NCBI RefSeq assembly: GCF_041296385.1
Contig: NC_091016.1
Location: 11,195,997 to 11,259,996, forward strand
DNA length: 64,000 nt
Direction of reading: 5' to 3'
Origin: Aphelocoma coerulescens
Lineage: Eukaryota > Chordata > Aves > Passeriformes > Corvidae
Positions 1 through 64,000 of this stretch are shown one piece after another (within the stretch, counting starts at the first letter, position 1; each line of letters opens with the position of its first letter). The notes beneath the pieces are model-generated. The model did no database searches, was not told where the DNA came from, and was given only the letters and a program-made list of their open reading frames with translations. Position numbers and translations under genes: made by a program.

Positions 1-490
1 AAGAAGGCCAGGAATCTGTAGGCAAAGCAGGGATTGGGAGGGGTAGGCAAAGGAAAGCAAGGCCAGGTTGGAAAGGGGCACAAATGTCAAGAAGGGCAAG
101 GGTTATGCAAGGCAGTGCAAGGCAAGGGAAGGGTAGGCAGGCCAAGGCAAGACAAGAGCATGGAGGGGTGGTGCAGAAAAGGTGATGATCGGATGGATAG
201 GCCAGTCAAAGGTGGGTAGGTGTGGGTAGACTAGGCGAGGGAAAGAGGGGTAGCAGGGCAAGGCAAGTGTTGGCTTTGCAAAGCAAGGCAAGAGAGACTT
301 AGGCAAGGCCAAGAGAGTCATAGGAGAAGCAGGCAAGACAAGACCAGGAAACAAGGGGTAAGAAAGTCAAGGTGGGAGATTGGTGAACAAGGCCATGCAA
401 TGGAGACATAGGAAGGGCAAGGGAGGTACACAGAGGTGTCTGTAAGGCAATGCAAGGCTGGGCTCTGCATGGCAAGGGATGATCAGGTAT
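1..490. repeat. Degenerate GGCAAG-rich array (left arm)
   Basis: The plus strand is purine-rich and built from imperfect GGCAAGG/GCAAGGC words. Its reverse complement resembles the CTTGCC-rich array at 2,531-3,350: both contain a TTGCTCAC-like word, then a CTTGA block, a GTCTTGCCTTG block and a TCCTTCTAGGACTCTC-like block. The two arrays therefore look like opposite-orientation copies of one minisatellite-like repeat. Short open frames here are by-products of low complexity and are not genes. The array runs off the left edge of the window. Confidence 0.75.
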
Positions 491-852
491 GGCAATGCCT
501 TCATGTACCCCACTGTTTCAGGAGAATATGAGAGGTGGCCCAGGGGTGGTCAAAGCCAGCAAGACCCATCTGTCCTGGCAGCTTTCCTCCGGGAGTAATC
601 CTTGGTTGTATTGGATATGGGACATGCAATCACCATTTTAGCCATAGACTCCTGGACAAGAATGAAAGTTCTTTTCCCTGGGAAGGAAAACACGTAGACC
701 CACTGTTTCAGGTGCAGATGAAAGACAGAACAAGGAAGGACAAGGCCAGCAAAGCTTGTCTGTGGTGGCAGCTTTTTCTGGGACCAATCCTTGCATGTAC
801 TGAATTTTGGACATGCAGTCGAAATTTCACTCTCGGATTCCTGGACTAGAAT

Positions 853-2202
853 TACAGGAAAAGTGTTCATGAAGGATGTCTGGACTTCAGGTGTTTATTG
901 CATAGGCGAAATTACAGCAGTCCAGGGAGTGGGTATCTAGAGTCAGCTACAGCTTGTAGGCATACCTGAAGCCCCCTTCTGTTCAAGTTACAAAGCATTA
1001 TATACTTTTCTTTGCTGAATATCTTAATATGTAACAACCAATAAGTGCCATACACAATACCTTTATATTTGCCTATAGCCTATCATAACTATTACCATTA
1101 CCATATTATAGTCATTATTATCCAATCACAAGAGTATGTATGTTTTTACAATTACAATTTAAGCTTACAAAAACAATTTAAGCTTACAATGGAAAACTCT
1201 CAGACTTTTCTTCTACCTGCCATATCGAAATGTCTTCTTTGCCTGCGATATCTCTCTTTTTAATAAAAAACATGTTTTCTATTTACTTATGCTCTTCTTG
1301 AGACTTATTTACTTGGTGAATGTTCCGGTTTGGCCAAATTTAGAAATATATCCTCTGAGGGAAGGCACAACCACCCCTCCCCCACTAGGTTCGGGAAAAA
1401 TAAATTTTCCTCGAAGGAAAGTGAAGGAGATAAAATTATTTATTTAACAAACACACAAGAAAAGGAAGATAATGCTAAATAATAAAATCTCTCGCTGTGG
1501 AGAAAAAAAACCTGGGAAAGTGTTAGAGTCCTCCCTTTGATCTCCTCGGAGATGGGGCTTGGCCCAGGGCCAGGCCCTCTGTGCTTGGTGGAAAGTCCTC
1601 CTGATGTGTTCCAATATTGAAGCAGTCCAGCAGAAAAGGGAGAAAATCTGAAATTCCAGGGAAGGGAAAAAAAAATTCAGCTCTCAGTCTCTCTCCAGAG
1701 AAAAAGAAGCTGAACCACTGGCCACAAGCTGACTGGAAAACAGCAAGCCGGGTGCCTCCTCCCTCCCCTGCTGCAGCTGGAAAAAAAAGCTATCTCTGTG
1801 TGACCTTTAACATGCTGCAAACTGCTTTGAAAAAGTTTTGCTCAGTTTTTTTCCTTCCCCCTCTCAGGCTCAGTTTAGAGGCATAGAAAGGCACAAAGTT
1901 AATTTCTGGGCATAGGGCAGTGACATGGGATACACATCATAAAGTCACCCCAAGACAGTGAAAAACATGTCTTTGTTTGTAGTCCCATACCTTTGCCCTA
2001 ATCATAAAAATCTCCCTCCAACTCATCTCCAACCTTTGCTTTCTCAGTTATTCAGTGATCAGTGTTTCAGCAAAACATCTTTTACTCTATATCAAAACTT
2101 GCTTTCATTCCTATCTCATTCTCAGTTTCTACATTCAGAGATCTTTCTGCCAAGCCTACATATCTGTGAAACTTTCTTACCAAACTTTCATCTTCTCCAA
2201 CA
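853..2202 (-). mobile_element. Solo LTR of the ERV-C family, interrupted by another LTR
   Basis: Read on the minus strand, this matches the LTRs at 48,656-50,269 and 53,432-54,142. Its start (TGTTGGAG) is at 2,202; it has a TATA-like AGTATATAATGC, an AATAAA and a CAGACATCC end near 853. The element at 1,321-1,957 sits inside it. Flanks TAGAAT (left) and TCAAAT (right) could be a decayed 6-bp target duplication. No internal retroviral genes are present, so it is a solo LTR left by recombination. Confidence 0.85.
1321..1957 (-). mobile_element. Solo LTR nested in another LTR, 5-bp TSD GTGAA
   Basis: The 637-bp block begins TGTTCCGG and ends AAGACA, and is flanked by perfect 5-bp copies of GTGAA (1,316-1,320 and 1,958-1,962). 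The sequence on either side rejoins the interrupted ERV-C-family LTR exactly. It is similar along its length to 56,332-56,973. On the minus strand it starts TGTCTTGGGGTGAC and has an AATAAA near the expected R region, which is why minus is assigned. Confidence 0.88.
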
Positions 2203-2530
2203 TCAAATGACAGTTTTTTCCATAGGAAGAAAAGCATGTAGACCCACTCTTTCAGGTGTAGATGCCCCAGGAGAGGTCATGTTCAGCTCGACCTGTCCGA
2301 GCTAAAATCTCTTGTCTGGATCCAATCCTTTAAAGTACTGAATTTTGGACATGCAATCCAAATTTTGCCCTTGGGCTCTGGAATGAGAATGACATCTGTA
2401 GGATGGATAGCCCGTAACCCCAGTATTTTAGGTGCAGATTAGTGGCGACCCAGGGGAAGTCAAGGCAAACCAGACTTGTTTGTCTGTCCTGGCAGCTTTT
2501 ATCTGGGAGCAATCCTTGAAGGTACCTCTC

Positions 2531-3350
2531 ACTTGCCTTGCCTTGAAAACCCAGCAGTTTACTCGCATTGTCTTGCTAACCCTTCCTTGCCTTGCATTAT
2601 CTTCCATGCCCATCTTCCCCTTGAATTCACCTGCCTACTGCTTTCTTCCATGGCCTTGCATTGCCAGGCCCACACCTCATTTGCATTTCCTTGCCATTAT
2701 TATCCAAGCTTGTCATTTCCTTGCCATTCCTGACAAGCCCTTCCCTTGCCTTCATGACCCATCCGTCGTTGCCTTGCCCTTCCTACCACTCCATTGCTTT
2801 GCATTGCCTTGCTCACTCAACCCCCGCCCTGACTTCCCTACTGCTTTTTTCTTGGCCTTATCTGCATTGCTTCTTTCTCTTATGACACTCATTACCTTGT
2901 CTACCCCTCCCTTACATTGCTTTGCCTTTCCTATCCAATCTTGCATTTCCTTGTCATTCCTGACCATTCCTTTGCTTCGCCTTTCTTCCCCCACCTTGCT
3001 TTGCCTTACTGCCTCCTCTGTACCCTTCCCTTGCCCACCCTTCCCTCCATTGCCTTGAATTGAATTGCTCACCTATACCCCACCTTGAATTCCCTATCCA
3101 GTTTTCCAGGTCTTGCCTTGCTTTTTGTTCTCCTTCTAGGACTCTCATTACCTTGATTACCTCTCACTTGCCTTGCTGACCCTTCACTTGCCTCGACCTG
3201 AACCTCTTCCTTGCTTTGCATTATCTTGCTCAACCCTCCCTCACCCTTGAATTCAATACCCTTTTTTTCTGGCATTTTCTGGCCTTGCCTTGCCCTTGCA
3301 TGCTCCTTCTGTGACTCTCAATGCCTTCACGTATCACCAGTGACACTAAG
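2531..3350. repeat. Degenerate CTTGCC-rich array (right arm)
   Basis: Pyrimidine-rich plus strand built of CCTTGCC/CTTGCATT words. Higher-order repeats can be followed by the TTGCTCA word at about 2,809, 3,065 and 3,226 and by the ACTCTCATTACCTTG block. It is the reverse-complement counterpart of the 1-490 array. The overlapping open frames of 60-208 codons are low-complexity artefacts. Confidence 0.75.
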
Positions 3351-6300
3351 AATACCAGGACAAAAAACTCAACAGCTTGGCTTTTCGTTCCCACTATAAC
3401 AGTTCAACAGCTGTTTTAACTGCAGACTGGGAAAAGCTAATTCCTACAAATCACAGCTAATTTTTGAGAAGAATGTTTTTGTTTTAATTCTGCCAGGCAG
3501 CTTTTAAAATAAATTGCTCTTTTTCTTGTTTCTGATCTTAACAGATGAATGAAGAAGAACTGCTTGAACGTAAAAATTATTAATGTTTTCAGAGCAAAAG
3601 CATCTGCTTCATCCATTTTTAAATAGCTGTTTTCTATTTATCAGCCAGCAAGCTCAAACAGAGGATCTAGAAAACCACTTCTGAGAGGAAGATGTGGAAC
3701 ATGTTGTTGCCCTTTGTGGAGACAGGGCTTGTTCATGATCATCTAATTGAGACTGCAATGTGAACGTTTACTCCAGTCCTTCAGAGACTTAGCTTAAGTC
3801 CCCACATGTACAGAACAGGCTGTGTCTCTTGGGCTGCTGTGTCTCTTGGGCAGCTGTTTCTCATCTCCTTAGAGGAAAATGGTAGAGAACCCATCCTCCA
3901 CAAACCTCCTACTCAGTCTCTCTTTTGCCATGAGTTGTTGTGAGTAACACAAAATAATGAGTTTTCTAGTTGCTGATGATTAAAGTGGTCTGTTTTGGAG
4001 GCTTCAGTTTTGAGGGAAACTTAATTGATGACTATATTATTAAAAAGTCTTGCAACCAGTTCTGTGATGCATGCTGCCACCCTTATCCATCTGTGAAGTA
4101 GCTTAAGGAATTCCTCAAGACACAGAATTAGCTGTTAGATTAATTAAATTCTGTCTTGCACATCTAGTGCTATTGTCCTCTTTGTGCTGCAGCATCACAT
4201 TTATTAAACGGGCTTTGGGTTTCTCTGAATTGCACGTGATGTGAGATATCTTAAAGATGCATTTTATAGCTCTTTTTTCTTTCTATTGTTTATAATCTGC
4301 AGCTGATGGATTCCTGCCTGACTGCTGCTGTAGGTGGCTGCAGAGGCTGCTGTACAACTTGTGTAAGCCCACTTTCAGTAGTAGAACATAGAAATGTGCT
4401 GGATTTCCCACTGTTACAAGCTATCTACCTACAGAGATGATAATGCTTCATTTTGCACAAATAAACCAAAAATATCTTGGTTCTGCTGCCTTCACTCTGT
4501 TCTCTAGAGAGTAATAGCAAGTTTTGAAGTCACCTGTGGATATCAGATCAGCTCTAGAGTGGCTGGATTAGGGCCCAAAGTATCTTTCCTGGTGCACAGG
4601 TAGGTCTGAGTGTAGTTACTTACGTCTAGTCTAGATATCCGACTCAAATGCTTTTGGAAAATGTTGACAGTACTCTGCTTTTGTTCTGTAAATCCAAGTG
4701 GTTTTTACTGACCTAGCTGCAGTCTTGAAACCCTCCCACTTTAAATTCTTTGGGAGCCAGAGTTGATTACATCAGCCTTTGAAACTGCACTATATGCATT
4801 TGCCCTGAGCATGGGGAAGCTTGCAACCACAACCAGTGCTCTACTTGGAATGTTGACTCATGGATTTCTAATTGCAGACACTGGGAATCTGCAGATTCAG
4901 AGCATCTGATCACATTTGGTATTCCTGTGTGTTAGAAAAGGCCAGACCCATCACACCTAAATGTTGTCTCTCTCTTCATCATTCTCGCCACTGTTTTGTT
5001 TCGAACTTCTGTTAAAGGTAACTGCAGGTGTGCTGGTAAGAGCTGCCATAAAAGGTCTGCGGCAGCATCACAGTGCTGAATTAATTTGAATTTCACAGTA
5101 GTTTGTTGATATCTGGAGCTTAAAATACCCTCCTGGAGGTTCCCTATACCTTGCTTCCCACTAGCCTTACTGTTCAGTAAAATTTCATGAAGAGACAGAT
5201 TACTCTGACAAACCAGAAGTGGTGGTTACTCTAGCCTTATGAGATAATAGAAGAGATTTTTGTTTGAACTGGTATTTGAGAACAGAGGCATGATCTCTCC
5301 AGACACAACACCCTAGCAGCAAAGTGCTTTTGCTTGGGTGTTTTTACGCTTACATTAGGCAGGTTGCTGAAGATTTTGAGCTACTGTGCATACCTGCGGA
5401 TGCTAAAGATAAAAACCAAAAAGACACAAAAAACCATTTTGCAGGCTATTGTAATATTATTGGTCCATAATTCCTAGGACCTGATGCTGTAGTTGACTGC
5501 TTGTAAAACTGAGAATCTGTTTCATTCTTGTGCAGGTCTGCTGCCTCCAGCATAATAAGAGGGTATTGTGTGTGTGTGCTCCTGGAAGCCTTCAGTTTGA
5601 AGGAATTCAGTCTGGGGTATAAAAAATTTTCTCTTATATTCTTGGCTTTAGTTCTGTGGATTTTTTCCTCTTTAACCCACCCATCCTTCCCTTTCAGCCT
5701 GTGTCCATTTTTTCGTAGCCGCAGTCTTGGCTGCGGTATTGATTTAATTCAAGGAGATTAATTTAGGATGTGCAGCGTTACAAGCTGATAAGATCCTTAT
5801 AAATGAAAATATCTCTTAAAGAGCCTTTCAATCAAATACAGAGGAAGGGAGTTTGTTTGGTGACATAATGAAATAATAGGGATCAATTTGGACGCCTTTA
5901 CATAGGATAGTGAATTTGCACATGGCCATTCCTGTGCAGCACCACTCCTTGATCATCTGGAGAAGTGTGGAATTGGCTGAGGTTAGACCTTTGTGAGCTA
6001 GCACTCCCTCAGGAGAAGGGAAATAGCTGTTTAGGCATAAACCAGTTTTTTTCTGTAAAACGGAATTGGGAAAGGGGACTGAAAACTATGAATGCTTAAT
6101 TGACTGGTTGGAGAAGCTGGGGATGCTGCTGGGCAGAGTGAGGAATGCTGAAAAATTGTGATGAAGAACTCTGGTCTTGTAAGGCTGGTGTGAAGCTTAA
6201 GCATTTGTTTTGGTTTTGTTATCCTAAATGCATGAAATTTTATCACTTTGTTTAGCTAGTCCAGACTCTTCTCTATGCCTATTCAACAAACTGAAATTAA

Positions 6301-6692
6301 AGAAATTGTTGTTAGAGGGTATTTCCATTTGATTTAACATTAAGACGTTACTGGAGAACAACCATTTTTTATACTAGGCATCATCTTATAAAATCATTCT
6401 TTCCAATGATCTGCAGCTGTTATGCCATGCTTTTATTCTGTATCTTTTCTTTTAATAAGGTTTCTATTTGAGTTGGTGCTCATATATATATCAAAATATT
6501 TTCTATTTAATTTGTAGTTTGAGATTCTGCATACACAAGCAATGTTATTTTTGTTGTTTTTGAAAGCCAGTAAATGGAAATAGTTTTCTCAAAGGGACAA
6601 AACTAACAAAAATCACTGAAGTAATTTTAGAAATCCCTCTTATTTTGTTTTTAGAAGATTCTAATTTAAAATTAAACAAAGGATAATTTATA
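3351..6692. other. Non-coding stretch, no gene seen
   Basis: AT-rich unique-looking DNA with no long open frame, no recognised transposon body and no convincing splice-bounded exon. The only sizeable open frame (5,528-5,761) has unremarkable composition and no recognised domain. Likely intergenic or intronic. Confidence 0.5.
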
Positions 6693-6698
6693 CTTACA

Positions 6699-7248
6699 TG
6701 TAGGGTACGACCAGCCACTGCCCTGGAGGGATGTCTGCTGAGATAAGGAGATTGCCTAAATCTCCCAGCAGGACTCCCCCTGGGAAGGCAGCTACTCTTC
6801 AGTTACTGCGAGAAGAAGATTGACCCAGAATCCTCTGGGACACCCTATGCAGATCCTTTGTTATCCATTGGCCTTTACCCTCTGACACCCACCCCCTGTA
6901 TGCCTATAAAAGCTAGCCCTCTGCCCCTGCGAGACAGAGAGCTTGTCCCTAGCTTCCTCTTCACCGGAGTATGGACCAACAATAAAGGTACTTCATGCAG
7001 AACCAGCTACATGAGCCTCTCGTCTCTCTCTGGTCTGGCTTGGCCTGGAGGCTGCCCTGCAGAGCAGAGCTAAAATCACAAGCTGACAATCACTAAAGAG
7101 CTGACAGCTTCTGCATGCCCCTCCTAGCTAGCAGCTGAGGGAAGACACCAGGCCTTGGGAAGGTGATTCCTTATGGGACCATCTCTCCGGACCAGTCACC
7201 TCTTCCTCAGTCAGAGCTACTGACCCCTCACCAGCTGACATGCTTACA
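6699..7248 (+). mobile_element. Solo LTR
   Basis: The block begins TGTAGGGTACG and has a good TATA box (TATAAAAG, 6,905-6,912) followed about 75 bp later by AATAAA (6,981-6,986), the normal order for U3-R-U5 on the plus strand. CTTACA occurs at 6,693-6,698 and again at 7,243-7,248 and may be a 6-bp target duplication, which would put the LTR end at about 7,242 rather than 7,248. No retroviral internal sequence adjoins it. Confidence 0.75.
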
Positions 7249-10200
7249 GATCTTCATGTATACATTTAATCCTATGTTAGGTTGTATTCAGTTTTAAAAA
7301 CCCCTATATTTTAATGTATTATTGTATGCCAGCTACAATTATTAAGAGGTGTGTCTCTACCTGCCCTTCCTGCTTAAATCGAGCCAGGGTAATAGCAGAT
7401 TAAGAGTCCTCATTTAACAGTTCTAGGGGAAAATTTATTGCTTGCAAGAAAGAACAATTATTAAGCCTGGCTCAGGGGAAGACCAAGTGAAAGAAACACA
7501 TAAGCAGATTTATGGGACCAGAGAAATGCAAGGAAACAAAACGGAAGATTTTAAAAGGAGACCAACATATAGAAAAGGAGTAGATTCTTCTGAATTTTTC
7601 ATGAAGTAAAAAAGTTACAAATAGAAAACCCTTCCTGAAATTTTAATAACTCTTTCAAAGGGTTTTTTGAGACTGGAGTTAAAAATTCCCAGGAATGATT
7701 TAAAGTTGTGCTTTTCAAAGCACCTAGCAATTGCATCTGGGGAAGTAATGCTGCACTGTGGCTCTGCAGAAGAATAGATTAATCTTGGTGTTGCCAAAGC
7801 CCTATGAACATAGGCAGAGTAGACAGTATTTCTTTCACAGTAGTTCTAGGGTTTATTTGTAAACCAAGCCATGATTTGAATAATACATTATTGAGAGGCT
7901 TCCTTTTTAATTACTTAGTGCAAAATATTTACAGTTAAGTGAAGGGAAATAATATAGATTTGGTGATTGTATGCTTGCTTTTCTGAGAATATATCAACCA
8001 GAATGTGAGAATATAGTGAAAAGTAGTTGTGCTGCTGGGCAGCCTGAGGAGCTTAAGAGTCAGTGCAAGTACAGCTAGCATTGGAAGTCCCCAGTGTCAC
8101 TGTGACACACTATTCTCAATCAGTATAAGGCTTACAATCTCTTGCCATGCAATGAGTGCCAGAAAATGCAAATTCTTTAAATAATAATCAGCAGTAAGTC
8201 CTAGATGTCCTTTTTTATGTTCTTTATTAAAACCTTCTTTTAGCTCTATGTAGCAGTATGCCTAAACAGCATTGCTTCCTCTTAAATTCAAGCTTAATGG
8301 CATTATGATGTACAAAAAGAACAGCCATTCTATTAGAAGGTCTCTGTATAGAAGACTAATTCTATAATTGTGAGAATGAAAATGGCAAATTTCTGGTTTT
8401 CTGACACTGGATAAACTGAAGTACAGTTGGTTGTATACTTATTTTTTGAAGTATTCAAAGCAAGTTTAACAATATATGACATAGGGTAGAGTAAAAGTTT
8501 TTCCTTCTGTGGCGTGGGCTTTTTGGATTTGTTTTGGGGTTTTGTTTGGGTGTTTTGTTTTGCTTTGGTTTTGTTTGTGTGTTTTTTTTTTTTTTTTTTG
8601 GTAGGTTGGTTTGGGATTTAGGTTTTGGGTTGGGTTTTTGGTTTTTTATAAATCTAAAACTAGGTTTTAGGTTGTTTTGCCTGATGGGCATTGTGAAGTC
8701 CTGGCAGCTGTGGAAGATAGGCAGTAGTTTTCATGGGGGAACTGCTGTTGTGTACTCATGCTACAAGTTGTGGTTTTCAATGGGCAGTGCATGTGCTCCC
8801 TTCACTATTTTTAGATAGCAAAAGAGAGTGAAAGGATGACTCCTATATGTATTTGAAGGCTTTCAGGGCCTCTCATCCTTATTTTTTTTCTGCTCCAGAG
8901 CCTGAGATACAGCTAATCCCCATGCAGCTTTCTTGTTGTTGCTTGACTGCTTTTATGGACTCGGGAGAAGTTTTCTTGAGTTATTTACAGAACAAAATAT
9001 CATTGTGAATGTGTGAATGTAGCATGTTGTGTTCACCACTTAAGGAGCACTGGATACAGTGACTTATTTTTTTTGATCAGTACTCTTAAAAGTGTTTTTT
9101 TTTTTTTTTTTTTGGTGAAGTTATCCGTTTCCATGTTGTCCCATGAGTTCACTACATGCATTCCTATAAACAAATGCATTCTTTTAATCAAAGAAAATCC
9201 TCTGTGTTCACCCAACATGTGGGGATGTAGCCGGACTGTCTGGCAAGAGTAAACAGGCAGGTGCTTTGGGTAAGACAGTGGTTTTTGCTCTGTGGAATGC
9301 CTTCTTGTACCCTTTTCCTCCTTTCTCCATTTGAAAAAGGTTTATTTGAACCTTTGCTCTTCCCTCACCTCTAATTTCTTGAGGTTACTGCGGGAGTAGC
9401 AGCAAAGGGGGTGAAGTAAATGGGTGTGAATTTGGTGAGTTCCTGGCTCTGACTCTTGGACCTGCGAAGGAGAAGGAGGACACTTGATTCTGACACTCTG
9501 TCTGTGCAGAAATATGCACAGCCTTGTACAGAGACAGGATTGCTGGGGCTGGGAGCCGGAAGTGTGCTTTGTTACTGCCTGTTCCCATCCTGGTGACTTA
9601 ACAAGGTTTTGCTCTCTGTTGACTTTGACGCAATTAATTACTCTATTTCTAGAATGCTGCACTCATTTTCAGGGAAGAGCTCGTTTTGCTCAGTCTAATT
9701 CATCATTTTTCAGTAGCACACTAGAGAGAAGAGGCCTATGACAAACTCAAGTGCACCTCTGTAGTGACTCAGCTGAAATGGGGTACTTGTGGGGGAAGAA
9801 TTTTCTTTTGCAGCTACAGGTATCTAGTGTGGTATTGGAAGAGCTTTGTCTTGTACCCCTATGGATATTTTGCATGTACACTGAAAGCTGCTGCACTTCA
9901 AGTGTTGAAATACTGAAGCCATGTGCTCAGAAGACTTTGCTGAAAGCAAGTGATTTATCTTGGACCTAATGTTCTAACAACCATCTGAGTTTAAATAACA
10001 ACAATGTCAATGGTTGGAAATAAAGCTCCATAATTTGAAGGCAGTGGTGGACTGTCTTATTTTCTATACAAACATTTTAAATGGTCCTCACAAGAAAAAA
10101 ACCATAAAATTGAAACTGACTACTGCTTAGTTCTGAGATTATATTAATATATTTATTTTCTGAGTACTACATCTTGCATGTAGGAGGGGAAAATGGGCTC

Positions 10201-11856
10201 TTGCCTCTAGGTCTGCCCAGCATTGTTACAGGAGACAAAGCCAAATATGTCAGCAATGTGGAACTGAGAGGGTGGCTGGTTGCTTTCCATCCAGTGCTGG
10301 GTGGTCTTGACAGCTTGTACAGTCTTATGTAAACAAACATGACAATTAAAATGTCCTTATTGATCCAGCTGAAAAAAATGTGGTGTAGGTTTTCTGAAAT
10401 TTAGCTTTTCTGAAAACTAAAACAAGTTTCCTTGCATGAATTCCTTTCCTGGATATGCTTCTGTGCTCTCTCTTTTATAACAAAAGAGGCTAAAACAGTA
10501 ATTATGAGGCAGAGAATTCTTACTTGACTGACAGCCTGGGTTAGTTCTTTTTACATCAAGATTGATATAATTTTTGCCTCCCACCTAAGCATATACTTGC
10601 TCAGAAACTGTAGTCACAGATCCTAAGCAGCATTGTTTTAACTGCTCAACCAGTTGAACAGTTAGGAAGAGACAAAATGGAGAGTTACTTTGTGAATGTT
10701 GCCTAAAATTGGGCATAATTCAGCTTTCAGTTGACTGGAAGAAAATGAGATGAGATGATGCTGTAAGATATGAGTAGCGTTCAGGGAAGATGGAAGATTC
10801 CTTGTACCCGATTATACTTCACAGCTGAGAACTGAGAAGGCAAAGCAGAGCATGGCGAAACACAGTATATACCACTTAAGTAGTCTGGGAACAGGGCTGT
10901 GCCTAGGTCACAGAGTATAACTGAAACATCTCTTACAGATGGTTTTCTGAGACTTAAAAGGCATTTTCTCAGGTATATACTGTAACTACTCAAGATAAAT
11001 TTCAGCCAGTAAAAGTACCTGTTTTCAAGTGACTTGGCCATGTCCAGAACAAAACTCAGAATCTTAAAGTAGGTTTCAACTTGCATCATCTCAGTGGATC
11101 TTGCATATAAGCAGTTCAACCAATAAAAAAAAAAATCAGAAATAGTGTATCAGGTGTGGGAAGTTAGAATTTGAAAGTGGGAAACAAGGAAGTCAGTGGA
11201 AAGGGTGCCAAGATCAGGGTAATGAGAAGTTTAAAAAGCCAAGTCAGTATGTGGTTGGGGCTTTCTTTTTTTTTTTTTTTTTTTGTCTGTGTGTATTATT
11301 TCAGGGAGGTATATGGCTATTTGGAAGCTGAGTGTAGAACTAACTGGATTTGGATTTTGTGTGGGGACAGAAAGTTGAAATTTCCACAGAAACACAAAGA
11401 ATGAGAAGAATTCAGAGACAATGGTGTCTTGTATCTGTATTTATCATGAAGAGAGAATAGAGGTGATAGCAGATGAAGCAAGGCATAAGTGTTGATCTTT
11501 CTGAGTCAAAGGCTGTGAGGGCAAAAAAGGCTGAAAACAGAGATGGCCATGTAAGGGTGAAAGTGGAGGAAACTGTTTAAACAGAACTTTTAAAATAGAA
11601 TTTAAACTATGCGGTCTCTATAGGACCTACTTTTAACATGTTACAGAGGAGAAGCAAATCTTTCTGTGTGGTCTAAATGAGTGGATTTGATTTCTGGTTG
11701 TGCTGCTGTGGCCAGGTACTGGGGGAATGCACAAAGCCCTCAGAATTTCAAAACTAAGATGTCTGGAGAATTGTCCTTGTTAGCCTGCAAAAATCCTCAC
11801 CATGTGTCACTGTGGCATGACCTGGAGAAGAGAGGGAGATAACTATGGAGCACTGG
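7249..11856. other. Non-coding stretch with simple repeats
   Basis: No supported gene. It holds a G/T-rich low-complexity stretch (about 8,515-8,670, including T19 at 8,582-8,600) and T-runs at 9,095-9,113 and 11,266-11,284. Open frames of 60-112 codons are scattered on both strands, without domains or splice context I would defend. Confidence 0.5.
11853..11856. repeat. ERV-A target-site duplication, left copy (CTGG)
   Basis: CTGG immediately precedes the LTR TG end and recurs at 21,179-21,182 after the other LTR's CA end. A 4-bp duplication is what gammaretroviral-type integrases usually leave (family knowledge). It shows both provirus ends are undisturbed. Confidence 0.8.
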
Positions 11857-12380
11857 TGTTGCCCACCGACCACAAACACAAACCAACAGAGAGTCAGTTT
11901 ATGCGGTGCTTTATTCAGGGCCCGGGGACCTGGGGACTAGTGTCCCAAATCAGGCTTCCCAAAGGCCTATCGTTTCACTCAGCTCTTTATACAGTTTCAA
12001 ACATTGGCACACATACAAGATTTAATCTTCAAAGTAAAACATACATCACAAGGATTAACAATTGATAATCATACCCTAAGCCATATCTCTTCATGGTTGT
12101 CTAGTCTTAGATAATGCTCAACGAGCTCCTACCACTGAAATCCCCCTTGCATGCAACATATATCAACCCAGAACAATTTACTTTTAGACAGGTTCACCAT
12201 GCCCAGCTAATTCACTAACAGGTTCACCATGCCCAGCTAATTCACTATTCCTAACCTCCCCACCCAGTACATTCCATTCCTGTTTCCCCAGAGAACTATT
12301 TCTACACCTGAGGCCTTACAGCCTAGCAGAGCCTTAGCCTTACTACTTCTAAAATCCAATATCCTATCCTTTTTGTAACA
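11857..12380 (-). repeat. ERV-A 3' LTR
   Basis: 524 bp. On the minus strand it begins TGTTACAAAAAGG and ends GGGCAACA. TATA-like TATAAAG lies at 11,985-11,991 (read in reverse) and an AATAAA further downstream in the R region. U3 has a perfect 30-bp tandem duplication (12,188-12,247). By eye it is identical to the copy at 20,655-21,178. Confidence 0.95.
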
Positions 12381-12393
12381 AGTCCCCCCTTTT
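12381..12393 (-). other. ERV-A polypurine tract
   Basis: On the minus strand AAAAGGGGGGACT lies directly upstream of the 3' LTR's TGTTACA start. This is the position and composition of the primer for plus-strand DNA synthesis. Confidence 0.85.
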
Positions 12394-12520
12394 GAGCATC
12401 CTTCGAGCTTCTTCTGGGTTCGCAAGGATGCTCAACAATTCATGTCGCTGTTTCGCGATAAGCAGGAGGTGGAACGGCTGGTTCTGCCAGGACTTCTCTT
12501 CGCATTATCGCCTTCATTAT

Positions 12521-15016
12521 TCACCGAGTATGTTGACCTTCCTTGACAATCATTCCTAAAAGACACTTATATACTATTAAGGCAACTAAAATGATTATAA
12601 CAATCATGATTCCATATTGTACAATTGAGGATATCCATCCGGACATCCGAATTCCCAGGGAGCTGAACAGTTCTCCAACCCAATTGTGTTCTGCCTCTTT
12701 CTGAATATCATTCACCTTTCCTTCAATCTGTTCTAATTGACTTATATCCTTTTCTACTTCTTGTGTAACATTCGGGATGTGAATGCAGCAATGGTCGTCC
12801 CTACCATGCAGATATCCACATACGCCATGCTCCTTCAACAATATCATATCTAGAGCCATCCGATTTTGAATTGTCATTCTAGACGTAGCTTGTAACTGCA
12901 GATTTAAGTCCTTGAATCCCTTCTTGGTCACAGCCGCTAACCTTTCTGTTTGTCCCAACAATTTGTACAACATTTCCCTGTTTCGATATGATGATATTTG
13001 TGCAAAGAGAGATTCTAATACCCACCCAAATTTAATTCCTGAAGAAGGTTCATGCCAATCTTCCCCTTCTTCTAACCCTATGTCCCCAATTTCCTGACTT
13101 ATATCTCGCTTATGTCTTATTTGTATTTCTGAGGCCGTCAATTTTGTCGATTTCCAGAAAGGACAAAGAGTTGGAACTCCTAAAGTAATCTGTGTAGTTG
13201 GACCATCTACCGGCATATGAGTGGTCCAATGTCCATGACCCATTACCCAAACTAAATTTCCTGGAGCTCGGATTGATGTAGTTTTACAGTTTAACTCTCC
13301 TTCTGTATTTTTGTCTTTTATCGTGTGGTTATATCCCCTACATTCACAGCCAAATCTCAAAAGTACCTTTACCGGCAGTAGACTCACAGACTCACTTGGG
13401 CTGTCACAAGTGAAGACCTCAGTGCAATTCCAATCGGTCATCCTAGGTGCATCTTTCCTCCAACTATCCTGTCCTTGATAGGTCTTTGAGTAAGTTTGAT
13501 TTTTCCGTCCCTTCCAATGAATACACCATTGAACTGTTCCTATATAACTATAAGTTTCCAACAAACTAGGTCCCCAGATTGTCTGCCATTGTTCCATGGT
13601 AGTTGTGTTTGTAACATTCTGGCATATTATTTCAAAATATTGTTCAGTTGCCGGGACTTCTCGTGTTTGCCTCTCATCGTATTCACACCATCCTACTCCA
13701 TGGAATCTTCTGATTTTGGTAAATACAGCATTCGGAAGCTTGTAACAATCTGCTCGGGTCCTCGGGGTTTTCCTCCTTATCACATTTGTCCGATTAACCA
13801 ATTTAGTTCGGCTCCTAATCTCCTGGGTACAACTTAAGGTGACTGTTCGATTAGATGCAGGCATGTCTGGAGCTGGTATAATTCCCCATGGTATAGGATC
13901 TCCTGCCGCATGGGGCAAAGGCAGACATGCAGTGATTGCTGATACATTTTGTGTTTGCCCAAAATCCCTAATTAAACCCACAATCAGATTCTCTGGTTTG
14001 GTTTGGATTTCATCCTCTGGTACCTGCCGAGTCACCCTTGTTCTTTCAACATAAACACTAATCATCCCGGTTGCCCACCAATCATCTCGAGCAACCCAAC
14101 ACCAGTATTGTCCATTATCTTGCTGTTCCAGGACCTCTTTAATTACTAACACTATTTCTTGGGGTTTTCTTCTAATTTGATATTTCCCTTGAGCCACCAA
14201 GCTTTGTCCTCCAAACCACCATTCATACTCAGTGTAGCTTTCGGTTGGTATCCTACATCTTAAAACCAAATTCTGCCCTTCCTTTGCGTTATATATTTCC
14301 TGTTCAGGCTTGATTCCTCGCTCCTGTTGTAATACCACTTCTACTTTCCTGACCCCATAACCTCCACTATCACCACAAATGATAACACAAAGGTATTTAC
14401 CCTCCGATCTACCAATCTCTGAGTTCGTTATATTCAACCATCCTCTGCTCTCATTTCCCAGCGTCCACCAACTTGTCCCTTGTACCTGTGGATTCCACAT
14501 TTCCTGTGTCGTGTTCCATTTCCACCATTTCATTCTAATCTGTTTCTGACACCCTGTCTTAAATCTATGAGTACATTTTATTCTGAGAGGAGGTCCGTCC
14601 CACATATCTACTTTCCCATTTGGGAGATTCACCTGGACCCTATTTTCCGATTCTGTTTGGGAGATATTTAAAATGTCAAGATTTACGAATCCATAATCAT
14701 AACTCCCTTTTATCCAAACCACACAAGCGTATTTTCCTGTTCTGGCCTTTGTTATATTGGATATCTGCAGGGTAATCCTACCTTTTTGCTGCTTCTCATC
14801 CCAGACCGTTTCTACTCCTTTATCTGGAATTTGATCCTTGGTGATCCATTTCCATTGTGCCCTGACTCTGTCCCATCCAGCTCCCTGATCATCGACAAAC
14901 AAACATGTAAGATTTACATTTGAATTCTCCGGTACCCACACCCTTGATTCAGGTATTGTGATTTTAACAAAGGTTTCAACAATTATTATTTTACTCAAGA
15001 GTAACAACAACAGCAT
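12521..15016 (-). CDS. env: ERV-A Env precursor with three N-terminal Ig-like modules
   Basis: An 831-residue envelope precursor. I start it at the ATG overlapping the pol stop (TAATG), which is followed at once by a hydrophobic signal peptide (six Leu, then SKIII); the open frame extends 86 codons further upstream. Three consecutive Ig-like modules follow, about residues 18-116, 127-230 and 239-326, each with a first Cys, a core Trp and a terminal GKYAC, GKYLC or GQYWC motif. A Cys- and N-glycosylation-rich SU region runs to the cleavage site RHKR (634-637). The TM subunit has a heptad-like region, a C-x9-CC motif (Cys733...Cys743-744), a membrane span (about 801-821) and a short tail. The segment after RHKR is acidic rather than a hydrophobic fusion peptide. 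Expected to be expressed from spliced RNA. Env identity is firm; the Ig assignment rests on motif reading. Confidence 0.9.
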   Translation of the reverse strand: MLLLLLLSKIIIVETFVKITIPESRVWVPENSNVNLTCLFVDDQGAGWDRVRAQWKWITKDQIPDKGVETVWDEKQQKGRITLQISNITKARTGKYACVVWIKGSYDYGFVNLDILNISQTESENRVQVNLPNGKVDMWDGPPLRIKCTHRFKTGCQKQIRMKWWKWNTTQEMWNPQVQGTSWWTLGNESRGWLNITNSEIGRSEGKYLCVIICGDSGGYGVRKVEVVLQQERGIKPEQEIYNAKEGQNLVLRCRIPTESYTEYEWWFGGQSLVAQGKYQIRRKPQEIVLVIKEVLEQQDNGQYWCWVARDDWWATGMISVYVERTRVTRQVPEDEIQTKPENLIVGLIRDFGQTQNVSAITACLPLPHAAGDPIPWGIIPAPDMPASNRTVTLSCTQEIRSRTKLVNRTNVIRRKTPRTRADCYKLPNAVFTKIRRFHGVGWCEYDERQTREVPATEQYFEIICQNVTNTTTMEQWQTIWGPSLLETYSYIGTVQWCIHWKGRKNQTYSKTYQGQDSWRKDAPRMTDWNCTEVFTCDSPSESVSLLPVKVLLRFGCECRGYNHTIKDKNTEGELNCKTTSIRAPGNLVWVMGHGHWTTHMPVDGPTTQITLGVPTLCPFWKSTKLTASEIQIRHKRDISQEIGDIGLEEGEDWHEPSSGIKFGWVLESLFAQISSYRNREMLYKLLGQTERLAAVTKKGFKDLNLQLQATSRMTIQNRMALDMILLKEHGVCGYLHGRDDHCCIHIPNVTQEVEKDISQLEQIEGKVNDIQKEAEHNWVGELFSSLGIRMSGWISSIVQYGIMIVIIILVALIVYKCLLGMIVKEGQHTR

Positions 15017-18000
15017 TAATTTTTGGCTTTGAACACCATTCTGGTGGGAGATAGGGGTTCCACCGACCATCGGGAGGGGACCTTTTTGACCCGTGTGTAA
15101 TGGATCCAGCTGTTGATCCCGTCGACCTTGACGGCGGTGTAAGTTGTCATTATCACTTGATGGGGGCCGTCCCATGTTTCCTTCAGAGGCTCCACCGACC
15201 AGTTCTTCACGTAAACTTGATCTCCTGGGTGAATATCGTGAGCAGGAGTGTCCAGAGGTAACGGTCGATTCCACTCCAGCGTGGATCTCAGTGCTGCAAG
15301 GGTCTTATTTAAAGACAGAACATAATTTACAATCATCTGATCCCCAATTACATGTGGGTCCCCTTGATAGGTTACAGCATGATATGGTTTGCCGTACAAA
15401 ATTTCATACGGACTTACCCCTATCCTTTCTCGTGGTTTAATCTTAATCCTCAGAAGGGCTAGAGGCAATGCTTGGGGCCACTGTATTTTAGCTTCTTGAC
15501 AAATCTTTTTAATTTGATTTTTCAGAGTTTGATTCATTCGTTCCACCTGACCACTAGATTGAGGTCTCCAGGGGGTGTGTAAGTGCCACTGAATTCTCAG
15601 AATAGTAGAAACTTCCTGCACGATCCCTGCAGTAAAATGTGGTCCTCTATCTGATGATATTCCTAAAGGAACCCCAAACCTTGGAATAATTTCCTTGAGA
15701 AGGGTTTTCACTACCTCCTTGGCCTGGTTCGTCCTGCAAGGGAAAGCTTCGGGCCATCCCGAAAAGGTGCACACATAAACTAGTAAGTACTTGTATGCCT
15801 GAGATTTTGGTAACTCGGAAAAATCTATTTGCCAATAATTCCCTGGTTGTGGCCCTACACGTATTTTCCCCATTTGGACCTGTCTTCTAACCAACGGGTT
15901 ATTTTTAATGCAAATCGGGCAGGTGGCATTTATTCTTTTGGCCATTGTTATCATCGAATTAGAGAGTACTATTTTCTTTAGATATTCTACCAATGCTTCT
16001 GCACCACAGTGGAGTTTGTTATGTTCAGTTTCCATGACTACTTTCATCAATCCTACTGGCAGTATAACTTGTCCGACCGGTGTTACATACCATCCTACAA
16101 CATTCCTTCTTGCTCCAGTGAATTGTGCCAACCGTTCATCCTCCGGAGAGTAGCACGGTTTCTCTTCTAAATAAGGTGCAGCGGGATTTTCTCTTGTCGG
16201 TATCAGAGCCATTTGAGTCCAGACCAATCTGGCTGCCCTTTTCGCAGCTTCATCTGCCATCCGATTCCCCTGAAATTCTTTCCCGGAGTCTGCTTGATGA
16301 CCTCGGACATGCATGATCGCTACTGCCGTAGGTAAGTGTACAGCTTCCAACAACTGGATTATTACTTCCTTATGTTTGATCTGTGAGCCTTGAGAGGTCA
16401 AAAGTCCTCTTTCTTTCCACAAAGCCCCATGGATGTGAACCACACCAAATGCATACTTTGAATCAGTCCAAATGTTCACTTTCCTGTCTCTACTAAGGAC
16501 CAATGCCCTTACCAATGCCCATACTTCTGCTTTTTGCGCTGAAGTTTCCGGAGGCAGTGCTTTAGCTTCCACTATTTCTTGGAGTGTCACCACAGCATAC
16601 CCTGCATACCTGGTTCCATGCTCCATAAAACTGGATCCGTCCGTGAACAGCTCCACATCGGGATCTGCCATCGGGACATCTTTCAGATCTTCACGGCTGG
16701 CATACACTTGTTCGATCACCTCCACGCAGTCATGCTCCAGTTCTCCTTCCTCTTGGGTGGACCTGAGGAATTCTGCTGGATTGAGATGGTTGGTTATTTT
16801 TAATTCAACATCATCTTGTTCCCGCAACTGAGCCTGGTACTGCATCATTCTGCTGGAGGAGAGCCAATGCCCCCCTTTTTGTTCCAAGACGGCTATGACC
16901 ATGTGAGGTACATATACCGTGATGTGTTTTCCCAGTGTCAGTTTCCGTGCCTCCTGAATTAGGATTACCGTAGCAGCCACTGCTCGCAAGCACCCTGGCC
17001 ACCCTCCGCTCACCATGTCCAGCTGTTTCGAGAAGTACCCCACGGGCCTCTTCCATGACCCCAATCGCTGTGTGAGTACTCCTAAAGCTAATCTCTGCCT
17101 TTCATGCACATACAATTGAAAGTCTTTTGTCAGGTCTGGCAGACCCAGGGCGGGGGCCTCTTTGAGTGCTTGCTTTAATTCCTGGAAGGCCTTGTGCTGT
17201 GTCTTACCCCACTTGAATTCGGGTTCCTTGATTGTTTCGTACAGTGGTTTGGCCATGAGTCCGAAATTCGGAATCCACAGGCGACACCAGCCGACCATTC
17301 CTAGGAAAGATCTTAATTCCTGATTATTTCGTGGTACAGGGATTGCACAGATGGCTTGTATGCGATTCACCCCTATTCTCCTGACTCCTTGTGATATTTC
17401 ACATCCCAGATAAATTACCTTCTGTCGCACCAGCTGCGCTTTTTCCTTGGATACTCGGTATCCTGCCTGACCCAACATGTTTAATAGTTCAATTGTTAAC
17501 TTTGAGCACAGTCCCCGCTCCTCTGTTCCCAGGAGTATGTCATCCACATATTGTAAAACAACATAAGAAAAAGGAGACTCTTTTACCTTGGTAGTTTTCC
17601 ATTCCTCTAACTCCTTTGCTAGCTGGTTTCCAAAAATGGTGGGTGAACACTTAAATCCTTGTGGCAACCTGGTCCATGTTAACTGTCGCTTGCGGCGAGT
17701 GTCTGGGCTTTCCCATTCAAAGGCGAAAATGTATCGACTCTCGGGGGCCAGTGGGATGCAGAAGAAGGCATCTTTTAGATCAATCACTGTGAACCACTGA
17801 AAATTCTCAGAAATCGATGTTAACAATGTATATGGATTGGCCACCACCGGGTGTATATCTTTGGCAATTGCATTTACTGCTCTCAGGTCCTGCACCAACC
17901 TGTATTTCCCATTTGGTTTCCTTACCGGAAAGATTGGAGTATTAAATTCCGATTCGCATTCTTGTAAAATCCCTAATGCTATAAATTGCGTGATCATTGG

Positions 18001-18537
18001 GGCAATTCCTTTCCTGGCTTCCAAACTAATAGGATACTGTCGAACTCTTACCGGGTGTGCCCCTTCCTTTAGTTCAATTTTTACAGGAACGGCTACCCTG
18101 GATCTGCCCGGGGTCCCTGTTTCCCATACCCACGGGACTACTGCCTGCTCTATTTCCTGGGGTATCTCCTCTGTCTTTGTCTCTTTAATCACAAAAAGTT
18201 TTCCCAGATTCCCCTCCGGGATTTCTAGTTTAGCACGCCCTTTCTCGAATATGATTTTTGCATCCAGTGCCGATAATAAATCTCGCCCCAACAAGCATTC
18301 CGGGCTGCTTGGCATATATAAAAACTGGTGATCCAATTCTTTGTTTTCAAATTTGATTTCCAGTGGCCGCAAGAATGACCTCTCCACCACCTCCCCCGAC
18401 ACCCCTACTACTTTCACAACTGAATCACTTAACGGTCCTATTTGTTCATTGATTGCAGAGAAAGTGGCTCCTGTATCTACCCTAAATTCCCTGGGCCCCC
18501 CGTCGACTTCCAGGACCACTTTTAGATCTTTATCTAG
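15016..18537 (-). CDS. pol: ERV-A Pol (protease, RT, RNase H, integrase)
   Basis: This frame continues directly from gag after one UGA, giving about 1,173 residues. Counting from the GTG at 18,519: protease VDTGAT (14-19) and LLGRDLL; RT with LPQGF (285-289) and the catalytic YVDD (324-327); RNase H with FTDGS (Asp627), Glu665 and WTDSK (Asp686); integrase zinc finger His833, His837, Cys867, Cys870; catalytic Asp899, Asp957 and Glu993 (D,D35E); then a C-terminal SH3-like, GPH-containing region typical of gamma-type integrases. All catalytic residues I looked for are present and there are no frameshifts. The 3' end overlaps the start of env by one base. Pol is expected only as Gag-Pol, since no strong ATG begins the frame. 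Confidence 0.95.
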   Translation of the reverse strand, partial: LDKDLKVVLEVDGGPREFRVDTGATFSAINEQIGPLSDSVVKVVGVSGEVVERSFLRPLEIKFENKELDHQFLYMPSSPECLLGRDLLSALDAKIIFEKGRAKLEIPEGNLGKLFVIKETKTEEIPQEIEQAVVPWVWETGTPGRSRVAVPVKIELKEGAHPVRVRQYPISLEARKGIAPMITQFIALGILQECESEFNTPIFPVRKPNGKYRLVQDLRAVNAIAKDIHPVVANPYTLLTSISENFQWFTVIDLKDAFFCIPLAPESRYIFAFEWESPDTRRKRQLTWTRLPQGFKCSPTIFGNQLAKELEEWKTTKVKESPFSYVVLQYVDDILLGTEERGLCSKLTIELLNMLGQAGYRVSKEKAQLVRQKVIYLGCEISQGVRRIGVNRIQAICAIPVPRNNQELRSFLGMVGWCRLWIPNFGLMAKPLYETIKEPEFKWGKTQHKAFQELKQALKEAPALGLPDLTKDFQLYVHERQRLALGVLTQRLGSWKRPVGYFSKQLDMVSGGWPGCLRAVAATVILIQEARKLTLGKHITVYVPHMVIAVLEQKGGHWLSSSRMMQYQAQLREQDDVELKITNHLNPAEFLRSTQEEGELEHDCVEVIEQVYASREDLKDVPMADPDVELFTDGSSFMEHGTRYAGYAVVTLQEIVEAKALPPETSAQKAEVWALVRALVLSRDRKVNIWTDSKYAFGVVHIHGALWKERGLLTSQGSQIKHKEVIIQLLEAVHLPTAVAIMHVRGHQADSGKEFQGNRMADEAAKRAARLVWTQMALIPTRENPAAPYLEEKPCYSPEDERLAQFTGARRNVVGWYVTPVGQVILPVGLMKVVMETEHNKLHCGAEALVEYLKKIVLSNSMITMAKRINATCPICIKNNPLVRRQVQMGKIRVGPQPGNYWQIDFSELPKSQAYKYLLVYVCTFSGWPEAFPCRTNQAKEVVKTLLKEIIPRFGVPLGISSDRGPHFTAGIVQEVSTILRIQWHLHTPWRPQSSGQVERMNQTLKNQIKKICQEAKIQWPQALPLALLRIKIKPRERIGVSPYEILYGKPYHAVTYQGDPHVIGDQMIVNYVLSLNKTLAALRSTLEWNRPLPLDTPAHDIHPGDQVYVKNWSVEPLKETWDGPHQVIMTTYTAVKVDGINSWIHYTRVKKVPSRWSVEPLSPTRMVFKAKN

Positions 18538-18540
18538 TCA
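18538..18540 (-). promoter_or_regulatory. In-frame UGA between gag and pol (putative readthrough site)
   Basis: The gag frame ends in TGA and the very next codon, CTA, begins open pol sequence in the same frame (18,540 to 18,519 is 21 nt). UGA followed by CUA is a known favourable context for ribosomal readthrough in eukaryotes. Gammaretroviruses join Gag and Pol by readthrough of a stop in this place, more commonly UAG (family knowledge). I have not folded the downstream RNA for a pseudoknot. Confidence 0.8.
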
Positions 18541-20331
18541 GCTCTGATTTTGATAGTTCCCCATCATAAAGGCTTGAGCGACACCTTGTGGTCCTGGCGC
18601 GAAAGGGTTTAACCCATCATTCGCGTTCATTCCCTGATTTATGGGATTCCTTCCTGGAAAGTTACTCATCGGTGTCCCCATCCCCAAATTGAGGGGGCAC
18701 TCATTCTTCCAATGACCTTCGGCGAAGCATCGGGCGCACTGATTGGGCCCCAATTTACCTCTACCCCTACGCATCATCTGGTTCCCTACATTCTGATTCA
18801 CAAAACCTCCGAAACCACCTCTTCCCATGCCCCCGTTTCCTCTGCCTCGTCCCCTCCCCCGGCCTCTCACATTCATCTGACTTTCCTGTTGTAACACTGC
18901 CAACATGCTTGCTTGTTGCTTCTTCACTGCCTCTTTCTCTCTATTATTATACACTTTCCACGCTACTTCAAGCATTTTCTCCAAGTCCCGAGTGTCATTC
19001 CCTTCTAGCTTTTGTAGCTTCCTCCTAATATCCTCCTGTGACTGTCCCATAAATATCAAGGCCATTTGTAGTTTTCCTGCCTCCGATTCCACGTCTAAGT
19101 CTGTATACCTTCGTGCTATTTCTTTCAGCCTCTCCAAGAACGCAGATGGTGACTCTGCCTTATCCTGTCTTACCGCATACAACTTAGACCAATTTAAAGT
19201 CTTTGGGATTCCCCTCTGAATTCCTTCCACCAACAGCTCCTGATAAACCTGCAACCTATGATACTCTTCTGCCAAATTAGGGTTCCATTCTGGATCTTCC
19301 CTTGGTACTATTTCATTCACATTCCCTATTCCTTGTAGTGCTGGTGCTTGCAACTGAATCATGTCCCTTGCCCGATTAGACATAGCTTTAAATACCATCT
19401 CCTTTTCCGTAGAATCCATTATCGAGTCTAGCAACACCTGTAGGTCATTCCAGTCCGGATTCTGTGTCTTTATTACCATTTTCACCACCCGAGCCACCTT
19501 TTCAGGATTTTCTCTATAAGCTCCTGCAGATTGCTTCCAAATTATTAAATCATTGGGGGAAAACGGAACTTTCACTCTGACCCGATCCCCTGTTGGTCCA
19601 ACTGCTTCTCGCAATGGGGCCATTAGATGTGCTCGAGAAGCGCTTTTTCCCCTGTCCAGTCGCCCTCTGCGAGTACGCTGGGAGAGCGGAGTTCGGGATT
19701 GTTCCCTCCCTCTCTCCCTGGGTTCGGGAGTTCGGGATCGTTCCCTCTCTCCTTCCTCGGAGTCAGATTCCTCTTCCGAAGAATCTGAGTCCGGGAGGGG
19801 GAGGTTGATTGGGTCGGATGGTGATACCAACAAAGACACATCCTCCTCAGGCTCAGAGAACCGTACCCTTCGCTCTTTACAACCCGCGCATTCTTCTGGT
19901 TCCGTTTCTAACACCATCATTCCACATTTCCTCTGCCAATCCTTTTTTCCTATTAGCTGATAGAACAAATCCAAATAGGGTATCTCATCCCACTTCTCAT
20001 TTTCCCGTAGGTACCGCATCATGGGGGTTATAATTTCAGAATTAATAGTGCCATTCCACGGCCACTGCATCCCCCCAGTTTCATATTCAGGCCATACCTT
20101 ATTACAATAATCAATCAATTCTCTTTTCCGCAGCTCCCGTCCCAATTTACCCTCCTTCCAATGACTTAGCAAACACCCGAGGGGAGATTCCTCCGGAATA
20201 TCCTTATCTGAACTTGACAAAGCCCGAAACACCCGCAACGGCATCATTCCAGAGGTATGCAACCACACAATAACATACACACACCTAGTAACACACAGAC
20301 TAATACCAATACTAATTACCACAATATCCAA
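18538..20331 (-). CDS. gag: ERV-A Gag polyprotein
   Basis: 597 residues. From the first ATG, a hydrophobic N-terminal stretch (about 3-25) precedes a matrix-like region beginning near residue 45. An acidic then Arg/Ser-rich, proline-containing linker with a repeated SRTP motif spans about 182-226. Capsid-like sequence follows, with a major-homology-type segment at about 389-416. The nucleocapsid has an RG-repeat tract (about 489-509) and one CCHC knuckle (Cys532, Cys535, His540, Cys545). Gag builds the virion core and packages RNA. No Met-Gly myristoylation start is seen at the first ATG, and I see no PPxY or P(S/T)AP late motif. Met29 or Met30 are alternative starts that would drop the hydrophobic leader. 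Confidence 0.92.
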   Translation of the reverse strand: MDIVVISIGISLCVTRCVYVIVWLHTSGMMPLRVFRALSSSDKDIPEESPLGCLLSHWKEGKLGRELRKRELIDYCNKVWPEYETGGMQWPWNGTINSEIITPMMRYLRENEKWDEIPYLDLFYQLIGKKDWQRKCGMMVLETEPEECAGCKERRVRFSEPEEDVSLLVSPSDPINLPLPDSDSSEEESDSEEGERERSRTPEPRERGREQSRTPLSQRTRRGRLDRGKSASRAHLMAPLREAVGPTGDRVRVKVPFSPNDLIIWKQSAGAYRENPEKVARVVKMVIKTQNPDWNDLQVLLDSIMDSTEKEMVFKAMSNRARDMIQLQAPALQGIGNVNEIVPREDPEWNPNLAEEYHRLQVYQELLVEGIQRGIPKTLNWSKLYAVRQDKAESPSAFLERLKEIARRYTDLDVESEAGKLQMALIFMGQSQEDIRRKLQKLEGNDTRDLEKMLEVAWKVYNNREKEAVKKQQASMLAVLQQESQMNVRGRGRGRGRGNGGMGRGGFGGFVNQNVGNQMMRRGRGKLGPNQCARCFAEGHWKNECPLNLGMGTPMSNFPGRNPINQGMNANDGLNPFAPGPQGVAQAFMMGNYQNQS

Positions 20332-20517
20332 TTCCCTCCTTGCTTATCTCGTCGCCGCGAGAAGCAAGGGCTGGCTCTGCAAAGCTTTCGCTCTGTCTGA
20401 CGGCCAGCGCCTAGGCTTATAATCCAAACCAATGCCCCAACCCTGCGAGTAGAGACTCGTCTTACCGGGCAGGCTACCACCACCGGTTTAAAAGGAATAA
20501 AGCACCTTGTGGGCTTA

Positions 20518-20519
20518 CC
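20518..20519 (-). promoter_or_regulatory. Candidate major splice donor
   Basis: On the minus strand GTGAG|GTAAGC matches the donor consensus well and lies in the leader between the primer site and gag, where the donor for subgenomic env RNA is normally found. A weaker alternative, CCCG|GTAAGA, occurs about 55 nt downstream. I could not fix the matching env acceptor. Confidence 0.6.
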
Positions 20520-20630
20520 TCACGGTTGTCCGTCGGACGCGGGGTCGGGCACGGGCTGATGTCTCCCCAGAAATCACCTGGTGCCGGCACGGAGCAGATC
20601 ACCCCGCGAACCGCCCCTACGACCCCCAGA

Positions 20631-20648
20631 GTCCCATCTGGGTCGCCA
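20631..20648 (-). other. ERV-A primer binding site (tRNA-Arg type)
   Basis: On the minus strand TGGCGACCCAGATGGGAC starts six bases after the LTR end. It begins TGG as required for pairing with a tRNA CCA tail, and its complement reads like the 3' end of a vertebrate tRNA-Arg (CCG anticodon group, from memory). The element would be an ERV-R type by primer naming. Confidence 0.75.
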
Positions 20649-20654
20649 GAAAAC

Positions 20655-21178
20655 TGTTGCCCACCGACCACAAACACAAACCAACAGAGAGTCAGTTTAT
20701 GCGGTGCTTTATTCAGGGCCCGGGGACCTGGGGACTAGTGTCCCAAATCAGGCTTCCCAAAGGCCTATCGTTTCACTCAGCTCTTTATACAGTTTCAAAC
20801 ATTGGCACACATACAAGATTTAATCTTCAAAGTAAAACATACATCACAAGGATTAACAATTGATAATCATACCCTAAGCCATATCTCTTCATGGTTGTCT
20901 AGTCTTAGATAATGCTCAACGAGCTCCTACCACTGAAATCCCCCTTGCATGCAACATATATCAACCCAGAACAATTTACTTTTAGACAGGTTCACCATGC
21001 CCAGCTAATTCACTAACAGGTTCACCATGCCCAGCTAATTCACTATTCCTAACCTCCCCACCCAGTACATTCCATTCCTGTTTCCCCAGAGAACTATTTC
21101 TACACCTGAGGCCTTACAGCCTAGCAGAGCCTTAGCCTTACTACTTCTAAAATCCAATATCCTATCCTTTTTGTAACA
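20655..21178 (-). repeat. ERV-A 5' LTR
   Basis: 524 bp, the promoter LTR of this minus-strand provirus. TATAAAG lies at 20,783-20,789 and AATAAA at 20,708-20,713 (both read in reverse). A perfect 30-bp direct duplication lies in U3 (20,986-21,045), the position of enhancer repeats in many retroviruses. Outside it, CTGG (21,179-21,182) matches the left flank. Confidence 0.95.
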
Positions 21179-21182
21179 CTGG

Positions 21183-22590
21183 CACAACTTAGGAAGTGGG
21201 CAGGTTGTTGAGGATGCTACTGGTGTCAGAAAGGAATCTCTGTTTCCTGTCATTTGGGAAGTGAACAATGATCAAGGGTGACATAAAGCTATATTTGCTC
21301 ATCATGACAAGGTGATCTCATCAAGGAATGGGGCCTATTGGAAAAACGCTTCCGTTACCCACGAATCTGGTTTTAGAGTGGCCAAGAAAATCTTCACAGA
21401 AGCAAAGCTGTACTCACTGTAAGAGAAATTAAAAGCTGTTTATTTGATTTGGTTAGACTTTAAACAAATAGCTTGGCTTTAATGTTCTCATCTCTGTATA
21501 GAGAAAGTTTAAATAATGGCCTAATGACAGAAGCAATTAAGCTGGTTGTATTTCACAGTATTAAACTTACTTTGGTGAAGAAAGTAAGTTTGGTGAGGCC
21601 TTCTGAAACACAGAACAACTATGGTCATTATCCCTAAATGGATTGTCTTTTTATAGCTCCTAATACATCAGAGAACATCAGTTGTACATCAGAGATTTTA
21701 GTTTTTTGGTGCTTGAATACATTCAAGATCATAATTTTCTTAAAACAGCATTCCCCTAAACAGTGTGTGTCATCAGCACAGTGGGGGGCATATTCTTGGC
21801 CCTTAGTATTGCTCCTGGAGCCAAGCTAACTCTATTTAGTGCCTGTATCTTGCACCTTCTGAAAGTTGTTAAAATTAGGAATGGGTGATACATAGAAAAT
21901 AGAAAAAGAAATTAAGTCCTCTTGCACTTTATTTGCGTCCATAGATATGGAAACATCACTACAGTGTCATGTGTGTATAAAATTGACCACACACTGAATT
22001 TAAGCTATTTTTGAATACCTGTACATGCTAAACTTGCCTGCTAAACATGAGTACAGAGATTACACACATGGAGAACATGGCATTAATGAGGTTGATAGGT
22101 ATATTATGACTACTTTGTGCTACCTAAGTTTCTTCTGTTGGAACTTGATTTGTTTGCAAATGTAACTGATAGGTGTTAACTTGTGCATAACTGAAATTTA
22201 GATCTACCTTGAAAATACAGTCTTTAAAACCACAAAAAATTTTTATAACACCTGACATGGCTTTTTTTTCTGTAAGGTCTTAAAAAAATGCAGTTTGCAG
22301 TAGAAAAGCAGCTGATTTATATAGTTATAAAATTCACCAATATGTACTGAAATTTCTTTCCAACTTGGGATATGCATATGGATTAGATGGTGCCAGATGG
22401 TTTCATGTGCCAGCTCTGCCTCATTTTTTGTGAATTGTAGCAGTTCATGTTATTTGCAGATTTAAGAGCCAGGGTAGATTGTGCTCAACAAAATTGCTGG
22501 GCCTTTGTTTCTCCCCTGTCTCTTTGCTACTGTCTTGGGGTGATTTTATGATGATGCTACATTCCCTAATCATCTGCTTTATGCTTAGAA
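21183..22590. other. Non-coding stretch, no gene seen
   Basis: AT-rich DNA flanking ERV-A, with no supported coding sequence, repeat family or RNA gene. Confidence 0.5.
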
Positions 22591-23356
22591 TGGCTGTTGT
22601 ATCTTTAAGATGACCCTGGGGCGGGGCCGGAGCCTGGGAGCCCCAGGCGCGGGTTCTGTTCAAACTCTCTCTCTCGGGTGCTCCGGACAGCGTGGACCAG
22701 GGACGCTGCATTGTTCCTTTTGTTGAATTGTTTTTTTGCTAGCTTGAAGCAAGAAGTATTTTTTCCCTTCCCCTCCCCTAGCCTGGAGGTTGTACTGGGA
22801 ATCCTCTTGGCGTTTTCTTTTTTTTGTTTGTTTTTGTTTGTTTGTTGCTTTGTTTGTTTGTTTTTGTTTTTGTTTTTGTTTTGAACTGTTTCGGCTTGGC
22901 TTGGCTTTCTTTTCGGCCTGTCCGGTGAGCCGGCAGGGGGGACTGCCCTGAACCCGAGACCTTGGGGGAGCTGAACCAACATGAGAAAGAACATTAAAAT
23001 CCACCAACTTCACCTGCTGCGAGGAGGAGACCCAACGCAAAAAATCCAACAGGTTCCCAGCTGCTGTGTGAACTCTTCTCCCCCCTTCCCAGAGACAGAG
23101 AAGGGCAGCCACCATCTTTGCCTGTCGGCCACACGGTGAGGTGGGGGTGGGGTGTAAGGTTCAATTTATTTTCCTGTGCTTTGCGGCTATCTTGCTTTGT
23201 TAATAAACAGGTTTACTTTTGTTTCACTTTTATTCCTTGGTATCCATTTCTCTCATTGGCAGAAGAAAAGGGAGTTATTGAAGTCCTTTCCCTGTAGAGG
23301 AAACGTTCATTCCAGGGCGTTTTCTCCTGAAATTTGTCTCCAAAACCGAGACTACA
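22591..23356 (+). mobile_element. Solo LTR-like element
   Basis: Starts TGGCTGTTGTATCTTTAAG and shares its start, its AATAAACAGG polyadenylation region (about 23,201) and its tail (TTCTCCTGAAATTTGTCTCC) with the element at 36,720-37,517. The middle is GC-rich and carries a (TTTG)n/T-rich tract at about 22,817-22,884. No target duplication could be fixed, so the exact ends are uncertain. The open frames inside it are LTR artefacts. Confidence 0.65.
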
Positions 23357-26300
23357 AAACCGAGCTACTCATTGGGGTTTAGATAGATTGACTCCTCATC
23401 CATGAAGCAGTAAGGTAATTTTCAGCACTACACATGCATTTTAATCTTACTGACAATTTACAACATGCTAAGTTAGAGTGGAGCCTTTTTCCTGACTTCC
23501 CTTTTCAAGGACCCTGTAGGTCTATTAAACTGTGTTTGTATCTTTATGAATGCAGGTACTTCATTAGCATAAAATATTCAGAATTACAATGTGAGAGGTC
23601 AAGAATACAAGACTTTCTTGATAGCATTTCAGGAATGATGGGTTTTATTTGGAGGGGGAGATAGAAAAGGATGGAACTTAAAAAGGAGTCTTTAAATGGT
23701 GAGTTTAAAGCTCATTGAATATATGTATTAAATGTACAGGCCAGATTACTGTTTTCTGCCACAAGGAATGTTTCTCAAACAATCTACATAAATCAAGGTC
23801 ATTGGTACAGATGGTCCTAAAAATTGGTTATTTACAGCTGGAGTTTTTCTACTTGCAAAAGCACTTTCCTGACATTAGAGCTGTTGTGATCTGAGAGAGA
23901 TCCGAGAGACTAAAACACAATCAAGTAAAACCAAAATTAATATGGTCTATATCTGTAGAGCCTTACTTAAGATGGCCAGAATGTAGTGTAAGTTAGGTCT
24001 GGTACAAAGGTGCTGCCTTCATTTACTTGTTGGCAATTTTCTGGTAGGGAAGAAAACCAAAACCTCAAGAGTCTGGCAGACTTCAAGTCACTTTTGGATG
24101 CAAGTGACATCTTCTAATGCTTTTCATGAAAACAAACCAAAACCCAAACCCAACCAACAAACAAACAAACCACAAAAACCCCTCAAGACAATACCAATAC
24201 CAAACCTAAATATTCAGTTTTTCTGTAGCTTGGGACTCTTGCCGCTATTGAAAAAATAGTTTAAGGCTTTGGTTTTCTTGTTTCAGGATTAAAATACATG
24301 GTGTTGATATGGAAGAGTCTTGGTGGTTATGCTCAAGGCTCTTGTTATACCCTCAGACTTTAACTAGACTTTTCATATTGATTATGAGGTGGAACTCATC
24401 ACTGGAACTTGATGGGTTTTGAGGAAAGCTTTGTTTTGGGTGAAAGAACATCAGAAAACCTTCAAAAGTGCTTTTTGCTTTTTGTGTTGCGAGAATACGA
24501 GGCTTTGGCTTTCTGCTGCCATTGTACTCCATTGAGTTGACTTTGATGTCCAGAGAAAATATAACTGTCGAGTTTTACCGGGAGGAGAAGGCGCGGCCAG
24601 GGTGCAGGATGGGCAGGAAACCACCAGGTGGCAGAGGAGACTGAACTAACCGACGGCTAAGCGCGTGGCAGTGCCTGGGTTTGTTCTGACTGGGAAAGAG
24701 ACCAGATATAAGGCACCTGAACTCCTCGCTGGTATCTTCTAGTGGATTTTTCAGGAAAAGGAAAAGCAGAGAGAAGGGAAGATTCCTGTAGATATAGTAA
24801 CAGACCAAAGTATTCTGCTGGCAAGCTTAAATTGCTACACCAGTATTGCATTGAGAAGGCAATGCATAATCTAATGCAGTTATAGGGTTGACTTGGAAAA
24901 ACATCCGTGTCCAAAAGCAGCATATGCTTTCAGTCTTTGTCCTTTTTTTTCCTCTTTGCTTCTTATCCTAAATGTAAACTACTGACTACTTTAAAGAAGG
25001 TGCATTGAAAAAAAAGCAATCCAATTATTTCCTCATCTCTGATGTACTGAAAACAGAAATATTGGTGTTTTTCTTCAATAAGGTACTACACTATTCCTGT
25101 CTTCCTGTTGTGTGTGAGGGGGTCTCATACTCTGAATTCTGCTGCCTCTTCTCCTACTATGTCTGGAAGTGTTATATTTGCACTTCAGGATTATGGCTTT
25201 AAAGTGGAAAAAAATTTCCAGGTTGCAGCAGGGTTTCCTCTGATGGAACAGTTCTGCATTCACTTCATGCTTACTTTGCTAGATTTGTTTTAATTACCTT
25301 TTTTTGCTTGATTTATATGAGAGATATTTGTGCTGTGGCTCATTACTTGAGGTCTCTGCATCTGTCTAGAGCCAGCAAATTCCCACTGCCCACCATGAAG
25401 CCTGGAGCTGAATGAGAGACCTTGGTGACCTGGCTGAGGACACAGTGGAGGAGCAGTGTTGTCCATTCTACTCTCTCTCTGTGCTTTGGGGTGGACTGGA
25501 GCACTGGCATACAACTTGAGTTGTGTTGAAGCTGCCCCATTAACTTACAGTAAACCTCTTCAGCACACTCTCTGTGAATATTTAGTTGTTAATATGAAAA
25601 AACCTGCACAGCAGCAGCTGGTAAGTGAGCAGCAGACAGCTTGTTACTATGTCAGTAATAAAGTCCACTTATTCTTTTCTTAGCATCAATGAATAATCTA
25701 GTTTCTTTCTCCATTGAAAGTGTTAATTAGCTAAAACTGAGGTATGGGCACTTTGTAACTGGTTAACAACAGTTGCCTGGAGACTTGAGGCTTTGCAAGT
25801 TTGGCAGGAATAACACCTTTTAAAGACCACACAGATTCCTAGGTGATAGCATACAGAAATCAAGTAGCAGGGGAAACACAGGCAGTGCAAGTCACTGAAA
25901 GAAGAGGGTGCTAGAAAATAATTGTTCGCTTTGCATTTTGAAGCTATTTCTGATGTAAACTACTTTTCAAAAGCAAGCAAGCGAGGGGCAGTGTCAGTGA
26001 GCCAATGTTCTCCTTTGCAGATAGAGTCTGGGACATGCATCTGTTCCTCTTGTTCTGGAAATGTAACTTACGGCTGAACTGTTCTTTGATTCATAAAAAG
26101 CAGGGAAATCATTCATCTAGGGTCTTATGCTCTGCCATGTGATTTCTTTCATGTTTAGAGTAAAGCTTATCTGATATGTGCTAACCCTTTTTCTCTCCAA
26201 GCTGCAAATTAAAGTAATTAGCAAACAAAGCTTGTTGTAGATTTTCCATTGAAGCTGCAAAAATACAAACAGACATAGAAGCATTAAGGCACTTTTTATT

Positions 26301-29300
26301 TCTTGTTTAAACATTATAAATGTCATTGATCATTTTATGGAATTAATCTTGCAAGGTTAAAAAAACCCTGATGGTGTGAAAACAGTAGGCTGTGAAAAAA
26401 AACAGGGTGAATGTTAATGCAAGTATTCTGGTTGTCAGTGATTCAAGCAAACAAGACACTTAGTGATAGGTTGGCTGAAGAATATTTCTACAGTAGAGAG
26501 AAATGAAGTGTGCAGCATAATAAATGTGATCTGAAGAGCCATTTCCCGCGAACCATTTTTGTGTCATAGCCTACCATTAAAAGAAGCGTGGCTGTATGTT
26601 CCTGTGTTTTTGTGCTGAGACTTTCCATTCTTTGCTGTGAGCTACAGTGATATGGGGGTTCCTGCGGGGAAATGAAACTTTCTAGGAAGGGTAGATGCTA
26701 AAGAAAGCAAAGGGTTGCTTCTTCGCATATGCAGAGTTTGGCTTGAAATAGCAGCCCAGAAAACAAACTATGAAAGTTCTTCAGTGATGATTTAGGTTCA
26801 AATTTGTCTGGGAGAACAACTAGGTGACTGATTTTTTTTCCATTAGGAGTTGAGAGGTCTGTGCATGGCTTTTAGTGTTAGATTAAAATCTGACAGGTTT
26901 TTTTAAAGAGACAGGCTGTTTAAAGTTTCATAGCAATTTCTTTTTGTTGCTGTACTGCATTATGGGCATACGTACCACTGCCTTTCATTTTCTGTAATTT
27001 TTAAGTTATTTTCTTTTGGTGTCTCTTGTTCGTGGTTGGATTTAAAGGTTCTGCTGCTCAGTCATACTGAGCTCCTGCATCGTGTTAAAAGGAGCAGATG
27101 CTGCAAAACCAGGAGCTGAGTACATGCTCAAGTGCCTTAAATGAGTTAGTGCTGCACTCTCTTCATGTGGGTTGGAGCAGTCTGTAGGAAACACTCCAAG
27201 GGAACAGTACGTGCTGACCCCTTGTGCTCTTACACCCCTCTTTTGACTCCTTCTATGTGGTGCTATAGGGATGAGTCTGTCTGTGAAGGCATCACGTCCT
27301 TCGGCTCATGACAGGCTCATGCATGGGTCCACAAGCCAGGATAAATGGCAAGGTTCACAAATCCATCCATCATCAGGTCTAAAAATTTGGCTTCTTTCAA
27401 GATAGTGCTTTTTACCATTTTCCTTAGAGCAAACAGTGCTAATTAATCTTTGAAAAACTGAGCCTGGAAAGAATAGAATACTGGTGGTTTCTCCATGAAT
27501 AAAACATATTATTATGCAACAACTGTTTTCATGCCTGAGCTGGGATTGAACTTGTTTTTTCAGGTCAGAATATTGCAAATGTAGCAAACACTGAAATTTG
27601 GGCTCAATTTCTGTATAGCTTTGTAAATAACCTAATTAGCAGTCCAGATTTTCCCCATTTTCTAATGGTGTTAAAGCAGCTATGAAACACAACTATTTTT
27701 CATATTATATTTGTACTTGATGTAAAATGAGTCATGAAGTGAGGCAGTGGATAAAGAAGTTTGAGAGAAGGAGGGAAAACTAGTTCTCTACAGCGTCATC
27801 CTTATCTTCATTGAATGAGTCATCACCCCCTCTGCTGCCATGAAACCGACTCCAGCTCTACAGCTGGAAACTTTCAGTGGAAGTAAAGGTGTAAAAATCA
27901 ATCCTACCCCACTGAGTTACAGTCGAAATACTGCTGTGGGTGTAAACATTTGAAAATCATCCTTGTCTAAGTTGCAGCGTAAACAATCTGTGCTCCAGCA
28001 ATGGTTTTTCAAATGTATCTCTGCTGATGAAGTGTGCAGGATTTTGAATCTACCTGACTTCTTGTTCAAGGGTGTTTTGTTGTGATTTTTGGTTACTGAG
28101 TTATTACTGTTTGATGGGAGATACTGGGAAAAAAATGTTGCTATTATAAGAAGAGTAAAAGTCAAAATGCTCTTCAAATGAAGTGTCTTATCTTCCCTTC
28201 TTAAGGATTGCTTCAGAAACAGGCTATGTCCTTTTTTCTGTAATTCTTATGGCTTATTGGCAAAGGTTGCAGTGTTCTAGAGCCAAGACACATCAAGGAC
28301 AATAAATTTGTGGAGGCTAAGAGTTGGAATGATAAGCTGGCCATGAGGAAAAAGAGGTGAGGTTATTAAGATTGTTACAGGTCCAATTATCAGAGTTTGG
28401 GGAGGGCAAAAGAAAAAATAATCAGAGAAGTTTTTTATTACATGCTCAAGGTGGTTTTTTGAGCAAAACCAATTTCACTTGACAGGGAAGTTCCCTTTTT
28501 AAATTTTTCTTGAGGGGTCTCAGTGGCAGCTGGTCTGATCTTGCAGGAAGATTTTTCAGTTCAGCCTCTGATCCTATTGCTCATTCTGCCATCAGTTCTC
28601 CTGAGACTCTTTTCCTCAACTCATATTGCTGTCTTCCTCTTCCCTGCATAACTGCTGAATACCAATGTACTGAACTACGCAGCAAGAATGGCTCTGCTTT
28701 GGGGTGTTGCTGCAGCTGTGGAAGTGAAATGACATTCCTGTCACTTGGTCCCAGGTCACCCTTAGTTTCAAAGAGAAATGCAAGAGGAAATTTGCTTTTG
28801 CGTTCCTGGCTTTTAGCCTAGAAAAAGTGATGCCCATACTTGGATTTCATAAAGGAAAACTGCACTGTTCCACTTGTAGTGCCAGCTCTGAGATACTTGC
28901 TCCCCTTTCTTCCTCACTGTTTGGTACAGCTATTATTAAAAAGATGGAAGGTCATCCTTCAAAAAAAATTTCCTACTAGATGGAGTGTTGACAGCGGGGT
29001 GATCCTGTTAAGGGATATGTATTTCCTGACATACACAGAAGTTCTCTGAAACTCTTGGGTAGATCCAGATCTCCTTCTCCCTGGCCAAGATTTTTCTTGT
29101 GACCTAAAATCTTAATTTAGATGCTAAAAAAATCCTAATTTTTAGAAATCTAGTTTTCCTTCGGCATGGTTTGAAGCCATCTTCTGTTTAGATGGCAAAC
29201 AGAACCATTAATGAACTGCTAATGTTTACCTTGGCATAACCTACATTTACCTTGGCAATAAACAAGCAGCTCTTTTTGAAAATAAAAGCTGACTTCTCCT

Positions 29301-29393
29301 GGATCAGAGAGTTTGGGTGGGAGGGTTTGGAAAGGAATGTAAAAGGATGAGATGCAGCCCTTACCTTACAAGATAGATTTTCTTCATACTTAC
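23357..29393. other. Non-coding stretch, possibly intronic
   Basis: No supported gene or transposon. An A/C-rich simple stretch lies at about 24,128-24,185. If the exon candidate at 29,394-29,582 is real, this region would be the intron following it on the minus strand. Confidence 0.45.
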
Positions 29394-29582
29394 AAAGCGT
29401 CTTGATTGATATGGCAGATAGATGTAGTCTGCATATGCATGTATGAGTAATATCAGTAACCCATTAACTGCAGCTGCCACAATGAGAGCTGAGTTGGTCA
29501 TGGCTTTGTGCAGCCAAGGTGGAATTTGGGGGATGTCATAGAAGAATGACACATTAATGGGAAATGGAGATGCAAACATAGT
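29394..29582 (-). CDS. Candidate host exon encoding a membrane-protein segment
   Basis: A 189-bp open block (63 codons, phase 0 at both ends). On the minus strand it is preceded by a pyrimidine-rich acceptor ending CATAATCCAG and followed by a strong donor, TTT|GTAAGTATG. The peptide has a short loop rich in Pro and aromatic residues (FFYDIPQIPPW) followed by a hydrophobic segment (LIVAAAVNGLLILLIHAYA), then YLPYQSRRF, as expected for a loop plus one span of a polytopic membrane protein. I do not recognise the family. Matching splice signals with clean phasing argue for a real exon, but a chance open frame is not excluded. It would be an internal exon of a minus-strand gene extending beyond the window on at least one side. 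Confidence 0.5.
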
Positions 29583-29865
29583 CTGGATTATGAAAGTGAG
29601 GTGGTTCCAGAAAACACCAGCACTTCTTTTTATGCTTGAACTAAGCTCACTTTTGTCTGGATGTCACTTAGATTTGTATGGTGTCACAAGAGAAAGAAAA
29701 TACAGAAATTTATTACAAGTCTTTGGAAGGGGCAGGAAGTGATGACAAAGAATCAGGGAAGAGAAAGCCATTCAGAATTGTTTGCTAATGAGTGTTATTA
29801 GAAATGCATTTCTGTAGAAGAAATACTGCAAGAAAACTGACTGTACAAATTCAACCTGTTAGTGA

Positions 29866-31257
29866 CAAAGTGTCATGGGTTAGCAAAGCCTAGTCTTGGA
29901 AGAGATGTTCTTGCAAAGGGGTTCTTACAGCTCCTCTATGACCTGACAGAACCTATCAGCTGGCTACTTTGAATATGGACAATTTTTTAAGCCACTTAAA
30001 ATTGTGACTGCCTCTGTGGTCCACATTTAAGAATAGACAAACCCCGGGCAGAGCTCTCTCTCATTTCTGGTGCTGGGACAGGCGGCTGCGGGCCCCATAC
30101 AGGAGCTGGCAGGTCCGGCCCAGGCCCTGCTTGGGCCAGGCTGGGCGGGGCCACAGCCAGCCTGGAGCTGGTGGGCCCTGCTCCACCCGCGGCCCTCCTA
30201 CAGCCCTGCTACGTGCAGACGGAGCAGCCCAGCTCCCCCTCTCCAGTGTGGCCAAGATTCAACTGAAGCTGCCCACCACTGCCCAGCAAAGATCATGTGA
30301 CCAACAGCGATAAGTGAAATTCCAGCTGCAAGGCCTGGGTGAGATTAACCCTTTTAGTGCTGTGAAGAGCTGAAAACCTGAGGGAGGAGAAAGAGGAGAT
30401 GCTTAAAGCTGAAATTCTGTTGTAAAGTGATGATATAGCAGAGTATCCCGTTGTAATTTCATGAAGGCATGGGGGATGGAGCGTTCAACTTGTACTTGTG
30501 AGCAAAAGCACCTGTGCTGATAGGCAGATGCTGAAGCAGCTGTAATTTCATAAGAAGTTTGAACAGGGAGTGATGGAAGTGATGAGGACTCTTACTCCAC
30601 ATGGAAAGGGGAAGACCTCAGTTCCTAGAGATGTTCCCAGAGATAGTCCTAGAGATGAAGATGAGGAAGACCCTTTGCTCCCAGGGAAGGAGGAGGGCCT
30701 CTGTTCTTAGAGATGAAAATGCTCCCAGAGATGGGTGAAGAGAACTTTTGTTTCTGAATGGCTCAACCTTAAAATTGTACCTCAGTAATTCAAGAGTGGA
30801 CCCTTGAAAGCAGTTGTGGGAAAAGCTGCAAGTCGGGGGAAGGGACTCGCATGCGAGCAGAGAACCAACCCGGGCGGCTTTCTCGTTGTGATAATGTTTT
30901 CATAGCATGGGCAAGAGAGACTCCTCTTCCTAAATGGACTTAACAAGGTTATTATGGAAGTGGTAAACAGACTGAACATCTCAAGGGTTGTCTTTTTACA
31001 TTGTCAGTGGGAGAAGGGAGGAAGGGTGGGGGGAGGAGAAGAATTCTGAAAGTGTGGTATGATTTTATTTTTTTTCCCTTTTTCCCTCTTTTAGGTCTGT
31101 TAATAAACTTCTTTATATTCTTTCAAGTTTGGTGCCTGCTTTGCATTTCTCCTAATTCTTATCTCACAGAAGGTAAATAGTAATGAGTATTTTGGACCAA
31201 ACCACTACACTAAATTGGTGTTTCTGCCTGGTTACAAACCGAACCCGCTACACAAAG
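29866..31257 (+). mobile_element. Solo LTR (29,871-31,252) with 5-bp TSD CAAAG
   Basis: A 1,382-bp LTR beginning TGTCATGGGTTAGC and ending CCCGCTACA, flanked by perfect CAAAG copies (29,866-29,870 and 31,253-31,257). AATAAACTT lies near 31,101. The internal GC-rich tract (about 30,060-30,290) gives Ala/Pro-rich open frames that are not genes. The inverted partner is at 31,620-32,956. Confidence 0.92.
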
Positions 31258-31614
31258 TTAAACCAAAAAGATATAATTGCAGGAAAGTATGGAAAAGTCA
31301 TGGAATGGGTCTTGGATTGCTTTAAAGCCTTGCATACAAAAGCCTTGCCAAGAACTTGGCAATATATAGTAGATGTTCCTCCTTAGGGCAAATATTTTAA
31401 TTTTTTCAAAATTGGCCATAGTTAAAGAAGAGCAAACACAATTTTAATGAAACAGAGATAAAGCTGGTCCTCTATTAAACACAAATAGCAACCAGTTCAA
31501 CTCATGGGAATGGAGGACATTGGAGACCACGAGCAAGTTCCACATGGACTGTAAGTGGCTTGCTTTTAAAAAGCCCTGACCTAAAGTGCAGCCAAATTAG
31601 TCAAATCCTGAGAG
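31258..31614. other. Spacer between two inverted solo LTRs
   Basis: About 360 bp of non-LTR sequence. It contains the end of a short open frame (to 31,386) that starts inside the LTR and has no recognisable domain. The spacer must be the pre-insertion host or older repeat sequence. Confidence 0.5.
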
Positions 31615-32961
31615 GGCTATGTAGAGGGTTTGGTTTGTAACCGGGCAGAAACAATTTAGTGTAGTGGTTTGGCCCAAAATACTCATTACTGTTTATCTTC
31701 TGTGAGATAAGAATTAGGAGAAATGCAAAGCAGGCACCAACTTTGAAAGAATATAAAGAAGTTTATTAACAGACCTAAAAGAAGGAAAAAAAATTATACC
31801 ATACCTTCAGAACTCTTGTCCTCCCCCCCCTCCTTCTCCCACTAACAATGTAAAAAGACAACCCTTAAGATGTTCAGTCTGTTTACCACTTCTATAATAA
31901 CCTTGTTAAGTCCATTTAGAAAGAGAAGTTTCTTCTTGCTCGTGCTATGAAAACATTATCACGAGACAGCTGCCTACTTCCAAATAACTTTGTTCAGTCC
32001 ACTTAGGAAGAGGTCTCTCTGCTCACATGTGAGTCCCTTCCCCTGACTTGCAGCTTTTCCCACAACTGCTTTTGAGGGTCCACTCTTGAAGGTTTTTGGG
32101 ATACAGTTTTAAGGTTGAGCTGTTCAGAAACAAAAATTCTCTTCACCCATCTCTGGGAGCATTTCATCTCTAAGAACAGAGGCCCTTCTCCTTCCCTGGG
32201 AGCAAAGGGTCTTCCTCATCTTCATCTCTAGGACTATCTCTGGGAGCATCTCTAGGAACTGAGGTTTTCTCCTTTCCCATTTGGAGCAAAAGTCCTCATC
32301 ACTTCCATCACTCCCTGTTCAAACTTCTTATGAAATTACAGCTGCTTCAGCATCTGCCTATCTCAGCGCAGGTGCTTTTGCTTACGAGTTGAACATTCCA
32401 CCCCCCATAGCTTCATGAAATTACAACGGGATACTCTGCTATATCATAGCTTCACAACAGAATTTCAGCTTTAAGCATCTCCTCTTTCTCCTCCCTCAGG
32501 TTTTCAGCTCTTCACAGCACTAAAAGGGTTAATCTCACCTTGGTCTTCCAGCTGGAATGTGGCTTATCGCAGTGGAGAGGGGGGAGAGCCAAGCTGCTCC
32601 GGCTGCCCACAGCAAGGCTGTGGGGGGGTTTCCGTGGGTGGAACAGGCCCCATCGGCTCCAGGATGGCCATGGCCCGGCCCGGCCTGGCCTGAGCAGGGC
32701 CTGGGCTGGGCCCACTGGCCCCTGTACGGGGCCTGCAGCCACCTGTCCCAGCCCCGGAAATGAGAATTTAGAGACTGTGGGGGGTTTGTCTATTCTTAAG
32801 TGGGTATCACAGAGGCGGTCACAATTTTAAGTGGCTTAAAGAATTGTCCATATTCAAACTGGCCAGCTGATAGGTTCTGTCAGGTCATGGGGGGAAGCTG
32901 TAAGCACTCCTTTGAGAGAACATCACTTCCGAGACTATGCTAGCTAACCCATGACAGGCTA
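31615..32961 (-). mobile_element. Solo LTR (31,620-32,956), inverted copy, 5-bp TSD GGCTA
   Basis: A 1,337-bp LTR of the same family as 29,871-31,252 in opposite orientation. On the minus strand it starts TGTCATGGGTTAGC at 32,956 and ends CCCTCTACA at 31,620. Perfect 5-bp duplications GGCTA occur at 31,615-31,619 and 32,957-32,961. The separate duplications prove two independent insertions rather than one inverted duplication. Confidence 0.92.
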
Positions 32962-34730
32962 ATACGTAAATATTGTACAGATTGAGGGAAGAAACTGGTA
33001 ACTGCATATTGGCACAAACCTTTGAAGGGGTGATTGACAGTGTGTTTCAAACAAAGTCACTAACAGTGGCAGGTGAGACAACTTAAACTCTTGTTTCTTT
33101 CCTCCTAAGAACATTTTCATGGAAATATATTGCTCTAAGTACCTGGGTATATTCGTGGCTTACAGCTATGATGGACTCTGTCTGGATGTTTAAAATTTGA
33201 GTTTTTTGAGAGGGTCAGCTCACCTTTCTTTTCAGCATGGACAAAGAATAATGATGTAAATGATCTTTCTAAGTATTTTTTTAGTAGAGTATTTTAAGTA
33301 GCACAAAATGTGGCATGCAAGAATGAGCAGCTTTTCAAAAAATCTGCTGATTTGTTAAGCTGATGTCTCTAAAACCAGCAAAGTTTCAGCCCTAGCACAT
33401 GTGGAGGTTATGCAACATCAGAATACATATTTAAAGATTTCCAGGTATATCCTTGCAAGCTGACGAGCAGCAATTCACTTAGTGGTGGTGATTTTCCATC
33501 AGAAAGCAATAGAGCAGAAATACAGAATAGGTAAATGTTTGCAGGAGGAAAGTAAATGTGTTTGTGATGACTGCTTATCATGAGTTGGCTGATGAGGGCA
33601 GCCAGCAGGTGTCATGGAATATATTGTTTTTGTTCTTTCTGCAAGACGTCTATGGACGTATCTTAGCTAAGTGCATCAGAGCCTTAATTCAGATACAGTA
33701 ACTCTGCCTTGCATTGCTTCATGCTGGAAAAATAGATCTTTTCCAGTGAACTAGAATGAACAGATGCAGTCTCAAATAGCTAGCAGATGTTAGAAGCAAG
33801 TGAGCAGAAATCAGTTTGAGGGGCCTGTATGGGGGAGTCAGGTCTCCCTGGAATTAGGAGCGAGGGAAGGAACTGAGGAGGCTTTTCCTGAAGAAATGGC
33901 AAACAATGCTGTAATGACTTTTTTTCAGCTTAGGTGAACAAGGTCCTAATAAATTCCAGAAGTATCTTCTCTTATGCCTCCCTTTGGTTTTTTTGTTTTA
34001 TGTTTTTTGCTTGTTTTGCAGCCCAGTGAGACTGCGAGCTTGGATATGTATTTAGGGCATAAGAATGGCAAGTAATTAGTTTCCAGAAGTTATCTATTAT
34101 CTAAAAACAAAGCAGGTTTTCTGTTGCCTCTTTGCAGAAGTGGAATGAGAAAAGATAAATGGAAATAAGGGCCATGTGAAAAAGACAGCAGAAAGAAAAA
34201 TGTAATTAATATAACTTATTTTTCTGCAGCTCCAGAAGAGCTGGTTCTTGCCACCCAGCAGTTTCACAGAAGGTTTTAGCAATCTCTGGATTGCTGCTGG
34301 ACTAAAAACTGAAAATTACGGTTGTGGATATGCTTGCAACAATGTGGATTACCTGGTTCATTATTTTTTATAAGGTAATACATGTGGACCATTAAGAAAG
34401 TAGTTTATAGAAATCCAGTTTTAGTCTTCTTGTTAGACCATGCTGTACTGTTTTGCTGCTGTTGCGTCTTTGAGAAAAGATATTACAAAAAATGTTATTC
34501 TTCTTGAAGGAAAAGAAAAGCCCAAAAATCATAGATCAGCAACATTAATTAGGAAAATCTGACTGTGTAAGGTGGGAGTACAGAATGGACTTTAAAGAAA
34601 GTACTTTGCTTTATGTTATTACATACTGATGGAACAAGGCATAGTCATTCACCCTGGGAGCTAAGGTTCCTGATGTTAAAGGTGAAGGTGGTAAAACATG
34701 GGAGTTTTAACTTCTCACTGATTACAACAG
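32962..34730. other. Non-coding stretch, no gene seen
   Basis: AT-rich DNA with no supported gene or repeat family. Confidence 0.5.
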
Positions 34731-35200
34731 GAATCACGGAACAGGTGAGGCTGGAAGGCAGCTCTGGAGACCACTTAGTCCAACCCCCTCCCTCCAAGCA
34801 AGGTCAATTAGAGGTTTTCATGGCAGTGTCTGGTTAGGTATTGTCTCTCTCCAGGGATGGATATTCCACAGCCCCACTGGGCAACCCGTTCTAGACTTCT
34901 GTCGCCCCTAAATCTTTTTTACCATTTCTTGTTTAATACAGAATTTACTGGACTTCAGTTTATGGCCATCTTTTCCAGTCATTGGGCACCACTGAGAAGT
35001 GTCTGTCTCCCTCCTTACTGACTGTGTTCTGTCCTTCTGCCCTGCTTTTATATACACACTGATACACCTGAGCCTCCTTTTCTCCGGCTTTTCCCGTTCT
35101 CTCCTTACATGTCTGATGCTCCAAGCCACTTGCATTTGTAGCTATCTGCTGGCCTCACTCCAGCATATCCATGTCTCTCAGAACTAGACCTGGCAGTGAA
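34731..35200 (-). mobile_element. CR1 LINE 3' fragment
   Basis: Starts with GAATCACGGAA followed by the AGACCACTTAGTCCAACC block, which read in reverse is the hallmark 3' tail of avian CR1 elements. The following text (CCAGGGATGG, GGGCAACCCGTTC, CTCCAGCATATCCATG) continues the usual CR1 3' region with substitutions. It is 5'-truncated, as most CR1 copies are. The right boundary is approximate. Confidence 0.8.
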
Positions 35201-36719
35201 GATGTGAGTGAGCACTCTTCTAAATGGTAGCATGGTATTGAGTGGAGGTTGGCTATTGTAAATAGAGAGGGAAAGAGAGAGTAAGGATCAATATTATGCT
35301 TGCCATCAGTTAAAACTCAGTCAGTAGAAACAGAGTATAAAACTATCTCATGACAGCCTTACTTTATTTTTGAAATAGAAATGTTAAGTCTAGACAGTAC
35401 GCTGATTGTGTTAATACTTTCATTATTGAGAAGGTGGGGGAATTATTCTTGCAACAGGATCTAAGATGAGCCTAGCTTCAGTAGTGGTGTTTCATTCACA
35501 GCCAAAAAGACACTGTGTATCTTCCGAGTAATTGAAGTTACACTACTGGTCTTTACCACTGGAAAGAAAAAAATTCTGTGCAAATATTGGTGGGAAGATA
35601 TGTAAATTATTTGCCATTAAATTTATACTGAGTCTAGCCCAGATGCTCTGCTTTGACTTGCAGTTGTAGCTGATGTTAAGCTATTTAGCAGGGTTTTTCC
35701 TGTCACTTTATTGTAGTTGACGCTATAAATTCCTGATCCCAATTTATTTAACAGTTTGTAACAGTAGCTTGGTCCAATATGATCTGTGAAGTCCAGATTC
35801 TTTTCACAAGATTGCCCATCATTTCTTGAAAGCAGAGAGTAGTTTCCAGAGCAAAATTAAATACAATCAGATCTCTTCTAGGATTTATGCATCTTGGCCT
35901 GACTCATTGCTGGGAGATCAGGTCTTTCTTAGATTGTGAAGCTTAGTTCTGCCATACTTGTCTGCACCACCCTGCTATCACTTGTGAGTGGTAAAGTGGG
36001 GAGGAGATGCCTTCCCTTCCTTTTTGAGTTACTTTTGACAGGCCTATGCAGCTTTCCAACAGAGAAATTTCCTTCATTTGGGAGCAGACCTCTGCTTCAT
36101 TTCCCTACCACCAGTCTAGGACAGGAAACATCTGTTCTGCAACATCGTAGGTAACACAGTATCTTTCCTGAATGGAGCTTTCCTGTGGCATTTTCCAATC
36201 AAGCACAAGATTGTTTTCTTCCAGGGCTCTTACTTTCTGTAACTAACTTTGCAGACTGCATAGAAGCGGTATTTTGTAAAAAGGGAACAGCTTTGTTGTT
36301 TTGGGAGATGGCAGCAGTTCTGTGCACCTATTTCTGCAACAACATAGAGAACTCCTTGCTTCTACTGCAAGTGGCAAAGCAAATGACACCCAAAAATGGC
36401 AAATCCTGCTCAGACTGTCCTGTACCCAGGATAAGTCTTTTAAATAAAGTTCCAGCCAAACATCTAACTCCTAAAGGGAGAAATTTTTGAAAGCATTGTC
36501 TTTCTGGTGGAATACAAAATTGTCTGTTAATAAAAATGGAAATTGTCTATTAATCCAAGCAGATGACTGCAGGCTGGGCTATGGATAGTTTCAGTATGTA
36601 ACTTGATTGACAAAGGTATGAGCAGAAATATGTAACTAAATGTGTTTTCAGGGCTCTGCACTGTTGTCTTGGGTGATTCCTATTAATACTGTATTCCACA
36701 TCAATCTGTGCCCAAAAAT
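35201..36719. other. Non-coding stretch, no gene seen
   Basis: No supported gene. Two modest open frames (35,936-36,154 and 36,185-36,490) lack recognised domains and splice context. Confidence 0.45.
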
Positions 36720-37517
36720 TGTTACTGTATCTTTAAGACCCTACAGCTGGGGACCTTGGGGAGGGCAGTCTGGGTGGCTTGCTTTGTGTGGGTGTTTTTA
36801 AATTTTCGTCTCCAGGGCTTTGTTGCTTTACTTGCCGTGGTATTTGCTTCACTGGCTGTTTGTTCTTTGTTCAGGCAAAGGCTTTTATTTCTTTTTTATT
36901 TTTTTTCCTCAGCTCAGAGTAACTATCTTTGAGCTGCCTTAAGGATGAATTTCCTAGCTGCCTGTCTGAAGCTGGGGTCATTACACTGACAGAGAGTAGT
37001 GGAGCGGCCCCCAGCCCCAGTCACCGTTGACTGCGCCAAGCCGGGCACAGGAAACACAGAGTGTCTCCAGCCCAGCTGCTTTGCCTGCCATGCCCGCTCT
37101 GTGTGCCTTGCCGTGGGGAGGAGGTTGACGCTTGATGAGCCATTGGACCTTTGTCTGCTGCTGGAACTACTCTGTGAGGCTCCTGTCTTCCTTAGAGGGA
37201 TCTGGTGCCATCTTGTCCCTTTCATCCTACAAGCCTGGGCCCATCACTGCCAGACCCCATATTGGGAACGGGTATTCCTGACACTTTGGTCTCTCATTGT
37301 TCCAGTGGGGTTGTGAGGGTTAGCAGTTTGATATCTAGCAGTTATTTACTTTTTTCACTCCCTTGCCTGGTGGTGTTCTGTTTATTAATAAACTGTTGTT
37401 TTTTCACTTTTATCTGTTAGTAATCATTCCTTATTGGTGAAAAGGGATTGTTGGAATCCTTAAAGGGATACAACTAATTCCAGAGTGTTCTCCTTTAAAT
37501 TGTCTCAAACTAAGGCA
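36720..37517 (+). mobile_element. Solo LTR-like element, relative of 22,591-23,356
   Basis: Starts TGTTACTGTATCTTTAAG and carries AATAAACTGTTG followed by a tail (GTGTTCTCCTTTAAATTGTCTC) parallel to the 22.6-kb element. The middle is GC-richer than its surroundings. No clear target duplication was found, so the ends are approximate. Confidence 0.65.
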
Positions 37518-38508
37518 TCTGTGTGTTCAACTAAGACTTGTACCTAGCCTCTGTGTGAATTGGTTACCACAAACTGTGGAGAGAATGATTTAATCTCTGA
37601 TTGCATGTAGTAATACACCAGACATTCCTGATAACACAGATTTGTCTTGTGTAAAACTGCCAAATTTTCTCATTGTAGATTTCTCGACTTTGACAGAACA
37701 TTGTTAAGGGGTTGTAAACAGTTGAATACAAATCCACAGAGAATCCAGATTTTATATTTGTTTGATTTTAACCATGTTATTACAAGATTGGTGAATGTGC
37801 ATTTTGTGTATCTGTGTATAATTCAAGTCTCCAGATCCAGCTACACCCCTGGGGAAAAGCAAATATCCAAAGTACAATTTTCATTTTTCATATTATCTAG
37901 TATCTATTGGTGAATGTTGTTGATATGGAAAATGTATGACAGTGCTGTTGTCAGTGTCTTGCTGCAGTAATATCTTGTTCTTTCTCAACAACATACATCC
38001 AAGTGTGTGAAGTGTGTTTTTGAAATGCACAGATGCTGTGAAACTGGGGAAAAAATTCATTTTGTTTATATAAAATTGCTCTGTCTACAACAGCTTTGAG
38101 TCATGCTAATCACTCGTTCTATCCTCACAATGGTTGCCATTTTCTTGCTTACAATTATTCAATGAACCCTTCCTGCAACACCATTTATGAAATGATCAGG
38201 CTTTAAAAAGTTATCGAAATCAAGCCAAGTAAATGTTCCTCCCCCTATTCCAAAGAAAAGCTACTCAGACACTATTTGTTTTTCATATGTATATGCCATA
38301 TGTGTTCATAGAAAAAAATCCACGTCTACCTATTCTTGTTTATATAATTTAAAAATTACTATATATTTCTGATGGCAGGTTTGCTAATGGTAGGATATGA
38401 GGACAATGCTGGGAAAAAAACTATCAGCTGATGTTGGTGATAATTCATAGTGGTTTCCCTGCTGACAAAACAATTTGTATAACTGATGTCCCTGGTACCT
38501 ATACGGCT

Positions 38509-38542
<34 letters not shown>

Positions 38543-38989
38543 AAACCCACACATATACCAACTCCTTAAAAAACACATGCACACCCACCCACACATGCAT
38601 CTTCCTACAATCTCATTCCCCCGAAAAACCCCCACAAAACCCAAAACTCAAAAAAACCTGACAAAGAGAACAACTCACACTGTTGACCAGCTGAAAATTT
38701 TCCTTCAGATACAAAGATCTTTTGGGTGCTCAGTATCCCCAATATCTTCAAAAGAGTGAAGTCTTTCCATTTAGGAAAGAAAAGATCAAGGGCATTGGTT
38801 TAATGTAGAATAACAGAAGTGGTCTTTAATCTTGTGCTGGGACTAAAGTAGCTCTTAAGGATTTTGGATGTCAGGAAACTATAGAAGTTCTTGCCTTTAA
38901 TCTTCCCCTGTTTTGACCTCACACTGAGGAGATTAGGCTGAAAGACTGGGCACTGACGACAAAAGTTTCTAACAGTTTTCACATTGTCC
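37518..38989. other. Non-coding stretch with an A29 run
   Basis: No gene seen. An uninterrupted A-run occupies 38,511-38,539, followed by A/C-rich low-complexity sequence to about 38,660. The open frames across it are low-complexity artefacts. Confidence 0.5.
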
Positions 38990-40574
38990 TCAGGACAGCT
39001 GGCTTCCTGAGGTGGTGGACAGGGATGGGGAGCAGAATAACCCCCTGTAATCCAGGAGGAAGCAGTTAGTGACCTGCTGAGCTACTTAGATGATCACAAG
39101 TCCATAGACAAGAGGTGATCCATCCTAGGGTGATGAAGGAGCTGGTAGAAGAGCTTGCCAAGCCACTCTCCTTCATTTACCATCAGTCCTGGCTAACTGG
39201 GGAGGTCCCAGATGGCTGGAGATGCCAATGTATGCCCATCTGTAAGAAGGGCTGAAAGGAGGATCCAGGAACTCCAGGCCTATCAGCCTGACCTCAGTGC
39301 CCAGTAGGGTTATGGAATAGATCATATTGAGTGTGGTCACATGGCACCTACAAGACAGCCCAGGGATCAGACCCAGCCAGCATGGATTTAGGAGAGGCAG
39401 GTCCTGCCTGACCAGTTGACTCTCCTCGTGGATGAGGGGAACACTGTTGTCTACCTGGATTTCAGCAAAGTCTTTGACACCATCTCCCATGGCACACTCC
39501 TGGAAAAGGTGGCAGCCCACAGCTTGGACAGGTGCAAACTCTTGGTTTAAGAACTGGCTGGATGGCCAGGCCCAGAGAGTGGTGGTGAACGGTGCTGCAT
39601 CCAGTTGGTGGCCAGTCACTAGTGGTGTCGCCCAGGGTTCCGTGTTGGGCCCAGTCTTGCTTAGTATCTACTGATGATCTGGATGACGGGATTGAGCCCA
39701 CTGTCAACAAATTTGCAGACAACACCAAGCTGCGTGCCAGTGTCGGTCTGCTGGAGGGTAGGAAGGCTCTGAAGAGGGACCTGGACAGGTTGGATAAATG
39801 GGCTGAATCCAACAATATGAGGTTTAACAAGACCAGGTGCTGGGTCCTGCACTTTGGCCACCATAACCCCCTGCAGCGCTACAGGTCCGGGACAGAATGG
39901 TTGGAGAGCAGCCAGGCAGAAAGGAACCTGGGGGTACTGATTGATGGTGGAATGAACATTAGCTCGCAGTGTCCTCATGTGGCCAAGAAAGCCAATGGCA
40001 ACCTGGCCTGTATCAGGAATAGTGTGGCCAGCAGAACTAGAGAAGTCATTCTTCCCCTGTACTTGGCACTGGTTAGGCTGCACCTTGAGTACTGTGTCCA
40101 GTTCTGGGCACCTCAGTTTGGGAAGGATGTTGAGATGCTGCAGCATGTCCAGAGAAGGGCAAGAAGGCTGATGAAGGGTCTAGAACACAAGTCTTATAAG
40201 AAGCAGCTAAGGCAGCTGGGGTTGTTTAGCCTGGAGAAAGGGAGGCTCAGGGAGATCTTATCACTTGAAATTCTTGAAAGGAGGATGTAGCCAGGTCGGT
40301 CTCTTCTCCCAGGCAACCAGTGAGAGGACAAGAGGACACAGTCTTAATCTGTGCCAGGGGAGGTTTAGGATATTCGGAACTAATTCTTCACAGGAAGAGT
40401 GATTGGTCACTAGAATGGATTGCTCAGGGAGGTGGTGGAGTCATCTTCCCTGGAGGTATTTAAGAAAAGACTGGATGTGGTACTCAATGCCAGGGCCTAG
40501 TTGACAAGGTGGTGGTAGGTCATAGGTTGGACTTGATCTCAAAGGTTTCTATCAACCTGGATTATTCTGTGATT
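38990..40574 (+). mobile_element. CR1 LINE copy, 5'-truncated, with reverse-transcriptase remnants
   Basis: Encodes recognisable CR1 ORF2 pieces: [20 protein letters not shown] (RT block with catalytic Asp), then [12 protein letters not shown], then an ADNTKL-type block, where CR1 RT normally reads ADDTK, so the catalytic second Asp has become Asn. The C-terminal part is open from 39,592 to 40,290. The 3' end has the CR1 signature GGACTTGATCTCAAAGG and ATTATTCTGTGATT at 40,561-40,574. Frame breaks between the blocks show it is inactive. Confidence 0.9.
39592..40290 (+). pseudogene. CR1 ORF2 C-terminal fragment
   Basis: A 232-codon open frame covering the end of the RT palm and the thumb/C-terminal part of CR1 ORF2 ([37 protein letters not shown] and RRARRLMKG). 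The upstream catalytic region lies in other frames, so this is a remnant and not an active gene. Confidence 0.85.
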
Positions 40575-42693
40575 TGAGATGAGTATTTTGATCCATTGTG
40601 AAGCAGAAGTGCCTTCTTGTGAACAAACAGAAGGGACAAGAAACTGGAGAGTAAGTATTTTCAATGAAATTCACTTTGTCTTATATTTGGCTTCATATAA
40701 GAACATGGACAGTTGATAATGCTTTTTGTAGTTTCATGGAGATTCTGTATCATACCATGTCTTATCATGAAGTTGAGGTATGAATCCTAATTTTCCATAA
40801 GGTTTTGGGTGGTAGCTTGGGAGATCTCAGATTAAACAAAGGCATCAAAATTCTGAAGCATAATTACTATGTAGCAGAAATTTTAATTGTCTGTTTTCTG
40901 TACATATAAAGGATTATAAATTGCTAATACTATGCCTTTTAAGAATAGATGAGCTGGAATTACATTATTTCTTCTTAAAGACCAGGGAAATGGTGGGCAT
41001 TTCTCTGATGTACAGTTATGATGCTTCTTACGGAAGTATAACTCTAATTATCCTCAAAAGCTCTATGGATGCTGCTTAAATGGGAGTTCTGGTATATTTG
41101 AAGAGCAGTTTTTCAGCATTCTTCAGATTTGAAGAACTGTAAAAATATCAATGTAGTAGTCTGTGTTTGTTGTAACTTTAAACCCAAGAGTATCTGCCTT
41201 GCTAGAACTTCATTACACTATCTGCTTAAGTTAGGAACTCCAAGAAAAACCCATCCATTTATTTCAGCCAAAATGCCACCTTGGTGCTTTGTCTAGCACA
41301 TGAATGTGCTCTGGTCAGACAAAGGATTGGATTGATGATCCTGGGGAATTTGATTGATAAAGTAAACTGGTAATGTTTCTCAAGAGCAAGTATTTACAGA
41401 GTTAGTCTTATTTTATAATACTGTATTTACAGATTTAGTCTTATTTTGCATTTTTGAAGCTATTAATACAGTATACCTCTTGCCAAGGGAAAAACCAATC
41501 GAGTGTTGCTGCTTGAGGCTTCTTTCAATGCTTTACATCTCTTTCTCTGATTATATTTTCACTTTTAAAAAAGCTGTCTCCTCCTTGAAGATTTTATCTT
41601 GTGCTTTCCTTTTTCACTGTGACTTCATTGAGACAAATGGGCACAAGGCAGAAATATCCTTTGGATGTTATCGAATTATTGTTTGGGGAGATGAGTCTAA
41701 ATCCGTAAGTCTGGAATTCTGTAGATGTAGCTTTTCTCACACAAGCTTCAAGGTAGGCTGAAATTCAAAGGTTTATTGAGAGTGCTTTGATCTTGCCTTT
41801 TTGAATTTTTGGCAACATTTGTGAGCTTTTAACAAGAGCTAAAAGGCCTTGTCTTTACTACTTTGAGCCATGCCACTCTTGGTAAAACTAAGTCTGCTTT
41901 TAAGTTTAACTTTGAGCAGTCATTCTGACAAAATTTCCCTGGAACATTAATTTCTGTAAAAATAGTTGGCCAGAAGACTGGAATTTTTTTTCAGATGCAG
42001 ATTATTGTGTGCACAGTAGCAAACTACAGAATAATATGATTTAGTCATCAGTACAGGGACACTTTGAGAAAATCATCATGATATTTAGTGCTTTGTACTG
42101 GAAAGTCTGATCTTAAGTTTCACTACCAGAAGTTTCTGTCTTGCTGCCATGAGCAGCAGGCTCTGAGGAGGGTACAACCAGCTTTTAAGAAGTGCATTTT
42201 TGTTTTCTTGGCAACAGGTTTTATATTTTAACAGTACTAGAAATTATTCAAATTGAGATCTCAGATGTGGACTATGTAAGAAGAAATGATGAGTGAGAAT
42301 CTGGTTAAATATCAAATCACTATCAAAGATAGCTGAGAATAAAAGAAAAAATGACCCCATATGTGTTTCTACACATGGCCACCTATAAAAGGACCCTGGA
42401 ACAGGAAAAGAAGAGGAAGTTCAGTAGTAAATTGTGTCAAACTGTGTTAACTGTAGTTCCCTGGAGGAGTATGAAGATGTGTAGGTCAATATAGCAATGA
42501 AGAAATAGCAGGATGTTTCATGGCACCTTTTCTTCATTTAGATTAATTTTTAGTAGATTGAAGTGTTTGACTTTACTCCCATATACTGTGTAAGTCAATG
42601 TTGTATTTAGATATTGTGAACTGTTAAAATCTTTCTAGTGTCCCAGCTTTTACATCTTCTTTTATCCAGTGCATATGGTCTGAGCTGGATTAT
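40575..42693. other. Non-coding stretch, no gene seen
   Basis: AT-rich DNA with no supported gene or transposon. The open frame at 41,480-41,761 has no recognised domain. Confidence 0.5.
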
Positions 42694-43131
42694 TGTGGTG
42701 GTCAGCAGCTAGCCTGAACACCTTACAATAATAATTAATCCCATTTTATAACTCCCTGTTTTATAACTGAAATAGTGAAGATATAACTGAAATTATATAA
42801 GTACCTTGACCAGTAAGTTATGTAATCTGACCAATGTGGACTGTTGGAGAGCAGGCTCAGGCCACTGGGGACACAAGCAGCTATCGGCTGGTTGGCTGGG
42901 TGGCAACTGTTCAGCCAATAGGGATTGACCGTGTGGACCTTTAATTCTATAGAAGTAAAGGAGGATTCCATAAAAGTTGGCTGTTGTGCATGAACCCAGT
43001 GTGTCTTGTCGCTTGTCTGTCTCTGAAACTGCGACACTGGATATTACTGTTTTGCTGTCTGCGATTTGTCTGGAGTTCAGCTAAACCTGACTTGACACCC
43101 CGAGTTCTCTGAATAGGGAGGCAGTGCTACA
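42694..43131 (+). mobile_element. Possible solo LTR
   Basis: Begins TGTGGTGGTCAGCAG, the same first 14 bases as the element at 54,196, and ends GCAGTGCTACA. It has a TATA-like CCATAAAAG followed by a CTGTCTCTGAAACTGCGACACTGG region resembling R-U5. No target duplication and no clear AATAAA were found, so this is tentative. Confidence 0.45.
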
Positions 43132-43715
43132 GGGGATTGGAAATCTCAGTGAAGGTTTTAAGAGTTAGCGTTTTCTTCTCTAAATGGAGAGCACTCATCT
43201 GCACCACTTTGCTAGTTGTACTGTGATTAAAAGTATCAAGAAGGAGAAATTGGTAAGGAAATGAAGCTTAAAAACAAAACAACAACAAAAAAAGCCCATA
43301 GGTTTCCTGAGCAACAGTGATTTATAGTTTTCTAGACCTAGACTGCTTTTTGACAACTTGCCCAAACCCCAGAATCAATGCTCTGCTTTCCTCTTGAGAA
43401 CATAGGAAAAACAAATAAAAGATTTTGCTAACTCTGGGTATGATGAGAAATGAAAGACCCAAATAAATGCTATCTAGGGATCATTAACTTCGGACTTAAG
43501 ATTTTGAATCTTCAAGCAACCCTTTGGAAATTGTGAGAATTAATTTTATTTTCCATGCTGAAAATGAGAAAAAAATATTTAAGTTGTATATAACTTTGTT
43601 TCTATGTGACAGTTTTAATTTCCAAATCCTTACAAGCCATTCAGTTCTTTTTAGGATATTTCACTTTTATCATCTTTCATGGCTATGGGTTCTCTAATTT
43701 GTTGCTGTCCTTTGA
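43132..43715. other. Non-coding stretch, no gene seen
   Basis: AT-rich DNA preceding ERV-B. Nothing recognised. Confidence 0.45.
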
Positions 43716-44125
43716 TGTCGCTGTTGCACGCAGGGAACGGCGAAAATCACTACATAAGTCCAGATCAGATGATATGGCTGAAGCGACCTCGTTTAATCAC
43801 CCATACCTTTTATAGCATGGTTCGCAAAAGAGAAATTACATGATTGGCCTATTGACCCACCACCTCTCAAGGTGATAGGTTGAGCAGTAAGACACCCATT
43901 TCCAAATAATATCTTCACAAGACTGAAAACAATTCCACTGTTCTCACAACAACTTGCAGGTGTAGAAATGGTTTACATTCTCTCAAACTATTGTCCATCC
44001 AGTTCGCATGAGAACAAAAGCTTTCACAGAGAAGCTGTGAGTAGCTGAATTTCTCTAACTGCTTTCTTATGAGAAAGAAAAGTTTCACATGAAAATTCCT
44101 CTGCTAGCCCTTGCTATCATCCACA
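43716..44125 (-). repeat. ERV-B 3' LTR
   Basis: 410 bp. The ends are TGTGGATGATAG and CAACAGCGACA on the minus strand. The first 130 bp on the plus side are nearly identical to 47,629 onward. It contains TATAAAAGG on the minus strand. Confidence 0.85.
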
Positions 44126-44639
44126 ATTCCCCCTTTTTGTTTTAAAAGGACCGAAAGGTCGTGTTTGTAGTTCTCTGCGGGATCCTGTGCAGCAAGGAGA
44201 ACAAACACAGCATAAGGGGTCTGTTTGGTACTGGCCAGTTACCAAACATGATTCAAATCAGATACCAATTTAAAGCAGGCAGAGGGATTTTCCAGCAATG
44301 CCATGGGAAATACATCTAGCGAACTCAGCTATACGTCCAGTCATTAATTCAGAATAGCCTAAGGGCTCTATATCAATTACTGCTTCTGGATAGCCTTAAG
44401 GGCTCTAACATTCTACATAATATTCTGACTCCATAACATAAAATTCAGTCTCTGAAATTCAGTCTCTGCTTGTAGAAGGACCAGGCTGATCATCAGAGGG
44501 ATCATTCGATGGATCTGCATTCTGGTCATCATTTGAAGCTGCTTTGGAGGTTGCCTGTTCTGCTTCTGGTGCTGCAGGCCGGAGCAAATGCATCTTGCAC
44601 GTAGCCATCATACCCCGGTATCTGTGGGAATACAAGCAT

Positions 44640-45070
44640 ACCCACACCCCCAAGAAATAGCTCATACGGGCCTTCTCACTTCTCAGTGAGTAGGCCCTGT
44701 ACCCAGACCTTCGCTCGAGGCAGGTGCGTCTCGCCTGCAGACTGCAATGAGAGAAAATAATTCAAGATAACAGGATTATTTGAATTTGGTAGCACTGTAA
44801 AATGCTTATTTGCCCGCATCTTCTGAGAGACATAGGCAATGCCAGTATCAGCTTTCACAGAAGCATGCACGCCCAAGATCGCAAAAGCGAGTTTCCAATG
44901 GGCAATGACATCACGACCTTTCTCTCCAGTATGAGCAGATGCCCACGTAACTGAGGAGAAAGTGTGAATAAACTTTTTTGCAATGCCTTAGCTTATGCAA
45001 TTTTATCAGGCTGAGGAGCTACCCACGCAGGATTAGCCAGCACGTCAGCCCTAGCATTACCTTCTGTTAT
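44640..45070 (-). pseudogene. ERV-B integrase remnant
   Basis: On the minus strand the catalytic-core text HWKLAFAILGVHASVKADTG can be read, matching the second catalytic Asp region of betaretroviral integrases (K-x-D-x-G-x-A-Y). It then runs into a C-terminal LPRAKVWVQG segment. Stops interrupt the region and no complete integrase remains. Confidence 0.7.
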
Positions 45071-45093
45071 GAAACCTGAAAATTAGTGTGGCT

Positions 45094-45345
45094 TCAAATG
45101 TGCAAAATGTAATATGGATGCACTTGAGCTTGAATTACACTCCACAAGGCCTTCAGTAGTGAAAACAGAGCCACATTACTCACTTCCTTCAAAAGCGAAC
45201 AATCTAAGCACTGAGTTATGTCTGCTACGTAAGCAGAATCAGTGACCAAATTCAAAGGAACCTGAGAAAACCACTGAAAAGCCATGGCAACAGCCCTTAG
45301 TTCAGCCAGCTGGGCTGAGCCTGACTCATGGCCTTCCAGCACCTG
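45094..45345 (-). pseudogene. ERV-B RNase H remnant
   Basis: An 82-codon frame with SGSAQLAELRAVAMAF and VTDSAYVADITQ, the second and third catalytic acidic blocks of retroviral RNase H. The upstream RT is missing: the sequence jumps from a dUTPase-like stub directly to this point. Confidence 0.8.
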
Positions 45346-45359
45346 CCACTCAGATTCTT

Positions 45360-45480
45360 CCCCTCCTTTTTTTTTTCTCGGTGTTCTAAGTTGACTGTTG
45401 CTACGGCGTGCACATCCACACTGGCCGATCCCTGGGTGCCGGCTCTAAGCTGGCTGAGTAGGCCTGTCTCAGAGGACCTA
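45360..45480 (-). pseudogene. ERV-B dUTPase N-terminal stub
   Basis: The frame reads QLRAGTQGSASVDVHAVATV, which resembles the first conserved motif of retroviral dUTPases (a G-S-A-x-x-D pattern). It stops at the deletion junction before RNase H. A dut domain in gag-pro is a betaretroviral trait (family knowledge). Short match, moderate certainty. Confidence 0.55.
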
Positions 45481-45544
45481 TGCTCTGAGGAAATATTTGA
45501 CTGCCCTTTGCGTTCCTGATCAATTTCCCTAAACGTATCAGCGG

Positions 45545-46525
45545 TCAACCATTGGCACGATAGGTAGACTGGCAGTAGTCTGAAGAATGACTTGGCCTGC
45601 CACATCTTTTGCATTGAACAACTCGCCTGTTCTCCTTGTTTCTCTTCCTTCGTTTAAGCTGTTTCTGTGTGCTCTCAAACTTAGGTCTCTTTTGTCCACC
45701 AGAATTTAATTGAAGAAGTCTTAGAACTGTTGCTAAAGCAGATTTTTGCTCTTCAGATCCCACCTTAGCACAGGCTTCAACCATCTGTGTAAGTGTGGGT
45801 TCCCCTGGCAAGGCATCAATAATCCTGCACTCATCATTAGCATTATCTCTTGCTAGCTGTCTGCATAACAGCTGTCTCATGGCTTCATCTTCAACCCGTT
45901 TTTCCAAGGCAGCAGCAAGCTTTTCCACAAAAGATAAAAGTTCTCTTTCTGCACCTGAGATATTTTTACATATCTCGTCTTAGGAGCAGCTGTATCTAAG
46001 CTCTTTATGAGAGCTGCCATGCCAGCCTTTTGAATCTGTTCCAGTATATGAAGATGCCAGGTAGCCTGAACATCAGGGTCCCAATAATTCTTGAATCCCG
46101 TAAAACCATCCACAGGAACTAGACGCCTGGGATCAGTTTGAGGCAATTGCATATTCCTAGCTATAGCCTTTTCAGCCAACCTTCTCCAATTGGCTTCAAA
46201 AACTGAATATTGTACAGGTTGAAATAACATCTGACCTAAATGCTTAATATCATATGGAGTGAGCATATCAGTATTCAACACTAATAATCGGCATGACCTC
46301 AGGAGAGCCAAATCCATACTGGGCAACCTTAGTGTGCAAATCTTGAATTACCTTCCAAGTGAAACATTCATGTTTGTCAGGCTGACCAGAGTTAGGCAGA
46401 GCTTTCTGCACCGGAAAAGCCTGGACAATTCCATCTGTATCATCACTACTTTGCTGCATTGTTACATTGCTCTGTTCCCCCTTTTTTGTATTCTGAGGCA
46501 AAGTAGCAGGTTGGTCAAGTACCAT
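45545..46525 (-). pseudogene. gag: ERV-B gag: capsid and nucleocapsid, frame-broken
   Basis: Three overlapping minus-strand frames (46,268-46,525, 45,877-46,326 and 45,545-45,928) together cover capsid text (TWKVIQDLHTKVAQYG, DIKHLGQMLFQPVQ and LPQTDPRRLVPVDG) and a nucleocapsid CCHC (CKRCGRPSHSSDYC). Frameshifts separate them. The capsid style is betaretrovirus-like. Confidence 0.8.
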
Positions 46526-47530
46526 TTACCAAGCTGGTAACCCAATTCTTTCTAGCAACTCCCAGTCCCTGGCCCCCAATGCTCCCCTTTTAACCTGTTC
46601 CCAGAACTGTCTTAGATTTATAGGACAGACAGTCACTTCACCATCCAGGAGGGTCCAAGGATAATGGTGGGCTCGCCGCGCTGCACGCTGGTGCCTCTTG
46701 AGCACCTTCACGGAGTCTAGCCGCGGGACAGGCGTCTCCATAGCAACAGAGCTTATCTCGTCTGAGGGCATGCTGGATGGTCTCCCAGGAGACTGGCGTA
46801 CCGCATTTGAGCCAGCAGGTGGGGTATCGACAGAGGCTGGGACTCTGGCAGCGGCTGAAGCAACAGGGGGTGGGGTCGCAGAGGCTGGAGTGGCAGGGGG
46901 CGTAGTTTTGGAGGTTGGAATAGCGGTGGCCACTGTGGGCACTACGGCCGAAGCCACAGTGGCCGCTCCTGGTGCCTGGAATGTGGCAGGTCGAATTAGC
47001 GCCTGGCTCGGACATGGGCGCTGGCTTCTGGTCAGGCTCCAGGGCCACCGACTTCCCCTCTGGCGGTGTACCTGGCTCTGGTGCAGGCGCAGTCTGTGGG
47101 GCCACCAGCCCCATGCCCAAGCTCATGGCCAGGACAGCTGGAGACGCCTGCAAGGGCATGCTCGGCTCTGGTGGCAGCCGCGTGGCCAGAATGACCGGTG
47201 GCGCGCCCGCCGGTGCCGCAGTCAACTGCGTGACCAGAATGTCTGGTGCTACCCGTAGCTCCGTGCACCCTGCTGCCGGCTCTAGTGGGGACCCAGACGC
47301 TGCAAGGTGTTGCGACACTGCCTGCTGTACATCGAGCTGCTGCAATATCTTATGCAAAACTGCCAAGATCTGTTCCTCGAGAGAGTCCGAGAACAGCGAG
47401 CATGGCTGCTGCTGCATCCTGCCTTGAGCCGAAAAATCCCCATCGCTTATATTAGCTCCTGAGGTCTGTATCACGGACTCGCATGCAGAAAGCAGCATGC
47501 TGTCTTTTAAGGATTTCTGTTCCATTTTGC
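46526..47530 (-). pseudogene. gag: ERV-B gag N-terminal region, Ala/Pro-rich
   Basis: A long open frame entering from the 5' LTR side holds a matrix-like start (MEQKSLKDSMLLSACES and SDSLEEQILAVLHKILQQL) and then an Ala/Pro/Gly-rich linker. A second frame (46,526-46,957) continues with Ala/Pro/Thr-rich text into LRQFWEQVKRG. A frameshift near 46,950 separates them. Identity as gag rests on position upstream of the capsid. Confidence 0.65.
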
Positions 47531-47628
47531 CCAGTTCGAAGTGCTGCGTGGTCCCAGGGTGAGGGCTGGCCGCAGTCTGACTAACCTGGTCTGGTTGCGG
47601 TTGCAGTACACATCGTGGGGTCACAGGA

Positions 47629-47850
47629 TGTCGCTGTTGCGCGCAGGGAACAGCGAAAATCACTACATAAGTCCAGGTCAGATGATATGGCTGAAGCGAC
47701 CTCGTTTAATCACCCATACCTTTTATAGCATGGTTCGCAAAGTAGAAATTACATGATTGGCCTATTGACTCACCACCTCTCAAGGTGATAGGTTGAGCAG
47801 TAAGACACCCATTTCCAAATAATATTCTCACAAGACTGAAAACACTTTGA
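47629..47850 (-). repeat. ERV-B 5' LTR, truncated
   Basis: Matches the first part of 43,716-44,125, but the similarity ends at about 47,850, so most of U3 is missing. The sequence beside it, TGTGACCCCACGATGTG on the minus strand, occupies the primer-site position but does not start with the expected TGG; the tRNA is not assignable. Confidence 0.8.
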
Positions 47851-47965
47851 GTAATGTTTTTCCTCAGTCCTCCTTCAGTGGTCCAATAAACAAGCTAAAA
47901 ACAAACGGTAGTCAACTGGAAATACTGCACTCGAGGAAATGCCTTCTCAATATTATAGTTAGTTG

Positions 47966-48650
47966 TGCTGTGTCACGATCCGCTAATGCAAGCGGGGATT
48001 GTGATGGTTCGTTTATCGATCTCAGAGTGTAAAAGGACACAAGAGATTTCAGTTTTAATCAGAACAGTGCACCTTTATTAAGTGCCCACAACACAGTAAT
48101 GCAATAGAAGAGAGAAAGAGAGAGAGAGATAAAGAAAAACATAGTAGAGAGGAAGAAAAAGAGGGGGGGCAATAGCTACCAATGGATGAGACGAAGTCCT
48201 CGTGGTCTTCCGCCAATAGATTCGTCTTCTTTCCGTGGGGAGATCTCAGACTTGGTTATTTCAGAAAGTCCCTTTATAGTCCTTTTCAGAAGCAAGGGGC
48301 AACTGGCCAAGAGGTTGGGAAATCTACAGCCATTGTTATAGGGTCCTTTGCTTTGGGAAACAGGTACAGGACAGACACACAAGACCGGTGTGCAGGAGAG
48401 GTGTACAGGACAGGTCATTCCTTTCTGCTTCAGCGCAGTCCTTCCCGCCTGGGCAGCAAGAACGGCACAGTCCATTGTTACCTGCACAAATTTTCCTCAG
48501 GAATGCGTACCAGTTCCCAGTGGGCACACCTGTAGGCAACACTTGGCAGACATCTCACCTCAGCAGGGCCAGGACTCCTGTGTTCAGTCTCTGTCCTCGG
48601 CGATGATCGTGAGGCAGATGAGGGATCTTCGGACCGTCTCTTACATGCTG
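47966..48650 (-). mobile_element. Solo LTR (47,971-48,645) with 5-bp TSD TGCTG
   Basis: A 675-bp LTR. The minus strand begins TGTAAGAGACGG and ends GATCGTGACA. ACTATAAAGG serves as the TATA region and TTAATAAAGG as the polyadenylation signal, both in minus orientation. Perfect TGCTG copies flank it (47,966-47,970 and 48,646-48,650). A GA-rich tract lies at about 48,108-48,168. The ERV-C target duplication begins at its last flank base. Confidence 0.9.
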
Positions 48651-48655
48651 GTGCA

Positions 48656-50269
48656 TGTTGGGGAGGATGAAAGTTTGGTAAGAAAGTTTCACAGCTATGT
48701 AGGATTGGCAGAAAGATCTCTGAATGTAGAAACTTAGAATGAGATAGAAATGAAAGCAAGGTTTGATATAGAGTAAAAGATGTTTTGCTGAAACACTGAG
48801 CACTGAATAACTGAGAAGGCAAAGGTTGGAGATGAGTTGGAAGGAGATTTTTATGATTAGGGCAAAGGTATGTGACCACAAAGACATGTTTTTTACCAAG
48901 TGAATGAGTCTCAAGAAGAGCATAAGTAAATAAAAAGCATGTTTTTACCAAATAGAGAGATATTGCAGGCAAACAAGAAATGTTGATGTAGCAAGAAGAA
49001 GAGAGGTCTGAGAATTTTCCATTGTAAGCTTAAATTGTAATATATTTACTCTTGTGATTGGATAATAATGACTATAATACGGTGTCTCAGTTTTGAAAGA
49101 CAGGTGTCTGCTAAGGAAGGCAGAAGCCTCCCTTGAAGTGGCAGATATAACCCCTTTCCCTCTGAGTTATTGTAATTTTGAAATCAAGGGCCTTTAGGCA
49201 AAGATGTGGGAAATAGGAATAACAGTTCTTTACTATATATATAGGTATAGATATATAGCCAGTCAAACGAAACAACAACAACTATGACAGTAACAGCAAA
49301 CACAAACCCAGTCCCAGCCTTCTCGGCTGTCAGGCTATTTCCCCTCGGGTGCAGTTCCGCTTGCAGCCAGCAGGGATCGCTGGCAGCTCCCGGTGAGCAG
49401 GGCAGGTGCGATGGTTCCCCCGCCGCTGCAGGGGGTGCTCTGGAGCGAGCTCGGGGAGCATGTGGCACTGGTGCCCTGGGATCCCGGGGAAGGATGGAAC
49501 AAAGGCTTCACAAACCGCTGGGCAGCTGGTCCCGGACTCTTGGAAACAGCAGTCTGGAACAGCAGGCTGGAGCGGCAGGCACAAGACACAAATCCTGGGT
49601 GGCAGACGAGATGTATCCAAAAGGGGAACCCCCTGGAGGTCCAGGCAGGCAGGGTGAGCACGTCTACAACGCAGCGAAGGCTCGAAGCAGCAGTGGGGCA
49701 GGGTGGCCACAGCCCAGCCTCCAGCAGGGCAGGGAAAAGCAGCCCGGCTTTGTTTCAAGCAGAAAGAAAGACGGCCAAAAAAACCAGGAACCAGCAACTC
49801 CCCCCTCTGCAGCCTCTCTCTCTGGAGCCAAGAGCGAACTGAACTCACACTCAGATGAAAACAAAAAGCCTGACGAGGCCCTTTTGTCTTCTCTTAAGTA
49901 TGGCCATTTATCTCCTAGCAACATGCATATGGGAAAAAATTCCTTTAACAGGAAAAAAAACTAGGACTAAACTAAAACCCCAACATATGGTAATGGTAGT
50001 AGTTATGATAGGCTATAGGCAAATGTAAAGGTATTGTGTATGGTGTTTATGGGTTGTTATGTATTAAGATACTCTGCAAAGAAAAGTATATAATGCTTTG
50101 TAACTTGAACAGAAGGGGGCTTCAGGTATGCCTACCAGCTGTAGCTGACAGCTGTAGGGCTGGCTCTGGATACCCACCCCCTGAAATGCTGTAACTTCAC
50201 CTATGCAATAAACAGCTTTTTCGAGAGCCGCCTGAAGTCCAGACATCCTTTGTAGACACTTATCCTATA
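48656..50269 (+). repeat. ERV-C 5' LTR, interrupted by another LTR
   Basis: About 706 bp of LTR after removing the nested element at 49,083-49,985. It begins TGTTGGGGAGG and ends TATCCTATA. It differs from the 3' LTR by several small indels, so this provirus is clearly older than ERV-A. TATA-like AAGTATATAATGC and AATAAACAGC are present near the 3' part. Confidence 0.88.
49078..49990. mobile_element. Solo LTR (49,083-49,985) nested in the ERV-C 5' LTR
   Basis: A 903-bp block from TGTCTCAGTTTTG to AACCCCAACA, flanked by TACGG and TATGG (5 bp, one mismatch). The interrupted LTR resumes immediately as in the 3' copy. It is a close relative of 63,054-63,941. The GC-rich centre produces several overlapping open frames (up to 226 codons) that are not genes. 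Orientation is undecided; the minus reading starts TGTTGGGGTTTTAG. Confidence 0.88.
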
Positions 50270-50272
50270 AAT

Positions 50273-50290
50273 TGGCGCCCAATGTTTTAG
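50273..50290 (+). other. ERV-C primer binding site (tRNA-Lys type)
   Basis: TGGCGCCCAATGTTTTAG begins three bases after the 5' LTR. TGGCGCCCAA is the start of the primer site for tRNA-Lys1,2, as used by many class II retroviruses (family knowledge). The 3' half has drifted. Confidence 0.7.
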
Positions 50291-50545
50291 AGGGGCAAAA
50301 AGGGATTTTTCCCCATATAGGAGACTTCTTGGCGAACGTGTGATCGCTGAAACGAAGTGACCTGAGTAGCTGCAAACGAGACGCTTCAAACGAAAGTATG
50401 TGCAGCTGCTAACGAGAGGAGATGCCTGAAACGAAGGCGTGTGGAGGCCGGACAGACACTCCTACGGGTCAGCACCTGGACCGGACCTCAATGATAGACA
50501 CCTGCTGTGACAGGTCAGCAAAGGTGAATACCAAGTAATCGAGTC

Positions 50546-51206
50546 ATGGGTCAACATGCGTCTGCCCAACAGAAGGATGTTTATCAGCACCTAAACCTCT
50601 AATTAAGTCCAGCCCAAGTAAATTGCCAAAAAAAGACCTGAAAATCTCATTGCATGGACTGTGACTCATGTCCCAGTCGCTAACTCTAAGGCAGTCTACA
50701 CCAGAGATTTTTGGGACTCGGAGTCAAATTATTTAATGCCATATCTCGCTGGGACAAGGGAGCCACAAAACTAGTACCTGCTTGTACAGTGTTACCGGAA
50801 ATATTTGCCATGCTTCCCCCACCGCCATGCAGCTCTGCCCCACCTCCTTGCCCGCCGCCTCCTCGCCCACCGTCGCCGAGTTCTGCCACCCTGCAGCCAA
50901 GGTGCCAGTCCCCCGCAGCCCTACCGCCTCCTTGCCTGCTGCCACTGAGATTGGCCACGCTGCTCCCGAGTTCTGCCGTGCCATTGCCCCCCCGCTGGGC
51001 CCCATCTCCACACCACCACTGCCCCCGCCAGGCTTCTCTGCCACCGTGCAGCTGTATCCCTCCGCTGCCCAGCAGTTTCCCTCCATGCAGCTCAACCCCG
51101 CCTCACAAGCCGCAAACAGGGGGGGAACAGAGGGGAATGATGCAGCTCCAGTAGCAGGGGAGACAGGGAGCTACTCTGCCGGAGCCAATCCTTTGAATCT
51201 AACATA
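50546..51206 (+). pseudogene. gag: ERV-C gag remnant
   Basis: A Met-Gly start (MGQHASAQQKDVYQHLNL) at about 50,546 is typical of a myristoylated matrix but ends after 18 codons. Further on, Pro/Ala-rich sequence (about 50,800-51,110) reads in several frames like a gag linker. Capsid and nucleocapsid are not recognisable, so the gene is deleted and frame-broken. Confidence 0.6.
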
Positions 51207-51548
51207 AGGAAACCCTGAAAAACAGCCAGATTTGTTTGCAATGAGCCCCAGAGTCTCGCCAGCGAGTGGCGGGGATCTTCCAACCCGGAAAGAGAAAACA
51301 AGTTCCAGGGGTTTGTCAGCGCTACTTTCTGAATCAAAAAATCCCCCAAAATGCTCAGATTATTCTCAATTAACAGATTGGCATGAAATAAGATGCCAGA
51401 TCTGCAAAGATGAAAGTCTTAGTCTATTAGCTATGCCTGTGATAGCTAGCCAACAGCCTGGCAGTCCTAAAATGTGGGCTCCCATCCCCACTTAGGAAAT
51501 TAAAGAACTGAGAAGGGCTGTAAGATATAGTGATATTTGCTTACCGTA

Positions 51549-51783
51549 TTTTAAAAAATGCTAAAAAGTACCCTAAAAGGAACACATCAAACTTTAAAAT
51601 GCATTTTAGATCAACAGAAAGGGGGAGAAGCCCAGGCTACACCTCAAAGAAGGTTAAATAAAGCCTTGTATGTTTATAATTTCTTGAACAGCTCTGCAGA
51701 AGAGCCTGACCCCCCCATTTACAGACATTTCTTGTACAACAAAAAAGCAAAATTTAAAGAACATGCTTGCTATGCTTGCTAAC
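51549..51783 (+). pseudogene. pol: ERV-C integrase C-terminal remnant
   Basis: The frame contains TLKCILDQQKGG and TPQRRLNKALYVYNFLN, typical of the end of the integrase catalytic core in class II retroviruses. Protease, RT and most of integrase are absent: the sequence passes from the gag linker to this fragment in a few hundred bases. It adjoins env as in an intact provirus. Confidence 0.75.
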
Positions 51784-52065
51784 CCATGACGAACCCCAGT
51801 TTTAATTAAGAATTTAGAATCAGGAAAAATAGAAGGACCATATGATCTTACAATATGGGGGAAGGGGTTTGCATGTGTCTCTACAGGTGAAGGATTCAAG
51901 TGGATTCCGGCAAAGAACATGAAGCTGTACCACGCATCAAAGCTGTTTGACAGTTCCACTTCAGCCAATGACCCCGTGAGTGGAAGCTGAGAAGCAGGCA
52001 CCCAAACGTGAACTACGCAGAATCACTGAGAGAAGACTGTCTGCCAGAAACGGCTCAAGAAAAGA

Positions 52066-53513
52066 ATGGAGTTTTATTATTATTTGTGCAGATGCATGTT
52101 GCTTTTATCCTTCTGTTTTTGTTTTTGCAGTGAAGCTTTACCTGTAAATCAACCAAAGACAAATGTTTGGGTTGTTTTAGCCAAGTCCGCAGGCTCCGAC
52201 ACCATATGTTTATCCAATATGAGCCCTGACAAACGTTTCTCAACTTGTTTAGTTGGAGTGCCTTTCCCAGAAAGTTTTGGTAATGATACTTTTGATAAAT
52301 ATTGGCCATATGATGATGATCACATTTCTCCAACTCCCAACCCGAGACACCAAACTTACACTGCTAATTTCAAAGTTGATAAATCTGACCTTCAAGAATT
52401 AGAAATTTTAGACTCATTAACTATGGACACTTGTTATGTGTTTCATTTTGTAGGAAAAAATGGCCCTCATCTGAACATCACTCCTTATCACCCAGTTTAT
52501 AGTAATATGACCTCCTGGTGTAATCAAATTAAGCTTCTCACATATGATGAACCTCACACTGATCACTTTAACAAGCTTCCTATTCGATTTCCTAAAGGAA
52601 TTTGGCTCATCTGTGGAGACAGAGCTTGGCAAGGTATTCCCTCAAAAACAGATAGTGGTCCTTCTGCCCTGGGACAGTACAATAATTACTCCCAGTGTCA
52701 AAAAAGCAATCAAAGGAATTTGGCTCATCTGTGGAGACAGAGCTTGGCAAGGTATTCCCTCAAAAACAGATAGTGGTCCTTCTGCCCTGGGACAGTACAA
52801 TAATTACTCCCAGTGTCAAAAAAGCAATCAAAAAGAAAAACAGAAAAATAAGATCTTCCCGAGGACATCACTATGAGGGCAATTGTGATAGTGATTTTCA
52901 CCCTTGGAACTCTGGAAAATCAATTGTTACAAGCATTTTTTTGCCTCAGCTAAGTTCTTCAATTGCATTGAACCAATTAAATAAATCAGGATGCTGGCTC
53001 AGTAAGGAAGTAAATGCCACTTCTTCTATGATCAGTGACTTGCTGACAGATGAAGAAGCTGTCAAACATGCTGCTTTATATAACAGAGCTGCCCTTGATT
53101 ATCTTTTACTAGCACATGGGCATGGCTGTGAAGATTTTGAAAGATTATGTTGTATGAACTTACCTGATCATTCTGCTTCTATTCATAAGCATTTGCAAAA
53201 CTCGAGAGATTTAACTAACCAAATTACAACAGATGAACCATCTTGGCTAGACAGTTTGTTTGATGGTTGGAGCTTTGCACCTTGGCTGAAGGAACTTTGT
53301 AAAATAGGCTTTATTATTTTAATAGTGATAATTGTGGTTATAGTAGTAGTACCCTGTGTACTTCAATGTGTGCAGAAAATAACGACTAAGACAATTTCTA
53401 GTGTTTTAATAGTTCAACAGAAAGGGGGAGATGTTGGGGAGAATAAAAGTTTGGTAAGAAAGTTTCACAGCTATGTAGGATTGGCAGAAAGATCTCTGAA
53501 TGTAGAAACTTAG
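52066..53513 (+). pseudogene. env: ERV-C env, broken by a 118-bp tandem duplication
   Basis: The SU frame (52,066-52,773) starts with a hydrophobic signal region (MLLLSFCFCFC) and has several Cys and N-glycosylation sites. An exact or near-exact 118-bp tandem duplication (52,594-52,711 and 52,712-52,829) shifts the frame by one base, so the downstream frame (52,695-53,513) carries the rest: a polybasic KKKNRKIR segment near the expected cleavage point, a C-x6-CC motif (CEDFERLCC), and a membrane span rich in Ile/Val (about 53,304-53,360). The frame runs past the polypurine tract into the 3' LTR. The TM style is gamma/alpha-type rather than the usual betaretroviral one. Confidence 0.85.
52594..52829 (+). 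repeat. 118-bp tandem duplication inside env
   Basis: AAAGGAATTTGGCTCATCTG begins at 52,594 and again at 52,712, and the following text is repeated through AAGCAATCAA. The period of 118 bp is not a multiple of three, which explains the frame break. The copies look identical, so the event is recent relative to the provirus. Confidence 0.95.
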
Positions 53514-54142
53514 AATGAGATAGAAATGAAAGCAAGGTTTGATACAGAGTAAAAGATGTTTTGCTGAAACACTGAATAACTGAGCACTGAATAACTGAGA
53601 AGGCAAAGGTTGGAGATGAGTTGGAAGGAGATTTTTATGATTAGGGCAAAGGTATGTGACCACAAACAAAGACACGAGTCTCAAGTGAATGAGTCTCAAG
53701 AAGAGCATAAGTAAATAAAAAGCATGTTTTTACCAAATAGAGAGATATTGCAGGCAAACAAGAAATGTTGATGTAGCAAGAAGAAGAGAGGTCTGAGAAT
53801 TTTCCATTGTAAGCTTAAATTGTAACTTACTCTTGTGATTGGATAATAATGACTATAATATGGTAATGGTAGTAGTTATGATAGGCTACAGGCAAATGTA
53901 AAGGTATTGTGTATGGTGTTTATGGGTTGTTATGTATTGAGATACTCAGCAAAGAAAAGTATATAATACTTTGTAACTTGAACAGAAGGGGGCTTCAGGT
54001 ATACCTACAAGCTGTAGCTGACAGCTGTAGGGCTGGCTCTGGATACCCACCCCCTGGACTACTGTAACTTCACCTATGCAATAAACAGCTTTTTCAAGAG
54101 CCGCCTGAACTCCAGACATCCTTCATAGACACTTCTCCTATA
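53432..54142 (+). repeat. ERV-C 3' LTR
   Basis: 711 bp starting TGTTGGGGAGA directly after the polypurine tract AAAGGGGGAGA (53,421-53,431) and ending CTCCTATA. It is the uninterrupted version used to define the nested LTR in the 5' copy. Confidence 0.9.
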
Positions 54143-54195
54143 GGAGCAAGTGGATCCAGCCATTCTGTCTCCTGAGGAGACCTCAGACAAGCAGC

Positions 54196-54833
54196 TGTGG
54201 TGGTCAGCAACCCAAGTTTAGCATATAACTTTGCAGTCATGGTGAGAACCCATAATTCCTTTGTTCTGCTGTTTGCATGTTTCCCCCTGATTGGTTAATG
54301 TTTTCCCCTTCCTGTTTTATGTATGAAGTTTTGTATATTCAGATCCCTTGTTTAATATGTATCAGTTCTAGAAAGTTCTTTGGTCATCGACGCCCCATTG
54401 GATACTTCCCTAAGTCCCTCCTATGTGTAGTCGCCATTGGTTCCCTTGCTGTCAACCCCACCTACTTGCCTTTACCCCATTGGCTGAGATCCCTTTCCCC
54501 GCTTATTCTGTACTCAGTATAAAATCCCTGGACCCTGTCAAAAATTCGGCTCTTTGTCCCTGTCTTTTAGCTGGAATAAACCTGCATGGAACACATACAG
54601 AGAGTCCCCTCTCTTTCTTCTTTGCCTTTGTCTTTGTGCCTTCATTCCAGCAACAGGAGGAAAGTTCCCTTGAGTGAGGAGCTCTACTGCTCTACTCCTT
54701 CCTTTTGTGTGTCTCAGCGGGGATTGCTGCCTTCCAGAGGGGTTGTAGCTTTGACCTCCGGGCTTCCTTTTGTCAGCACGCGAGGGGAAAATCCCTCAGT
54801 TAGTTGCTGTTGCTGAGCTCATATTTTTCCACA
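54196..54833 (+). mobile_element. Probable solo LTR
   Basis: Begins TGTGGTGGTCAGCA and ends TTTTTCCACA. TATAAAA lies at 54,518-54,524 and AATAAA at 54,575-54,580, with CCAATGG-type inverted CCAAT boxes (CCATTGG) upstream: a compact retroviral promoter layout. No target duplication found. It lies 54 bp from ERV-C. Confidence 0.7.
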
Positions 54834-56326
54834 ACTCCAGTTACAATGGTCTTGAAAATATGTGACGGCTGAAGTTGTCTTACGGAAGTGCTGGACAAAG
54901 AAAACAATTCCTTAGTATTTGCAGGATTTGAATTTCTGGTTCCTGGGATAGTTCTATACTACTGAGATAAATTTTCACAGTATAAAATACAAATTTAGTT
55001 GGATCTCTAGGCTAAAAATCATCTGCTTCCCTTGAGCAGTAGACTAAGGCATGTAGGTTTTCAGGAGCATAATTTAAGGGTTTGCATTTGGTCATTTGCT
55101 TAGGTGGCTAGAGAAGGATTCATACTCTTCCAGTTGTACATACATGGAAGTTCTTGGCATCCCTATGAGGCTCATCCATATCCTTCCATTACAAATGGCA
55201 GCATGATTACAAGAGTTAAGAAAAAAAAAAGTAATCAAGATTTTAAATTGGGAGGTATAAGTAGTGTTTTTCCATCCCTGTGGCATTGCAAAAAAGACCT
55301 CCATTACATAAGTTGCCTTGGTACATACTGTGCATATCTCCTTGTGCTCTACATATGAGAGGCAGCCTGTGACTGCACTTTGTTAGCTGGTAGCTCTGAG
55401 TACTGACCTAAATTAAAACTTTGTATGCATAGGGACAGTGCCAGTCTCAGCCTTGGTGCATGTGATGATGTAGGATAACGGGTTGCTATGGTAAAAACTG
55501 TGGTGACAACCAGCTGCGTGATGTCAAGCTAATACAAGGTGGTTTTAGCAAAATGAAGAAAATACATTGAGAGAAATATTAGGCAGATATTTTGGTGAAT
55601 AATGCTCTTTATAGCTAATGAAAAGAAATACTACTCTATCTGCATTACTTCTCTTTGGATACCAAATCCAAACCAGATGGGGCTCATGTAAACCTCTGGC
55701 AATTTGTTCTGATCAGTGTGCTCAGGCAAATGGGATGTAATTGAAGGAGAAGCATCATAATTTCATTTTGTGCAGGAGGTTTATAAATTTCCTAAGATTA
55801 AGCTGAATCACAGATGCTTCTGTGAGTGGAAGAATACTGTATTTAGAGAAAAACACAATTATGTCTGGGGAGATATCCCCATTTTTGTTATTCAACTTTC
55901 CTAAATTGCCCCTTTTCAGAAGTATGCAGTAGAATGTCCCTCAGTTCCCAAGATTTGTAGAAGTACAGTGATGCCTAGTTGATTCACACTAGGTATTAAG
56001 CTATAAAGGAAGGACATACAGAACCTATATCTGTTATTCAAATGAGCTAAGTCTTATTTTTATTAGTGCCTGATTGTCCATGTAGTAGAATTTTTTTAAC
56101 ATGTCCTATTCTAGATAGGAATTCCTCCCATTGCTCACTTAATCATATTTACAAACTAAGGTTTTGTGACTATTTTTTATCCACTTTGTCTTTTTCAATA
56201 CAGTTGTGAGTAAATGGTAAGCGAGATACTGCAGTCAATGAAAGCAATTATTGTTTTAGTTCTGAGGAGCAAAGATATTGGGAGATGTTGCCATCAAATA
56301 ACCAAGTCAAAACATAAAACTGCTTA
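54834..56326. other. Non-coding stretch, no gene seen
   Basis: AT-rich DNA without supported features. Confidence 0.5.
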
Positions 56327-56978
56327 GAAATTGTTCCCAATTGGCCAAATTTAGAAATATATCCTCTGAGAGAAGGCACAACCACCCCTCCCCCACCAGG
56401 TTTGGGAAAAAATAAATTTTGCTCAAAGGAAAATGAAAGAAATAAAAGCTATTTATTTAACAAACACACGGGAAAAGGAAAATAATGCAAAATAATAAAA
56501 TCTCTCGCTGTGGAGAAAAAAACCTGGGAAAGTGTTAGAGTCCTCCCTTTGGTCTCCTTGGAGCTGGGGCTTGGCCCAGGGCCAGGCCCTCTGTGCCCAG
56601 TGGAAAGTCCTCCCGATGTGCTCTGATGTTAAAGCAATCAAGCAGTCCAGTAGAAAAGGGAGAAAATCTGAAATTCCAGGGAAGGAAAACTTCAACTCTC
56701 AGTCTCTCTCCAGAGAAAAAGCAGCTGAACCACTGGCCAAAAAAACTATCCTAGGAGCAGCAAGCCGGGTGCTTCCTCCCCCCCCCGCCACAGCTGGGAA
56801 ACAAATTGCTATCTGTGTGTGACCTTGAACAAGCTGCAAACTGCTTTGAAAAAGCTTTGCTCAGTTTTTCCTTCCCCCTCTCAGGCTCAGTTTAGAGGCA
56901 TAGAAAGGCACAAAATTAATTTCTGGGCATAGGCAGCGATATGGGATACACATCATAAGGTCACCTCAAGACAGAAAT
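56327..56978 (-). mobile_element. Solo LTR (56,332-56,973) with 5-bp TSD GAAAT
   Basis: A 642-bp relative of 1,321-1,957, beginning TGTTCCCAATTGG and ending CTCAAGACA, between perfect GAAAT copies (56,327-56,331 and 56,974-56,978). The minus strand starts TGTCTTGAGGTGAC. Confidence 0.92.
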
Positions 56979-59900
56979 ACACTGAGGAATTAGTAAAGTT
57001 GAGAGAACACCATGACACTTGCATGAGGTTTTTATATTTGAATTTGACTTGGAAGTTTTTGCTTGCAGATCTTAAGCCATTTTCTATAAAGGCGATGCTG
57101 AAATGTTCATGCTCTAACAACGGTCAATTTATAAAGGAATAATAGCCAAAAAATGGGTATGTGGGCTGCAAAATGGTAACACTACTAGTTGTCTAAAGTT
57201 CTTAGCAGAAAATATGCATAAAACTTGCCAGAATCTGTTAGAATAGGAGAAGCTCATTGGGGTGGATAGAATGGTGAAAGGGCAATACAACATTTAAAGG
57301 GTATTTATTATAATAGTTGTTCACCTGTTAACCCCTTTTTTTCTGAAGATAGCTACACATAAGCTCAAAGCATGATGTCCTTTTAAAAAAATTTCTTTCT
57401 AAAAGGATGAAAAAACCTCACACTTTACAGTTTGTTTACAGTCTAAGCAGATTTCTTCTCTTGTGAACTCTTAGCTGGGTTGAGAGAAATAGCTGCAAGT
57501 TTTCTTTAACACTTGACCTTTTGTCCTTTCACAGTTCACATTCAATTGTTGGTATAATTTTGATCCAGAAGAAGTTATTTCCAAAGCTTCCTTTCAGATT
57601 TTTCCATCTGGTTTCTAAAGTTTTTTCTGAAATGGATTTTTCTCAGCTCTGCTGAATGCTGGTTGAGAAATGAAGCTTTTAAATCCCTAACATATAGATG
57701 GTTGCTGTATTGCCTCTTTTCAAAACAATATTGAAGCTGGTGGAGCTGAGATTTAATGACTGCTGGGAACATTTCACTAAGGTGTCCCAGTGCTTCCCTT
57801 TCTCTGATGTGATGTTTGCGTTCCTCTAGTCTCTCTGGATCCTAAGGCTGGCTCAGGCAGGGGTGAAGATTTTACAGTGGGTTGTGACTGTCTCAAATCA
57901 TCATCACTGGGATGAATGTGGTGTATTTTTTAAATAGTTCATAGTGTTCATACCTTGCTTTTTCTTGTCTGTCATTTCCTCATTACATCTAAATTATATA
58001 TGGTGAGTATTTAATTTATTGGTTAACTGTTCTTTATTACTTGTTTATTAACCTAAAATGGTTAATACCTATTTTTCCCAGTTCTTAGATTTTTATATTT
58101 TTATGTCTGACTCTTGTTGTTTATATCCTTGGGCTCTCCAGTATCATCCATATCACCTTGTGCCTGTGTGCCTTGCACCAGGGGATGTTCACATGGGTAG
58201 TTTGGTTTGGTTGGTTTTTCTTCATTTCTGGCTCAGTTTTTAAAGAGCAGTTTGTTCTGAGATGTTTAATATGCCTTCAGCTGAAGGGTCATGTGTGGCC
58301 CTTGCAGAACGGCTGTTGGGATGAACCAGCTAATGTTCTAGTGCTTGATCTTCCTAGCCCTGACCCCAAATGTTCCCAGTGGATGGCTGGAGTCCCTTCT
58401 GAGTCATTCAGTGCAGGAGAGATCCTGTATCTCTTGGGGAAATGCTGTGGCGATTATTCAGACAATGGAGATAGTGAAGATCAGCTAGTATCATTGAGGG
58501 AGTTAAAAAGACTCTATAACCTTTGTGGGTTATAACAGACCAGAGCGCTTCATTTTTACTGTCTCAGAAGACAAGAACTAAGAAATCTGAGCTTACTAGG
58601 AAAACTATAGAGCAGTGCAGGCTAAGGCACAAAATCTACTAATGTTAGGGTGATGGTAGCTTAAAAAAAAAGTCATGTATTATTTCTTCCCATGACTGAA
58701 CAAATCTATCCTCTCTCTCCCTGCAAAACTATCCCTCTCTCTACTAGCTGCAACACCAAAAATACCTTCAGTAGAATTTTAAGAGAGAATTTAGCAGGAT
58801 TGAATTAGGGGAGAATTAGGCTATCAAGCAAACTGACAGATGGCTTTTCTTCCACAAAAAAAGTAGAGAAGTAGAAAATAATGTGCCAGCCTCTAGCTAT
58901 TGAAATATCAGGGATTGGATTTCTCTCACTTTTCCTTCTCTACCTCCTGTTTTCCCACCCAGGCTGCCAGGTTAATTCCCTGGATACATACATCTTGGGC
59001 TGCTGCCTTCAAAGCCTGACAAGCCAGCTGGTGCCAGCTGTTGTTTTCTGCCCAGATGTGTGGGAATGAGGCTGGCTTTTTGATTTGTGGCCTGGTGGAA
59101 GTTTCAGAAATGCTGTAGTAGATTGGGCTGTGGGAATTTCTCCCTCTGCCAGCTCTCTGCTTGCACAGCCCTAGGGAGTGTTTGAAACCAGGCCAGTACT
59201 CAGTGCACCTTTCCCTGTTCTTGTCCATGGGTTTTATTCTGTCAATCTCCTCTTGCTCCACCTTCCATGTTCTACATTTTCTGCCATCAGCTGCTCTTTT
59301 TCTCTCCTAATCACTTTCTTATTCTCAGCCTACTCCAATCAAGTGACATTATTTATAATACTGAGAAGAGATGAGAATGAGGACTCAACAGTGTTGTCTT
59401 GCACGGTATTTTGATGGATAATTGGAAATTGGAAAAATTAATTAATTGGCTGTACTATGCATGCTTTCCATACCACCTTGCTCCGCTGTGTTGACATGAG
59501 CCAGTGGAAAAAACCACAGGCTCTTTCTGTGTTCTTAAATCTCTCAGTGAAGAAGAGTTTCTCAAGGAAACTTGGAAGTCAAGGTGCTTTTTGGTCTATC
59601 TATTTATTTCTCATCTTCTTGAAGCTTATGTGGAAGAGATGTAGACTTTTGAAGTGGTGGGTGCTTTATCAAATAAAAACCACTACTATTCAATCTCCTT
59701 CGGAGGAGCAAAATAAATGGATTTCTCTATTCATGCTGCATTTTGAGGATTTGACAAACAGCATTGTCTGCCGAGTTTCATGTCTTAAAATTGTTGACTT
59801 GAGTAGTGCTCTTAGGAGTCACATATGTGGTTTACACACGTGCGTTAACCAAGTGTTTTATGGGCAGCTGAATTCATTCTTGTTTGTAGGCTGCAATGTT

Positions 59901-62900
59901 TTAAATTTGCTTCACAATTTTATTTCAAAGTTACTTATGGTCAAGTCCAAAAGTATTTCTTTATCACTGCCGTGTTTCATGTAAACTTCCAAGACAGAAT
60001 GCATCCTTAGCTTTCCTAGTAAGAAATGTGACCCATTGTTCATGTTTTCCAAGATGTAACCCCCTAGATTTTAGCACCTTCCCTAGAAATCAAATAAAAT
60101 AGGCCCCTTTAGCAGCACTTTAAGGGAATAGGTAGTTTCAGGCAAGTGGGTGTCATGGCAAGTATTATATCGTGCCTGTCTTTACTAGTAAAAGAAAATG
60201 AAGGAGAGAAAATGAGAGCTGCTAAGTTGTGGCCTTTTGTTTACACAGCCCCGGTGAATGACAGTATTTCAAAGCTGAATGTCACAGCCAATCCATTAGT
60301 GTTGTTTCCAAGGAAAAGACATGAAGGAAAGGCCTTGCAAAGAACACAGTTTTATTTGCAGCATTGGGGGAAGACGTAAATAGCCCAGGGAACTTGTGAG
60401 TCAGTACCTTAGGTGCTCTTTTGAAGGCTGCAAATAATGATAGAGTCTGAAAAGTCAGGAGAGCTCAGGTACTTGCAGAGAAACATCCACTTTCAAGCAG
60501 AGGTCAAAACTTGACCCTGATTTTGGTTTAGTTAATATTTATTTTTTCTGCTGACTTCAACAGGTCATATAGACATCACTTCATAAGTGGAAGATGTATT
60601 TAATTTTAGAAGTAAAAGATGCATGTTAGTGATGATAGATACTGCATTACCATGGTTGTAACGATTAGCCTGGAGCCTGATGAGATTGGTGGGTTTCTTT
60701 GGACTTCAGTGAGCTCCTTCTCATTGAGGCAGAAGGAAATACATCTTCCTGCCTCTGGTTTGACTTAGGAAGTCATGTACTTTAAATCACCAGCTGTACT
60801 TCTGCTCACAGAATTGTATTTATAAGTGCCCCTTTCAACAATAGCTTATACATTTATACCCTTTTGTACATATACAGCATTGGTGTGAAAAGCAAGGTTT
60901 AGGTTAAAAGTGGTTGCACATACCCATAGTATTGCACACTAGATTCTTTCAAACTACTGGAGTTTTCTGAAATTTTCCCCTCAGTATTCGTCCTCTAGAG
61001 GTTTTCTTTTGTTACCAAGTCTTTTGTGGTGTTTTCTCCCCATCCCCCAACCGTAGTTATTTATTTTTATAATGTTTTAGCCTTACATTAAATGCTTTTT
61101 TGTCCTTGCTTAGATCTAGAAGACATTGCTGTAATCAGGTTTTTAACAATTCTGGTAGGGAATAGATAGGGAATAGATGCAGAGAATAGCTGTTTTAGGA
61201 GGATATTTGTTTTCTGTACCAAAGTATTCTTTCCCCCATAACCTGACATGATATTGAATGTTAGCAATCAAAATGTTATGAACAATTATGTATCTCATCT
61301 AACTACAGAGATATCATGCACTTTTTTCCCTCTGCCCAGGCCCAATAAGCTTTTTCTAGATTCTATTTATTTTAATAAGACTTTTTATTTTTTTTTTCTT
61401 CTCTCACATAAAAAATAAACTATTTTCAGTAAAGAAAACAGACTATGGAAAGATTAGATGATTTGGTGATTTATCAAGTGTTCACTTCCAGGGATTGGGA
61501 CTCAAGACTTTTTTGTCAGGTGCTTTGAAAAATGTGTGTTTGCTTTCATAATGGAACTGGAGTGTAGGTGAGTGCATAAGGTAGGAATCTAGCTGTCTCT
61601 TTACATAAAAAACATTCTTAAGAAAGCATGCTGATATGCACACAGTCATAATTAGTAATTATGGCAATTTCTGAAAGAGTTGAAGATCAAATTTATCTGA
61701 AAGGAGTGCAGTTCCTTCCAGCTCTCTGCAGAAAAACACAATCTAGTAAGGAAGCTTAAGAGAGAACTACAGGCAACAGATTTTGTTCAGCAGCCAAAAT
61801 TACTGCCAGTTTTGGCATGAAAAACGTTAGACCTTGGTCCATTGCTAATAAAATCAGTTTGCCTTCTGTCCTGACTTTCTCTGTGAACTGTGTCAAATTT
61901 TTACCACAGAAGAATCTGACATGATATAAAAATCTTCTGTAATTATCACATTAGGAGCTCTTGTGCCAGACTAATCAGATTTAGCTTAGCAAAATCCACT
62001 GCAAAGTTGTAATGTGGAGGTGAGTAAGGACCCTGTAAATTTGTTATTCAAGCTATTGCAAAACATAAAGTTGTTTTCTGGAAATGCAAGTTTTCTGACT
62101 AAAAGTTGACTTGTGATGGTACATTCAGCTCTGGGAAGGTTTGTGCTGGGCATTGGTAGAACAGTCCTCAAGTATAAAATTAATAGTATTACACAATGTA
62201 CTCTTTTTGAATTTACACAGATTATTATTGCTGTTCTTGCTACTATTTCTCCCCTGTAATTCAAAACCCATCATATGTGGAGCTTTTATCTTGCAAATAG
62301 TTGTTTGTGGTTAAACTCTATATAAAGTAGCTCTCTTTTATGCTACAGAGCAGAAGCTGAGGGCTGACAAGTGTTTGAGTCTTTCCTCAACATAGCATTT
62401 AAAGATTTTGCTCTCTTCCCTGCATACTTGTTGTGATGCCAGGAGAAGTTTTGCAGTGAGGGGCATATTCTCTGTCCATTCCTGTGCCATTCTGTTGATG
62501 CTCCTTTATGGAGTGTGTTCTGCAGTGCCAAGAAGCAGCCCTTTTTCTACAAACTACTCCAAGTTTGCCTGTTTGTGAGAGCCTGGGATATACAGGGGAT
62601 TTTTCTGGCTGGGAAACTTGTTTGTGAGTGGGAGACAGTAGTTTAGATTTTGTTGCAGCATATATGTTGCTTAGAAAAACTTCTTCCTATTAAATAAAAA
62701 ATTAATTTCTCTTGTAGGTATCTTCAGAGGAATTTTAAATCTCAAAATGTAGTAATAAGGATAGATAGCATTCTATTTGAAAAGTTTTTTTTTTTGTCCG
62801 TTTTTCATTTCAGTTTTCAAGTGGACAGTAAAACTTTTGAAAAGCAAAAGGTAGATCTCAGGTGTCATAAAACATTTACCACTCTCCAGCAAAGAAGAAG

Positions 62901-63053
62901 AGTGTTAAATGCTTATGCTTCTGCTTCTTTTTACTTTTTTAGTTCAGTGTGGATATTGATCCTGCATTTTGTTCCTTTAGTCCTTAATTGAGACCTCTTA
63001 AACTTATTAATGGAACAAATATTCCTTTTACTTGAAAGCAAATTATAGACGAG
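56979..63053. other. Non-coding stretch, no gene seen
   Basis: About 6 kb of AT-rich DNA. The largest open frames (59,457-59,984, 175 codons; 58,158-58,535, 125 codons) have no recognised domain, ordinary composition and no splice or promoter context that would support them. No transposon was recognised. Confidence 0.45.
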
Positions 63054-63941
63054 TGTCTTGGTTTGAAAGACAGGTGTCTGCTAAGAAAGGCAGGAGCCCC
63101 CCTTGCAACCACCCTTCCCTCTGAGTTATTATAATTTTAAAATCAAGGGGCTTTTAGGCAAAGATGTGGGAAATAGGAATAACAGTTCTTTACTGCTATA
63201 TATCTATATGTGTATAACCAGTCAAACAAACAACAATAACTATGGCAGTAACAGCAAACAATCACAAACCCAGTCCCAGCCTTCTTAGCTGTCAGGCCCT
63301 TTCCCCTTAGGTGCAGTTCTGCTTGCAGCTGGCAGGGGCGCTGGCAGCTCCCAGTGAGCAGGGCAGGTGCGATGGTTCCCCTGCGGCTGCAGGGGGCGCT
63401 CCAGAGCGAGCTCGGGGAGCAGGCGGCACTGGTGCCCTGGGATCCCGGGAAGGGATGGAACAAAAAAGCTTCACAAACCCCTGGGCAGCTGATCCCACTC
63501 TCTGGCCGGATCCTCGGGAATGGCAGGCTGGAATGGCGGGCTGGAACAGCAGGGACAAGCACAAATCCCGGGTGGCAGACGAGGTGTATCCAAATGGGGA
63601 ACCCCCCAGAGGTCTGGGCAGGTAGGGCGAGCATGGCTACAATGTAGTGAAGGCTCAACGCAACGGCGGGGCAGGGCGGCCACAGCCCGGCTCCCAGCAG
63701 GGCGGGGAAGGTGGGCTTTGGGATCCCGGGGCTTCTCCAGCAGAAGGGAAAGCAGCTGAAGAAAGCAGCCTCCCTCTCTGTCCGAAGCCAGAGACCGACT
63801 GCCCACACACCCAGATGAAACAAAGGAGTAGCCAGCTCTTGTTTTTCTTAAGTACCCAGCCATTTGTCCCCCTAGCAACATGTATGGGCAAAATTCCTTT
63901 AACAGAAAAAAAAAACCAGGAGAGCTCCTAAAACCCCAACA
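63054..63941. mobile_element. Solo LTR, relative of 49,083-49,985
   Basis: An 888-bp block from TGTCTTGGTTTGAAAGACAG to AACCCCAACA, similar along its length to 49,083-49,985. TTATA follows it at 63,942 and also occurs six bases before its start (63,043-63,047), so the target duplication is unclear. The GC-rich centre gives overlapping open frames on both strands (up to 226 codons) that are not genes. Confidence 0.85.
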
Positions 63942-64000
63942 TTATAAGGTTCATCTTTTTTAGCAATTAAATTGCCAGTTATGATTGTTCTTTTGCAAGT

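What the first reader, a model, noticed from the sequence alone, without database searches (positions are those of the whole stretch)
13990..14970. Retroviral Env carrying three tandem immunoglobulin-like modules
Seen: after the signal peptide the ERV-A Env has three consecutive segments, each with a first Cys in an N-[LV]-x-[LC]-type strand, a core Trp, and a terminal GKYAC, GKYLC or GQYWC motif. These are the marks of Ig V/I-set folds. They occupy about 310 residues, leaving about 300 residues of other SU sequence before the RHKR site. Known: gammaretroviral SU is not normally built from Ig repeats, to my knowledge. Inference: either a host Ig-superfamily receptor fragment was captured and duplicated, or this Env lineage has an Ig-based receptor-binding head. 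It could affect receptor choice or antagonise a host Ig receptor.
Basis: partly seen in the sequence, partly recalled or inferred. Interest (0 to 1): 0.92.

Follow-up and report, generated by a model that had tools for sequence, protein, structure and literature searches.

The report
Retroviral envelope with immune-receptor-like head
A young bird retrovirus makes an envelope protein with three immunoglobulin-like domains in front of its entry and fusion parts, and a bird poxvirus carries the same three-domain block as a free-standing gene, which suggests a portable viral immune-mimicry module.

Summary
The 831-aa Env of a young provirus (window 11857-21178, minus strand; 524-bp LTRs identical) begins with three Ig-type domains. 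Ig1 and Ig3 score clearly in Pfam; Ig2 keeps the Cys-Trp-Cys core but scores only weakly. Ig1's profile is nearest to B7 ligands (CD276 first; PD-L2, PD-L1). Behind the head lie an SU without CXXC and a gamma-type TM. The block is not private: 54 copies were scored in this genome, relatives occur in passerines, a mousebird and a kakapo, and across 29 copies the head evolves at dN/dS 0.21. (1) A basic [RK]xxR site lies between head and SU in 22 of 23 Envs. (2) Shearwaterpox protein SWPV1-183 is the same three-Ig block (42% identity), ending just before that site, and nests inside the retroviral heads. The segment behaving like a receptor cassette is not the head but SU residues 381-465 (dN/dS 0.80, exchanged in two pairs). 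Best reading: a B7-like immune-modulating or adhesion module, probably cleaved from the fusion protein and passed to avipoxviruses. Cleavage, ligand and host donor are untested; structure prediction never ran.

The parts
11857..21178 (-). provirus, LTR to LTR, 4-bp flanking repeat CCAG
   Evidence: LTRs 524 bp, 100% identical, TG...CA ends, CCAG on both sides (repeat first seen)
20655..21178 (-). 5' LTR
11857..12380 (-). 3' LTR
18538..20331 (-). gag ORF (listed from TTG, true start not determined), ends in TGA followed by CTA, in frame with pol
   Evidence: Gag_p30 3.8e-33; stop context
15016..18519 (-). pro-pol ORF (protease, RT, RNase H, integrase)
12521..15016 (-). env ORF, 831 aa from the ATG at 15016; an upstream in-frame ATG at 15175, whose MGR... 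leader is shared by relatives, may be the real start
14966..15016 (-). hydrophobic signal-like segment (residues 1-17)
   Evidence: sequence; no signal predictor was run
14666..14965 (-). Ig1, V-like, nearest to B7 ligands by profile (residues 18-117; core Cys 38/98)
   Evidence: Pfam ig 8.3e-8; profile against PDB: CD276 3.2e-25 (two stretches), Dpr-interacting protein alpha 1.6e-14, PD-L2 4.6e-12, PD-L1 1.5e-9
14339..14665 (-). Ig2, divergent, V-like (residues 118-226); core Cys 148/210 plus a second invariant pair 156/214
   Evidence: invariant columns; PD-L2 0.0085; no Pfam hit alone
14045..14338 (-). Ig3, I-set type (residues 227-324; core Cys 254/306)
   Evidence: Pfam I-set 3.3e-8; PDB I-set proteins such as titin 1.1e-43
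14027..14038 (-). RVTR (residues 327-330), putative furin-type site between Ig head and SU
   Evidence: kept in 29 of 29 copies examined; in the 32 residues before ENL, [RK]xxR in 22 of 23 Envs and strict RxxR in 20 of 23
13877..13993 (-). conserved SU start, ENLIVGLIRDFG...CLPLPHAAGDPIPWG (residues 342-380)
   Evidence: 84% mean identity among 5 three-Ig Envs; dN 0 among 29 copies
13622..13876 (-). SU variable cassette (residues 381-465), candidate receptor-specificity region
   Evidence: 23% mean identity; exchanged in two pairs of relatives; dN/dS 0.80
13106..13621 (-). SU C-terminal half, ending in RHKR (residues 466-637); no CXXC
12524..13105 (-). TM: ISD-like stretch, CX9CC, membrane anchor; tail 27 aa shorter than in 19 of 20 copies whose tail was read
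   Evidence: PDB hits to filovirus GP2, MLV p15 and S71 Env; tail comparison

Best explanation
This is a class I (gammaretrovirus-like) avian ERV whose Env has three parts: an N-terminal head of three Ig domains with a B7-like first domain, an SU carrying its own hypervariable receptor cassette, and a gamma/filovirus-like fusion TM. Shown: the domain anatomy by sequence, its spread in bird Envs, purifying selection on the head, the basic site behind the head in 22 of 23 Envs, and the head as a free-standing gene in an avipoxvirus. Inferred: host furin-like proteases cut at RVTR (and relatives' RxxR) as well as at RHKR. The head is then either released or stays loosely on the spike, and works as a B7-like ligand or decoy on immune or adhesion receptors, while SU residues 381-465 choose the entry receptor. 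An avipoxvirus ancestor acquired the head from this retroviral lineage and uses it as a secreted protein.
For: Ig domains and the B7-like profile of Ig1. The 18 homologues (15 with a species name, all birds) carry Ig heads or clipped remains of them, mousebird P0017 included; kakapo P0026 came. Strict RxxR lies in the 32 residues before ENL in 20 of 23 Envs, against a mean of 11% of SU and 5% of head windows of that length in the same proteins; the looser [RK]xxR, for which no control was counted, in 22 of 23. The pox protein P0042 aligns over 325 residues of signal segment plus head at 42% and ends at the end of Ig3. It groups with the Pipra ERV head (94/91, unstarred), and a clade of five ERV heads without it is rejected (p-AU 0.0027). 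Over 29 of 30 fetched copies dN/dS is: head 0.21, TM 0.09, SU-C 0.30, SU 381-465 0.80. Cassette exchange: P0007 against P0009 head 87%, core 94%, variable part 26%; window against P0002 core 85%, variable part 22%. TM profile matches GP2 and MLV p15.
Against: No cleavage, secretion or binding data exist. RVTR is a minimal furin motif; P0013 lacks any; the window's Env has six [RK]xxR matches in all; around the site the linker is poorly conserved (32% identity; two amino-acid-changing and no silent variable codons); and the 23 rows include near-duplicates. The B7 likeness is by sequence profile only: a fly Dpr-interacting protein ranks second for Ig1, 389 PDB sequences match at E 0.01 (60 shown), and the PDB is uneven. 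No host donor gene was found, with a word-based search of 216 candidates only. The head could still aid attachment. In two other families the variable part follows the core (Pipra-Manacus 68%, Prinia-Oenanthe 73%). Ig2 is weak by sequence. No structure model was obtained.
Confidence: 0.5

Rival explanations
1. The Ig head is the receptor-binding (or attachment) domain of this Env lineage: it binds an IgSF or other cell-surface protein and stays part of SU.
For: [quoted passage not shown] The head is N-terminal and moderately variable (43-49% identity). The ALV-C receptor Tvc is listed there as an Ig-fold protein and described in a cited title as related to butyrophilins, so IgSF-Env contacts have a precedent.
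Against: A separate hypervariable SU segment already behaves like a receptor cassette. A basic site separates the head from SU in 22 of 23 Envs. Some relatives have one Ig or a remnant while SU/TM is kept, though some of those may be gene-model artefacts. The pox protein is a head without any SU.
Confidence: 0.27
2. The head mimics the virus's own receptor or a host B7/butyrophilin protein and acts mainly inside infected cells, masking or down-regulating a receptor (superinfection block), not as a secreted signal.
For: B7-like Ig1; butyrophilin-related Tvc is a known avian retrovirus receptor; 54 near-identical copies scored in one genome.
Against: No receptor is known for this virus. Transfer to a poxvirus, which enters differently, fits an immune role better than receptor masking.
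Confidence: 0.12
3. The Ig block is a passive passenger or spacer captured from a host transcript, without a specific partner.
For: Fewer Ig domains in some relatives; crocodilian ERVs are known to have picked up a three-Ig nectin3 mRNA (PMC4299795, passages).
Against: Purifying selection on the head (0.21) and all eight Ig cysteines kept in 29 of 29 copies, conservation across bird ERVs, and presence in an avipoxvirus.
Confidence: 0.06
4. The poxvirus is the donor and the retrovirus the recipient of the block.
For: Avipoxviruses hold many Ig-like genes (PMC5390406 table, passages) and capture host genes (PMC12058148, passages).
Against: The pox protein sits inside the ERV heads and is rejected as outside two sets of them (p-AU 0.0027 and 0.0032), and more divergent ERV heads exist (P0017, P0026, P0041). 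Only one pox sequence was in hand, its placement with Pipra is not starred, and a third, smaller set is not rejected (p-AU 0.083).
Confidence: 0.05

Closest known systems
Gamma-type retroviral Env (MLV, ALV, syncytins; reviewed in PMC9967133)
   Same: SU/TM order, basic SU-TM cleavage site, ISD-like stretch followed by a three-cysteine motif, TM profile like MLV p15 and filovirus GP2
   Different: three Ig domains plus a second basic site in front of SU; no CXXC in SU and CX9CC instead of CX6CC, while ordinary Envs of the same genome (L001, L002, L004) have CWLC and CX6CC. The Ig-like beta-sandwich of the MLV RBD (recalled, no call) is a fold likeness, not sequence kinship
CrocERV31 with captured nectin3 (PMC4299795, passages)
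   Same: ERV carrying a three-Ig host-type protein at the env position
   Different: there nectin3 replaces env, one consensus is about 76% identical to the alligator gene, and it was reported from two alligator species; here the Ig block is fused to an Env with SU and TM and has no close host gene among the hits
Avipoxvirus Ig-like proteins SWPV1-183 / CNPV081 / SWPV2-076 / ALPV-085
   Same: SWPV1-183 is the same three-Ig block (42% to this Env head, 50% to the Pipra head)
   Different: free-standing protein without SU/TM. The published tables name it only 'Ig-like domain protein'; CNPV081, SWPV2-076 and ALPV-085 sequences were not read here, their kinship rests on the tables
Retroviral superantigen genes captured by herpesviruses (PMC4667437, abstract)
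   Same: retroviral gene acting on immunity moved to a large DNA virus
   Different: different gene, viruses and hosts
B7 / butyrophilin family ligands (CD276, PD-L1, PD-L2)
   Same: CD276 is the best PDB profile match of Ig1, PD-L2 and PD-L1 among the best
   Different: divergent V-like second and I-set third domain in a viral Env; B7 ligands have V-C pairs (recalled); no membership claimed

Membership tests
Gamma-type Env | ISD-like stretch followed by CX6CC in TM | tested here: inconclusive
   ISD-like LQATSRMTIQNRMALDMILLKEHGVC is present, but the spacing is CX9CC in the window and in all 14 of 23 Envs where the motif was found; in the other 9 it was not found (truncated, or first Cys lost as in P0010)
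Gamma-type Env | CXXC in SU (absent in alpharetroviruses and filoviruses) | tested here: not met
   none in the window's Env and none in the SU part present in any of 23 Envs, several of them truncated; positive control CWLC in L001, L002 and L004
Gamma-type Env | TM kin to MLV p15 / GP2 | tested here: met
   TLV_coat 1.5e-4 in TM only, just under the curated cut-off
Gamma-type Env | SU kin to known gamma-type SU | tested here: inconclusive
   residues 326-629 alone match no Pfam family at E 1, and the best stretches of the PDB hits of profile A6 lie at positions 203 and beyond, i.e. in TM
Gamma-type Env | SU-TM disulfide | not testable with these tools
   needs protein biochemistry
Immunoglobulin superfamily (head) | Cys-Trp-(DxGxY)xC core matched by Ig profiles | tested here: met
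   Ig1 and Ig3 over curated cut-offs; Ig_3 in 22 of 22 members of A2 at E 0.01; Ig2 not matched alone
Immunoglobulin superfamily (head) | Ig beta-sandwich fold | not tested
   structure prediction was never accepted (queue full, 21 tries)
B7 family (Ig1) | V domain nearest to B7 ligands | tested here: inconclusive
   CD276 3.2e-25 is first, but a Dpr-interacting protein (1.6e-14) ranks before PD-L2 (4.6e-12), carcinoembryonic antigen (1.6e-11) before PD-L1 (1.5e-9), and the V-C pair of B7 ligands is not evident
Class I ERV / gammaretrovirus-like | MLV-type integrase C-domain, Gag p30, gag and pol in one frame across a stop | tested here: met
   no pol tree was made

The most novel reading that the evidence does not exclude
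A retroviral env gene encodes, in one precursor, a fusion spike and a separately released three-Ig immune-checkpoint mimic cut off at its own furin-type site; this ready-made immune module then jumped from the retrovirus to avipoxviruses, where it persists as a stand-alone secreted gene.
Probability: 0.38. Interest if true: 0.93.

Novelty: new variant of a known kind. Interest (0 to 1): 0.85.

Why it matters
Retroviral Envs are thought of as two-part entry machines. A lineage with a conserved, B7-like Ig head would be the first retroviral Env known to me that also carries an immune-ligand module, and the shared avipox gene points to a rare retrovirus-to-DNA-virus transfer of such a module. It also offers a natural test bed: young copies with intact three-Ig heads, relatives with one, two or three Ig domains, and a pox version that dispenses with the fusion part. 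In nine text searches of open PubMed Central papers (listings seen) I saw no paper that describes an Ig-headed retroviral Env or links CNPV081/SWPV1-183 to a retrovirus. Most subscription papers and all preprints were outside that library.

Tried and rejected
Recent tandem duplication of one domain: rejected, since the domain profiles are far apart and the three-Ig relatives share one order. Ordinary SU misread as Ig: rejected. Gene-model artefact: rejected for the window, since the ORF is continuous and 54 scored copies, the window's own included, match from residue 1 or 3 to 831, 46 of them without an internal stop. Zebrafish Env38 as prior art: the 'Ig-like domain' mentions shown concern CD4 (12 of 18 places shown). 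Avipox or other relatives in IMG/VR: none by P0042 or the Ig2 profile; a scan with A2 was not possible. Host donor gene: not found; the genome searches planned for one were not run. NCBIfam gave nothing useful.

A first dN/dS run was wrong because L025 was out of register; it was replaced, in which L025 was dropped (29 of 30). The 5-95% ranges there resample copies that are not independent. Of the 54 scored copies only the best 30 were fetched. Relatives with one or two Ig domains come from public gene models or assemblies and may partly be splicing or model artefacts; I could not check this because the own-genome search with P0007 did not complete. Rows left out: the domain profiles used 11 of 20 (Ig1), 10 of 13 (Ig2) and 9 of 11 (Ig3) rows at hand; the tree used 10 of the 14 head rows (without P0003, P0019, P0025, P0041: near-duplicates or long rows); the site count took all 18 proteins, four picked (P0025, P0026, P0039, P0041) and the window. 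For one search three of 22 relatives fell out because a boundary motif was missing (P0003, P0022, P0026), and neighbours were printed for seven.
Full report
What is there. The window lies in an unnamed 1.33-Gb genome. The Env head of an Aphelocoma coerulescens protein (P0003) is 98% identical, so the host is probably a jay; this is inference. On the minus strand sits a provirus with two identical 524-bp LTRs (11857-12380, 20655-21178), a 4-bp flanking repeat CCAG, gag, pro-pol in the same frame after a TGA-CTA stop, and env. Zero LTR differences mean a recent insertion.

The Env. Residues 1-17 are a hydrophobic signal-like segment and 18-324 the head with three Ig-type segments. RVTR follows at 327-330, then an SU core from 342 to RHKR (634-637), then TM. 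Pfam and PDB profiles support Ig1 and Ig3 strongly and Ig2 weakly. Ig2 has four invariant cysteines in 10 sequences, suggesting an extra disulfide. Ig1's best solved relative is CD276 (3.2e-25 over two stretches; a two-domain CD276 construct 2.6e-12). A fly Dpr-interacting protein comes second (1.6e-14), then PD-L2 (4.6e-12), carcinoembryonic antigen (1.6e-11) and PD-L1 (1.5e-9) among 389 matches of which 60 were shown. PDB over-represents some proteins, so I read this as 'B7-like', not as membership. The SU core itself matches no known family here, and TM matches gamma-type and filovirus fusion subunits.

Relatives. One protein search with the Env found 18 proteins, the 15 named ones all from birds. 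A second with SU/TM found 37, among them kakapo, cuckoo, pigeon, kiwi, falcon and eagle, several of which are too short to show a head. Three-Ig heads occur in P0002-P0006, P0016, P0017 and P0019 (P0005, P0016, P0017 and P0019 lack part of Ig1 in the database). Other relatives show two, one or remnant Ig domains; these may be real deletions or gene-model effects. In the window's genome 54 copies were scored (a lower bound, the window's own included), 97-100% identical, 46 of 54 without internal stops.

A second basic site. In 22 of 23 Envs a [RK]xxR motif lies within 32 residues before the ENL start of the SU core. Strict RxxR occurs in 20 of 23, against a mean of 11% of SU windows and 5% of head windows of the same length in the same proteins; the control was counted for strict RxxR only. 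P0009, P0010 and P0013 lack the strict motif and P0013 lacks both. The rows include near-duplicates. In 29 of 29 jay copies the site is RVTR, while the 17-residue linker around it has two amino-acid-changing and no silent variable codons. The window's Env has five other [RK]xxR matches, RHKR among them. RVTR is a minimal furin motif and cleavage is inference.

Who binds the receptor? Among five three-Ig Envs mean identity is 43-49% for the Ig domains, 84% for residues 342-380, 23% for 381-465, 61% for 466-637 and 75% for the TM ectodomain. P0007 and P0009 share head (87%) and core (94%) but not the variable segment (26%). The window and P0002 share core (85%) but not the segment (22%), where the window is nearer to Zosterops, P0007 and Acridotheres (38-40%). 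Other pairs show no exchange: Pipra and Manacus share 68% of the segment, Prinia and Oenanthe 73%. Among 29 copies dN/dS is 0.80 there, 0.21 in the head (Ig1 0.24, Ig2 0.17, Ig3 0.25), 0.30 in SU-C and 0.09 in TM. The pattern is that of an exchangeable receptor cassette in SU beside a constrained head. Ig2 also has a higher dS (0.057) than SU-C (0.012), which hints at mosaic copies.

The poxvirus. A search with the head alone returned four proteins: Shearwaterpox SWPV1-183 (332 aa, 42% over the whole head, E 2.7e-79), two ERV-derived fragments, and an 'endomucin-like' model carrying an ERV head fragment. SWPV1-183 starts with a signal-like segment and ends at the end of Ig3. In the head tree it joins the Pipra ERV (88/91, 94/91, neither starred). 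A clade of five ERV heads without it is rejected (p-AU 0.0027), of four likewise (0.0032); of three (window, P0002, Pipra) it is not (0.083). The groups were named after seeing the first tree. The shearwaterpox paper's table pairs SWPV1-183 with canarypox CNPV081 at 54% and SWPV2-076 with CNPV081 at 97% (PMC5390406, passages); albatrosspox ALPV-085 pairs with SWPV2-076 at 98.8% (PMC8151833, passages). All are called only 'Ig-like domain protein' there. By table order SWPV1-183 follows the photolyase gene, while CNPV081 and SWPV2-076 lie between VETFS and NTPase.

Reading. The head is an Ig module with B7-like character, conserved for function, separable from the fusion protein, and present alone in an avipoxvirus. 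An immune-modulating or adhesion role, after or without cleavage, explains this better than a plain RBD does; ligand and cleavage remain unknown. Known precedents are capture of nectin3 in place of env in alligator ERVs (PMC4299795, passages) and of retroviral superantigen by herpesviruses (PMC4667437, abstract). As described in what I read, neither has an Ig head on an Env.

Limits. No structure model; one pox sequence; no host donor; Ig2 is inferred; several relatives are gene models; the literature search covers open papers only.

Noticed in passing
window 49985-54142: A second, shorter ERV: 285-nt direct repeats 95% alike flank ORFs at 52066-53513 that look like an alpharetrovirus-type Env (LLLAHGHGCEDFERLCC, i.e. 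CX6CC).
   Followed up: no
window 18538 (gag end): The gag stop is TGA followed by CTA, in frame with pol, a context known for stop readthrough (recalled), which suggests Gag-Pol by readthrough.
   Followed up: partly
window 15016-15175: 12 of the 18 relatives start at an upstream MG(R/W)... leader that the window also has, 53 residues before the ATG at 15016 and overlapping pol; Env may have an unusually long basic leader before the signal segment.
   Followed up: partly
window 12521: The Env tail ends 27 residues earlier than in 19 of the 20 fetched copies whose tail was read; the twentieth, L021, ends at the same place as the window's. The longer tails hold a PPPAY motif.
   Followed up: partly
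P0044: A predicted 'endomucin-like isoform X2' of Aphelocoma coerulescens starts with this Env's leader and part of Ig1, then changes to other sequence with a membrane segment: a possible ERV-host chimeric transcript or gene-model artefact.
   Followed up: no
P0007/P0009 and window/P0002: The SU variable segment is exchanged between otherwise close Envs, a natural cassette swap.
   Followed up: partly
L001-L008: The same genome holds many ordinary gammaretrovirus-type Envs (78 scored matches to TLV_coat, many with open frames of 600-730 residues); of four loci read, three have CWLC and CX6CC.
   Followed up: partly
SWPV1-183 against CNPV081 (table): The two avipox genes lie at different places in the gene order (after the photolyase gene versus between VETFS and NTPase), so two captures or a relocation.
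   Followed up: no
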